Shown here: piece by piece, positions 1-47,276 of the stretch
Layout of the letters: each line of letters starts with the position of its first letter
Position numbering within the stretch: the stretch's first letter is position 1
Assembly: GCA_022821845.1 (NCBI GenBank)
Contig: JAJECT010000026.1
Span: 1 to 47,276, forward strand
From: Rhodothermales bacterium
Lineage (GTDB): Bacteria; Bacteroidota; Rhodothermia; Rhodothermales; VXPQ01
DNA length: 47,276 nt
Reading direction: 5' to 3'
Notes under the pieces: generated by a model
The model's input: only the letters and a program-made list of their open reading frames with translations
Told to the model about the DNA's origin: nothing
Databases searched by the model: none
Position numbers and translations under genes: made by a program

Positions 1-469
1 GCGCCACGGGCGGGCTGTTCGAAGGCGACGACGGAAAAACGGCCTTTGGATCGACGATCACCGTCGCTTCCTGCGTCGCGCTGCCCCCGTTCGCCGTCGC
101 CGTAATCGTGATCTTCGCCGTGCCCGCCTTCACTGCGTGTACCTCAATCATACTCCCGCATATGTCATCTACGATGGCTATCCCCGGATGCGACGACACG
201 GCAGCGTAGGCAAGCGCGCTCCCCGTAGTCTCCTTGAAGTAGAACCGGGCGCTGAAACGGACGAACGAGGCGCCCGCCGCGATCTTTTTGTCGGGGATTG
301 TCCCTACGGCTATCGGCGTCGATCCCGAAAAAGACGCAGACAAGGAGAAACCATCCGCCTCGTCGCCGCCGCACGTCCCGGCGCGGGCCGAGGCCCCGCC
401 GAAATGCAACGACACCAGACTGATCGCTAAAACCAGGGCGTAACGAAATGCCGAAGAAAACAGGCTCAT
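1..469 (-). CDS. Secreted Ig/cadherin-like repeat protein, N-terminal part (cut by window edge)
   Basis: Reading from an ATG at 467-469, the frame stays open to base 1 (156 codons). Residues 1-29 form a signal peptide (hydrophobic LVLAISLVSLHF, then an ASARA-type cleavage site). The rest reads as a beta-rich Ig-like repeat containing VGTIPDKKIAAGASF and later AGTAKITITATANGG, ATVIVDP and SPSNSPPVA. That order (PVAVGTIP...AGTATITVTAT...VxVxP...PPVA) is the usual unit of putative Ig/cadherin-like adhesive repeats, and the final PPVA looks like the start of a second repeat. A large surface or secreted adhesin-like protein continuing to the left is likely; its full domain content and anchor are not visible. 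No clear ribosome binding site precedes the start. Confidence 0.6.
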   Translation of the reverse strand, partial: MSLFSSAFRYALVLAISLVSLHFGGASARAGTCGGDEADGFSLSASFSGSTPIAVGTIPDKKIAAGASFVRFSARFYFKETTGSALAYAAVSSHPGIAIVDDICGSMIEVHAVKAGTAKITITATANGGSATQEATVIVDPKAVFPSSPSNSPPVA

Positions 470-593
470 ACGTCCAACAAGCGTAACCGCACAGGATAGC
501 GCCGGACGCCAAAAACCGCCCGGCCACCCCCAGCATACTTAACGATTTCTTCAAAATCAAGCGATAATCCCAAAAAATTATTACCAAAAGGTT

Positions 594-700
594 AAATCTG
601 GCCATTTTCTTGGCTCCTGCAACAATGCGCCTAATATTTTTAAGTGCGCATTTACCGCCCCTTAAAAATTAAGGCAGGGGCGTAAATAGCCAATAGAAAA
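594..700. repeat. Dispersed hairpin element, copy 1
   Basis: This stretch aligns over about 105 bp with 21570-21675. Shared blocks include AAATCTGG, CTAATATTTTTA, GCGCATTT, GCCCCTTAAAAATTAAGG and AAATAGCC.ATAGAAA. The core at 630-674 can fold as one long AT-rich hairpin: CCTAATATTTTTAAG pairs with CTTAAAAATTAAGG across a GC-containing loop. It lies about 70 nt downstream of the cupin gene stop (minus strand), in the 299-bp gap between two minus-strand genes. The rest of the gap (701-768) is a T- and G-rich run on the minus strand directly after the cupin stop and may help termination. No gene is seen in 470-768. Confidence 0.7.
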
Positions 701-768
701 GGAATAAATTTGCCCCAAAAATCCGCCTCAAAAACCGCATTATCCCAAAAAACCCCCAAAAAAAACCC

Positions 769-1110
769 TCAAGCCCGCCCGAAATCATCCTCCAGGCGGA
801 CGATGTCGTCTTCAAGGCACAGGCCAAGCTGGGTTTCGATAATGACGAGCGGGACGGAGCCGTCGTTTTCGATGCGGTGCACATCTCCCCTGTCGATAAA
901 AAGCGCGTCTCCCGTCTGTACGCGGCGCTGCGCGGCGTTCAGCGTAAAAAGGCCGTTCCCGGACGCAATCACCCAGTGTTCCCGCCGGTGCGCGTGCTTC
1001 TGAAGCGAGAGCCGCCGTCCGGGACGAACGACAATGCGCTTGACGCGGTATCCCGGCTCGTTCAGGTATTCTTCCCAGCGGCCCCAGGGCCTGTCGTCGG
1101 AGTCCGTCAT
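769..1110 (-). CDS. Cupin protein, mannose-6-phosphate isomerase type II-like domain
   Basis: This 113-residue protein is a single cupin barrel. Residues 7-51 (RPWGRWEEY ... RPGRRLSLQKHAHRREHWV) match the C-terminal isomerase domain of bifunctional ManC/AlgA proteins. Likely metal ligands are His39, His41 and Glu44 (HxHxxE) in the first cupin motif and His78 in GDVHRIEN. It lacks the guanylyltransferase half of ManC, so it is a stand-alone sugar-phosphate isomerase/epimerase-like or metal-binding cupin; the substrate is unknown. The start overlaps the stop of the upstream NhaC gene as ATGA (4 bp), so the two are translationally coupled and this is the last gene of the block. Longer readings through the NhaC gene in this frame are antisense-like shadows. 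Confidence 0.8.
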   Translation of the reverse strand: MTDSDDRPWGRWEEYLNEPGYRVKRIVVRPGRRLSLQKHAHRREHWVIASGNGLFTLNAAQRRVQTGDALFIDRGDVHRIENDGSVPLVIIETQLGLCLEDDIVRLEDDFGRA

Positions 1111-3017
1111 GCGCCCTCTGCTTCGGGAATGCGCTTGCCGAACGTCCGCAAGCCGAAAAACAGCGTCAGGGCGCCCGCAAGCAGGCCAATCCACCAGGGC
1201 AACCCGAACCCGGCGGGCACAATGCCCAGCGCGATGGCGACGACGCCCACGAACGACGCGTAGGGCAGCTGGGTGCGGACATGGTCTATGTGATCGCAGC
1301 CGGACGCCATGGAAGAAAGAATCGTCGTGTCCGATATAGGAGAACAATGGTCTCCGCAGACGGCTCCCGTGAGTACGCAGGCCACGGAAGAATACATAAT
1401 GTGATGATGCGATCCGTCCGTCATGCCGTTGATGGCGAGAATGGCCCACACCAGGGGAAGCACAAGCGGCATGAGAATGCCCATAGCCCCCCAGCTGGAC
1501 CCCGTGGAGAACGCGGTAACGGCGGCCAGCACGAAAATCAGCGCGGGCACGATGGCCGGAGGCAGCGATTCGCCCAGCGCGGAAATAAGGTAGTCCGCCG
1601 TATGGATGACCGTGGTAATCTCCGAAAGCGCCCAGGCCAGCACCAGGATAACGCACGCCAGCAGCATGGACTTGACGCCCGCGAACCAGGCGTTTATTGT
1701 TTCGGTGAGGGTGAGCGTACGGCGGACAAGCGACAACCCCACCGCCGTAATCACGCCCAATAGCGATCCCCACATGAGGGCGCTGTACGAATCCGCCGTG
1801 CCGATAATGTCCCGCAGCGTATCGCCTTCTCCGGTGGCGTACAGCCCGCCCAGCACGGATACGACCAGCACGACTACGGGCGCCACGGCGTCTATGGCGT
1901 GGTATTGCGCGCCGGCCTTGGGGGATACGGCGTCGGCCGCTTCCTGGTGCTGCCCAATGTCGGCGTCCGGGGACAATACCTGGCCCGTGCGGCGGGCGCG
2001 CGCCTCCGCCCGGTGCATGGGGCCGAAATCCCGCGCGGAAGAAGCCACGCAAAACACGAAGAAAATGGCGAGAATCGGATAAAAACTGTAGGGAATGGAT
2101 TGCAAAAAGATCGAATAGGCCGATTCGCCGAAGCCGTCGAGATTCGCTACGGCCACGCCGATCAGGCCGACTTCGTAGCCGATCCATGTGGTGACCAGCG
2201 CAAGACAGGCGACGGGCGCCGCCGTCGAGTCCACGATATACGCCAGTTTCTCCCGGGAAACGTTGAAGCGGTCCGTCACCGAACGCATGGTGTTGCCCAC
2301 CACGAGCGTGTTGGCGTAATCGTCGAAAAAGACGAGGAGCCCCATCATGCCCGTAGCGACTTGCGCCTTGCGGGCCGAGCGAATCCGCCGAACAAGGCGC
2401 TCTACGATGTCTTGCATGCCCCCGTTGCGCGAAATAATCCCCACCATGCCCCCGATCATAAGCGAAAACAGGATGATGGCCCCGTGCCCGGGGTCGATGA
2501 GCGCGGCGAGTACGTACGCCTGAAACGTATCCAGCAGGCCCAGCCACAGGCCGTCGAACCCCATGCCGCGCGCAACCCAGGCGCCTACGAAGAGGCCAAG
2601 GAACAGGGCGGGAATAACCTGCCGGAGAATGAGCGCGGCGGCGATAGCTATAAGCGGCGGAACGACAGACACCCAGCCGGGAATGACATGCATCCCGGTC
2701 CTGGCGACCACCTCGTCGTTGCGCAGCAAGGCGATGGATACGAAACCGAGGGACGAAACCGTGGCGTCGCGCAGGCGCCATTGCCCGTCCGGCGCGCGTT
2801 CCAGCGGAAGAGGATCCGCTTCGCCGACCCGCACCCGGTACGCCGCCGCCGAGTCGGCTTCGACGCCTTCTGCGCGCACGTCGAACGCTTTCCCCCGAAG
2901 CATCACGGAGGGCGCGTCCAGAGCCCCCTCCTGCGCCTGCGCGGCGCCGGCCCAGCACAACGCCGCCACGCACGCCCATGCCAGAAAAACGCGCCGCCGC
3001 AAACCGGAAAAACGCAT
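1107..3017 (-). CDS. NhaC-family Na+/H+ antiporter with N-terminal secreted domain
   Basis: This 636-residue inner-membrane protein belongs to the NhaC/YuiF-like antiporter group and exchanges Na+ (or a small organic ion) for H+. Residues 1-29 are a signal peptide (MRFSGLRRRVFLAWA..., cleavage near AQAQ). Residues 30-113 are a hydrophilic, beta-rich stretch that should lie outside the membrane. Transport segments begin near residue 114 and continue to the C-terminus, including the family-like FFDDYANTLVVGN and WGAMGILMPLVLPL segments. The ATG at 3015-3017 was chosen because it opens the signal peptide and falls 16 nt after the AGCS stop; an upstream start would overlap that gene by about 60 bp. 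The N-terminal domain is the odd feature. Neighbouring AGCS suggests linked Na+ cycling. Confidence 0.85.
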   Translation of the reverse strand: MRFSGLRRRVFLAWACVAALCWAGAAQAQEGALDAPSVMLRGKAFDVRAEGVEADSAAAYRVRVGEADPLPLERAPDGQWRLRDATVSSLGFVSIALLRNDEVVARTGMHVIPGWVSVVPPLIAIAAALILRQVIPALFLGLFVGAWVARGMGFDGLWLGLLDTFQAYVLAALIDPGHGAIILFSLMIGGMVGIISRNGGMQDIVERLVRRIRSARKAQVATGMMGLLVFFDDYANTLVVGNTMRSVTDRFNVSREKLAYIVDSTAAPVACLALVTTWIGYEVGLIGVAVANLDGFGESAYSIFLQSIPYSFYPILAIFFVFCVASSARDFGPMHRAEARARRTGQVLSPDADIGQHQEAADAVSPKAGAQYHAIDAVAPVVVLVVSVLGGLYATGEGDTLRDIIGTADSYSALMWGSLLGVITAVGLSLVRRTLTLTETINAWFAGVKSMLLACVILVLAWALSEITTVIHTADYLISALGESLPPAIVPALIFVLAAVTAFSTGSSWGAMGILMPLVLPLVWAILAINGMTDGSHHHIMYSSVACVLTGAVCGDHCSPISDTTILSSMASGCDHIDHVRTQLPYASFVGVVAIALGIVPAGFGLPWWIGLLAGALTLFFGLRTFGKRIPEAEGA

Positions 3018-3033
3018 CGTTTTGCGCCGTTCG

Positions 3034-4794
3034 TTACCCACGAGGCTGCCGGTTCTTGCCCCGCTTCTCTTCAAGGCTGCGCTCGCGCGCCTCATAGTTC
3101 TCCACCCAGGGACGGCGTTTGAAATACCTGATCGTCATTTCCCGAACCTTGCCCGAAAGGAACGCCATGGCCAAGAGGTTCGGCAGAATCACAATGCCCA
3201 GAAATACGTCGCCCAGCGTCCATACCGTCGTGAGGGCCAGCGTAGCGCCCACGAAGTGCATGGCCACGAAAACCGCCTTGTACGGAATCACGCCCTTCTG
3301 GCCAAACAGATAATAGGCGCAGCGATCTCCGTAATAACTCCAGGCGATGGCGGTAGAAACCGCAAAAAGCAGCACGCTGAGTATCACGATGTAGCCTCCC
3401 CAGTCGCCGAGCGGAGCCAAGCCGCGCTGAAAGCCCAGTTGCGTCATCGGGGCGCCGTTCTCCACGGCGTCGCCGTACAAAGCGGCGTATTCCTGCCCCC
3501 CCGTGGCGACGGCGCGTTGCCTCGCCGGTTCCAGGCGTCCGGTAAACGGCTCCGTATGCTCCGCGTCGACGAACAAGCGTTCGACGGCCACGTCGTGCCA
3601 GGCCAGTTGCGCTCTGCCTGGGCCCGTTTGCGCCAGGCCGTCCACGATGGGGATTTCCTCCGGGGGATCGGCGGCGGAAAAAGCGCCCGCCTCGTCCTGC
3701 TGCACATACCCGATATCGCCCGCCGCCAGGTCCAGTTCCGTGGGCGTCCGGGCGTTCCATACGCCGGTGGTGAGGATGACGAGCGCGGTCATCGTGCAAA
3801 TGACAATGGTGTCGATGAACGGTTCGAGCAGCGCCACGACCCCTTCCGAAACCGGTTCGTCCGTCTTGGCGGCGGAATGCGCGATGGGCGCCGATCCTTG
3901 CCCGGCCTCGTTCGAAAACAGCCCGCGGCGCACCCCCCACATAAGCGTAAGCAGGAACGCGCCCGTGCCGGTGCCGGCCACCCCGGCGCTCGGATTAAAC
4001 GCTTCCCGGAAAATGAGTCCCAGCGCGTCGGGAAGCTGATGTATGTTCATCACAATGATGAGGAGGGCGCCCAGCACGTACACGGCGGCCATAACCGGAG
4101 CGAGCACGCCGGTAACCCGCCCGATGCGGCCAATGCCTCCCAGAATGACCATGCCTATGACGGCCGACGTAACGATCCCCGTAACCCAGGCCGCCACGCC
4201 GAATTCGGAGGACATCACGTCCGCCACCGTATTGGCCTGCACGGCGTTGCCCGTAAAAAAGGCGGTAATCCCCAGCAGCACGGCGAAAAACACGGCAAGG
4301 GGTTTCCAGCGGCTGCCCAGGCCGCGCTCGATATAATACATGGGCCCGCCCGCCACCGTGCCCTGCTTGCGAGACGCATCGTCCGCAGGCACTATATCCC
4401 GGTAATGCTGCGCAAGCGTAACCTCCGTATACTTGGTGGCCATGCCCAGGAACGCGGTAATCCACATCCAGAAAATCGCGCCGGGACCGCCCCAGTGGAT
4501 GGCGATGGCTACGCCCGCGATATTGCCGATGCCCACCGTCGCCGAAAGGGCCGTGGTGAGCGCCTGAAAATGGGATACGTCGCCGGGCTCGTTGGGGTCG
4601 TCGTACCTGCCGGACGTAACGGCAAACCCGTGCCGAAGGCGACGAACCTGTATGAATTGCAGCCGGAGCGTCAGGAATACGCCGGTGCCCAGGAGCAGAA
4701 TAATGACAAGAGGGATCGGTTCGCCGCCGACCGAAGGGCCGAACGACCATACGGCGCTCTCCAGGGCGGAAACGATCCGTTCGAAAACATTCAT
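3034..4794 (-). CDS. Sodium:alanine symporter, AGCS family
   Basis: This 586-residue polytopic protein should import alanine or glycine with Na+. Family-like stretches include VGIGNIAGVAIAIHWGGPGAIFW, the GMATKYTEVTLAQHYR segment and GVRRGLFSNEAGQGSAPIAHS. Between helices near residues 375-470 there is an unusually long hydrophilic insertion, rich in acidic residues, before the last membrane segments; most family members are nearer 450-500 residues. The ATG at 4792-4794 (MNVFERIV) is chosen because AGCS proteins normally begin just before the first helix; an ATG at 4857 would add 21 residues and leave only 12 nt after ftsE. Alanine racemase and D-Ala ligase nearby fit an alanine role. Confidence 0.88.
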   Translation of the reverse strand: MNVFERIVSALESAVWSFGPSVGGEPIPLVIILLLGTGVFLTLRLQFIQVRRLRHGFAVTSGRYDDPNEPGDVSHFQALTTALSATVGIGNIAGVAIAIHWGGPGAIFWMWITAFLGMATKYTEVTLAQHYRDIVPADDASRKQGTVAGGPMYYIERGLGSRWKPLAVFFAVLLGITAFFTGNAVQANTVADVMSSEFGVAAWVTGIVTSAVIGMVILGGIGRIGRVTGVLAPVMAAVYVLGALLIIVMNIHQLPDALGLIFREAFNPSAGVAGTGTGAFLLTLMWGVRRGLFSNEAGQGSAPIAHSAAKTDEPVSEGVVALLEPFIDTIVICTMTALVILTTGVWNARTPTELDLAAGDIGYVQQDEAGAFSAADPPEEIPIVDGLAQTGPGRAQLAWHDVAVERLFVDAEHTEPFTGRLEPARQRAVATGGQEYAALYGDAVENGAPMTQLGFQRGLAPLGDWGGYIVILSVLLFAVSTAIAWSYYGDRCAYYLFGQKGVIPYKAVFVAMHFVGATLALTTVWTLGDVFLGIVILPNLLAMAFLSGKVREMTIRYFKRRPWVENYEARERSLEEKRGKNRQPRG

Positions 4795-4869
4795 ACTATC
4801 GCTTGCATAGGGAAGTAGGGAGGCGGGTAGCTGTCCGGTCGCATCGTCGCGATGCATTCGGAATGTAAT

Positions 4870-5553
4870 TTACAAGGTTTCCGGAGCCACGTCCACAATA
4901 TGTTTCCCCATGAAGCCCAAGGTACGGGCGGGGAACTGCTTGACCAGGCGATAATCGTGCGTCGCCATAAGCACCGTCATGCCCTGCCGGTGCAGCATAG
5001 CAATCAATTTGAGGATTTCGTCGGCGACCTTCGGGTCCAGATTGCCGGTGGGTTCGTCCGCCAGGAGCATCATCGGCTCGTTCACGATGGCCCGGGCGAT
5101 CGAAACGCGCTGTTGCTCCCCGCCGGACAGTTCGTGCGGAAAGTGCTTCCGCTTGTGGCTCAGCCCGACGAGCGACAATACCTGCATGACGCGCTCCCGG
5201 ACGGCTTTGCCCCGCTTGCCGGTTACGTACATGGCGAAGGCGACATTTTCGTGCACCGAGCGGTCCGGGAGCAATTGAAAATCCTGAAACACCACGCCAA
5301 GCGAACGGCGCAGGCGCGGAATGTGCGACGCGCGCATCTTGTCCGTCCGGTACTTGCCTATTTCCGCCACGCCGCGGTCTGGCAACACGTCCATGTACAA
5401 CATCCGCAACAAGGTCGTTTTCCCGCTCCCCGTAGGGCCTACGAGATACGCCATCTCCCCCTGCGCGATCGCCAGGTCCAGGCGCTCGACCACCGTACGG
5501 CGATGGCCGTCGGGCAATACGTGCGAAAGCGATATGTTGGAAAGGCGAATCAT
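4870..5553 (-). CDS. ftsE: FtsE-like ABC transporter ATP-binding protein
   Basis: This 227-residue cytoplasmic ATPase has Walker A GPTGSGKTT (about 39-47), a Q-loop in VVFQDFQLLPD, the signature LSGGEQQRVSIARA, Walker B MMLLADEPTGNLDP and an H-loop ATHD. The FQDFQLLPDRSVHENVAFA and DEPTGNLDP wording is close to FtsE, which works with FtsX to control septal peptidoglycan hydrolases. No ftsX gene is adjacent, so the partner is presumably elsewhere; a LolD/MacB-type role cannot be excluded. Its start overlaps the pdxA stop as ATGA, so the two are likely co-translated. Confidence 0.8.
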   Translation of the reverse strand: MIRLSNISLSHVLPDGHRRTVVERLDLAIAQGEMAYLVGPTGSGKTTLLRMLYMDVLPDRGVAEIGKYRTDKMRASHIPRLRRSLGVVFQDFQLLPDRSVHENVAFAMYVTGKRGKAVRERVMQVLSLVGLSHKRKHFPHELSGGEQQRVSIARAIVNEPMMLLADEPTGNLDPKVADEILKLIAMLHRQGMTVLMATHDYRLVKQFPARTLGFMGKHIVDVAPETL

Positions 5554-6623
5554 GGGCCGCTGCGGCGGCGGGCTATATCGACGGCAAGGCGAATGGCGCT
5601 CAGCATGCTCTCCGGGCGCGCCTTTCCTTGACCCGCAATATCGAATGCGGTTCCATGGTCCGGGGACGTGCGCACGATGGGGAGGCCCGCAGTATAATTG
5701 ACGCCCCGCCCGAAAGCAAGCGTTTTGAAGGGCGCCAGCCCCTGGTCGTGGTACATGGCCACCACGGCGTCCGAGCGGCGCCAGGCGCCTGCGCCAAAGA
5801 ATCCGTCTGCGGGATGCGGCCCGGAAGCAACGATCCCGTCCGCCTGCGCCGCGCGAACGGCGGGACCGATAGCCGTGGTTTCTTCGCGCCCGAGCACGCC
5901 GCCCTCGCCCGCATGCGGATTAAGGCCCAGCACGGCGATGTTCGGGCGGGCTACGCCAAAATCTCGCCGAAGCGCGGCATGAACCACGCGAATGGCCTCC
6001 AGCACGGCGCGTTGCGTAATGGCGGGCGGCACGGCAGAGAGCGGCATGTGCGCCGTAACGAGGCCCACGCGCAGCCCGTCGGCGACCATCATCATCGCAT
6101 GCCGGTCGCAACCTGCGAGGCGGGCGATAAATTCCGTGTGTCCCGGATGCGCATACCCGGCCAGCGCAATAGCCTCCTTGTGCACCGGCGCGGTAACCAT
6201 GGCGTCCACTTCCCCGGCGAGGCATAGCGCGGCGGCCCGCTCGACGGCTTGCATCGCCAGCGCGCCCGCCTCCGGGGCCACCGCTCCGAACGTGGGTTCA
6301 AACGCATCCTCTTCCGCCCCGCGCAGCACGAGCCATTCGTCCGGGGGGAGCCGGGCGGGCAGGGCCGTCGCCGCGCGCATCGCCGGAAAAGCGCTGCCGA
6401 GGCGAGCGGCATGCGCCCGGAGCACTCGAGGCGACCCCACAAACACCGGCTGCGCGATCTGCAAGCGGGACAGTTCCCGCGCGCTTTTGAGCGCAATTTC
6501 CGGGCCGACGCCGTTGGGATCGCCCAGCGTAATCGCTATGCGCGGCAGCGCGGCGCGCGCCTTGGCCTGCGCAGCGCCGCCTGAAACCCCGGCAGCGCCC
6601 GCCCCCGGCCTCTCGTCCGTCAT
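5550..6623 (-). CDS. pdxA: 4-hydroxythreonine-4-phosphate dehydrogenase
   Basis: PdxA oxidises 4-phosphohydroxy-L-threonine in the DXP-dependent route to pyridoxal phosphate. The 357-residue protein shows the N-terminal ITLGDPNGVGPEI block, a central HTEFIARLAGCDRHAMMM stretch with a metal-binding His, the MYHDQGLAPFKTLAF motif with another metal-ligand His, and TSPDHGTAFDIAGQGKA near the C-terminus. The ATG at 6621-6623 (MTDERPG) lies 19 nt past the pepA stop and is preferred; upstream ATGs would overlap pepA by up to 85 bp. The stop overlaps ftsE by 4 bp. The protein makes the PLP cofactor that the window's alanine racemase and MetB-type enzyme use. Confidence 0.92.
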   Translation of the reverse strand: MTDERPGAGAAGVSGGAAQAKARAALPRIAITLGDPNGVGPEIALKSARELSRLQIAQPVFVGSPRVLRAHAARLGSAFPAMRAATALPARLPPDEWLVLRGAEEDAFEPTFGAVAPEAGALAMQAVERAAALCLAGEVDAMVTAPVHKEAIALAGYAHPGHTEFIARLAGCDRHAMMMVADGLRVGLVTAHMPLSAVPPAITQRAVLEAIRVVHAALRRDFGVARPNIAVLGLNPHAGEGGVLGREETTAIGPAVRAAQADGIVASGPHPADGFFGAGAWRRSDAVVAMYHDQGLAPFKTLAFGRGVNYTAGLPIVRTSPDHGTAFDIAGQGKARPESMLSAIRLAVDIARRRSGP

Positions 6624-6642
6624 GACGGCGGCCGCCGCTATG

Positions 6643-8154
6643 TCATTCGGAAGCATAGCCATGCAGGAAATCGACCAGCAAACGAACCCCGAAACCGGTG
6701 CCGCCCTTCGGACGCCAGGGCAAGGCATGATGCAAAAACGACGGCCCGGCCAGGTCGATATGAATCCAGGGATAGTTCGTAAAATGCTCCAGAAACTTGG
6801 CGGCGGTGATGGACCCGGCTTCCCGGCGGCTGCTGATGTTTTGCAGGTCCGCCACCTCGCTCCGCATCAACTCGCCGTAATGCGGATACATGGGCAGGCG
6901 GTGCACCAGGTCCCCGGTGCGGCGACCCGCCTCTTCCATGGCCTGGAGCCGGGTTTCCGGGCGGGGCCTGTCGTTCGTCATGACGGCGGCCACTTCGGAG
7001 CCAAGCGCCACCACCTGGGCGCCCGTCAGGGTGGACAACTCGATCACCAGCGGCGGATCGTACGTAGCCGCCCAGGAAAGCGCGTCGGCAAGGATCATGC
7101 GGCCCTCGGCGTCGGTGTTCAGCACCTCCACCGTCTTGCCGGAATGCATCCGAACGACGTCCCCGGGCACGTAGGCGTTCTCGCCGGGGCGGTTGTCCGT
7201 AGCCGGGACCAGCCCCACCACATGCCGGGGAAAATCAAGGCGGGACAGCGCCGTCATGGCGCCCACGACCGCCGCCGCGCCCGCCATATCCGCTTTCATG
7301 TGGTCCATGGAATTTGCCGTGGGCTTGAGCGAAAGCCCGCCCGTATCGAACATCACGCCCTTGCCCACGAGCACGACGGGCGGGGCCTCGGGGGCATGGT
7401 CCGGCTTCCAGGTCATGGTGGTGAAGGTCGGCGGCTCCTGACTGCCCCGGTTCACCGCCAGGAGGCCCCCCATGCCCTCCTGCTCGATGCGGTCCTTCTC
7501 CCATATTTCCACGGAAAAGCCGTGCCGCTTGCCCAGGTCCGCAACCATGCCGGAAAAGGCCGTCGGCGACTTTTCGTCCGGGGAGATATTCACCAGGTCG
7601 CGGGCCGCCGCGACGGACGCCGCGAGGATGCGCCCGCGCTCCGCGCCCCGAAGCGCCTCGTCCGCATCCTCGCCGCCGACATGCACCACAATGCGCTCCA
7701 GCGAGGGGGTTTCCTTTTTCGCGGGGGCGGTCTTGTAGCGGGCGAAGCGGTAGGCGGACAGCATATACCCCTCCACCAGCGCCTGCGCGGCGGCGAACGC
7801 CCCTTCCTTGCCGTCCGGCGGGAGCGCAAGCCCCACGGAAGCGACGCCGTACTTCGCGGCGAGGCGTTCGGCGGCGGCGGCGGCCCGCCGCAACGATTCC
7901 AGGCCCGCCTTGCCAGACGGACCCAGGCCCACCAGCGCCAGCCGCCGGGCCTTGCCAGAGGGGGCGTACAGCAGCACGGCGGCGTCCGCCGAGCCATCGA
8001 AATCCGGCGCGGCGGCAAGCGTCGTATCGCCCGCCATCGAAGCCAGTTCGCCCAGGCGGGCGGCGGCGCGCTCCTCGTACGCCGGCGCAATCAGCAAATC
8101 CACGTCCAGCTCCGCAAGCGAAGCGGTCGCGACCGAAACATCTACAGAAAACAT
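6643..8154 (-). CDS. pepA: Leucyl aminopeptidase, M17 family
   Basis: This 503-residue cytoplasmic metallo-aminopeptidase removes N-terminal residues from peptides. The catalytic domain carries GKGVMFDTGGLSLKP (Lys265 and Asp270 are likely metal/catalytic residues), the second metal region MKADMAGAAAV (Asp289) and the M17 signature NTDAEGRMILADAL at 346-359. Residues 1-170 form the divergent N-terminal domain. The start ATG is 12 nt after the stop of the DHH gene, so it belongs to the same run of genes. It may share peptide use with the DPP-IV-type enzyme at the head of the block. Confidence 0.93.
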   Translation of the reverse strand: MFSVDVSVATASLAELDVDLLIAPAYEERAAARLGELASMAGDTTLAAAPDFDGSADAAVLLYAPSGKARRLALVGLGPSGKAGLESLRRAAAAAERLAAKYGVASVGLALPPDGKEGAFAAAQALVEGYMLSAYRFARYKTAPAKKETPSLERIVVHVGGEDADEALRGAERGRILAASVAAARDLVNISPDEKSPTAFSGMVADLGKRHGFSVEIWEKDRIEQEGMGGLLAVNRGSQEPPTFTTMTWKPDHAPEAPPVVLVGKGVMFDTGGLSLKPTANSMDHMKADMAGAAAVVGAMTALSRLDFPRHVVGLVPATDNRPGENAYVPGDVVRMHSGKTVEVLNTDAEGRMILADALSWAATYDPPLVIELSTLTGAQVVALGSEVAAVMTNDRPRPETRLQAMEEAGRRTGDLVHRLPMYPHYGELMRSEVADLQNISSRREAGSITAAKFLEHFTNYPWIHIDLAGPSFLHHALPWRPKGGTGFGVRLLVDFLHGYASE

Positions 8155-8166
8155 GGGATACTCTGG

Positions 8167-9249
8167 TTATCTTTTGGTGAATTTCGTTCCGAAAAGCGCA
8201 GCGAACGCCGCCTCGCTTTCCGCGTCCGGCGCCGCGTCGTCCGCATCGGACCCGACCACGCCCACGTACCGGGGCGCCGCGCCCACAACCTTGCCGAACA
8301 CCGGCTCCATCGGCTCGAACAAGAACGCCCCGGAAGCATTCTTGTGTCCGCCGCCGCCAAAAGCCCGCGCCCAGGCGTCAACCGAAATATCGCCCCGGGA
8401 ACGAAAACTTATCTTCGTGCCCTTGGCCGTTTCCAGAAACAGCAAGGCGGCCGCCACGCCGTCTATGGACAAGGCGTAATTGACGAACCCTTCCGTTTCT
8501 TCGCTGCTTGCGCCGGTATCCTCCAGCATGCGGGGCGTCACGACGATGGTGGCGACGCGACCTCCGCAATGCAGCCGCACGGTTTCAAGCGCCTGGCCAA
8601 GCAAGCGCAGCCCGGCCATGGGGCGGCGGTCGAAAATGGCTGCGTGCACGTCTCCGGGGACGATCGCGCCCCGCTCCAGAATATCCGCCACGATGCGGTG
8701 CAGCCTCGGCGTAACGCCCTCGTAACGAAAGGACCCCGTATCCGTCATGATGGCGACGTAGAGCGCCGTAGCGATGCGGGCGTCGATCAGGTCCGGGTCG
8801 CGCGCGGCGATGATTTCGTAGATGAGTTCGCCTGTGGACGAAGCGGGCACGGATACGTACTGCGCGTCGAACCACTGTTCCGGATGGGTATGGTGGTCGA
8901 TGAGCGCCTTTTGCCCGCGCGCGCCGCGGACCGGACCGGCCAGATGACCCAGCCGGCGCTCCGCGTTCGTATCCAGCACGAACACCGCCCCCGCCTCGTC
9001 GATGCATTGGCGCTGCGCGAGGGACCCGTCGAAAACGCGCACGTCCGTCATGCCGGGCAGCCATTCCAGGTTGGCGGGCGGCGGATCGCTGTTGAGGACG
9101 GTCGCCTGCTTGCCCAGTTTGCGGAGAAACGAAGCAAAAGCCACTTCCGAGCCCAGCGCATCGCCGTCCGGGCGGACGTGACTGGTCAAAAACAGCCGGT
9201 CGTGTTTTTCGACAAGGGAAAGAATGTCCGAGGGCGCGCCGTGCGTCAC
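8167..9249 (-). CDS. DHH/DHHA1 phosphoesterase, NrnA-like
   Basis: This 360-residue cytoplasmic phosphoesterase has the NrnA layout: HVRPDGDALGSE at 24-35, Asp93 in VLDTN, the DHH motif IDHHTHP at 117-123, and the C-terminal DHHA1 motif FGGGGHKNASG at 297-307. NrnA-type enzymes degrade nanoRNA dinucleotides and/or dephosphorylate 3'-phosphoadenosine 5'-phosphate using Mn2+. Which activity dominates cannot be read from the sequence. It sits 80 nt below ddl and 12 nt above pepA in the same operon-like run. Confidence 0.88.
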   Translation of the reverse strand: MTHGAPSDILSLVEKHDRLFLTSHVRPDGDALGSEVAFASFLRKLGKQATVLNSDPPPANLEWLPGMTDVRVFDGSLAQRQCIDEAGAVFVLDTNAERRLGHLAGPVRGARGQKALIDHHTHPEQWFDAQYVSVPASSTGELIYEIIAARDPDLIDARIATALYVAIMTDTGSFRYEGVTPRLHRIVADILERGAIVPGDVHAAIFDRRPMAGLRLLGQALETVRLHCGGRVATIVVTPRMLEDTGASSEETEGFVNYALSIDGVAAALLFLETAKGTKISFRSRGDISVDAWARAFGGGGHKNASGAFLFEPMEPVFGKVVGAAPRYVGVVGSDADDAAPDAESEAAFAALFGTKFTKR

Positions 9250-9329
9250 GATGTCCTTGCGATGTTACGATGCGATGACAATGTCTGAGTATACCATGTT
9301 GCGCAATGCAGGACGGGACAAGCGATTCG

Positions 9330-10580
9330 TCACGATCCCGATTTGCTCCCCTTGATGCCGCGCAGGCCGGTTTCGGAGAGCAGATTGACGTCGTAGGTGC
9401 GAATGCGTCCGTTGCGGGCGCGGTGCCGTTCGAACGCCGCCTCGATCATCCGATGCGTCAGTTCGCCGAACGAAACGCCCGTCGCCTCCCAAAGATAAAA
9501 GGAAAACGATCCGGGTATCGTGTTGATTTCGTTGAAATAGACGGCCCCGTCCCCCTCGTCGATCATAAAATCGATGCGGGCCACGCCGGAGCATTCGAAC
9601 GCGCGAAACGCCTTGAGGGCCAGCGCGCGAATGCGTTCGGCGGTTTTTTCGTCGAGCGGCGCGGGTACGATGCGATCCAGAGACGCCATGCCGCGCCCCG
9701 CTTCCGGCTGTTTGGCGCCTTGCGGACCCTGTTTAGAGGCCTCCCCGCGCATATACTTGTCCCGGAAGGTGAGCAAACGCGCCTCGTCCGCCTGTACGGG
9801 TTGCTCCAGCACGCTTGCCATGGCCTCGTCCTCCCCGCCCAGCGCCGCGCAATTGATTTCTTTCAAGGGATGCACAGCGCGCTCCGCCACAATTTTCCCG
9901 TCGTACCGAAACGCATCCTCTATGGCCCGGTCCAGCGCTTCCCGATCCGCCGCCTTCGCAATGCCTATCGAGGACCCGAGGCGGGCCGGCTTGACCACGA
10001 CGGGATACCCCAGTTCCCGCTCGCAGCGATCCAGCCAGGCCTCCTCCCGATCCGCCCAGTCCGATTCGCGGAACGCCAGAAAATCCACCACGGGGATGCC
10101 CTGGTCCCGGCACACATATTTGGACAGCGCCTTGTCCATGCCAAGGGCCGAACCAGCGACGCCGCTGCCGGTAAAGGGCACGTTGCACATTTCCAGAAAC
10201 CCCTGTACGCCCCCGTCCTCCCCGGACCCGCCATGCAAGGCCAGAAACGCTACGTCGATCGCCCAGGCGTCCGGGCGGCGCGCAAACAGTCCGCCGCGCT
10301 TTTGTGCGATGAGCGACAGCGTATGCGCGGGGCCCGGCACGGCGTGCACCCGAACCGCTTCGCGGCGCAGGCGGCCGAGGTCCCGAAACGCCTTGATATC
10401 CTTCAGCGCGTCCCCGACAAACCAGGCGCCGTCCTTGGCGACGTACACCGGCACCGGTTCGTAGCGCGCCCGATCCAGCGCATGCATCGCCTGCTGCCCC
10501 GTAATGACGGATACTTCGTGTTCGGGGGCGACGCCGCCGAAAAGCACCCCCACCCGGATCTTTTGGGAAGTCGGCTCCAT
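9330..10580 (-). CDS. ddl: D-alanine--D-alanine ligase
   Basis: Ddl joins two D-Ala with ATP for the peptidoglycan stem peptide. The 416-residue protein shows the N-terminal VGVLFGGVAPEHEVSVITG, HGGSGEDGGVQGFLEM, the ATP-grasp GYPVVVKPARLGSSIGI and the C-terminal metal-binding YFNEINTIPGSFSFYLWE. It is longer than usual (about 310-370), partly because of a charged, glycine-rich stretch after residue 260 (around YMRGEASKQGPQG), a position where longer VanA-type and class-A ligases also carry extra sequence. The ATG at 10578-10580 (MEPTSQKIRVGV) is four nt past the pyrC stop; upstream in-frame ATG readings run through pyrC and are not believable. Confidence 0.92.
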   Translation of the reverse strand: MEPTSQKIRVGVLFGGVAPEHEVSVITGQQAMHALDRARYEPVPVYVAKDGAWFVGDALKDIKAFRDLGRLRREAVRVHAVPGPAHTLSLIAQKRGGLFARRPDAWAIDVAFLALHGGSGEDGGVQGFLEMCNVPFTGSGVAGSALGMDKALSKYVCRDQGIPVVDFLAFRESDWADREEAWLDRCERELGYPVVVKPARLGSSIGIAKAADREALDRAIEDAFRYDGKIVAERAVHPLKEINCAALGGEDEAMASVLEQPVQADEARLLTFRDKYMRGEASKQGPQGAKQPEAGRGMASLDRIVPAPLDEKTAERIRALALKAFRAFECSGVARIDFMIDEGDGAVYFNEINTIPGSFSFYLWEATGVSFGELTHRMIEAAFERHRARNGRIRTYDVNLLSETGLRGIKGSKSGS

Positions 10581-10584
10581 GCGG

Positions 10585-11880
10585 CTACGCAGCGGCGTCC
10601 GCGGGCGCGAACTGCTTTTTATTGTAGATGGCCCAGGCGCGGCCCACCATTTCCGCGCCGACGAAAGGCGTGTTGCGGCTTTTCGAGCGAATATGCTTCG
10701 GCTCGAAGACCCATCGGGTCTCGGCGTCGAACACGGTGAGGTTGGCGACCTCCCCTTCGGCGACGGCGAGCGGCGCAAGGCCGAGAATGCGCCGGGGCGC
10801 CTCCGTAATTTTTCGGACGGCCTCGGCCACGCTCAAGACGCCCGGCGCAATGAGTTCCCGCCCGATCAGCCCCCAGGCCGTTTCGAGGCCGAGAATGCCA
10901 AACGGCGCCGCAAGAAATTCCACTTCCTTCTCGAACGGAGCGTGCGGCGCATGGTCCGTGCAAATCGCGTCGATGGCGCCGTCCCGCAGCCCTTCCTTGA
11001 GCGCCGCCACGTCCACCGCCGTGCGCAAAGGCGGGTGCATCTTCGCGTCCGCGCTGAAACCGGTGGACTCGACCGCCTCGTCCGTAAGGGCAAGATGGTG
11101 CGCGCATACTTCTGCGGTAATCCGAACTCCCTCGGCCTTGGCCCGCCGCACCAGCTCGACGGCGCGCGCCGTAGAAATATGCGCCACATGCACATGGCCG
11201 CCGGTAAATTCCGCCAGCAACGCGTCGCGAGCGATCATCACCTCCTCGGCCAGCGCGGGAATGCCGGGCACGCCAAGCCGGGTCGCCACGGCCCCCTCGT
11301 GCATATGCCCGTCCGCATTCAGCGTCAGGTCCTCCATATGGTTAATGATCGGCTTCCCGAACGCCGCGCTGTATTCAAGCGCGCGGCGCATCAACCCGGC
11401 GTGCTGCACCGGCGACCCGTCGTCGCTGAACGCCACCGCCCCGCCCTCGACCAGATCGCCCATTTCTGTCAGCGTCTCGCCTTTGCGCTCTTTGGACACG
11501 CAAGCGATGGGATGCACGTCCACCGGCGTCGGCGCCGCGCGCTCGATAACGAACTCCACGACGTCGCGGGTATGGATGGGCGGCGCCGTATTAGGCATGC
11601 ACGCGACCGCGGTAAAACCGCCCGCCGCCGCAGCCCGGCACCCGGTTTCGATGGTCTCCTTGTGCTCGTAGCCGGGTTCCCTGAAATGAACGTGCATGTC
11701 CATCCAGCCCGGAGAGAGGAGCTTGCCGGAGCAATCGTAGACGGGTACGCCGTCCGCCGCAATATCCGCCCCGATGGATGCGATGCGGCCATCCCGGACC
11801 AGTACGTCGGCTGCTTCCTGCGACCCGGATACCGGATCAAGCAAGGCGCCTCCCTTGAAAAGAAGATCGGGCGTCGTCAT
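10585..11880 (-). CDS. pyrC: Dihydroorotase, class I
   Basis: Dihydroorotase interconverts carbamoyl-aspartate and dihydroorotate in pyrimidine synthesis. The 431-residue amidohydrolase has the metal-binding MDMHVHFREPG at 60-70 (His63, His65), ACMPNTAPPI, His181 in INHMEDL, HVAHIST near 231-237 and TDHAPHAPFEKE at 308-319 (catalytic Asp309). These match the long, bacterial class I type. It lies 15 nt after the DPP-IV-type gene and 4 nt before ddl. Confidence 0.93.
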   Translation of the reverse strand: MTTPDLLFKGGALLDPVSGSQEAADVLVRDGRIASIGADIAADGVPVYDCSGKLLSPGWMDMHVHFREPGYEHKETIETGCRAAAAGGFTAVACMPNTAPPIHTRDVVEFVIERAAPTPVDVHPIACVSKERKGETLTEMGDLVEGGAVAFSDDGSPVQHAGLMRRALEYSAAFGKPIINHMEDLTLNADGHMHEGAVATRLGVPGIPALAEEVMIARDALLAEFTGGHVHVAHISTARAVELVRRAKAEGVRITAEVCAHHLALTDEAVESTGFSADAKMHPPLRTAVDVAALKEGLRDGAIDAICTDHAPHAPFEKEVEFLAAPFGILGLETAWGLIGRELIAPGVLSVAEAVRKITEAPRRILGLAPLAVAEGEVANLTVFDAETRWVFEPKHIRSKSRNTPFVGAEMVGRAWAIYNKKQFAPADAAA

Positions 11881-11895
11881 GCGGGGTGGATTGGA

Positions 11896-14163
11896 TTACA
11901 GGTTGTCCGCGATATACCGGGTGACGAGCGTATACAAATGCAGGCGCGCCCCGCCTCCGTAAATGCCATGGTTTCGGCCAGGGTATATCATAAGATCGAA
12001 TTGCTTGCCGGCCGCTTGCAACGCGTCCGCCATCTGCACCGTGTTCTGAAAATGCACGTTGTCGTCCAGGTCGCCGTGCACGAGCAGCAGGTCCTGCGCG
12101 GCGCGCAAGCGGTCGGCCCAGGTTGCCGGCGCGCTGTTCCGATAGCCTTCCGCGTTGCGTTGCGGCGTAGACATATACCGCTCCGTATAAATGGTGTCGT
12201 ACTGCCGCCAGCTCGTAACCGGCGCCACGGAAACGCCCAGTTCGAACGTATCCGGGCCATCGCCGTAGAGCAGGGACATGAGCGTCAGGAAGCCGCCGTA
12301 GCTCCAGCCCCACATCCCGGTGCGCTCCGCGTCGATATACGGCAGGGCGCTGAAATGCCGCGCGGCGGCGATTTGATCCTCCGCTTCGAGAATGCCCAGC
12401 CTTTCGTAGGGGGCGCTTTTGAACGCCTTGCCGCGCCCGCCCGTGCCGCGGTTATCCACGCTGGCGACGACGATGTCGTGCTCCTCGGCAAGATACGCAT
12501 GCCAGAGATAGCGGCTGCCTCCCCAGGCGTTGCGCACTGTCTGCGAGCCGGGGCCGCCGTATACGTATAGCAAAAGAGGATATTGCCGCGACGGATCGAA
12601 ATCCGAGGGCTTGAGCATCCAGCCGTTCAGCAGGGTCCCGTCCGCGCCCGGCGCCTCTACGAATTCCGGCGACGGCAAGTCGTACGCAGCCAGACGCTCC
12701 CGCAAGGCGGCGTTGTCCTCCAGCGTCTTGAGGCATGCGCCGTCGGCCTTGCAAAGCGTGGCGACCAGGGGCGTTTGCGTATCGGTGAACCGGTCTATGT
12801 AGTATTGCAGGTCCGGGGACATATCGACGGCGTGGGTGCCGGCGCGCTCCGTGATCCGGACCGGCGGCGCATCGGCATCCTCGAACGAAAGCCGGTACAA
12901 ATGGCGCTCCAGCGGGGACGCTTCCGTGGCCGTAACGTACAGCGCGTCCCGGTCGAAATCCACGCCGTGAAATTCCGTCACGTTCCAGGCGCCCTTCGTC
13001 AACTGCCGCGCCAGCGTCCCGTCGTTTTCATAAAGATACAAATGGCGATACCCGTCCCGTTCGCTCATCCATACGAAATGCCTGCCGTCGTCCAGGTAGG
13101 TAATCGTTCCCCCGGCAAGGTCGCCGAAGCTGGTCTCTACGTCGATCCACGTATCGTTTTCCTCGCGCAGCGCGAGGCGAGTGGACATATCCTCCGGGTC
13201 GCCATAGAGCACGTCCACCCGATTCTGCGCGCGGTTGAGGCGGAAAAACCATACGTGCGATTCGCCGTCTTCCTCGGGGGTCCAGCCAAGACTGGAGATG
13301 TATTCCGCGTCGTCGCCCCCGGCGCGCCAGGTTCCCGTATCGAAAAAGCGGCGCGCTCCGGTCGCGACGTCCACGACGCCAACCCGGATTTCGCTGTTGG
13401 CCTCACCCGCCTTGGGGTACCGAAAGCGTTCGAATTCCGGGTATTGTCCGCGCAAATCGGCCATGGCGAACTCCCGCGTATCCGATTCGTCGAGCTGCAC
13501 GTAGGCGATCCGGGCGCCGTCGGGCGACCAGGCCCATCCGTCCCGCAATCCGAATTCCTCCTCGTAGACCCAGTCGGACGTGCCGTTGATAATCGTACCC
13601 GGCGCCCCGTCGTCGGTAAGCCTCTTCTCCGACCCGTCCGCCAGATCGACCACGAAAAGATCCCTGTTCCGGACGAACGCCACGCGACGACCGTCCGGGC
13701 TGAACTTCGCGAACATCTGGAACCCGTCCTCGCGGCGGGCGACGGGCGCAAGGCGCTGCGTCTCAAGGTCGTAGACATAATAATAGCCCTTCGTATCGTA
13801 GCGCCATACCCGTTCCGAATCGGTATAGACGAGCAGGGAGGAGCCGTCCGGGCTGTAGGCGTAGCCGTCGATCCCGACGGTCCGCTCCACGTCCGGCGCG
13901 TACAGGGTCGCGCCGTCCACAAGGCGTTCGCGCGCTTCTGTTGCCAGGTCGTACCGGACGAGATGCGCCCTGTCTCCGTCCTGTTCCACAAAGGTAACGA
14001 CCGGCCCTTCCTCTGCCCATTTTCCTCCTTCGAAGAAAGCGGAAGCAAACATGCCGGAAGCATGAATGTCCTCCAGCGTGAGGCGGGGCGCGGCCATCTC
14101 CTGCGCCAGGGCGGCGGGCGACAGGAGCGCCGCCAGCAAACAGATTGGAATAATCTTGTGCAT
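11896..14163 (-). CDS. Secreted prolyl oligopeptidase / DPP-IV-type peptidase (S9)
   Basis: This 755-residue exported serine peptidase probably removes Xaa-Pro dipeptides. Residues 1-21 are a signal peptide (MHKIIPICLLAALLSPAALAQ). A beta-propeller follows (repeats with YSPDGSSLLVYT, FSPDGRRVAFVR, WSPDGARIAYVQ), and the C-terminal alpha/beta-hydrolase carries the triad: Ser621 in GWSYGGF, Asp700 in HGDLDDNVHFQ and His732 in GRNHGIYG. The PEFVEAPGADGTLLNGWMLKP linker is typical of the group. The ATG at 14161-14163 is chosen because it opens the signal peptide. It heads the minus-strand block and is divergent from alanine racemase across 243 bp. Confidence 0.92.
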   Translation of the reverse strand: MHKIIPICLLAALLSPAALAQEMAAPRLTLEDIHASGMFASAFFEGGKWAEEGPVVTFVEQDGDRAHLVRYDLATEARERLVDGATLYAPDVERTVGIDGYAYSPDGSSLLVYTDSERVWRYDTKGYYYVYDLETQRLAPVARREDGFQMFAKFSPDGRRVAFVRNRDLFVVDLADGSEKRLTDDGAPGTIINGTSDWVYEEEFGLRDGWAWSPDGARIAYVQLDESDTREFAMADLRGQYPEFERFRYPKAGEANSEIRVGVVDVATGARRFFDTGTWRAGGDDAEYISSLGWTPEEDGESHVWFFRLNRAQNRVDVLYGDPEDMSTRLALREENDTWIDVETSFGDLAGGTITYLDDGRHFVWMSERDGYRHLYLYENDGTLARQLTKGAWNVTEFHGVDFDRDALYVTATEASPLERHLYRLSFEDADAPPVRITERAGTHAVDMSPDLQYYIDRFTDTQTPLVATLCKADGACLKTLEDNAALRERLAAYDLPSPEFVEAPGADGTLLNGWMLKPSDFDPSRQYPLLLYVYGGPGSQTVRNAWGGSRYLWHAYLAEEHDIVVASVDNRGTGGRGKAFKSAPYERLGILEAEDQIAAARHFSALPYIDAERTGMWGWSYGGFLTLMSLLYGDGPDTFELGVSVAPVTSWRQYDTIYTERYMSTPQRNAEGYRNSAPATWADRLRAAQDLLLVHGDLDDNVHFQNTVQMADALQAAGKQFDLMIYPGRNHGIYGGGARLHLYTLVTRYIADNL

Positions 14164-14313
14164 AATTGTCGAAATTCGGATGAAATCGCGCATAGGCGTT
14201 CGGCGGCCCGCGACAGGCAAAAACACGCCGGAACGCCGCGCCTCGTTAAGGATACGCTAAATTTATCGCCTGGAACGCCAAAATGCGACCCCGAATATGC
14301 GCGCGACGCGCAA

Positions 14314-14349
14314 TTCCGCCGTATATTTACGGATATTCTGATCAAAACC
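14314..14349 (+). promoter_or_regulatory. Candidate promoter motif upstream of alr
   Basis: The block TTCCGCCGTATATTTACGGA is followed by CTGATCAAAACC at 14338-14349. A near copy (TTCCGTCGTATATTTTATGG, then the identical CTGATCAAAACC) lies upstream of the binding-protein gene at 36969. The TATATTT part resembles the Bacteroidota -7 element (TAnnTTTG), and it is 86 nt before the alr start. No clear -33 TTTG box is seen, so this is a conserved site of unproven function. Confidence 0.35.
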
Positions 14350-14406
14350 ATGTCCTCAGCGCGTCTCCCCATCCCGACGCGCTTCCTTTCGCCGATGTAG
14401 CCGCGG

Positions 14407-15555
14407 ATGTCCCGAAATCCATCTTCCGCCGCCGAACGCCATGAAACCGATGCAGGGCCTGGGCAAACCCGAGCCTGCGTCCGCCTGGACCGACTGCGCC
14501 GCAACGCAGCGGCGCTGCGCGAATACGCCGGAAACGCCCCGCTGATGGCCATCGTCAAGTCCGACGCCTACGGCCATGGCGCCCTGCCCGCGACGCATGC
14601 GCTGGCGGAAGCGGGCGTACGCTGGTTTGGCGTAGCCACGATGGACGAGGCGCTGGCGCTGCGCAAGGGCGGCGTCGAGGCGCGCATCCTGGTCCTGACG
14701 GCGCCGCCGCCCGAATGGCTCGCCGCCGCCTCCGACCACGCGCTCGACGTTACGGTTTCCTCCGTGGAGGTCGCCGACGCGATCCTGTCCTCGCCGGATC
14801 GCGCGTTCCGCGTACACGTCAAGGCAGATACCGGCATGGGGCGCATCGGCATAGCCCCGGAGCGCGTCGCGCGCGTCGTAACCCGCCTCGACCGGGCCGC
14901 GCACGTGCGTATCGCCGGCCTGTGGACGCATCTCGCCTCCGCGTACAGCGACGCCGCATTCGCGCTGCGGCAACTGGAGCGCTTCGACCGCATCGTAGCG
15001 GAAGTCGGCGACGCCGCGGAAACCATACACGCCACGGCCACAGGCAGCATCCTGCGGTTTCCCGAGTCCATGGCCTGGGACCGGGCTATCGCGCGGACGG
15101 GAATCGGACTTTACGGATACGCCGGATTCGACGGAGACCATGGCCTGGAGCCTGCGATGTCGCTCTGGTCGAAGGTTACGCACCTGAAAAAAGTGGCGGC
15201 GGGCACAAGTATCTCTTACGGGCGTACATGGACTGCGAACCGCGCTACTTTTATTGCAACCGTCGGAGCGGGGTATGCGGACGGCTACCCGAGAAGCCTG
15301 GGAAACCGGGCCTTCGCAGCCATTCGGGGAGAAAGATATCCGGTGGTCGGCGCGGTGTGCATGAACATGTTCATGGTCGATGCGGGACCTGTTCGCCGCA
15401 TCGCCGTGGGCGACGACGTACTGCTCTTTGGGGCGGAGGAAAACCCTGTCGGGGACGAACCCGACGCGGCGGACCTGGCCGCATGGACCGAAACCATACC
15501 GCACGAAATACTTACGGGCGTGCCTGCCCGCGTTCCCCGCATATACCTTCCCTGA
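14407..15555 (+). CDS. alr: Alanine racemase
   Basis: Alr interconverts L- and D-alanine with PLP, supplying D-Ala for cell wall synthesis. The 382-residue protein has the PLP lysine in MAIVKSDAYGHGA (Lys51), the DTGMGRIGI strand, RTGIGLYGY, the catalytic Tyr271 in ISYGRTW, and VGAGYADGYPRSL. It is divergent from the block containing ddl and the AGCS alanine symporter, so the three D-alanine-related functions lie within 11 kb. The ATG at 14407 gives a 24-residue lead before the barrel; an internal start is possible but none fits better. The next gene starts 116 nt downstream. Confidence 0.93.
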   Translation: MSRNPSSAAERHETDAGPGQTRACVRLDRLRRNAAALREYAGNAPLMAIVKSDAYGHGALPATHALAEAGVRWFGVATMDEALALRKGGVEARILVLTAPPPEWLAAASDHALDVTVSSVEVADAILSSPDRAFRVHVKADTGMGRIGIAPERVARVVTRLDRAAHVRIAGLWTHLASAYSDAAFALRQLERFDRIVAEVGDAAETIHATATGSILRFPESMAWDRAIARTGIGLYGYAGFDGDHGLEPAMSLWSKVTHLKKVAAGTSISYGRTWTANRATFIATVGAGYADGYPRSLGNRAFAAIRGERYPVVGAVCMNMFMVDAGPVRRIAVGDDVLLFGAEENPVGDEPDAADLAAWTETIPHEILTGVPARVPRIYLP

Positions 15556-15590
15556 GGCGGCGTCCGCATGACCATGCGTTTCATTGCCGA

Positions 15591-15613
15591 ATTCGCCGTA
15601 TATTGTCAGGATA
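15591..15613 (+). promoter_or_regulatory. Candidate promoter motif upstream of response regulator
   Basis: ATTCGCCGTATATTGTCAGG lies 74 nt before the response regulator start. It shares TTCGCCGTATATT with the sites before alr and the 36969 gene. It begins 35 nt after the alr stop, so the regulator pair may have its own promoter rather than depending on alr transcription. Confidence 0.3.
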
Positions 15614-15671
15614 GGCTGTTTCGGGCCTGCGCAGGCTACCTCGTCAAACGATCCAAGGCAAATAAACCGAC

Positions 15672-16382
15672 ATGAACACACCCGCAGACCCTTCGGATAT
15701 CAACATTCTCGTTGTAGACGACGAGGAAGACGTCGTGGAAATGGTATCCCATTTCCTCGAAGAAGCGAAATACAAGGTGCGGAAAGCCTACGACGGCGAG
15801 GAGGCGCTCGCCAAGGCTACGCCCGACACGAACCTCATCTTGCTGGACATCATGCTGCCGAAACTCGACGGCATCCAGGTCTGCAAGCAATTGCGTTCGC
15901 GCATTGACACGGAAATGATCCCCATCATTTTCCTGACGGCCAAGACGGAAGAAGAAGATCAGATCAAGGGGCTCATGGCCGGCGGCGATAATTACCTCAT
16001 GAAGCCGGTCTCCTCCAAGGTGATTCTGGCGCACGTGCAAACGGCGCTCCGGCTATCGGGCATTCGGGAACGCCAGTTCATGGAGCTCGGCGACCTCAAA
16101 ATCTACGAGGACGAGCACCGGGCCACCATCGCCAATATGGACATCGGCCTCACCGAGACCGAGTTCAGCCTGTTGCTCTACCTGGTGCGCCACCCCCTGA
16201 AGGCCTTCAGCCGCAAGCAATTGCTTGAAACGATCTGGGAGGACGCCATGATGGTTACGGAGCGCACGGTGGATGCGCACATCAAGAACCTGCGCGAAAA
16301 ACTGGCCGCCTTCGCCCAGCATATTCAGACGGTGCGCGGCGTAGGATACCGTTTCTCCCCGGACCTGGAAGCCAGCGAATAA
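15672..16382 (+). CDS. OmpR/PhoB-family response regulator
   Basis: This 236-residue DNA-binding regulator has a receiver domain (about 9-125) with acidic pocket Asp16/Asp17, phosphoacceptor Asp59 in LILLDIMLP, switch Thr89 in FLTAKT and Lys111 in LMKPVSS. A winged-helix output domain follows (about 135-232), with LTETEFSLLLYLVRHP, SRKQLLETIW, TERTVDAHIKNLREK and TVRGVGYRF. The histidine kinase starts 75 nt downstream and should be its partner. The pair resembles PhoB/PhoR in layout, but no phosphate gene is in the window, so the signal is unknown. Confidence 0.9.
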   Translation: MNTPADPSDINILVVDDEEDVVEMVSHFLEEAKYKVRKAYDGEEALAKATPDTNLILLDIMLPKLDGIQVCKQLRSRIDTEMIPIIFLTAKTEEEDQIKGLMAGGDNYLMKPVSSKVILAHVQTALRLSGIRERQFMELGDLKIYEDEHRATIANMDIGLTETEFSLLLYLVRHPLKAFSRKQLLETIWEDAMMVTERTVDAHIKNLREKLAAFAQHIQTVRGVGYRFSPDLEASE

Positions 16383-16457
16383 GCAGTCGGGGCCTTCCGG
16401 GAGAACGCCGGAAGCGAAAAAGAAGCAAGAGGAACGCGAGAATTCAGGCCCGGTCTC

Positions 16458-17894
16458 ATGAACAAGGCTTCCGGACCCATGGGCTTGATCAAGCGATTCG
16501 CTTATCCGTTCCTGCCCCGTCGCGCTTCGACGCAAACGTGGATGCTCCTCACGTTCGTCGTGTTCGTGGGGCCTCCCGTCGTCATTACGGGATACTATCT
16601 GGCGTACGAAATGCAGGCGCAAACCCGAGCCATGGCGCAGAGCGCGCTGCTCGGTCACGCCGAACGCATCGCCCACCGCCTCGGGGCGGACGGCGCGGCG
16701 GACGAGCAATACGCCCTCGTCGCCGAAATCGCCGAACTGACGAATCTGCATATCGAGGTTTTTCCAGCGGACCCTGCAAACGCGGGCCGGCCCTCCGGGT
16801 ACGCCCTGGACGAAACCCCCTCGCGGGACGAGCCGGTCCGCTTTCTGGAGCGCGCCGCCCCCAACGGGCAGGCCATGCTGTACGCGCTCTTTTTTTACGA
16901 ACCTGCGGGGCTGATCGTATCCGTGGGAGAACCGGCAGCGTCGCATGCGTCCATGGTGCGACGCACGCGCATAACGCTTTTCGCAAGCCTGGCCCTGATC
17001 TTGTTCCTGGCGCTGGCCGGAAGCTGGGTCGCCACCAAGGAAATCACCACCCCGCTCAAGACGCTGAACCATTCGGCCCGCCGCATTGCGGGAGGCGACC
17101 TGAGCGGGAATATCGAAGTGGATTCCCGCGCCGTCGAGTTTCGCCGCCTTGCCGTGAGCCTGAACCGCATGTCGGCCGGATTTCAGCGACAAATCAACGC
17201 GCTGCAAGGCATGGCGCGACTGCAAAACGAATTCATAGGCAACGTAGGCCATGAAGTGCGCAACCCGACGTTCGCCGTAAGCGGATACCTCGAAGCGCTG
17301 GGCAGCGACGCCCTGCCGCCGGAAAAACGCCGTCGCTACGCCAAAACGGCTCTGAAGAACCTGCACCGGCTCCAGGCGCTGTTCAACGACCTCATCGAAA
17401 TCGCCCGGCTCGAATACCGGGAAGACATTGTCGAGCCCGCGCCCTTCGAATTGTCCGAAATGCTCCGCGAAATCGGCGATACGGTGGAACCGGAGGTGCG
17501 GGAAAAGGGCCTGCATCTGGAAGTGGACAACCCGCCCCAGTGCGTTTACGCCGACCCGAATCGCATTCGACAGGTGCTGACGAATCTGATCGAAAACGCC
17601 ATCGCCTACACGGACGAGGGCGCGGTCCGGTGTCGTTATCGGCGGCGGCTCGACAAGGTGCGCATCGAAGTCATCGATACGGGGCGCGGCATCGAGGAGC
17701 ACCACCTGGACAGGGTATTCGAACGGTTCTATCGCGTGGACCCGGACCGCGCGCGGCAAAGCGGCGGATCGGGGCTGGGGCTCAGCATCGCCCATCAGAT
17801 TCTGCGGGCGCACAACGAACCTATCCGGGTGGAAAGCACCTTCGGACGCGGCTCCCGGTTCTGGTTCGAATTGCCCCTTGCCCCTCCTGCGTAG
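16458..17894 (+). CDS. Membrane sensor histidine kinase
   Basis: This 478-residue kinase has TM1 at about 28-49, a periplasmic sensor loop of about 120 residues, TM2 at about 172-192, a HAMP domain (193-245), the H-box FIGNVGHEVRNP with phosphorylated His265, and a HATPase domain with N-box LTNLIENAIAYT, G1 DTGRGIEEHHLDRVFERFYR and G2 GGSGLGLSIAHQI. The H-box has GHEVRNP in place of the more usual SHELRTP, still with the His-Glu pair. It is the likely partner of the preceding regulator. The sensor loop shows no recognised ligand domain. Confidence 0.9.
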   Translation: MNKASGPMGLIKRFAYPFLPRRASTQTWMLLTFVVFVGPPVVITGYYLAYEMQAQTRAMAQSALLGHAERIAHRLGADGAADEQYALVAEIAELTNLHIEVFPADPANAGRPSGYALDETPSRDEPVRFLERAAPNGQAMLYALFFYEPAGLIVSVGEPAASHASMVRRTRITLFASLALILFLALAGSWVATKEITTPLKTLNHSARRIAGGDLSGNIEVDSRAVEFRRLAVSLNRMSAGFQRQINALQGMARLQNEFIGNVGHEVRNPTFAVSGYLEALGSDALPPEKRRRYAKTALKNLHRLQALFNDLIEIARLEYREDIVEPAPFELSEMLREIGDTVEPEVREKGLHLEVDNPPQCVYADPNRIRQVLTNLIENAIAYTDEGAVRCRYRRRLDKVRIEVIDTGRGIEEHHLDRVFERFYRVDPDRARQSGGSGLGLSIAHQILRAHNEPIRVESTFGRGSRFWFELPLAPPA

Positions 17895-17920
17895 CCCGGT
17901 TTTCTGGCAATACCGATCGC

Positions 17921-17944
17921 TTGTTCGTATTTTCAGGTATACGG
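17921..17944 (+). promoter_or_regulatory. Candidate promoter motif upstream of E1 gene
   Basis: TTGTTCGTATTTTCAGG lies about 82 nt before the E1 ATG. The 13-mer GTTCGTATTTTCA recurs at 43083-43095 upstream of infA. It resembles the other CGTATWTT sites in the window and could hold a TAnnTT-type -7 element. Function is inferred only from recurrence and position. Confidence 0.3.
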
Positions 17945-18008
17945 CGCTAAAGAGAACAGGTTACAGAACGGATTAGCGCATGGGCTATCGCGCGCTCCGG
18001 TGGCGAAT

Positions 18009-20156
18009 ATGAAGAATCAATCCCTGAAAAAAACATCATCGGATCGCAACGCGCTGCTCCGCGCCGGGGCTAACCAGGGCAATGGACATGCTTCCGAAGC
18101 GGCCATGTCCGGCATAACCTATGCCGAGGACTTGCACCCGGACGCGCTCGCCGCCAGCGATTTCGACGGGCAAGCGCTCCGCGACGCGTACCGGACGATG
18201 CTGCTGGCCAGGCGGCTCGACGAAAAAATGCTGACCTTGCTCAAGCAGGGCAAGGGATTTTTTCACACGGGATGCGCCGGACACGAAGCCGCGCAGGCGG
18301 CCGTCGGCATGTACGCGCGGCCGGGCCACGACTGGTTCTGCATGTACTACCGGGACCTGTGCCTCTCCCTTTCGCTGGGCATGACGACGCGAGACACGCT
18401 GCTTGCCCATCTCGCCAAAGCCGACGATCCGAGTTCCGGCGGACGGCAAATGTCCCAGCACTACGGCATGCGGGAACGCAATATTTTCGCGGGATCGTCT
18501 TCCGTGGGGTCGCAGTTCCTGCCTGCGCTGGGCATCGCCATGGCCGTGCAGCGGCGGGGCGAAGATGCGTTCGTGTACGTATCCGCCGGGGAAGGCGCCA
18601 CATCCCAGGGCACGTTTCACGAAGCGCTGAACTGGGCCACGCGCATCAAGGCTCCCCTCCTCTTCTTTATCGAGGACAACAAATTCGCTATTTCGGTGCC
18701 CGTAGAGGACCAGATCGCCGGGGGCACCCCGTACAAACTGGCGGCGGGATACGAAGGGCTCAAGCGCATCCGGGTGGACGGCACGAATTTCTTCGAGACG
18801 GCGGCGGCGGCCAGGCAAGCTATCGAATACATTCGGGCGGGCGAAGGGCCCGTATGCCTCGTGGCGGACGTGGTGCGCCTGTTCCCGCATTCCTCCTCGG
18901 ATAACCACGCCAAATACCGCTCTTCCGAAGAATTGTCGGAAGCCCAGGAAGTCGATCCGCTCCTGTTAATGGAGATGACGCTATTCGAAGAAGGGGTCAT
19001 GGACGCGCATTCGGTGGAGCAAACGGAGCAGGAAATTCGCAAGGAAATCGAGGAAGCTGCGGCGTGGGCGCTGGAGCAACCCGACCCGACGCCGGAAAGC
19101 GCGACCCGCCATGTCTGGTTCGAAGGCGACCTGGGCCTTGCGTACGAAGCGTCGGAGCCGGCCGGCGAACCCGTGGTGATGGTGGATGCCGTGAACAAGG
19201 CGCTGAAAGAAGAGATGGCGCGCAACGAACAGGTCATCGTCTACGGCGAAGACGTCGCCGGCGAGAAAGGCGGCGTCTTCAAGGCCACGCGGGACCTGAC
19301 GGATTTGTTCGGGGAGGATCGCTGCTTCAACTCGCCGCTGGCGGAAGCCTCTGTGGTGGGCACCGCCGTAGGATTGGCCGCCGCCGGCTACAAGCCCGTG
19401 GTGGAAATACAGTTCGCCGATTATATCTGGCCCGCGATGCAGCACCTGCGCAACCAGGTGGCCCCGCTGCGCTACCGCTCCAACGACAAATGGAGCTGCC
19501 CCATGGTGATTCGCGTGCCATGCGGAGGGTACATCCACGGGGGCCTGTGCCATTCCCAAAACATCGAGGCGATGTTTGCGCACTGCCCGGGCCTCAAGGT
19601 GGCCATGCCCTCCATTGCCTCCGACGCCAAAAGCCTGTTGAAAACGGCCATCCGCAGCGAGGACCCTGTGCTGTTTCTCGAACACAAGGCGCTGTACCGC
19701 CTTGCCGCCGCGCGGACGCCCGTAGCGGACCAGGACGGCTACCTGCCTTTCGGCAAGGCCCGCATCGCGCGCGCAGGAAGCGACCTGACCATCGTTACCT
19801 GGGGCATGATCGTCCACAAGGCCGCGCACGTGGCAAACCGGCTGGAGCGCGAGGACGGCGTCTCTACGGAAATCATCGATATCCGCACGATGCTGCCGCT
19901 GGATATGGAAACGATCCTTGCTTCGGTGCGCAAAACGAACCGCGTCCTCGTCGCCTACGAGGACCATGAATTCATGGGTTTCGGGGCGGAAATCGCGGCG
20001 GGGATTGCGGACGCCGCCTTTGCGTCGCTGGATGCGCCCGTGCGGCGCGTGGCGGGCGCCTTCACCTACATTCCGTTTGCAGGCCCGCTGGAAAAAGCCG
20101 TCCTCCCCCAGGACGAGGACATCTACGCCGCCGCCATGGGCTTGCTGGGGTATTAG
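18009..20156 (+). CDS. 2-oxoacid dehydrogenase E1, fused alpha-beta subunits
   Basis: This 715-residue enzyme should catalyse the thiamine diphosphate-dependent decarboxylation step of a pyruvate or branched-chain 2-oxoacid dehydrogenase complex. The N-terminal alpha-like half (about 50-370) has FHTGCAGHEAAQ, YYRDLCLSLSLGM and the ThDP motif GEGATSQGTFHEALNWA followed by FFIEDNKFAIS. The C-terminal beta-like half (about 385-715) has MVDAVNKALKEEMARN, YGEDVAGEKGGVFKAT, NSPLAEASVVGTAVG and VEIQFADYIWPA. Single-chain fusion is common in Bacteroidota. The ATG at 18009 has GGTGG just upstream and is preferred; a GTG at 18000 would add three residues. No E2/E3 genes are nearby. Branched-chain substrate is likelier than pyruvate but unproven. 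Confidence 0.88.
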   Translation: MKNQSLKKTSSDRNALLRAGANQGNGHASEAAMSGITYAEDLHPDALAASDFDGQALRDAYRTMLLARRLDEKMLTLLKQGKGFFHTGCAGHEAAQAAVGMYARPGHDWFCMYYRDLCLSLSLGMTTRDTLLAHLAKADDPSSGGRQMSQHYGMRERNIFAGSSSVGSQFLPALGIAMAVQRRGEDAFVYVSAGEGATSQGTFHEALNWATRIKAPLLFFIEDNKFAISVPVEDQIAGGTPYKLAAGYEGLKRIRVDGTNFFETAAAARQAIEYIRAGEGPVCLVADVVRLFPHSSSDNHAKYRSSEELSEAQEVDPLLLMEMTLFEEGVMDAHSVEQTEQEIRKEIEEAAAWALEQPDPTPESATRHVWFEGDLGLAYEASEPAGEPVVMVDAVNKALKEEMARNEQVIVYGEDVAGEKGGVFKATRDLTDLFGEDRCFNSPLAEASVVGTAVGLAAAGYKPVVEIQFADYIWPAMQHLRNQVAPLRYRSNDKWSCPMVIRVPCGGYIHGGLCHSQNIEAMFAHCPGLKVAMPSIASDAKSLLKTAIRSEDPVLFLEHKALYRLAAARTPVADQDGYLPFGKARIARAGSDLTIVTWGMIVHKAAHVANRLEREDGVSTEIIDIRTMLPLDMETILASVRKTNRVLVAYEDHEFMGFGAEIAAGIADAAFASLDAPVRRVAGAFTYIPFAGPLEKAVLPQDEDIYAAAMGLLGY

Positions 20157-20193
20157 GGGGATTGTTGCAAGGACAAAGGGGGCTTGGCATTGA

Positions 20194-20697
20194 CTAATAA
20201 AGGTCGAACTTTATGCCTACCCTTAATTCAGGAAAAACATAGGGATCCTGAAATCCAAACCATGTTAGATCCGGTTCTAAAAAAAGAATCAGTTTATTCG
20301 GGTTATGCCAGTCAAACGTATACACTTCGAACGTCAGACCAAATGAAATGACGGCGGACGAATCAATACCTCCATACCCTATGTAAGGGCTCCATCTACG
20401 ATTGTAAAAATTATAAAATATGGAATAAAAAAGTTCAAAATCGGTAATTATCTGAAATGATTTATAGCGTATGCTCATTCCAAATGGAACAGGAATACCA
20501 TGCGCGTATTTCAGGGCGGAAAAATAGGTTCCTATTTCTATGTATTTTTGATTTTCGATAATATTTTCCTGACTTGAAGAAGCGTACGTATCTTCTTGCG
20601 CCTGGGCTGTATCAATGGAGCAAGGTGTAATTATAAATGCCAACAGCAGTATGCCGTAGCATATCTTGAAGAAGCGTGCGATCAGGAAGTCATACAT
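20194..20697 (-). CDS. Small exported outer-membrane-type protein, AT-rich gene
   Basis: I do not recognise a family. The 167-residue product has a signal peptide (MYDFLIARFFKICYGILLLAFI, cleavage near AQAQ at about 35). The rest alternates aromatic and polar residues (FYSIFYNFYNRRWSPYIGYG, LILFLEPDLTWFGF) and ends in a C-terminal aromatic (VGIKFDLY), as expected of a small beta-barrel. The ATG at 20695-20697 opens the signal peptide; a longer reading to 20793 would overlap the upstream gene. Base composition is clearly more AT-rich than the E1 and metB-type neighbours, and it converges on E1 with a 37-nt gap. It follows a similar gene by 47 nt, so the two look like one transcription unit. 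Confidence 0.65.
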   Translation of the reverse strand: MYDFLIARFFKICYGILLLAFIITPCSIDTAQAQEDTYASSSQENIIENQKYIEIGTYFSALKYAHGIPVPFGMSIRYKSFQIITDFELFYSIFYNFYNRRWSPYIGYGGIDSSAVISFGLTFEVYTFDWHNPNKLILFLEPDLTWFGFQDPYVFPELRVGIKFDLY

Positions 20698-20744
20698 GGC
20701 AGGGCGGGCGGTTGTGAAAGGGAGGATACAGGCAATAGGCATGC

Positions 20745-21440
20745 CTAAAACGGAAAATGAATTCCCCAGAATTTTATATCGCCTCCGGTACAAATGAAAT
20801 CTTTGTATTTACAAGGCGTGAAATATACTTCTATTTCATGAGACCATATGAGGCCCAATAGATTATACTCTACGCCAAGCCCGGAAGAAATGCCCAACCA
20901 GATTGATTTTCCGTTCGGGCGATCGGTTTTAAGCTCGACGCTCATTTCCGTTCCTTCGACGCATTGAGGAGACAAAGCAGCGCTTTGTATAGAATATTCG
21001 CCACAAAAATATCTTGTAAAATTAAATTTTTTGTTCCAGTGCCAAAAAACAGGTCCCCCATATACATACATATTTTTCCCATAATGATTATAACGCACAG
21101 TAAATCTAAGTATATTTTCGTTTTGATCGTCTGCCCAAGCAATATTTGTTTCATAAGCATCATATCGCACATTAAAAAATAAAATGGGATAGGGCATATT
21201 ATCATCTTCTGGTGAAAAAATCTCATCTTGTGACAAAAATGTATTACCAATACCATCATTCACAAATCGTGAAGAAAAATTAAAGCCGAATCGGTTTTTG
21301 ATAACAGGTTCTTGCTCAATTTTATTCATCGTATCCTGAGCGGTAGCCGAATCCGTAAACAACATAACATCAACAATTCCAATCAGGCAATAAAGCAAAG
21401 TCCAACCGGAGAACACGGAAATATGTTTTCTGAAAAGCAT
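20745..21440 (-). CDS. Exported outer-membrane-type protein, AT-rich gene
   Basis: No family is recognised. The 231-residue protein has a signal peptide (MLFRKHISVFSGWTLLYCLI..., cleavage near SATAQ at about 35). A beta-rich body follows, with many aromatics (RFGFNFSSRFVND, MYVYGGPVFWHW, SIWLGISSGLGVEYNLLG) and a terminal Phe (GIHFPF), pointing to an outer-membrane barrel of 8-10 strands. Two Cys pairs (CGEYS..QC and PCKYKDFIC) may form disulfides. The gene is strongly AT-rich, unlike the flanks. Its leader (21441-21510) has a small hairpin, CTGGAG at 21483-21488 pairing with CTCCAG at 21501-21506. Function unknown. Confidence 0.65.
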   Translation of the reverse strand: MLFRKHISVFSGWTLLYCLIGIVDVMLFTDSATAQDTMNKIEQEPVIKNRFGFNFSSRFVNDGIGNTFLSQDEIFSPEDDNMPYPILFFNVRYDAYETNIAWADDQNENILRFTVRYNHYGKNMYVYGGPVFWHWNKKFNFTRYFCGEYSIQSAALSPQCVEGTEMSVELKTDRPNGKSIWLGISSGLGVEYNLLGLIWSHEIEVYFTPCKYKDFICTGGDIKFWGIHFPF

Positions 21441-21569
21441 GGTAATCTAAATTTACTTGAGAAAAAGCATACGGCCCGTGTCCTGGAGATCGCCCGACAC
21501 CTCCAGCATACATAACAATTTATTCAAAAGCAAACCGTAAACCAAAAAAAACCTGACGTCAAAAACGCA

Positions 21570-21675
21570 AAATCTGGTCGCCGCCTGGCCCCTGCACAAA
21601 CACACCTAATATTTTTAGGCGCGCATTTTGCGCCCCTTAAAAATTAAGGCGGGGCATAAATAGCCGATAGAAATT
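21570..21675. repeat. Dispersed hairpin element, copy 2
   Basis: This copy aligns with 594-700 over its whole length. The hairpin core is 21605-21649 (CCTAATATTTTTAGG with CCTTAAAAATTAAGG) and has paired changes relative to copy 1 in the stem. It sits about 57 nt downstream of the stop of the cystathionine gamma-synthase-type gene (minus strand), in the same relation to a minus-strand gene end as copy 1. The 290-bp gap 21441-21730 otherwise holds the leader hairpin of the outer-membrane gene, a T-rich stretch near 21540-21560 and the tRNA-like fragment. Confidence 0.7.
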
Positions 21676-21696
21676 GCCCGCGGCCTGCCTGAAATC

Positions 21697-21713
21697 AGGG
21701 ATTCGAACCCTCC
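21697..21713 (-). other. tRNA T-arm-like fragment
   Basis: On the minus strand this reads GGAGGGTTCGAATCCCT: a four-pair stem closing the seven-base loop TTCGAAT, exactly the T-arm of a tRNA. No acceptor stem, anticodon arm or CCA is found around it, since the sequence on its 5' side is the metB-type gene end. It may be a remnant of a tRNA-targeted insertion or a chance match. Confidence 0.35.
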
Positions 21714-21730
21714 AGCCTCAGATCGGGCGG

Positions 21731-22900
21731 CTACGCGGCGGCCAGCGCAGTCTCCAGATCGTGGATCAGGTCGGCTTCGTCCTCCACGCCTACCGAAAGC
21801 CGCATCAGCGAATCGGTGATTCCGACGTCTTCCCGCTCTTCCCGAGACAGAAACGCGTGCGTCATGGTGGCCGGGTGTTCGATAAGGCTTTCCACGCCGC
21901 CAAGGCTTTCCGCCAGCGAAACGATGCGCAGGTTCGTCATGGCGCGCACGGCGTCCTCCATGCGATCAGTCTTGAGCGAAAACGACACCATCCCCCCGAA
22001 ATCCCGCATTTGCTTGCGGGCCGTCTCGTAGCCGGGATCGTCCGGCAGGCCCGGATAATACACAGGCCCCACTTTCGGATGCTCCCGCAGAAAGGCGGCG
22101 ATAGCCCGGGCGTTCCGGCAATGCCGCTCCATGCGAAGATGCAGCGTCTTGGCGCTCCGCAGCGCCAGAAAACAATCCAGCGGAGCGGGGACGGCCCCCG
22201 AAGCTTTCACCTGAAACCGGAGGCTTTCGGCCCAGGCGTCGTCGTTGGTCAGCACGGCGCCGCCCACCACGTCGGAGTGACCGCCGAGGTACTTGGTCGT
22301 GGAGTGCAGCGACATGTCCGCGCCGAGCGCCAGCGGTTGCTGAAGAAACGGCGAGGCAAAGGTATTGTCCACGGCCACGGCGACCCCCGACGCATGGGCT
22401 ATTTCGCATACGGCGGCGATATCCACGACCCGCAGCAGCGGATTCGTGGGCGTCTCGATCCAGAGCAGTTTCGTTTCCGGGCGCACGGCGGCTTCTACGG
22501 CCTTCAGGTCGGTCATGTCCACGAAACCGAACGTCAGGCCGTAGGGCTCGAACACTTCCCGAAAGAGACGAATGGTGCCGGCGTAAATGTCCGCCATCCC
22601 CAGCACGTGGTCGCCGGGGCACAAACGCTTCAGCATGGCGTCCAGGGCAGCCATGCCCGAAGCAAAGCAAATGCCGTGCGAAGCGCCTTCCATCGCGGCA
22701 AGGTTTTCTTCCAGCGCCGTGCGCGTCGGGTTCGATACGCGCGCATATTCGTATCCCCGGTGCGCCGCCGGGGCCTCCTGCACGAAGGTCGAGGTCTGGT
22801 ACACGGGCGTCATGATCGCGCCCGTTACGGGGTCCGGCGTTTGTCCGGCATGCACGGCCAGCGTGCCAAAGCCCCCGGACGGTCGAATGTCTTTCGCCAT
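21731..22900 (-). CDS. Cystathionine gamma-synthase / methionine gamma-lyase-type PLP enzyme
   Basis: This 389-residue fold-type I PLP enzyme belongs to the Cys/Met metabolism family. It shows QTSTFVQEAP, the phosphate-binding YEYARVSNPTR (50-60), CFASGMAA, the PLP aspartate in VAVDNTFASP (Asp178) and Lys203 in SLHSTTKYLGGHSD. The C-terminal SLGGVESLIEHPATMTH is typical of cystathionine synthases and lyases. MetB (cystathionine from O-acyl-homoserine) is most likely, but a gamma-lyase role cannot be separated by sequence reading. It is downstream of a TPR gene whose terminator lies at 22928-22970, so it is probably transcribed on its own. Confidence 0.88.
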   Translation of the reverse strand: MAKDIRPSGGFGTLAVHAGQTPDPVTGAIMTPVYQTSTFVQEAPAAHRGYEYARVSNPTRTALEENLAAMEGASHGICFASGMAALDAMLKRLCPGDHVLGMADIYAGTIRLFREVFEPYGLTFGFVDMTDLKAVEAAVRPETKLLWIETPTNPLLRVVDIAAVCEIAHASGVAVAVDNTFASPFLQQPLALGADMSLHSTTKYLGGHSDVVGGAVLTNDDAWAESLRFQVKASGAVPAPLDCFLALRSAKTLHLRMERHCRNARAIAAFLREHPKVGPVYYPGLPDDPGYETARKQMRDFGGMVSFSLKTDRMEDAVRAMTNLRIVSLAESLGGVESLIEHPATMTHAFLSREEREDVGITDSLMRLSVGVEDEADLIHDLETALAAA

Positions 22901-22927
22901 AACGGTATTACTGCAAAAAGGTATTAC

Positions 22928-22970
22928 AAAAGCAAGAACCCGAACCTGATGAAACTCAGGTTCGGGCTCC
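22928..22970 (-). terminator. Rho-independent terminator after the TPR lipoprotein gene
   Basis: A perfect 11-bp stem (CCCGAACCTGA at 22939-22949 with TCAGGTTCGGG at 22956-22966, loop of six) lies 30 nt after the TPR stop. On the minus strand the hairpin is followed by TTCTTGCTTTTG. It would end the TPR transcript just before the metB-type gene. Confidence 0.7.
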
Positions 22971-22996
22971 GTACGTTTCGGGAAAATGCGGATAGG

Positions 22997-24202
22997 TCAG
23001 TTGCCGTAGCCTGCACAGTCGGCCACCGCTTCCACCCTATCCATCTGGTTCGTTTGCACATACGCGGTGTAGAGCGCCTGGCAAATAGCCGTCGGGTCGT
23101 CGCCGTTCGCGTCAATGAGGCCCCGGGCCTGATTGAGCGGCGCAAGCGCCTCTTCGAACAAGCCGCGCCGCTCCTCGGCCAGCACATCCATTTCCGCCTC
23201 GCGCGAAGCGATTTCGTCGGCTTCCAGATCGGATCGTTCTTCGCGCAACGCATCGTCCATGGCGCTGATCCGGTCGTTCAGCGCGACCGCCTTGTTGATG
23301 TAGGCCGCCCCAAGGTTAAAATGCGCGTTCGCATAATCGGGACCGGCCTCTGCGGCGCGGCCCAGATAATGAATCGCCTCGTCGAATTGCTCCGCTTCGA
23401 GCAGCAGCGACCCGTAATTGTACAAGAGCGTCTCGTTATTCGGGTCTTGCTGCACCGCCGCCTCGTATTCCGCCATCGCCTGTTCGGCCTGGCCCGTCTG
23501 CACATACAGGTTCAGCAGCTGGGATTGAATATCGGCGTCCTCGGGGTACAATTCCGCCGCCAGGCCGAACACTTCCATCGCCTTTTCCTGGTTTTCGCGA
23601 CGATTGTAGATATCCCCAAGGAAAAGGAGCGTGTTTTTCTGCGTATCGCCTTTCTCGATGGCCATTTCGAGCGGCGCGATCGCGTCGTCCTCCATGCCGC
23701 CGTTCAGGAAGGCGAACGCCTGGTTCACATAGGGGCCGGAGGAATCGGGCCGGATTTCCGCCGCCAGGCCGAAATACGCCGCCGCCACGGGGAATTCGTC
23801 GGAATTGTCCGAGCCGCGGTTGAACGCCTGGACGCCCTTGCGAAACACGTCGGCGTACGCCATGGTGAGCGCGTTGGAAACCGAATTGCCCAAGCCGGGA
23901 TCGGCGGCCAGCGCCGCATCGTACGCCTCGAGCATTTCATGAATCACGCCCATGTACTCGTCCGCGTCGGGCACCTCCGCCGACTGCGCCTGAAGCACCT
24001 GGCCCTTCAATTCATAGGCTTCCGCATTGGCGGGATCGCGCGCAAGCGCTTCGGCGATGTTCTCGAGCGCCCGGTCGTAGTCCTTGTTGCGCAAGTCCAG
24101 TTTGGCGCCCTCTACGTTCGGGTCGCTGGAGCATCCGGGCGCCATCCACAGGAAAACGCCGAGAATGCAGGTAAGAAGGACAGCTGTGTGTGTTCTTTGC
24201 AT
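22997..24202 (-). CDS. TPR-repeat lipoprotein
   Basis: This 401-residue protein starts with a lipoprotein signal (MQRTHTAVLLTCILGVFLWMAPGC, lipobox Cys24). It then has about seven tetratricopeptide repeats (LDLRNKDYDRALENIAEALARDP, LGDIYNRRENQEKAMEVFGLAAELYP, LYVQTGQAEQAMAEYEAAVQQDP, YANAHFNLGAAYINKAVALND). A coiled, acidic stretch follows at about 310-345. It is presumably a periplasmic or outer-membrane-facing scaffold; partners are unknown. The ATG at 24200-24202 is chosen for the lipoprotein signal; a start at 24250 would precede it with a charged tail. It is divergent from the nucleoside hydrolase across 101 bp. Confidence 0.85.
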   Translation of the reverse strand: MQRTHTAVLLTCILGVFLWMAPGCSSDPNVEGAKLDLRNKDYDRALENIAEALARDPANAEAYELKGQVLQAQSAEVPDADEYMGVIHEMLEAYDAALAADPGLGNSVSNALTMAYADVFRKGVQAFNRGSDNSDEFPVAAAYFGLAAEIRPDSSGPYVNQAFAFLNGGMEDDAIAPLEMAIEKGDTQKNTLLFLGDIYNRRENQEKAMEVFGLAAELYPEDADIQSQLLNLYVQTGQAEQAMAEYEAAVQQDPNNETLLYNYGSLLLEAEQFDEAIHYLGRAAEAGPDYANAHFNLGAAYINKAVALNDRISAMDDALREERSDLEADEIASREAEMDVLAEERRGLFEEALAPLNQARGLIDANGDDPTAICQALYTAYVQTNQMDRVEAVADCAGYGN

Positions 24203-24303
24203 GGCACCGTACAGTCGGTTCGAAACGCTGGTTTTGGGCAAGTACGACATGGAACGTGAAATGTACGATCTTTATTGACTTCATACAAACCTTTTTCCGC
24301 GAA

Positions 24304-25263
24304 ATGCCCGATCCCAAACCCGTTCTTATAGATACCGATCCCGGCCTGGACGATCTGCTTGCCCTCGTACTAGCGCTCCGCTCGGACGCGCTGGACGTAC
24401 GCGCCGTCAGCGTCGTGGCCGGTAATGTTTCCGTAGACGCCTGCGCGGCGAACGCCCTGCGCATACTCGAAGCGATGGATATCGACCCGCCGCCGGTGTT
24501 CAGGGGATGCGCCGAATCGCTTGCGCCGCCGGTGCGGCGAGCCGGGCATGTGCACGGGGCGGACGGCCTGGGCGGCGTGGCGCACGCCTGGCCGGTGCGG
24601 CGTTTGCGCGTCGAAGAAACCCATGCCGCCGACGCGATCCCGGCTTTGGCCCGGCGCCATGCGGGCGCGCTCACGCTTGTTGCGCTTGGACCGCTAACGA
24701 ACGTGGCCGCGGCGCTGCAACGGGACCCGGAAGGCATGACGAACCTCCGGGAGATCGTCGTGATGGGCGGCTCCGGGGACGGGCGGGGCAACGTAACGCC
24801 GCGGGCCGAATTCAACTTTTACGCGGACCCGCAAGCGGCCCGCATCGTGATCCGGTCTGGCCTGCCCGTAACGCTGGTGGGGCTGAACGTTACGGAACAG
24901 GCGCTGCTCTCCCGCAAGCGATTCCATGGGCGGCTCGCCGCCATGCAGGAAGGGCCGCTGCGCCAGCTCCTCCTGGGCGCCACCGGCCCGTATTTCGATT
25001 TCGCCATGCAGCGGCGCGGGAAGGACGCTTGCCCGTTGCACGATCCGCTTGCCGTGGCCGCCGCGATACAGCCAGATATCGTCCAGACCCGGCCCATGGT
25101 TTGCGACGTGGCGGACGAGGCGGGCGCCACGCGCGGAACGATGACCGCGGAGGCGGCGGAGGACCCCCGGGACCGGGAACCGGACGCGGCCATAGCGCAG
25201 GTGGCCATGGGGGTGGCGGTGGAACCGTTTCTGGACCTGTTCCTGAATACGGTGTGCGGATAG
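24304..25263 (+). CDS. Inosine/uridine-preferring nucleoside hydrolase family
   Basis: This 319-residue enzyme should cleave the N-glycosidic bond of ribonucleosides. The calcium-binding DTDPGLDD sits at 10-17, LTLVALGPLTNVAAAL marks the central active-site strand, EIVVMGGSGDGRGNVTPRAEFNFYADPQAA follows, and CPLHDPLAVAA near residue 245 carries the other metal-site Asp and catalytic His. The ATG at 24304 begins directly before the first strand; a longer frame back to 24190 has no domain and crosses the TPR gene start. It may serve nucleoside salvage. Confidence 0.9.
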   Translation: MPDPKPVLIDTDPGLDDLLALVLALRSDALDVRAVSVVAGNVSVDACAANALRILEAMDIDPPPVFRGCAESLAPPVRRAGHVHGADGLGGVAHAWPVRRLRVEETHAADAIPALARRHAGALTLVALGPLTNVAAALQRDPEGMTNLREIVVMGGSGDGRGNVTPRAEFNFYADPQAARIVIRSGLPVTLVGLNVTEQALLSRKRFHGRLAAMQEGPLRQLLLGATGPYFDFAMQRRGKDACPLHDPLAVAAAIQPDIVQTRPMVCDVADEAGATRGTMTAEAAEDPRDREPDAAIAQVAMGVAVEPFLDLFLNTVCG

Positions 25264-25342
25264 ATTGCGGGCGCAATGGGGCGCGGCCCGGCAAGCGCCC
25301 TTGCCGGCGAACCGGCGGCCCGCCGCGGGCCTCTGCGCCTCG

Positions 25343-26728
25343 CTAACTGAAATCCTGCCCCAGCAAGACGGCGAGAATGATCGCCAGCACGGCTGCCGGC
25401 GCCACGTAGCGAATGAAAAATCGCCACGCGCCGTAGCGGAACCATGCCGGCTGGTTGCCATCCATCAGTTCTTCCATCGTGGCCTTGCGCGTCATGAACC
25501 AGCCCGCCGCGATCGCAACGGCCAGGCCGCCCGTAGGCAACATCCAGTTCGAAACGAAGTGGTCCGCAATGCTGAACCAGCCCGTCTTGCCAAAAGCGAC
25601 GATCGTGGAGAGGACGGGCGTGGAGCCGAAAGACAAGGCCGCGAAAATCGTGAATACGAAAATGGCGCCCCCCGAGGCCATCACGGCCTTCTGGCGCTTC
25701 ATCTCGCGCTCGTCTATCAGGTAACTGGTAACCACTTCAAGGAGCGAAATGGTGGACGTCAGCACCGCCAGCGCCACCAGCACATAGAACAACGGCCCCA
25801 GCACGACCCCGAAGGGCATTTCCGTATAGAACAATTCGGGAAGCGAGATGAAAAGCATGCCCACCGTGGAGCGTCCCACCTCTTCGTTCAGCCCGGCCAC
25901 CGAGAAAATGACCGAAAACATGATGATCGTGGCGACCAGCGCAATCAGCGTGTCGAACGCAACGATGGCGCCCGCCGATTTTACGATGGATTGCTTGCGC
26001 GAGATATAGGATCCATAGGTAATCATGGTCCCCATGCCCAGCGAGAGCGTGAAAAAGGAATGGCCCAGCGCTTCGAGCACGCCGCTCCATTCCAGTTCGG
26101 CGAAGCGGGGTTCGAAAATAAACTTCAGGGCCTCGCCCGAACCGCTCATGCCCAGCGCGCTCACGAGCAACAGGACAAGTATGACGAAAAGGACGGGCAA
26201 AAGAATCCTCGCCATCCGCTCGATGCCCTTCTGCACCCCGAAATACACCACGCCGATCGTGGCGACGCTGAACGCAAGCGAAAGCATGAGCTGAAGGCTT
26301 GCGTTGCCGACCTGTTCGCCGAAAAGGTCCCCGGCGGCAAGGTCCGCCGGAAAACCGCCAAAGGTCCAGCCGAAGGATTTCCAGAAATAAAAAAGCGACC
26401 AGCCGGCGATGACGGTGTAATAACTCAGCAAAATGAAGCCGCACAATACGCCCCACAGGCCCACCCACTTCCACGCCGGTCCCGCCATGTCCCTGAACGC
26501 CCCGACCACGCCCTTTTGACTCCGGCGGCCTATAAGCAACTCGGCCATCATAATGGGAAGGCCGACGGCGAGGATGCACGCAAGATACACGATGACAAAA
26601 GCGCCGCCATCGTTCTCCCAGGTGATAAAGGGAAATTTCCACAGGTTGCCCAGTCCAATGGCGCTGCCGGTAGCCGCCAGCACCAGGCCGAAATTGGAAC
26701 TCCAGGCGTCGCGTTCTTGCATTTCCAT
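25343..26728 (-). CDS. Neurotransmitter:sodium symporter family transporter
   Basis: This 461-residue, roughly 11-12-helix inner-membrane protein belongs to the NSS/SNF (LeuT-type) family, which imports amino acids or related amines with Na+. The first helix has GSAIGLGNLWKFPF, the family signature holding Na+- and substrate-binding unwound residues; GSYISRKQSIVKSAGAIVAFDTL and the FSVIFSVAGLNEEVG region also match. Bacterial members transport Trp, Leu, Tyr or others; the substrate is not readable here. It lies convergent to the nucleoside hydrolase (79-nt gap) and downstream of the DUF1080 gene. Confidence 0.9.
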   Translation of the reverse strand: MEMQERDAWSSNFGLVLAATGSAIGLGNLWKFPFITWENDGGAFVIVYLACILAVGLPIMMAELLIGRRSQKGVVGAFRDMAGPAWKWVGLWGVLCGFILLSYYTVIAGWSLFYFWKSFGWTFGGFPADLAAGDLFGEQVGNASLQLMLSLAFSVATIGVVYFGVQKGIERMARILLPVLFVILVLLLVSALGMSGSGEALKFIFEPRFAELEWSGVLEALGHSFFTLSLGMGTMITYGSYISRKQSIVKSAGAIVAFDTLIALVATIIMFSVIFSVAGLNEEVGRSTVGMLFISLPELFYTEMPFGVVLGPLFYVLVALAVLTSTISLLEVVTSYLIDEREMKRQKAVMASGGAIFVFTIFAALSFGSTPVLSTIVAFGKTGWFSIADHFVSNWMLPTGGLAVAIAAGWFMTRKATMEELMDGNQPAWFRYGAWRFFIRYVAPAAVLAIILAVLLGQDFS

Positions 26729-26801
26729 GTGCGTTGGTCAGAGCTTGCGCGGAAAAGGGGGGAATACAAAGAGAATATGGATAAATAATACGCTATCGCT
26801 T

Positions 26802-26818
26802 CGCGCTTCGCAAGCGCG
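26802..26818 (-). terminator. GC-rich hairpin in the gap between DUF1080 and NSS genes
   Basis: A perfect 7-bp stem (CGCGCTT with AAGCGCG, loop CGC) lies about 90 nt past the DUF1080 stop, in the 181-bp gap. It is followed on the minus strand by GATAGCGTATTATTTATCC, which is only weakly T-rich. It may end the DUF1080 transcript, but support is modest. Confidence 0.35.
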
Positions 26819-26909
26819 CGGCGCAAAACAAAAGCGCGGCGGCCCTGCCCGAAGCCATGCGAACGCGGCCCGAGGCGGACAGGGGACGCGCCGGGGACGC
26901 GAAAAGAAT

Positions 26910-27758
26910 CTATTCCTCGCCGAATTCCCGGACGCGGAGGTTCCGGAACCATACGTCGTCCCCATGATCCTGGAGTACGATATGTCCGACGCGCCGGTCG
27001 GCGAATCCCTCGATATCGGCGTACTTGCTGGCGGCCAGAAGCGAATCGAAGCGCGGGCTGTCCAGGTCGTATTCGACCACAAGGGCGCCGTTCAGCCAAT
27101 GCTCCCCATGCATTTCCCGGAACACGATGCGGCTCTCGTTCCATTCTCCCACGGGGTTGAGCGCCTTGGCGTCCCCCGCCGGAATCATGTCGTACAACGC
27201 CCCGGCCCGATGGGACGGCAATTCCGCGTCGGGATGCCGCTCGTCGTCCAGCACCTGATATTCGAACCCAAGCGCGGCGTACCGCGGCACATGCGACGTG
27301 GACAATTCCTCGGAGACGTTATACTTGACCCCGCTGTTCGCCCCTTCGGCTACTTTCCATTCGAAAGCGAACGCGAAATCCCCGAACGTTTCCGTGGTCA
27401 TCAAGTCGCCGCCCACAAGCGGCTGCCCGTCCGCAGCAACCGGAACGTGCCCGGAAGCCACCTTCCGGATGGTCCCCTCCTCGACTTGCCAATGGCCTTC
27501 GGGGACCGCCTCCTGGCCAAGGCCAATCCATCCGTCGAAGGTTTCTCCGTCGAAAAGCGGGCGCCAATCGTCCGGGGGCAGGTCGGCGGAAACGTCTGCG
27601 TCCGCCTGCGCCGTGTGAACCGGGGATTCGGCTTCCGCGCCAGAGCACGCGGCAAGGACAAGGGCAAGCGTCAGGATCAGCGTCGTCGCCAGCATGGGAA
27701 GACGTTGCGGCGCAGCGAGTCTGGAGGCGGCGGCAAGGATCGAAAAGGCGCGGGGCAT
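26910..27758 (-). CDS. DUF1080 (3-keto-disaccharide hydrolase-type) lipoprotein
   Basis: This 282-residue exported protein has a lipoprotein signal (LILTLALVLAAC) and one DUF1080 beta-sandwich: WRPLFDGETFDGWIG, the FGDFAFAFEWKVAEGANSGVKY core, then GALYDMIPAGDAKALNPVGEWNESRIVF and HIVLQDHGDDVWFRNLRVREF at the end. The family includes glycoside-binding and 3-keto-glycoside hydrolase proteins that often sit beside Gfo/Idh oxidoreductases, as at 35079 here. The ATG at 27756-27758 is used, though an ATG at 27695 (MLATTLIL) gives a more compact signal peptide and is a real alternative. Confidence 0.85.
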   Translation of the reverse strand: MPRAFSILAAASRLAAPQRLPMLATTLILTLALVLAACSGAEAESPVHTAQADADVSADLPPDDWRPLFDGETFDGWIGLGQEAVPEGHWQVEEGTIRKVASGHVPVAADGQPLVGGDLMTTETFGDFAFAFEWKVAEGANSGVKYNVSEELSTSHVPRYAALGFEYQVLDDERHPDAELPSHRAGALYDMIPAGDAKALNPVGEWNESRIVFREMHGEHWLNGALVVEYDLDSPRFDSLLAASKYADIEGFADRRVGHIVLQDHGDDVWFRNLRVREFGEE

Positions 27759-27868
27759 AACGGTAATGAGCGAATGGGTACGGAACGGGTTTGCGGCGCG
27801 GCGGCCTGCGGAATGTGAAATCTACTTTTTCCGGGGAGGATGTGCAAGGGGGGAGCTTTCTCGCGCCG

Positions 27869-29557
27869 CTACGTTTCGGGCGGGCGAGGATTGAGCAATG
27901 AGGAAATGCTGTCAAGCTTCTCGCATATCTCCGGGTGGATTTCGTCTTGTTTCATAGCGGAAGCCAAGAGATATAACTCCTTTTTCGGGGTGCTCCTGCC
28001 CAGTTTTTCGAATAAAGGCGCAAGAAATTCATCGCTTGCCTTAATACGCACGAGCGAAACGTGATCCCCAAAGAGGTCAGTCCCTGGCGGTACATGACGC
28101 CAGAATTCGTCATCGACCCGGGAGTGCATCAACGGAAAATCAGCGAATCGAAATCGTTTGATAGCCTCTGGATGCAAAAGGTAATTCTCAATTTCGTAGC
28201 GACGCCAACGCAGAATAAGCAAGCCCGCTTTTTGCATCTCCATGTCCGGCTCGTCGCGATTGTCTCCATCAAGCAAGCAAAGCGCGCGCAAATCAGGACA
28301 AACCGCCCGCATGGCAAAGAAATGCGCCTTGGCTTCGTTGAGTTTCCTGCCGCCAAGCACATGGACCCAAGGGCGTCCGAAGAAGCGTTGGGCCGGGTGA
28401 TCAAGTATGCGCGCCCACTCGCGCAGAATGCGCTCGTCGGCCTCGCTTTCCACATAAAGTGCGGCCCCAATTTCCTGGCCTAATAGCAGGTCCGTGGTGG
28501 TAATGCGCTTGAGCGCTTCGCGGAGTCGGTCGCGCTCGGTTTTGTCGGCAAGGGGCCGAGGCGCCCGACCAAAGAAACCAAGTACCCGTTCCGGCTCCGT
28601 TGAATCGAGAATAACTTCGGAGTGCGTTGCAAGAATGACTTGTCCTCTGCGCTCGTGGGCGACTTTCCGAACGAGATCGTACACTTGCCGTTGTAAAATA
28701 ATGTGCTGGTGGGCGTCTGGCTCGTCGAGCAACATTACCGTGGCGGGACGGGCGTACAAGAAGGCGAGCAGCAGAATCACTTGCAGCGTCCCGCTGCCGG
28801 CGTTTGAAAGATCCAGGGGCCGGGTGTGTCCCGGTTCCCGATATTCGCATACGATGTAAGGTTGGGCCGGCGAATAATTCGGCTTTATCAGTTCGATGCG
28901 AAAGAGATCGTTGACATGTCCCGCAAGCGCTGGCCAGTTTTTCTCGTCGTTGCTTGCGGCGACTTCCAGGAGAAGATTCCGCAGGATATCGCCCGGTCGT
29001 CCCTGGCCGATGAGCATATCTTGCATGCCCCGATCCCGGCGAGGCTCGTCGCGATCAATACCCGATAGAGGAGGTACATGCACAATGGAAAGATCACGGG
29101 CTCCCTTTGGAGGAAAGGCGCGTATCTCTTCGCGGCCAAGACTTTTTGCATTTTGGGGCCGGGCGTGAATCAACTCGGGGTTGCTATACTGGAGCTCGAG
29201 TCCGCATGTCCACGACGTATCGTTCGTTTTCCCTTCCACGACGATTTCGATCAACCGCCGCGCTCCGGACATGCCGGCGGGACCCGTTACTTTCCGGTCT
29301 TCCCACAGGAGATTCATTTCGCGGAGCGGAACCGCGGTGATATCGGCGCACGGAATAGCCACGCCCGAACGCTCGACGGCCCTTCCGCCCGCCCGTTGGG
29401 CAACCCAGCGGTCAAGCACAAACTTCCAAAGCGATATGGCCTGGAGCAGCGTTGATTTGCCCGCATTATTCGGCCCGGCAAGCACAACGGATTCCGCAAG
29501 GTCGAATTCCTGTTCGCGGAAACGCTTGAAGTTCCGAATCGTCAGTTTCTTGAGCAT
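27869..29557 (-). CDS. AAA ATPase with C-terminal TOPRIM-like domain (OLD/AbiLii-type, defence-like)
   Basis: The 562-residue protein has an SMC/ABC-like ATPase half (1-365): Walker A GPNNAGKSTLLQ (28-39), a signature-like LSNAGSGTLQVILLL, Walker B VMLLDEPDAHQH and the H-loop ILATHSEVI. Its C-terminal part (366-562) carries ALYVESEADERIL (the TOPRIM glutamate about 370), LCLLDGDNRDE (the acidic DxD about 430) and RYEIENYLLHPEAI. This is the plan of OLD-family nucleases and of fused AAA15-DUF4435 proteins. The ATG at 29555-29557 is used. The coding sequence looks less GC-rich than the flanks. No UvrD-type helicase (Gabija) or separate TOPRIM partner is adjacent. It probably acts in phage or DNA-damage defence; this is inference. 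Confidence 0.8.
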   Translation of the reverse strand: MLKKLTIRNFKRFREQEFDLAESVVLAGPNNAGKSTLLQAISLWKFVLDRWVAQRAGGRAVERSGVAIPCADITAVPLREMNLLWEDRKVTGPAGMSGARRLIEIVVEGKTNDTSWTCGLELQYSNPELIHARPQNAKSLGREEIRAFPPKGARDLSIVHVPPLSGIDRDEPRRDRGMQDMLIGQGRPGDILRNLLLEVAASNDEKNWPALAGHVNDLFRIELIKPNYSPAQPYIVCEYREPGHTRPLDLSNAGSGTLQVILLLAFLYARPATVMLLDEPDAHQHIILQRQVYDLVRKVAHERRGQVILATHSEVILDSTEPERVLGFFGRAPRPLADKTERDRLREALKRITTTDLLLGQEIGAALYVESEADERILREWARILDHPAQRFFGRPWVHVLGGRKLNEAKAHFFAMRAVCPDLRALCLLDGDNRDEPDMEMQKAGLLILRWRRYEIENYLLHPEAIKRFRFADFPLMHSRVDDEFWRHVPPGTDLFGDHVSLVRIKASDEFLAPLFEKLGRSTPKKELYLLASAMKQDEIHPEICEKLDSISSLLNPRPPET

Positions 29558-29675
29558 TACGATGTCCTGTTTGGCGCCGCCAGCAGCATGGCGTCGAGCA
29601 GGCGTTTTGCGTTGCACCCTTTAGGATAGAACGCGGAGAGCATGTTTGCAAGTCGGAGAAAATCAGCCCCACCCC

Positions 29676-30971
29676 TCAAAACCCGAAAACCTCCGGGAGC
29701 CACAAGCTGAGGCCCGGCACGTAGGTAACGATCATAAGCGCAAGAATCATGGCGACGTAAAGCGGCATAAGCGGCCGGATCGCCCGCGTAATGGGCACCC
29801 CCGCCACGCTGCACCCTACGAACAGCACGGTCCCTACGGGCGGCGTGCATATGCCTACGCAGAGATTCAGGACGATCACGACGCCGAAATGCACAGGATC
29901 CATCCCGAGCGCCGTAACGATGGGCAGGAAAATGGGCGTGAAAATAAGCACGGCGGGCGTAATGTCCATGAAGGTCCCCACGCACAGCAGCACAAGATTG
30001 ATGATCAGCAGAATGACGATGGGACTGTCGCTGAGCGCAACGAGCGTCGAAGCCACATTCTGGGGAATATTCTCGTAGGACATGGCCCAGGAAAGCCCCA
30101 TGGACGTGCCGACCAGCAGCATCACGACGGCGGTCGTGGAGGCGGACTGAAGCAAGATGGACGGCAAATCCTTCAGGGAAATTTCGCGGTACGACAGGGC
30201 CAGCGCCAGGGCGTAGACCACCGCCACCGCGCTTGCTTCGGTAGCCGTAAAAACGCCCGCCACAATGCCCCCGATCACCACGAACAGCAGAAAAAGGCTT
30301 GGAAGCGCGTCCAGGAATTTCCGCGCGGCGACGCGGGCGCGCACGCGATCCGAACGAGCGTATTTTCTGCGCCAGGCAATGAAGCCCGCCACCGCCATCA
30401 GGGCAAGACCCGTCAGAATGCCGGGCAGATAGCCCGCCAGAAAGAGCGCGGCGATGGACGCCCCGCCGCTCGCCAGCGAATACACGATGAGAATGTTGCT
30501 GGGCGGAATGACCAGGCCGGTGGTGGCCGCCGCAATGTTCACCGCGGCGCCGTACCCCTTGTCGTACCCGTCTTTTTCCATGCGCGGCGCCATGACGCCC
30601 CCCACGGCGGACGCCGCCGCCACCGCCGAGCCGGAAATCGCCCCGAAAAACATGGCGGCGACAATATTCACATGGGCCAGCGCGCCGGGCAACATGCCCA
30701 CCAGGCTTTTGGCGAAATCGATCAGGCGACGCGCAATGCCGCCCCGGTTCATGATCTGGCCCGCAAGAATAAAGAAGGGGATGGCCAGCAGCGCAAAACT
30801 GTCCAGCCCGGTGGCCATGCGCTGGGCGGCGGTCGTCAGGGCCGGACCGGGCGGAATGCTCAGCAGCAACGTGCACGCCGTCGCGATCCCGATACTGAAC
30901 GCCACGGGCACGCCGACGAGGAGCAACGCCAGAAAAACGACCGCCAGTATGAATACGCCTGCCAGTTCCAT
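29676..30971 (-). CDS. dctM: TRAP transporter large permease (DctM)
   Basis: This 431-residue protein has about 12 helices and the DctM look: FSIGIATACTLLLSIPPGPALTTAAQRMATGLDSFALLAIPFFILAG at the N-terminal end, MNRGGIARRLIDFAKSLVG, and GTFMDITPAVLIFTPIFLPI with VNLCVGICTPPVGT-like ending (here LNLCVGICTPPVGTVLFVG). It forms the Na+-driven membrane pump of a TRAP transporter with the small permease, whose stop is 3 nt upstream. The ligand is probably an organic acid or a sugar acid. It is the last gene of the trio. Confidence 0.92.
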   Translation of the reverse strand: MELAGVFILAVVFLALLLVGVPVAFSIGIATACTLLLSIPPGPALTTAAQRMATGLDSFALLAIPFFILAGQIMNRGGIARRLIDFAKSLVGMLPGALAHVNIVAAMFFGAISGSAVAAASAVGGVMAPRMEKDGYDKGYGAAVNIAAATTGLVIPPSNILIVYSLASGGASIAALFLAGYLPGILTGLALMAVAGFIAWRRKYARSDRVRARVAARKFLDALPSLFLLFVVIGGIVAGVFTATEASAVAVVYALALALSYREISLKDLPSILLQSASTTAVVMLLVGTSMGLSWAMSYENIPQNVASTLVALSDSPIVILLIINLVLLCVGTFMDITPAVLIFTPIFLPIVTALGMDPVHFGVVIVLNLCVGICTPPVGTVLFVGCSVAGVPITRAIRPLMPLYVAMILALMIVTYVPGLSLWLPEVFGF

Positions 30972-30974
30972 GTC

Positions 30975-31505
30975 TCAATCGATGGCGTATCGGTCGGGGG
31001 GACGTTTCGCGTCGGAATCGTCTTCGGAGGCCGTCCGGTTGCGCAAGCGATCCATGATCGACATCGCAGAATACAACGCAATCACCGCGCCGCTCAGCGG
31101 AATCGCCAGATACACATAGCCCAGGCGGACGCCCAGCGCGGCGGACGTTTGGTCCATGAGCAACGTCAAACTCATCAACCGAATCCCGCCGACCACCATG
31201 GCGAACACGGCGAAGAGCAGCGTCAGGCCGTCGATCGCGAGCGCAAGGATGCGGCGCCTGCGCCCGGACAACGCGGACGGCAGCAGGTCGATGGCAAGGT
31301 GCAGGCGCTTGCCCGCGGCGTATCCGGCGCCGATCAGCCCGATCCAGATAAGCAGGTAGCGCGCCAGTTCTTCCGTCCATGCGCTGGGGTCGTTGAGCGC
31401 CCAGCGCGTAAAAACCTGCCATAGCACATTGACAAGCGCCAATGACATCAGCCCCACCAGAAACCACGCCAGGCCTTTATCCATGGCGCGACGCAACGCA
31501 TCCAT
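30975..31505 (-). CDS. dctQ: TRAP transporter small permease (DctQ)
   Basis: The 176-residue protein has four membrane segments and the DctQ motif RWALNDPSAWTEELARYLLIWIGLIGAGYA. It pairs with DctM. A good Shine-Dalgarno (GGGAGGTG) precedes the ATG at 31503-31505, and the start overlaps the dctP stop by one base (TAATG). A longer frame extends back to 31817 but runs through dctP and lacks coding character. The charged C-terminal tail (RTASEDDSDAKRPPDR) is not conserved. Confidence 0.9.
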   Translation of the reverse strand: MDALRRAMDKGLAWFLVGLMSLALVNVLWQVFTRWALNDPSAWTEELARYLLIWIGLIGAGYAAGKRLHLAIDLLPSALSGRRRRILALAIDGLTLLFAVFAMVVGGIRLMSLTLLMDQTSAALGVRLGYVYLAIPLSGAVIALYSAMSIMDRLRNRTASEDDSDAKRPPDRYAID

Positions 31506-32482
31506 TATTTCACCTCCCGAATGCGGTCGACGAGCGACCGGATGACCGGATCCTCCCGATACGTCTCGTACATGGAGGCGACCCCCTCCGCAAAGGGCGC
31601 GATATCGGGTTCGATGATTTCCACGCCCGCCTCGCGCACCGCCGCCAGCGAGGCGTTCACAGATTCGGCCCACAGCGCGCGCTGACGCGACGCGGATTCC
31701 AGGGCCGCCTCCCGGAGCCACCCGCGTTGCCGCTCCGTCAAACTGTTCCAGAGCGTCATGCTGACCAGCACCACGTCGGGCACCGCCGTGTGCGCATCCA
31801 GCGTGTAATATTTGCACACTTCGTAATGCCCGGAAAGATAGAACGACGGCGGATTATTCTCCGCGCCGTCCACCACCCCCTGCTGAAGCGCCGTGTACAA
31901 CTCGCCCCAGGCTATCGGCGTGGGAGAACCGCCCAGCGCCTGCACCATGCGCATGGCCACCGGACTTTCCTGCACCCGGATTTTCAGCCCTTGCAGATCG
32001 GCGGGCGCATGCACCGGGCGCGTTTTCGTGTAAAAACTGCGCGTACCGGCGTCGTAATACGTCAAGCCGCGCAAACCGAACTCCTGCCCGCTGGCCAGAA
32101 TATCCCGGCCCACCGCGCTATTCCAGAAAACCTCGAAACGGTGTCGTTCGTCCCGAAAGAGATACGGCAGCCCCAGCACCTGGTATTCCGGAACGAATCC
32201 TTCCAGCGCCGCGGACGACACCTTGGTCATGCCAACGCTCCCGATTTGCAAAAGCTCCAGCAATTCGCGCTCGGTGCCGAGTTGCTGGCTGGGATAAATG
32301 TCCACCCGCATCGCGCCGCCGGACTTCTCGGCAAGCCGTTCGCCAAGGTACTCCATGGCCTGATGGACAGAATGCGACGCATCCAGGCCGTGCCCCATTT
32401 TGATGACGACGACGTCAGATCGAGAACCGCACGCCGACAGGCATAGCGCCGCAATCAACCACCAGGGTTTCGCAAATCGCAC
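31505..32482 (-). CDS. dctP: TRAP transporter periplasmic binding protein (DctP), lipoprotein
   Basis: This 325-residue binding protein begins with a lipoprotein signal (MRFAKPWWLIAALCLSAC). Mature sequence has IKMGHGLDASHSVHQAMEYLGERLAEKSGG, YPSQQLGTERELLELLQIG, the acid-binding KIRVQESPVAMRMVQALG with its conserved Arg, and VVDGAENNPPSFY, all DctP hallmarks. It delivers a carboxylated ligand to DctQM. It starts the dctPQM run; 146 bp separate it from the divergent sulfatase at 32629. Gut and marine relatives take up sugar acids such as uronates, which would suit this region, but the ligand is unproven. Confidence 0.92.
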   Translation of the reverse strand: MRFAKPWWLIAALCLSACGSRSDVVVIKMGHGLDASHSVHQAMEYLGERLAEKSGGAMRVDIYPSQQLGTERELLELLQIGSVGMTKVSSAALEGFVPEYQVLGLPYLFRDERHRFEVFWNSAVGRDILASGQEFGLRGLTYYDAGTRSFYTKTRPVHAPADLQGLKIRVQESPVAMRMVQALGGSPTPIAWGELYTALQQGVVDGAENNPPSFYLSGHYEVCKYYTLDAHTAVPDVVLVSMTLWNSLTERQRGWLREAALESASRQRALWAESVNASLAAVREAGVEIIEPDIAPFAEGVASMYETYREDPVIRSLVDRIREVK

Positions 32483-32628
32483 GAATTCGAATCGTAAACG
32501 AGTGATGCAGTATCTTTTTGGAGTCGTACCGCCCGAGACGCCTTAAAGACGCCTTGCAAGCAGTTTCGGGAAATTACGGCATACGCGAGACATAAACAGA
32601 CGCTCCTTCAACTTTTGCACCCCGGCTC

Positions 32629-34095
32629 ATGTCCCGAAATTTCCTCTCCGCCACCCTGTTGCTTGCCACAGCTATGAGCATCGCGGCCTGCGGCGAAGCG
32701 CCCGCGCCCGCCGCCCCGCCCAACTTCGTCCTTCTCGTGGCCGACGATATGGGATGGGAAGACGCCTCGCCCTATGGCCATCCTTCCATCCAGACGCCGA
32801 ATCTCCAGCGACTGGCCAACCAGGGCATGCGCTTCGACCATGCCTTCGTCGCCACCAGTTCGTGCAGCCCCAGCCGGGCTTCCATCCTGACCGGGAAATA
32901 CCCGCACCAGACCGGCGCCGAACAACTGCACTGGCCCTTGCCTGAGGACCAGACCACGTTCGCAGACCTGCTCCGGGAGGCTGGATACTGGACCGCCTCG
33001 GCAGGCAAATGGCATCTGGGCGACGCCGCCGTAGCGCGATTCGATCTGGTTATCCAGGGGGGCGGCGAGCGCACCACGGACGCAGCGAACGAAAACGAAC
33101 GGATGCCGGGCGGCGGATACGCCAGCGGCGCCGGGGCATGGGTAAACGCCCTGAAGCAGCGGCCCGAAGGCCAGCCCTTCCTTGCATGGCTTTCCTCGTT
33201 CGATCCCCATCGCCCCTACGAGGAGGGCATTCTCGACACCCCGCATACCCTTGAGGATGTGGTCGTTCCCGCCTATCTGCCCGACACGCCGGAAGTACGA
33301 AAAGACCTGGCGTTGTACTATGACGAAATTGCCCGGCTGGACCACTATGTCGGCAGCGTACTGGACGAACTGGACCGACAGCAGATCGCGGAAAACACGT
33401 TCGTACTGTTCATAAGCGACAACGGAGCGCCGTTTCCCCGCGCCAAGACCACGGTGTACGACAGCGGCGTTCGCACCCCGTGGATCGTGCGTTTTCCGGC
33501 AAGGGTGGAGGCAGGCTCCGCGACGGCCAGCCTCGTAAGCGCCGTGGACCTTGCCCCCACGCTGCTGGACCTTGCCGGCCTGGAAAGTCCCTCTTCGTTC
33601 GAGGGGCAAAGTATCGCGCCCATACTCGACGATCCGTCCGCCGTCGTGCGCGATCACATCTTTGCCGAAAAAAACTGGCACGACTTCGACGACCGCGTAC
33701 GCGCAGTACGCGACAGCCGTTACAAGTATATCCGGAATTTTTACGCGGACATTCCCAATGGGCCGCCGGCGGACGCCATCCGGGGGGACACGTTCCAGAA
33801 AATGCGGGCGCTCCGGGACGAAGGCGCCCTGACCCCGCAGCAACACATCGTATTCGACGTCCCGCGGCCGGAAGAAGAGTTGTATCTGGTCGCAGACGAC
33901 CCGCAGGAACTGTATGACGTGTCGCAGGACCCCGCGCACGCCGAAGCCCTTGAACGCCTGCGCGGCGCGCTGGACACTTGGATGGAAACAACGGGCGACA
34001 CAAGTCCGGCGGAACGCACGCTGGACGAATACGACCGCGAAACCGGCGACGCCCTTCCGAATCGGACCTTCGGGCGCATGCCGCCCGACAGGTAA
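32629..34095 (+). CDS. Sulfatase (type I, formylglycine), lipoprotein-like
   Basis: This 488-residue exported enzyme has a signal ending in a lipobox (SIAAC, Cys21). The metal-binding Asp39-Asp40 (LLVADDMGWED) is followed by the formylglycine motif C79-S-P-S-R with ILTG after it, then SAGKWHLG (Lys127, His129) and FISDNGAPFPRAKTTVYDSGVRTPW. It hydrolyses sulfate esters, probably on polysaccharides. An anaerobic or FGE-type maturase is needed and is not seen in this window. It converges on the PIG-L gene with 1 nt between stops. Substrate family cannot be assigned by eye. Confidence 0.92.
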   Translation: MSRNFLSATLLLATAMSIAACGEAPAPAAPPNFVLLVADDMGWEDASPYGHPSIQTPNLQRLANQGMRFDHAFVATSSCSPSRASILTGKYPHQTGAEQLHWPLPEDQTTFADLLREAGYWTASAGKWHLGDAAVARFDLVIQGGGERTTDAANENERMPGGGYASGAGAWVNALKQRPEGQPFLAWLSSFDPHRPYEEGILDTPHTLEDVVVPAYLPDTPEVRKDLALYYDEIARLDHYVGSVLDELDRQQIAENTFVLFISDNGAPFPRAKTTVYDSGVRTPWIVRFPARVEAGSATASLVSAVDLAPTLLDLAGLESPSSFEGQSIAPILDDPSAVVRDHIFAEKNWHDFDDRVRAVRDSRYKYIRNFYADIPNGPPADAIRGDTFQKMRALRDEGALTPQQHIVFDVPRPEEELYLVADDPQELYDVSQDPAHAEALERLRGALDTWMETTGDTSPAERTLDEYDRETGDALPNRTFGRMPPDR

Positions 34096-34096
34096 A

Positions 34097-34984
34097 CTAC
34101 TCGTTGAAGGTAGGAAACAGCGCCATGAGCTCTTCCTCGCTGGGACGGCGTCCGTACTCAGAAATCTCGAACGCTTCGGCGTAGACGATCGCACGCCCTT
34201 TCTCCTCGCCGTACAATTCGATGAGCCGGTCGCGGTATTTGTCGGCCACGGCGGCGCTACGGGTTTTCATATAGTCCAAAATAAATTCAGCGCGCTCCTC
34301 CGGATCCTCCGGAACGTTCGGGAGATACCGCCCCTGCCAGGAATCGGCGTCGGCGAACTGGGAAGGCATGGCGCGGATGCAATCCCACTTCGCCTCCGCC
34401 GCCTCGTCGATGCCTACCACGAGGTCCGGCTGGAACGGATAGGGCTTCTGGAAGCCATCGTACAGATACAGGAAAATGGGGTTGCGGTCCACGCCAGGCG
34501 TCAGCGCCTCGAAAAACGGCGCAACCACGGTTACTGCGGCGTCCTCCACGAGTTCGCCCGTATAGCGATGGTCCGGATGATAATCGTACCGCCGGTGCGC
34601 CATCACAATATCCGCGTCCCATTCGCGAATGGATCGCACAACCTTCCTCCGGTTCTCCAGCGTGGGCATGAGCTCCCCGTCGTGGATATCGTAGACTTCT
34701 GTCGTAATACCGAAAATATCCGCGCAGGCGGCGACCTCAGCTTCGCGACGCTGCGCAAGCGGGCCGCCTGATTGTTCGAAATGGCCGATGTCGCCGTTGG
34801 TCGTGGACACAAACTTCACGGCAACGCCCTGCTGCGACCAGAGCGACGCCACGCCTCCCGCCTTCAACTCCGCATCGTCGGGATGCGCGCCGAAGACGAT
34901 GACGCGCAAGGGATCGTCGGATTGCGCCCGGGCCGCGCCCGCAGCAAACAACAGCATGAACAAACAAACAAGAACGTAACGCAT
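34097..34984 (-). CDS. PIG-L family deacetylase, secreted
   Basis: This 295-residue zinc hydrolase has a signal peptide (MRYVLVCLFMLLFAAGAARA) and the PIG-L fingerprint FGAHPDDAELKAGG (His34, Asp36, Asp37), plus HRRYDYHPDHRYTGELV with the third zinc ligand. Family members remove N-acetyl groups from GlcNAc-type sugars, for example in mycothiol or GPI synthesis, and are common in glycan loci. The ATG at 34982-34984 is used; the GTG at 34990 adds two residues. Together with the sulfatases it fits deacetylation of sulfated amino-sugar glycans, though this is inferred from context. Confidence 0.88.
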   Translation of the reverse strand: MRYVLVCLFMLLFAAGAARAQSDDPLRVIVFGAHPDDAELKAGGVASLWSQQGVAVKFVSTTNGDIGHFEQSGGPLAQRREAEVAACADIFGITTEVYDIHDGELMPTLENRRKVVRSIREWDADIVMAHRRYDYHPDHRYTGELVEDAAVTVVAPFFEALTPGVDRNPIFLYLYDGFQKPYPFQPDLVVGIDEAAEAKWDCIRAMPSQFADADSWQGRYLPNVPEDPEERAEFILDYMKTRSAAVADKYRDRLIELYGEEKGRAIVYAEAFEISEYGRRPSEEELMALFPTFNE

Positions 34985-35078
34985 GGACACAGGAGGTTAG
35001 AGACAGGGGCAGGCCGATGCAGGCCAGAGTGATTCGTTCCGCGCAAACGCAGCCGATGGGCAAGCGCCTTGGGCCGGA

Positions 35079-36575
35079 CTATAATTCCCAGCCTTCCTGG
35101 TACGTCCGTCGCACCGGAACGTCGGCATTCGCGAACTTCATGTTCTCCGAATCCCACAGCAGGCGCGTCGCCGGATTTTGCACGGCGGCAATGCCCAGCG
35201 CCGTCGTTTCCGCAAGGCTGGCGGCTTCGGCGAACGACCCGCGCGACGGCGTTTTCGCGCGCACTGCCTCGACCCACTCGTCGTCCTGATCCATATTCGG
35301 GACGTCCTCGTCCTCCATGGACGCCATCCGGCTTTCCGGAAGCAAGCGCGGATTTTCTCCCCGAAAACCGCAAAGAATTTTGCCCTCCGCGCCAACGAAC
35401 AACATGCCCTCGCCCGGCAGTTGCGCGCCGTCCGCCAACACTTCCTCCGGGGTTTGCGGCTTCATGGACCCGCTATACCAGTACACGCGCACCTCGGAGC
35501 GGTCCGCCGTGGCGGGATGCCGGAAAGCAATCTGGCTGGCGCTCGGAAAAGCGACCGGCGAAAAATGGCGCGTCCTGCACACCAGTTCGTCGTTCAGAAT
35601 AACGCTCTTGCTGGTGTACGCCTCCACCATATCCGGCGCCCCGAGTTTCAGGAAACGATGCGGCTGCCACAAGCTGTAATTGCCCATGTCGCCCAGGCAT
35701 CCCGCTCCGTAGTTGTACCATCCCCGGTACAGCGTATGCGTCAGGAGCGGGTGATACGCCTGGCGGCGGACGGGACCCTGCCAAAGATCCCAGTTAAATC
35801 CGTCGGGAAGGGCGGCTTCGTCCTCGGGATACCCGGCCCATGCCTGGGGCCATACGGGCCGGTTCGTCCAGTTGTGCACTTCGCGAATCTCCCCTATGGC
35901 GCCCGTCTCCAGCCAGGACTTCAGACGACCGTGCGTCTCGGGCGCGCTGTAGGCCAGCAGGTGCGTCACCATGCCGGTTTCCTTCTCCGTCTCCAGTACG
36001 CGGCGCACCTCGTGCGGCGACAGCCCCACCGGCTTGTGCATAATGACCGCCTTGCCCGCCTTCATCGCGGCAATGGAAATATGCGCATGGAGATGGTCCG
36101 GCACGATAACGACCACGGCGTCCGCATCGTCTTCGGCGGCAAGCATTTCCCGGTAATCCTCGTACGTTCGAACCCCGTCGGAACCGCCCGTCCTGGCGTA
36201 GTACGCATCGATCACGCGCTTCGCGTAGTCGCGTCCGCCCCGGGTGCCCGTATCGCCCTCGCCCCATGAGTCGTCCTCCAGCAACCGACGAATGCTTCGC
36301 CGCGTGCCGAATCGGCCCCAATCCACATAATCCTGCGTATCCCGGTTGGGGTCGGTCACGCTCGTAATCCGAACGTCGCTGCGACGCATGGTCCCGCCAT
36401 TCAACTGGCGAAGCGCCTGGGTGCCTGCGCCGATCTGCGCAATGTTGACCTGATCGCTGGGAGCCACGAAACCGGGGCCGCCCAGCACATGCCGGGGCAC
36501 TACGGAGAGCGCCGAAGCCGCCGCCATGCCTCCGATGAATTTTCTGCGTGAGATACCGTTTTTGGGTGCGTTCAT
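35079..36575 (-). CDS. Gfo/Idh/MocA oxidoreductase with Tat signal
   Basis: This 498-residue enzyme has a twin-arginine export signal (ISRRKFIGGMAAASALS). A Rossmann dinucleotide-binding stretch (VNIAQIGAGTQALRQL) follows, then VVVIVPDHLHAHISIAAMKAGKAVIMHKPVG (the typical EKP-type segment reads HKP) and GRGWYNYGAGCLGDMGNYSL-like C-terminal residues. The RTYQEGWEL end is characteristic of the Tat-exported planctomycete/Bacteroidota group, which acts on sugars in the periplasm. It probably oxidises a glycoside at C3, in line with the DUF1080 protein. The ATG at 36573-36575 directly precedes the Tat motif. Confidence 0.9.
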   Translation of the reverse strand: MNAPKNGISRRKFIGGMAAASALSVVPRHVLGGPGFVAPSDQVNIAQIGAGTQALRQLNGGTMRRSDVRITSVTDPNRDTQDYVDWGRFGTRRSIRRLLEDDSWGEGDTGTRGGRDYAKRVIDAYYARTGGSDGVRTYEDYREMLAAEDDADAVVVIVPDHLHAHISIAAMKAGKAVIMHKPVGLSPHEVRRVLETEKETGMVTHLLAYSAPETHGRLKSWLETGAIGEIREVHNWTNRPVWPQAWAGYPEDEAALPDGFNWDLWQGPVRRQAYHPLLTHTLYRGWYNYGAGCLGDMGNYSLWQPHRFLKLGAPDMVEAYTSKSVILNDELVCRTRHFSPVAFPSASQIAFRHPATADRSEVRVYWYSGSMKPQTPEEVLADGAQLPGEGMLFVGAEGKILCGFRGENPRLLPESRMASMEDEDVPNMDQDDEWVEAVRAKTPSRGSFAEAASLAETTALGIAAVQNPATRLLWDSENMKFANADVPVRRTYQEGWEL

Positions 36576-36701
36576 GTAGCCTGTTTCGTCTGTATTTGCC
36601 AAGGCGCCGTTACAAGGGCGCCGCGATCAGGGTCTGCGGCGGTAAACCGGTTGCGCCGCGCAAGCGGTACGAACAGGCGCCGCAGCCATGAATTCCTTTT
36701 G

Positions 36702-36729
36702 AATGTACAAATTTTTTGGATAGTGTCAA
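36702..36729 (-). promoter_or_regulatory. Candidate -35/-10 promoter before the Gfo/Idh gene
   Basis: On the minus strand TTGACA (36724-36729) and TACATT (36702-36707) are separated by 16 bases. This would place a start about 130 nt upstream of the Gfo/Idh ATG. It lies in the 393-bp gap 36576-36968, where I see no gene; the gap also holds the CGTATATTTT site at 36889-36927. Confidence 0.35.
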
Positions 36730-36888
36730 GGATACGCTGATTAAGTCCACGAAGATCAGAGGCTTGCAGGGAGGGGGGCTGGCAAGGAATGACGAAGCAG
36801 GCAGTGTGGCGGCCCTGCATAATGAGAAATGACACAGCCAGCGTGGCCTTCGCAGCCTCCCGAAGAGCGCGTCATGGCCACAACGATG

Positions 36889-36927
36889 TTTCCGTCGTAT
36901 ATTTTATGGATCCCCCTGATCAAAACC
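36889..36927 (+). promoter_or_regulatory. Candidate promoter motif upstream of binding-protein gene
   Basis: TTTCCGTCGTATATTTTATG followed by CTGATCAAAACC (36916-36927) matches the site before alr, with a two-base difference in spacing. It starts about 72 nt before the ATG at 36969. Confidence 0.35.
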
Positions 36928-36968
36928 GCCCTCGCTAAACGCGCCGCAGTCGCCCGTACGATTACGTC

Positions 36969-38039
36969 ATGATTCCCTCCTTGAAATCAGCGAAAAACAG
37001 TGTGGATTCGGGGCGCCCTGCCCGGCTCGCGGGCGCGGCGTGGCTTCTGGCGATGGGCTGGCTGGCCTCGGGATGCTCGTCCGCGGACCCGACGCCCGCC
37101 GCAGGCTGCGTCGAGGAAGGCCGTACGCTGAACCTTGCCTTCTACGCTTTCTTCGCCCCCGTTAGCGCCAGCGCCGACGAGGACCCGGCGGCTCCCGGCT
37201 TTAGCGAACACGTCGGCTACGAGGCCGACCTGATCGACGCGCTCGAAGCCATGGACGAAACCAACCTGTCGTTCGACCGCCATCCCGTCGCCGAATGGGA
37301 CGGCATCTGGCTGAAACCCGCTGCCATGGAATACGATATGGCGGGCGGCGGCATCACGATCCTCGACTCGCGCAAACAGGACGAGAACGGCAACCAGGTC
37401 GTCGAATTCACCAGCGCACACATTACGTTCCGGCAATCCCTGCTCGTGCGGACGGAAGACGCCGAACGCATCGCTTCCTACGAAGACCTGACCGAAGACG
37501 TCCGGGTCGGCGCGCTCCCGGCGACGACGGGCGAAGTCCGGCTGTTGCAAATCGTCGGCCTGGCGAACGCCGACGGCGTACTGGCCGAAGGGACGAGAAT
37601 CGAAACGCCCGACGGGGTCGTCGTCGCCGACGGAACGGCGGACTACACCATCTCGGCCGGCTTTGTCTCGCCCGCGCTGCGGATGCGAAGCCATCTCTAC
37701 CCGCCCGCGCCCTCCATGCCGCAAGTCGTCTATCTGGGACAATTGACCGGAGAAGCCGAACTCCTTCAAGCGCTGCGCGACGGCGATATCGACGCGATGG
37801 CCCGCGGCGAAATCGGCAACCGCGACGCCAGCAGCGTTTCGGATGGCGCCTTCGCGGTTACGGCGCTGGACGACGCCATCGAACTGGGCGGATTCACGCT
37901 GAGCGCAGACGACGACGCGCTGCGCGCATGCGTCAACGAACGCATCGACTGGCTGACCGACGACATGAACATCGGCTACGCCCGGTGGCGGGAAGCCCCC
38001 TCCGTATTCATGCAACGCGCCCGGCTCTGGAACGAATGA
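36969..38039 (+). CDS. Periplasmic binding lipoprotein, amino-acid-type (SBP_bac_3-like)
   Basis: The 356-residue protein starts with a lipoprotein signal (LLAMGWLASGC, Cys36). The mature part looks like a type II periplasmic binding protein: HVGYEADLIDALEAMD near residue 80, the AAMEYDMAGGGITILDSRK segment (the DMxxGGxTxxxxR pattern), VEFTSAHITFRQSLLVR and an ELLQALRDGDIDAMARGEIGNRDAS stretch. These features match the amino-acid/polar solute binding family. No permease or ATPase is adjacent, so it may serve as an orphan receptor or pair elsewhere. The gene is convergent with the serine hydrolase, with 10 nt between stops. Confidence 0.75.
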   Translation: MIPSLKSAKNSVDSGRPARLAGAAWLLAMGWLASGCSSADPTPAAGCVEEGRTLNLAFYAFFAPVSASADEDPAAPGFSEHVGYEADLIDALEAMDETNLSFDRHPVAEWDGIWLKPAAMEYDMAGGGITILDSRKQDENGNQVVEFTSAHITFRQSLLVRTEDAERIASYEDLTEDVRVGALPATTGEVRLLQIVGLANADGVLAEGTRIETPDGVVVADGTADYTISAGFVSPALRMRSHLYPPAPSMPQVVYLGQLTGEAELLQALRDGDIDAMARGEIGNRDASSVSDGAFAVTALDDAIELGGFTLSADDDALRACVNERIDWLTDDMNIGYARWREAPSVFMQRARLWNE

Positions 38040-38049
38040 CGCGGCGGCG

Positions 38050-39354
38050 TCAGTCCAGCAGCGCCTGATAGACCAGCGCGCGCAGGCGCTGATGGTCGTC
38101 CAGGCCCTGGGCCGGAATCACCTGCGTCATGTACGAAACCACCAGTTCTTCCGCTGGATCGACCCAGTACGTGGAATGGTAGGCGCCTCCCCAGGTGTAC
38201 GCCCCCTCGGAATCCGGCAAGCCGTTCCAGCCTGTTTCTTCCGTTACGCCGAATCCAAGGCCAAAACCGCGGCCCCCGCCCCATCCGTCGTCCCAGGCGT
38301 CGCGGACATGATCGACCGTCATTAATTCCACCGTCTTGGGAGACAGGATGCGGGCGCCGTCCAGCGCGCCCCCTCGCCGCATCGCTTCCAGGAATCGGGC
38401 GTAATCTCCCGGCGTGGAAACAAGGCCCGCGCCGCCGGAAAAACTGGTTCGGGGACCTTCGACGTACAGGCCCTGTCCGACCATGTGGCCCGGATCGGGC
38501 GCGCGCTCCAGCCCGTTATCTTCCGTCGCGGAGTAGACTACGGCGAGCCGGTCCGCTTTTTCCAGAGGCACGTAGAAATGCGTATCTACCATGCCGAGCG
38601 GCTCGAAAATTTCGACCCGCAGGAATTCGTCCAGCGGCATGCCGGAGGCCACTTCGATCACCGCGCCCAGAATATCCGTAGCGTAACCATATACGAAGCG
38701 CTCGCCCGGCTGCGCGTCCATGGGCAAACGGCCCATGCGCCGGACGGTTTCGAGAATCGGCTCCTCCCGATCTGCAAAATACCACCCCTGAATGCCCGCC
38801 TCTACCCAGCGGTCGGCGGCAGTTCCCCAGCCGTATCCGATGCCTGCGGTATGCGTAAGCAAATCGCGCACCGTAATCTTGCGGTCGGCAGGCGCCGTAT
38901 CGTACCCTCCCTCCTCGTTTTCCACGGCCACCGTGGTGCTATCGAATTCGGGGATAAAATCGCTCAGGTTCTGGTCGATCAGCAAATGCCCTTGTTCCTG
39001 CAAGATCATAACGCCCGCCGAAACGACCGCCTTCGTCTGCGAAGCAATCCGAAACAGGTCCGTAACCCGAAGCGGCGTTTCGGCTTCGCGGTCCCGGTAC
39101 CCAAACGCCCGGGCGTAGACGATATGCCCGCGCCGACCGATCACGAGCGCCGCCCCCGGCAACTGCCCTTCCGCGACATATTTTTCCAGGGCGGCGTCAA
39201 GGCGGCCAAGCCGTTCCGAAGAAACGCCGACCTCCTCCGGGGGCGCCGGCGCAAAAGGCTGGGCAACGCTCCGGGGCGCAGCGATGCCGCAGGCCAACCA
39301 CGCCGCAAGCAAAAGCAGCGCGGCGCCAAGGCGGGACATGGATTCCCTGCGCAT
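38050..39354 (-). CDS. Beta-lactamase/esterase class C-type serine hydrolase
   Basis: This exported enzyme of the PBP4*/EstB-type group has a signal peptide (MSRLGAALLLLAAWLACGIAAP). It carries the nucleophile motif in FRIASQTKAVVSAG (Ser-x-x-Lys), LLTHTAGIGYGWG, and YGYATDILGAVIEVASGMPL with the second-motif Tyr. WGGAYHSTYWVDPAEELVVSYMTQ near the end is the third motif region. It could cleave esters, D-peptides or beta-lactams; function cannot be fixed. The ATG at 39352-39354 is chosen to match the signal; frames back to 39423 add about 23 residues without a domain and cannot be ruled out. Confidence 0.85.
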   Translation of the reverse strand: MRRESMSRLGAALLLLAAWLACGIAAPRSVAQPFAPAPPEEVGVSSERLGRLDAALEKYVAEGQLPGAALVIGRRGHIVYARAFGYRDREAETPLRVTDLFRIASQTKAVVSAGVMILQEQGHLLIDQNLSDFIPEFDSTTVAVENEEGGYDTAPADRKITVRDLLTHTAGIGYGWGTAADRWVEAGIQGWYFADREEPILETVRRMGRLPMDAQPGERFVYGYATDILGAVIEVASGMPLDEFLRVEIFEPLGMVDTHFYVPLEKADRLAVVYSATEDNGLERAPDPGHMVGQGLYVEGPRTSFSGGAGLVSTPGDYARFLEAMRRGGALDGARILSPKTVELMTVDHVRDAWDDGWGGGRGFGLGFGVTEETGWNGLPDSEGAYTWGGAYHSTYWVDPAEELVVSYMTQVIPAQGLDDHQRLRALVYQALLD

Positions 39355-39444
39355 CGTTGCGGCGGTGCGACCGCGGTGCATGGGACGGGCGGAGACGGTT
39401 TTTGCAAGAGCGTACGGGTTCATGGCATGGGGTATTTTTTATGT

Positions 39445-39492
39445 AACCTTATTTTTTTAAGTCGAAAATTTCAGACTTAAAAAAATAAGGTT
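39445..39492. repeat. Perfect AT-rich inverted repeat; likely copy 3 of the dispersed hairpin
   Basis: A perfect 19-bp inverted repeat (AACCTTATTTTTTTAAGTC at 39445-39463, GACTTAAAAAAATAAGGTT at 39474-39492, loop of 10) lies about 90 nt downstream of the sulfatase stop (minus strand) and just before the serine hydrolase. Its core, 39447-39490, lines up with 630-674 and 21605-21649: CCTWAT.TTTTTAAG, a 14-base interval, then CTTAAAAAWTAAGG. It may act as a transcription terminator for the sulfatase gene or as a small mobile element; no GC-rich stem base or classic U-tract is present. Confidence 0.65.
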
Positions 39493-39580
39493 GGGCTTGA
39501 ATGCAGGCGCCGGAGCCGGGGTCTGCGCGCCGCGGAAAGTTCCGAAGCGCGCAGACCGTCCAGCGCGAACGCAATGGTCG

Positions 39581-41089
39581 TTAATCGGGCGAGGCGGGTC
39601 CGGCCAGCGGGCGGCTGTACCCCTGTTCGCGGTACCGATCCAGCAAGGCGGACAACCGCTCGACCACCTCCGGATGCATGGCGTACAGATTGTTCGTCTC
39701 GCCCGGATCGTCTCCAAGGTGGTATAACTGTCCTGACGGCTCTCCGGGACCCGGCTCCACGAATACGGGATGCGTGAAGCCGCCCGACCCCAGCCCTTCG
39801 ATCAGTTTCCAGGGACCTTGCCGAATGGCGAAAACGCCATTGATGGAGTGATGTACGGTCGCCTCGCGGATGGGCCCGTCCAGAAATTCGCCGCGCAGCG
39901 CGGGGGTCAGGTCGTAGCTGTCTTCGCCTGCGTCGTCGGGCAGCGCTTGCCCTGCAATGGCGGCGAACGTAGCCATCAGATCGACGAGCGAAATCAGTTC
40001 GTCGCTTGTGGAACCGGCGGGCGCCTTGCCCGGCCAGCGAACCACGAAGGGCACGCGATGCCCGCCTTCGTGAATGTCCGCCTTCATCCCGCGCCAGTCT
40101 GCATTCGCCCGGTGATCGAACGCCTCCATGTCTTCAGGCTCCCAGTAGGCGCCGTTATCGCTGGTGAACACGACCAGCGTATGCTCCGCAACGCCCGCCT
40201 CGTCCAGCGCGTCGAGAATATCGCCCACGCCGGCGTCCACTTGCGCCGTGAAATCGCCGTACGTCCCGGCGCCGCTGCTGCCCAGGAACGGTTCGGTCGG
40301 CAACCAGGGCGTATGCGGCGCAGGCAAGGGCACGTACAGGAAAAAGGGCCGATCCCCGGCCTGCATCACGTATTCCACGGATTTCTCGAACGTGCGGGGC
40401 AGCACGTCGATATGCCGAAAGCCCGGCGCAATAGCCCCGCCCCGGAAAAAGTCTTCCTTGCAACAGGGCCGGGACGCCGCAATGGAATCCGTGGGCAACG
40501 CCAGCGCCCGATCGTTCTCGAACCATACGTACGGCTCGAAATCCAGCGAGGACGGAATGCCGAAATACGTATCGAATCCAAGGGAAACCGGCCCCGGGCG
40601 CAACGGTCGGGAATAATCTGTCCGCTCGGCGTCCCCCAATCCCAGATGCCATTTGCCCACGCCCGCGGTAGCATATCCGGCTTGCCGCAATATCCCCGGC
40701 AACGTAAGGCGCGTCGTGTCGATCAGGTTCGGATCGTAGCCCTGCAGCACGCCATGCTTCAGGCGGGTCCGCCAGGCGTACCGCCCCGTAAGCAACCCGT
40801 AGCGCGTGGGCGTACATACGGAGGACGGCGAATGGGCGTCCGTGAAACGCATGCCTTCCGCCGCGAGGCGGTCAATGTGCGGCGTCGGAATCTTCGAATC
40901 CGCATTCCAGGAACCCGCATCGCCGTACCCCATGTCGTCCGCAAGAATGACCACGATGTTCGGCGGCGGGGGCGCGGGCTCCTCGCCGCACCCCGCCCAG
41001 CCCACAGCCAGCGCGCACAATGCCAGCGGCGCGAAAAAACGCAGGGGAAAACGTAGAGGAAAACGTAGGGGAAAAAGAAAAATCTTCAT
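39581..41089 (-). CDS. Sulfatase (type I, formylglycine), lipoprotein
   Basis: The 502-residue enzyme has a lipoprotein signal ending LCALAVGWAGC (Cys34). The metal-site pair is Asp51-Asp52 (VILADDMGYGDAG), the formylglycine motif is Cys92-T-P-T-R with GLLTG after it, and GVGKWHLG and VVFTSDNGAYWEPE follow. WRGMKADIHEGGHRVPFVVRWPG is the conserved arylsulfatase-like stretch. It differs from the 32629 sulfatase in length of the middle region and probably acts on another sulfated sugar. The ATG at 41087-41089 is used; an in-frame GTG at 41101 would add four residues. The signal peptide contains three tandem PLRF units encoded by a 12-bp repeat. Confidence 0.93.
   Translation of the reverse strand: MKIFLFPLRFPLRFPLRFFAPLALCALAVGWAGCGEEPAPPPPNIVVILADDMGYGDAGSWNADSKIPTPHIDRLAAEGMRFTDAHSPSSVCTPTRYGLLTGRYAWRTRLKHGVLQGYDPNLIDTTRLTLPGILRQAGYATAGVGKWHLGLGDAERTDYSRPLRPGPVSLGFDTYFGIPSSLDFEPYVWFENDRALALPTDSIAASRPCCKEDFFRGGAIAPGFRHIDVLPRTFEKSVEYVMQAGDRPFFLYVPLPAPHTPWLPTEPFLGSSGAGTYGDFTAQVDAGVGDILDALDEAGVAEHTLVVFTSDNGAYWEPEDMEAFDHRANADWRGMKADIHEGGHRVPFVVRWPGKAPAGSTSDELISLVDLMATFAAIAGQALPDDAGEDSYDLTPALRGEFLDGPIREATVHHSINGVFAIRQGPWKLIEGLGSGGFTHPVFVEPGPGEPSGQLYHLGDDPGETNNLYAMHPEVVERLSALLDRYREQGYSRPLAGPASPD
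41036..41071. repeat. Three tandem 12-bp repeats in sulfatase signal peptide
   Basis: Three units of AAAACGYAGRGG (41036-41047, 41048-41059, 41060-41071) encode PLRF-PLRF-PLRF at residues 7-18 of the sulfatase. Because the unit is a multiple of three, copy-number change would lengthen or shorten the positive N-region of the signal peptide without breaking the frame. Confidence 0.8.
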
Positions 41090-41185
41090 GTCAGGATACA
41101 CTACGCACGAGGAATGAACAGGGGGGCGAAACAGGGGAAGCCAGCGGCAAAAGGACCGGCGAACCGCGCCGAAGCCGCTGCCTTG

Positions 41186-42886
41186 CTACTTGACCAGCGT
41201 CATCGAGCGCGTCTCTGTTTTCTCGCCGACTTGCAGGCGGTAAATATACGACCCGCTCGGCAAATCGCGCCCGTCGAAACGCGCCGCATGCTCGCCCGCA
41301 GACTGTACGCCATCTACGAGCACAGCTACTTCGCGGCCCGCAAGGTCGTACGCCGCAAGGCGCACGCGCGCAGTTTCGGGCAACGAATACCGTATGGTCG
41401 TTTCCGGGTTAAACGGATTGGGATAATTCCCCAAAAGCATGACTTCGGCGGGCAATTCCTCGATCTCCGCGCTCGTCGCCGCCTGGCTCCAGGTCGGTTC
41501 CAGCACGTACAGTCCTTCCGACATGCTGGATACGATCACGATGCCGCTCTCGAAAAAAGGATAACTGCTCCAGGCCCCGGAAAAGGTGGTCTCGTCCGAA
41601 AAAATAAACGTGTCGAAGTACCCCACTTCCCGGATATCGTCGAGCGACAACGCATCGTCGTAGGGAATATCCATGACGCGCAATCCGGCCGTATAGTTCG
41701 CTTCGTACAACTTGCCGTCATGAACGTACAGATTATGATCTGCGGCGGGCGTGGGGCCCTCCCACGCGCCCAGAAAAACGGGGTCGTCCAGTTCCTGCAC
41801 GTCGTAGACCAGGGTCCGGGTCCGGGCAATGCCGCCGAACAGCTCGTCATTTTCATCGTTCACGAAAAGGTAGCGGTGATCCTCCGTCAGCCAACCCTGG
41901 TGCGTATAATGCACGCTTGGATAATCGAACACGCTGATTTCTTCGGAAGCCTCTGGATTCGTCACGTCCGCGATCGTCCCGCCGCGCGCGTCGAAAGTGA
42001 TGCAAATATCCTTGCCGACGTACTTCGTATCCGGCCCGCGGTATCGAAGGCATTGCGCGTCGTGCGTATACCCGACGAACGCGAAAAAATTATAGCATCC
42101 TGCGAACGCGGGCTGCGACGGATCGCTCATGTCCACGATATGCGGCCTGGCGCCGCAGGCGAATTCGGGCGGCGCCTGTTGAAACCCTTGTATGCCCATG
42201 ATATAGACCTGATCGTTTTCGTCGTTGACCGCCACGTTATGCGCCGAACCGAACGCGTCGTACAAAGCCGTAGGCTCGAAGGTCGCCGGCATGTCCGTTA
42301 CGTCCCGCAGTTGCGCAAGGTCGAACACCTGCATGCCATGATTGCCAACAAGGTCGGCCACGACCACCGCATGATCGTTCACAACTTTTATGTCTCGCCA
42401 GAGATTGCGCTTGCTCCCGGGCGTCATCGGCAGCATCCCGACGAAAACAGGCGCGACGGGATTGCGCAGGTCGAAAAACGCAACGCCGTCCTCCCGCCCA
42501 AGCAGCGCATATTCGACCCCGGTCTCGGGATCGGTCCAGCCCCATATGTCATTGAAGCATTGTCCCCTGCCGCACGCGAACCCGGGCATATCGTCGCGGT
42601 CCGCAATCGCCAGCAAATCGATGTTGTTGCAGGAATATTCGAGGCCTTCGAGGCGGGCTTTTCCGTCTACGCACGGCGCCCGCCCGGCAACAGGCGCCGC
42701 AGCAACCGCCTCGTCCCCTGTGTCTCCCGCGCCAGCCGTCCTCGCTTTGCCGTCCGCGACCTGTTGCTGAAAGAACAACCCGCCCGCAGCCGCCTCCGCC
42801 GCAGAAGCGCCGGGCCAAAACATCAGGACAAGCAGAGCGCATCCCGCGACGCGGACCGCGCGCGCCGGTTTCGAAAAAACGCCCAT
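41186..42886 (-). CDS. LVIVD-repeat / choice-of-anchor B protein with C-terminal sorting domain
   Basis: This 566-residue secreted protein has a signal peptide (VAGCALLVLMFWPGASAAEA). Its middle is an LVIVD-type propeller: SCNNIDLLAIAD, DIWGWTDPETGVEYALLGREDGVAFFDLRNP, GSAHNVAVNDENDQVYIMG and YTHDAQCLRYRGPD, with choice-of-anchor B family hallmarks. The last ~85 residues start MLLGNYPNPFNPET and continue TIRYSLPETARVRLAAYDLAG...GSYIYRLQVG, which is the FlgD-like/type IX-secretion C-terminal sorting domain. It is therefore exported across the outer membrane and probably attached to the surface. The ATG at 42884-42886 opens the signal. Ligand and function are unknown. Gene end is 96 nt from the sulfatase start. 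Confidence 0.88.
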   Translation of the reverse strand: MGVFSKPARAVRVAGCALLVLMFWPGASAAEAAAGGLFFQQQVADGKARTAGAGDTGDEAVAAAPVAGRAPCVDGKARLEGLEYSCNNIDLLAIADRDDMPGFACGRGQCFNDIWGWTDPETGVEYALLGREDGVAFFDLRNPVAPVFVGMLPMTPGSKRNLWRDIKVVNDHAVVVADLVGNHGMQVFDLAQLRDVTDMPATFEPTALYDAFGSAHNVAVNDENDQVYIMGIQGFQQAPPEFACGARPHIVDMSDPSQPAFAGCYNFFAFVGYTHDAQCLRYRGPDTKYVGKDICITFDARGGTIADVTNPEASEEISVFDYPSVHYTHQGWLTEDHRYLFVNDENDELFGGIARTRTLVYDVQELDDPVFLGAWEGPTPAADHNLYVHDGKLYEANYTAGLRVMDIPYDDALSLDDIREVGYFDTFIFSDETTFSGAWSSYPFFESGIVIVSSMSEGLYVLEPTWSQAATSAEIEELPAEVMLLGNYPNPFNPETTIRYSLPETARVRLAAYDLAGREVAVLVDGVQSAGEHAARFDGRDLPSGSYIYRLQVGEKTETRSMTLVK

Positions 42887-43106
42887 GCGACAGGAAGCCC
42901 GAAAACAGACTGAATGTTTACGGAATACCCCTTGCAAAAAGGCCATTACACGCTGATCGCTTGCGATACGCATTGCGCGCCTCTTACTTTATGGTTTACA
43001 GAAGATAAAGCCGCGAACATAACCAGAGTAACCCCGGACAGAATAACCCCCAAACGCAACCTGGACAAAATACGGTGTCCGGTTCGTATTTTCAAGCAAA
43101 ATCCGT

Positions 43107-43138
43107 GCCCTTGTTGTCTTCGGATGGACAACAAGGGC
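43107..43138. promoter_or_regulatory. Perfect 12-bp hairpin in the gap before infA
   Basis: GCCCTTGTTGTC (43107-43118) and GACAACAAGGGC (43127-43138) form a perfect stem with loop TTCGGATG. It lies in the divergent gap between the choice-of-anchor gene start (42886) and infA (43294), where no gene is seen in about 400 bases. No U-tract follows on the plus strand; on the minus strand GATTTTGCTTG follows. The hairpin could be a terminator shielding the left gene or part of the infA leader. The 13-mer GTTCGTATTTTCA at 43083-43095 precedes it. Confidence 0.55.
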
Positions 43139-43293
43139 GTGATCAACCAGCAAGCGCGCGCCGCAAGGCCTTGAAATGTAACGAATTGTGACCGAAAGGC
43201 ACTTTTCAAGCCGCCATGCCGTATTATCCCGGATACAACAGACCGAAAACGCACCACGCCACTGCCTCCATACCATTCAGGAGCCTCGATTAT

Positions 43294-43515
43294 ATGGCCA
43301 AACAGGAAGCAATCAAACAGGAGGGCGTCGTGACCGAGGCGCTGCCGAACGCGCAGTTCCGCGTCCGGCTCAACAACGGGCACGAAATCCTCGGGCTGCT
43401 CTCCGGAAAGATGCGCAAACACTATATCCGCATCATTCCCGGGGACCGCGTAGACATCGAAATTTCTCCGTACGATCTTTCCAAGGGGCGGATCGTATTC
43501 CGTTACAAGGGATGA
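43294..43515 (+). CDS. infA: Translation initiation factor IF-1
   Basis: This 73-residue S1-like OB-fold protein binds the ribosomal A site during initiation. It shows the family sequence [53 protein letters not shown] and [12 protein letters not shown]. The ATG at 43294 has AGGAG upstream (43279-43283), giving the normal family length of about 72; a longer frame back to 43216 adds no domain. The GGT gene starts 4 nt after its stop, so the two may be co-transcribed. Its usual neighbours (rpmJ, rpsM) are not present. Confidence 0.95.
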
Positions 43516-43519
43516 AACC

Positions 43520-45277
43520 ATGCGCTCGACCTTTCGACTCATGCTCCTTCTCCTTCCGGCGCTCCTGTGGCAAGCGGCTTGCCAGCCCGTCCCCGACCAA
43601 AGCGCGCCGCCCACAGGGCGGGGGGACCGCCTGACCGGAGCGCCCTTCGCCACGCGCAGTCCCGCGGTGGGCCAACATGGCATGGCTTCGACGAGCCATC
43701 CGCTGGCTACGCAAACCGCCATCGACATCCTGAAACAGGGCGGCTCGGCCGTGGACGCCGCCATCGCCGCCAACGCCGTGCTGGGCTTCGTCGAGGCGAA
43801 CAACTGCGGAATCGGCGGAGACCTGTTCGCCATCGTATGGGACGAAGCGTCGGGCCGCCTGCATGGGCTGAATGCAAGCGGACGAGCGCCCCTCGGGCAA
43901 TCGCGGGAAGACCTTGTAGCGCGCCTGAACGGAGCCGACCGGATTCCGCTGCATGGACCGCTGGCCGTCTCCGTTCCGGGCGCCGTAGACGGGTGGTTTA
44001 CGCTGCACGAACGGTTTGGCGCACTTCCCATGGAGGACATTCTGGCCCCCGCAATCCGGCATGCCCGCGAAGGAACGCCCGTCACGCAAGTCGTCGGGTT
44101 CTCGTGGGCGCAGGCCCATCGGCGGCTACAAGACCATATCCACGAAATCGGCGATCTCAGCAGCTTCGAAAATACCTGGTTCGTGGATGGGCGCACCCCT
44201 CCGGAAGGTGCGATATTTCGCAATCCCGACCTTGCCGCCACGTACGAACGCCTTGCCGCGGAAGGCCGCGACGCATTCTACCGGGGCGCCGTCGCAGACG
44301 CCATCGACGTCTGGGCGCGGCGCACGAATACGCCCATTCGAAAGGCCGATCTCGAAGCCCACGAAAGCGCCTGGGTAGACCCCGTATCCGTTCCCTATCG
44401 GGATGTCGAAGTGTACGAACTGCCGCCCAACGGACAGGGAATCGCCGTCCTGCAAATGCTTCGCATCCTGGAGGGTTTCGATCTGGAAGCGATGGGGCAT
44501 AACAGCGCCGATTACCTGCATGTCCTCGCGGAAGCGAAAAAACTGGCGTTTGCGGACCGGGCCCGGCATTACGCAGACCCGGACTTTGCGGACATTCCGC
44601 TGGAACGCCTGCTTTCGGCGGACTACGCGGCCGAGCAGCGCAGCCGCATCGACAGGGCGCAGGCCATGGAACGCGTCGCCACCGGCAATCTCGAGCACGG
44701 GGACACCGTGTACCTGACCGTGGCGGACGCGAACGGCAACATGGTATCGCTCATCCAGAGTAATTTCCTCGAATTCGGAAGCGGCATGACCCCGGATGGC
44801 CTGGGGTTCGCGCTGCAAAGCCGGGGCTCCCAGTTCTCGCTTGATCCAGACCATCCGAATGCGTACGCGCCGGGCAAGCGCCCCTTCCATACCATCATTC
44901 CCGGTTTCGTGCTGCGCGACGGGCGACCGCTGCTGGCCTTCGGCGTCATGGGCGGCCCGTTCCAGCCGCAAGGTCAGGTTCAGGTACTGCTGAACATGAT
45001 CGAGTTTGGCATGAACGTGCAGGAAGCCGGGGACGCCGCCCGATTCAGCCACTCCAGCGCGCTTCAGCCTACGGGCGGAACCATGACGGATGGCGGGCGC
45101 CTCGCGCTCGAAAGCGGCATAGGCCCGGACGTCCGCGAAGAACTGGCCCGCCGAGGGCATATTCTGGCCGCCGAGGATTATTTCGGGGGATATCAGGCCA
45201 TCCTCCGGGACGATGCGCACGGCGTATACCATGGCGGCGCCGACATGCGCAAGGACGGGAACGCGCTTGGATTCTAA
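43520..45277 (+). CDS. Gamma-glutamyltransferase family lipoprotein
   Basis: This 585-residue Ntn-hydrolase has a lipoprotein signal (LLLPALLWQAAC). It shows STSHPLATQTAIDILKQGGSAVDAAIAANAVLG, EANNCGIGGDLF, the long N-terminal half and the autoprocessing site LEHGDTVYLTVADANGNMVS, in which Thr396 should become the N-terminal nucleophile of the small chain. The GDTVYLTVAD wording is nearer the YwrD/acyltransferase-like subgroup than classical GGT, whose site is TTHxS. It probably processes glutathione or gamma-glutamyl peptides in the periplasm. It begins 4 nt after infA. Confidence 0.9.
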   Translation: MRSTFRLMLLLLPALLWQAACQPVPDQSAPPTGRGDRLTGAPFATRSPAVGQHGMASTSHPLATQTAIDILKQGGSAVDAAIAANAVLGFVEANNCGIGGDLFAIVWDEASGRLHGLNASGRAPLGQSREDLVARLNGADRIPLHGPLAVSVPGAVDGWFTLHERFGALPMEDILAPAIRHAREGTPVTQVVGFSWAQAHRRLQDHIHEIGDLSSFENTWFVDGRTPPEGAIFRNPDLAATYERLAAEGRDAFYRGAVADAIDVWARRTNTPIRKADLEAHESAWVDPVSVPYRDVEVYELPPNGQGIAVLQMLRILEGFDLEAMGHNSADYLHVLAEAKKLAFADRARHYADPDFADIPLERLLSADYAAEQRSRIDRAQAMERVATGNLEHGDTVYLTVADANGNMVSLIQSNFLEFGSGMTPDGLGFALQSRGSQFSLDPDHPNAYAPGKRPFHTIIPGFVLRDGRPLLAFGVMGGPFQPQGQVQVLLNMIEFGMNVQEAGDAARFSHSSALQPTGGTMTDGGRLALESGIGPDVREELARRGHILAAEDYFGGYQAILRDDAHGVYHGGADMRKDGNALGF

Positions 45278-45362
45278 AGGATACGCCAGGAAATTCCGCA
45301 ACCGAATGCCCCGCACGCCTGTTCGCATCCTTCCCGGAAAACCGCCTCGCCGCCCTGTCCCC

Positions 45363-46160
45363 ATGCCGCGCGCCCGCTCTCCCGTTTTTGCTTTCGCCTT
45401 CTTCGCCTTCCTGCTCGCGCAGGCTACGCTGCGTCCGTCGTCGGCGCAGGACGTAGACCATTCGCTCTTCGCCGCGCTCCTCAAGGCCCACGTAACCGAC
45501 GAAGGCATGGTGAATTACGACGCCTTCGACGCCTCCGAAGCGTTCGACGAATACCTTGCGCTGCTGAACCAGACTGACCCCGCGTCGCTATCCCGCAATA
45601 GCCAACTGGCGCTCTGGCTCAACGCCTACAACGCCTGGACCATCGAACTCATCAACCTGCACGACGAGCGCGAAAGCATCCGCAACATCAACAAAACGCT
45701 GGGGCTGGCCATCAAGGGACCCTGGACGCAGCCTCTCGCCACGGTCGGCGGCGTTACCTACACGCTCGACGACATCGAGCATGGAATCATCCGCAAGGAA
45801 TTCGACGACCCGCGCATTCATTTCGCGCTGGTTTGCGCCGCCGTCTCGTGCCCACCCCTGCGACGGGAAGCGTACGTCGGGCGGCGCCTCAACGACCAGT
45901 TAAACGACCAGTCGAAGCGATTTTTGCTGGAATTTCCGGAAAAAAACCGCGTGGACCTTGCCAGGCGTACGATCTACCTGACGAAGGTATTCGACTGGTA
46001 CGCCCGGGATTTCGGGAAAAACGACGAGGAAATCGTCCGGTACCTGGCCCGCTTTTTCCCGCCCGGTCCCGAACGCACGCTTCTTGCTTCCGGCAAGGCC
46101 CGCATCCGGTTCACCGACTACGACTGGGCGCTGAATATCTACTATTCCTCCAGCCTGTAG
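45363..46160 (+). CDS. DUF547 secreted protein
   Basis: This 265-residue protein has a signal peptide ([21 protein letters not shown]) and a DUF547 domain: [82 protein letters not shown], and [14 protein letters not shown]-like end. DUF547 proteins are widespread in marine bacteria; their role is unknown. The ATG at 45363 opens the signal peptide; ATGs at 45306 and 45213 (inside GGT) are less likely. Its 3' end overlaps the convergent PD40 gene by 19 bp. Confidence 0.85.
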
Positions 46161-47125
46161 CTCACGAAAGCGAACCGCTTGCTGTCCGGCGCCCAGGACG
46201 GCACATTGAGCGTGCCCTGCCCCCCGAAAAGCTCCGTCAATACGCGGGGTTCGCCGCCTTCCGCCGGCATAATCCGCAGCATCACATCCTTTTTGGGCGG
46301 ATGCCCTTCCACATCCGGCTCGTAGGACAGAAACGCAATCCATTTCCCGTCCGGCGACGGATGGGGAAACCAGTCGTTCCATTCGTCGAACGTACGTTGC
46401 TCCACATTGCCGCCCGCCGCGTCCATGCGGTAAATCTGCATGGTCCCGGTGCGCACGGAATTGAAATAGATGTATTTCCCGTCCGGGGAATAATCCGGCC
46501 CGTCGTCCAGGCCCGGCGCCGTGGTCAGCCGGATTTCCTCGCCCCCTTCCGCAGGAATCGCATAAATATCGTAGTCGCCGTCGCGCAACCCTACGTAGGC
46601 AAGGGTTTTTCCGTCCGGGGACACGCCGTGCCAATAAGAAGGTCCCAATTCCGTCACGCGATGCGGCGCGCCCCCGTCAATGGGCAGCGTGTAGATCAGC
46701 GACGTCCCCTCTTCCGTGGCGTCGCTGATAATGAGCGTCTTGCCGTCCGGCGAAATGCCGTGGTCGTTGTTGGCCATCACGGCGAATCCCGCGTCGATCA
46801 GTTCGGCGTCGCCCCCGTCGACGGGCATGCGAAATATCCTGCCGGCGGAATTGAACAGGAAATACGCGCCGTCGGGCGACCAGTTGGGCGCCTCGAAATG
46901 CGCGGGAAGCGTCAGAACGACGTTGCGTTCCCCGGTTTCGACGTCGATGGTTTCCAGCGAACTGTACAGCACGGGTTCGGGTTCGGGTTGGGGGGACGGA
47001 CTATCCGCGGCGCCCGAATCCGACCTGGAAACGCATCCGGCAAGAAACAGGAGCAAGGCGGCAAACGCCGCGAAAGCAACGCGGCGGTCGGCAAACGCCG
47101 CAGGAAACACGGAAAGCATACGCAT
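46142..47125 (-). CDS. PD40/TolB-like beta-propeller lipoprotein
   Basis: The 327-residue protein has a lipoprotein signal (LLLFLAGC, lipobox Cys about 31) and about six WD40-like PD40 repeats, with [80 protein letters not shown] and [15 protein letters not shown]. The propeller resembles TolB and DPP-IV/S9 N-terminal domains but has no catalytic domain; it is probably a periplasmic scaffold or binding protein. The two genes converge: the last 19 bp overlap the DUF547 stop region. Confidence 0.88.
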
Positions 47126-47276
47126 GGCGCAAGAGGTTCAGGTGCATGGAAATACGAAACGAAAAACATACAGACACATCGAACCCGGAAACATAACCTC
47201 TTCACGGAAAATAAATGCAAGCGGGGGAAGGAATATCCAGTTCCGCGTCCGTAGCGGACAACCGTCCGGTGGCCTC
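47126..47276. other. Right-edge region, possible partial genes
   Basis: The last 151 bases hold the leader of the PD40 gene. On the minus strand, the frame from 47276 to a TGA ending at 47202 reads SATDAELDIPSPACIYFP and could be the C-terminus of a gene entering from the right. On the plus strand an ATG at 47215 (MQAGEGISSSASVADNRPVA) could begin another gene cut by the edge. Neither can be confirmed from so few codons. TTTCGTATTTCC (minus, about 47143-47154) resembles the CGTATWTT sites and lies close to the PD40 start. Confidence 0.2.

Follow-up and report, generated by a model that had tools for sequence, protein, structure and literature searches.

A predicted single-chain AriAB-like ATPase-TOPRIM protein encoded behind an hmaB relic at an exchange site of a Rhodothermales genome

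PARIS, made of AriA and AriB or of a fused AriAB (class 4 OLD), combines an ABC ATPase with a DUF4435-type TOPRIM. The ATPase is sensor and cage, the TOPRIM is a two-metal nuclease, a phage product is the trigger and growth arrest the outcome (PMC9122126, PMC12409363); mutation of the catalytic glutamate of AriB, E26, abolishes tRNA cleavage (PMC12409363). OLD classes 1–5 and further uncharacterised clades have already been described (PMC12796447), and TOPRIM-linked OLD ATPases are on record as backup effectors in BREX and Hma-like (BR) systems (PMC12839542), in an article whose main text contains neither "cassette" nor "recombination". The gene described here comes from a Rhodothermales bacterium and lies in a 47,276-nt stretch of contig JAJECT010000026.1, hereafter the window.

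The gene occupies 27869..29557 on the reverse strand, as do all window features located below that are given a role, and encodes 562 residues from an ATG at 29557; an in-frame GTG upstream would lengthen the frame to 582 residues, and relatives start at the ATG. No promoter of its own scored above chance. The frame is unbroken and has every ABC-ATPase motif as well as a TOPRIM domain towards the C-terminus. The N-terminal ABC ATPase, placed at residues 1–350 by sequence and model and matched by Pfam AAA_21 (81.8 bits) and AAA_15 (80.5), carries Walker A GPNNAGKS (residues 28–35, 29453..29476), the ABC signature SNAGSGTLQ (residues 251–259, 28781..28807, with G256 and Q259 invariant), the Walker B/D-loop LLDEPDAHQH (residues 276–285, 28703..28732) and the H-switch ATHS (residues 310–313, 28619..28630). 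It is followed by an AriB/DUF4435-type TOPRIM core (residues ~364–470, 28148..28468) with YVESEADE (E370, D374), LLDGDN (D430, D432) and RYEIENYLL (E457, N458), and, in AF2 models, by a C-terminal helical tail (residues ~471–562, 27872..28147). G28, G33, K34, D278, E279, H283, H312, E370, D374, D430 and E457 are invariant in alignments of 21 relatives, or 37 for the C-terminal set. A sequence-only reading of this DNA had listed the Walker A, Walker B and three TOPRIM motifs and proposed an SMC/ABC-type ATPase joined to a TOPRIM-like C-terminus in one chain; all five are indeed present and conserved across the family of 21–37 members, and the two halves can now be named as an OLD-superfamily ATPase and an AriB/DUF4435-type TOPRIM. 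The second aspartate of the DxD motif, D432, is kept in the close family and gone in several paralogues: L002 and L009–L011 retain the equivalents of E370 and D430 and have lost this residue (FDRLD in L002, LDQLQ in another case), which possibly alters their metal site or substrate.

The profile and structure comparisons with OLD, GajA and AriA/AriB that the same reading had proposed agree in placing the TOPRIM with AriB/DUF4435. The AF2 model had a pLDDT of 84.4 over the whole protein, and residues 350–562 modelled alone reached 91.2 with a pTM of 0.88. In structure comparison the modelled C-terminal domain has AriB as its best match (8ux9_A, Z 11.2, 184 residues aligned, rmsd 4.3; 8v46_D, Z 10.6), against Z 9.5–9.8 for OLD C-terminal regions and ~7 for GajA; the lead over OLD is small, 0.8–1.4 Z, and one AriB row is level with OLD. 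Profile-profile alignment by hhalign gave 94.7% and E 5.7e-8 against nine DUF4435 proteins, compared with 62% and E 7e-5 against classical OLD TOPRIMs, and the invariant glutamate of the DUF4435 profile, aligned with E370, is at the position of AriB E26. The connection to AriB was made through DUF4435 as an intermediate and through fold comparison; AriB was not among the hits when the C-terminal alignment was run as a profile against PDB sequences. The ATPase half has its best fold matches in PtuA (Z ~20), SMC heads and AriA (8v46_B, Z 16.4). In a tree of ATPase parts, whose deep branches are weakly supported and most of whose comparison rows belong to a single phylum (one row, L090, labelled fused AriA by length alone), the family forms its own clade (99/96), outside the AriA, OLD and HEC-01A samples.

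How far do these results separate the enzyme from known OLD-type and PARIS proteins? An enzyme like class 1 OLD (P2 Old; Ts, Xcc and Bp OLD) or Gabija GajA, in which the TOPRIM would cut or nick DNA after ATPase gating, without tRNA, has the same one-chain layout, stands alone as this gene does, has a C-terminal fold match of Z 7–10 and appears among the whole-model Foldseek matches (OLD 6p74 and GajA); moreover, the family lies nearer OLD than AriA in the ATPase tree, with modest deep support. I nevertheless regard this identity as unlikely: at E<=1 the window protein has no match to PF20469 (OLD-like_TOPRIM), which is also outside the 25 most frequent families of 21 members, the profile-profile score is below that for DUF4435, TOPRIM motif III reads IENYL, with the IENY of AriB/DUF4435 proteins, and Walker B is DEP, as in AriA rows, rather than the EEP of most sampled OLD proteins. 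GajA itself shares the OLD ATPase-TOPRIM architecture, but its structural match is the weaker one and, just as the sequence-only reading had it, no helicase partner (GajB) adjoins; the immediate neighbours are metabolic or transport genes. Canonical fused PARIS, which would sense Ocr-like proteins and cleave tRNA-Lys, is more doubtful still. The PADLOC AriAB profile scores 69.7 bits, the TOPRIM is AriB-like, with the catalytic glutamate and an EN(Y/F) motif, and two fused AriAB-like proteins, L150 and L151, share an H(L/I)EN motif; PADLOC scores for AriA, GajA, PtuA and NsnB were set aside as identifiers, being ATPase-driven and non-discriminating. Yet the curated cut-off of PF14491 (DUF4435) is not reached, the window protein having no match at E<=1 and only 2 of 21 family members any (best E 0.13), the ATPase clade is separate from AriA, BLASTP to L150 and L151 gives short matches only (E ~1e-5), and the family is found with Hma, GmrSD or DUF433 genes or alone. 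Because the DUF4435 score is below cut-off and the ATPase clade stands apart, the protein is best described, as sequence and models have it, as a compact single-chain AriAB-like variant of the OLD superfamily in a distinct clade rather than as a filed PARIS member. The idea of a short fused AriAB thus survives for the AriB-type TOPRIM and the length (562 residues against open frames of 612–647 in L150 and L151), and fails for the DUF4435 cut-off and the ATPase, whose clade is not that of AriA.

The gene differs in composition from its surroundings, as the sequence-only reading had noted: its GC content is 56.2%, versus 62.7% and 64.0% in two neighbours, and its GC3 is 0.61 versus 0.76–0.80. 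Full-length relatives at 71–76% identity occur in Acidobacteria, Dehalococcoidia, Gemmatimonadaceae, Limisphaera and the planctomycete Phycisphaera, and others at 58–61% in Gemmatimonadota, while within the host's own order the gene is sporadic. Since its GC3 departs from that of its neighbours and relatives at 71–76% identity are spread over five phyla, the gene is judged foreign to its host. Carriage by phages or plasmids was not borne out: viral contigs and phage records yielded no member of the family, and plasmid matches have only 23–28% identity over most of the chain, with one short ATPase stretch at 37%.

The insertion point is defined by the upstream TRAP transporter DctM gene (29676..30971) and the downstream 3-keto-disaccharide hydrolase (DUF1080) gene (26910..27758), both conserved in congeners. 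The interval between them was compared in five congeners, G001–G005, and all five lack the gene. G001 and G005 have an unrelated ATPase plus a small partner gene, a HEC-01-like pair (HEC-01A at 164 bits and Pfam DUF4276 in G001; the G005 pair assigned by similarity to the G001 copy and by the ATPase tree). G002 and G004 have the uronate isomerase gene uxaC, recognised by Pfam UxaC in G002 and by an identical reading-frame start in G004, and G003 has no such gene, with 284 bp between the two matched flanks. Relative to G001, a segment at 27853..29545 (left edge approximate, 29514–29545) has no alignable homology, between flanks 95–96% identical; homology fades in the first codons of the gene and returns ~16 nt beyond its stop codon. 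Like the HEC-01A genes, the window protein starts with MLKKLT, whereas its close relatives begin MI, and the window gene may have replaced a HEC-01 pair through crossing over in these conserved first codons. Ten neighbouring proteins had no PADLOC match, which bears out, for these ten, the earlier remark that no second defence gene adjoins; Pfam assigns nine of the ten to metabolic, transport or TPR proteins. Elsewhere in the window, positions 20160–21660 have ~39–45% GC between genes of ~62% GC and hold no confident gene; the one frame tested, at 20197–20793, has no match in Pfam or PADLOC.

Between the TRAP stop and the gene start, the bases encode ADFLRLANMLSAFYPKGCNAKRLLDAMLLAAPNRTS*, a 33-codon relic of the C-terminus of HmaB, a DUF1156 methyltransferase (29572..29670; 75.8% identity to the HmaB tail of relative L043, E 5e-11). 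The relic's frame stays open up to a stop codon overlapping the start codon of the ATPase gene (TAATG, 29559–29555). Matching tails in plasmid records are mostly annotated as DUF1156 protein. The same scar precedes HEC-01A in G001, and a shorter, doubtful one (E 0.05) was seen in relative L038. The Hma loci of the host genome (contigs C41 and C17) were discarded as a source: their HmaB is of another subtype, and apart from the relic nothing in the genome matches this tail type. The label "solitary" is misleading: an hmaB relic precedes the gene, the site is one of exchange, and close relatives lie within Hma operons. The gene appears from its sequence context to be solitary only by displacement. 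The sequence-only reading, which had used that label, holds insofar as no intact defence gene was found among the tested neighbours.

The site also bears on two further identities. A housekeeping RecF/SMC-like repair ATPase would fit the AAA_15 and AAA_21 matches, which overlap SMC and RecF profiles, but is hardly credible for a gene with foreign codon use, at an exchange site, sporadic in the order and with defence genes beside its relatives; a housekeeping orthologue at the same locus in all relatives, which the sequence-only reading had named as grounds against its own proposal, is contradicted by the locus itself, which is without the gene in 5/5 congeners. That the gene is instead a decaying passenger, without present function and dragged in with the hmaB scrap, is improbable. 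In its favour, only a remnant of hmaB is left, and the genome gave no full Hma genes of that subtype; the ATPase-TOPRIM frame, by contrast, is intact with every catalytic residue, and the family is conserved over phyla.

Two relatives from two other phyla, L043 and L044, have the family gene between hmaB and hmaC, with the hmaB 3' end directly repeated next to it, and these were the only two such cases seen. In L043 the order is HmaB, the family gene, a repeat of the hmaB end (247 bp, 98%), a HEC-01-type ATPase, a DUF4276 gene and HmaC. In L044 it is HmaB, HEC-01A/B, a second HEC-01A-type ATPase with an hmaC-head and hmaB-tail fragment in front, a 211-bp hmaB tail (89%), the family gene and HmaC. 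Here the copy of the hmaC 5' end (L044:4353-4432 and 7689-7768; 90%, 80 bp) lies in the embedded region and adjoins the hmaB-tail fragment, a joint that looks like the trace of operon-operon recombination. A chimeric frame in the same locus (L044:5708-5998) fuses the N-terminal ~17 residues of a DUF4276-like protein to the hmaB tail, and is probably the truncation scar of an earlier cassette. This tail type occurs on an intact hmaB in seven genomes of the host's order (loci L203–L209). In six, another ATPase frame, of 440–453 residues and MKEITLENFRCF type, starts 8–17 nt after the stop, and for the seventh no frame was reported, though the DNA past the stop begins similarly. Given these 6/7 loci and the arrangement in L043 and L044, the hmaB tail of this subtype is, among the loci seen, normally followed at once by an ATPase gene, and tail copies mark where stacked cassettes join. 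In the phylum's divergent Hma loci (L183–L201) there are a few other internal repeats but no tail repeats of the L043/L044 kind, and the repeat rule is therefore shown for the L043/L044 subtype only. In L043 and L044 the family gene shares the hmaB–hmaC slot with the Hma-embedded candidates HEC-01A/B and the BREX-related backup effectors, and a HEC-01-like pair alternates with the window gene at one site; unlike these, the window protein is a single chain, and its copy lies outside any Hma operon, behind an hmaB tail only.

Other relatives also keep company with defence genes. The host genome has two paralogues (34–38% identity): the one at 38% adjoins a Septu-type PtuA/PtuB pair (L141:7267-9220, contig C45), and the other, L003 (L142, contig C36), shares an operon with genes for a type III restriction-like helicase and for a DNA methyltransferase. 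A GmrSD gene precedes a further relative, L046, and its end overlaps the L046 start. Close relatives L038, L040, L041 and L042, among others, had no recognised defence gene next door. Near L003 lies a 1104-residue RNase H-like/helicase protein with similarity to MkoA, and directly before relative L039, overlapping its start by 4 nt, is a DUF433 gene (L039:5762-6004), possibly a regulator or antitoxin.

By analogy with the described systems, a defence role is probable, and the proposal of an immune nuclease is strengthened by these Septu, type III R-M-like, GmrSD and Hma neighbours. I consider it likely that the gene is an Hma-embedded, phage-triggered nuclease cassette now living alone, probably abortive and possibly a tRNase. 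On the PARIS model, its ATPase would oligomerise and keep its own TOPRIM inactive while sensing infection, perhaps, like PARIS, through an anti-restriction protein with which the phage disables the Hma or restriction layer. An ATP-dependent rearrangement would free the TOPRIM, which would then cut host nucleic acid by a two-metal mechanism (tRNA, by analogy, likelier than DNA), and growth would stop before the phage matures. The gene would have arrived as a cassette of the hmaB–hmaC slot, with the hmaB tail and the common first codons of these ATPase genes serving as recombination arms.

Since TOPRIM-linked OLD ATPases have been described in BREX and BR systems (PMC12839542), the embedded effector role is not new, and neither is an AriAB-like enzyme; the hmaB-tail scar and the mode of gene travel that it implies were less expected. 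A tentative hypothesis, to which I give somewhat less than an even chance, is that the hmaB 3' end acts as a loading dock, where homologous recombination between tail copies (and conserved first ATPase codons) adds, stacks and exchanges OLD-type ATPase effector cassettes, each bringing a new tail, and that cassettes leaving with their tail seed single-gene defence sites. The hmaB-tail repeats, one pair of them 98% identical, are physical scars that make this swap route directly testable, and the compact one-chain protein is a handy subject for work on the cis gating of a TOPRIM by its OLD ATPase. A lonely defence gene is thereby linked to the multi-gene, BREX-related Hma system, the apparent source of such cassettes, and the hmaB scrap before it suggests that defence weapons travel as swappable cassettes. 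If true, the loading dock would account for at least part of the "solitary" OLD/AriAB-like genes.
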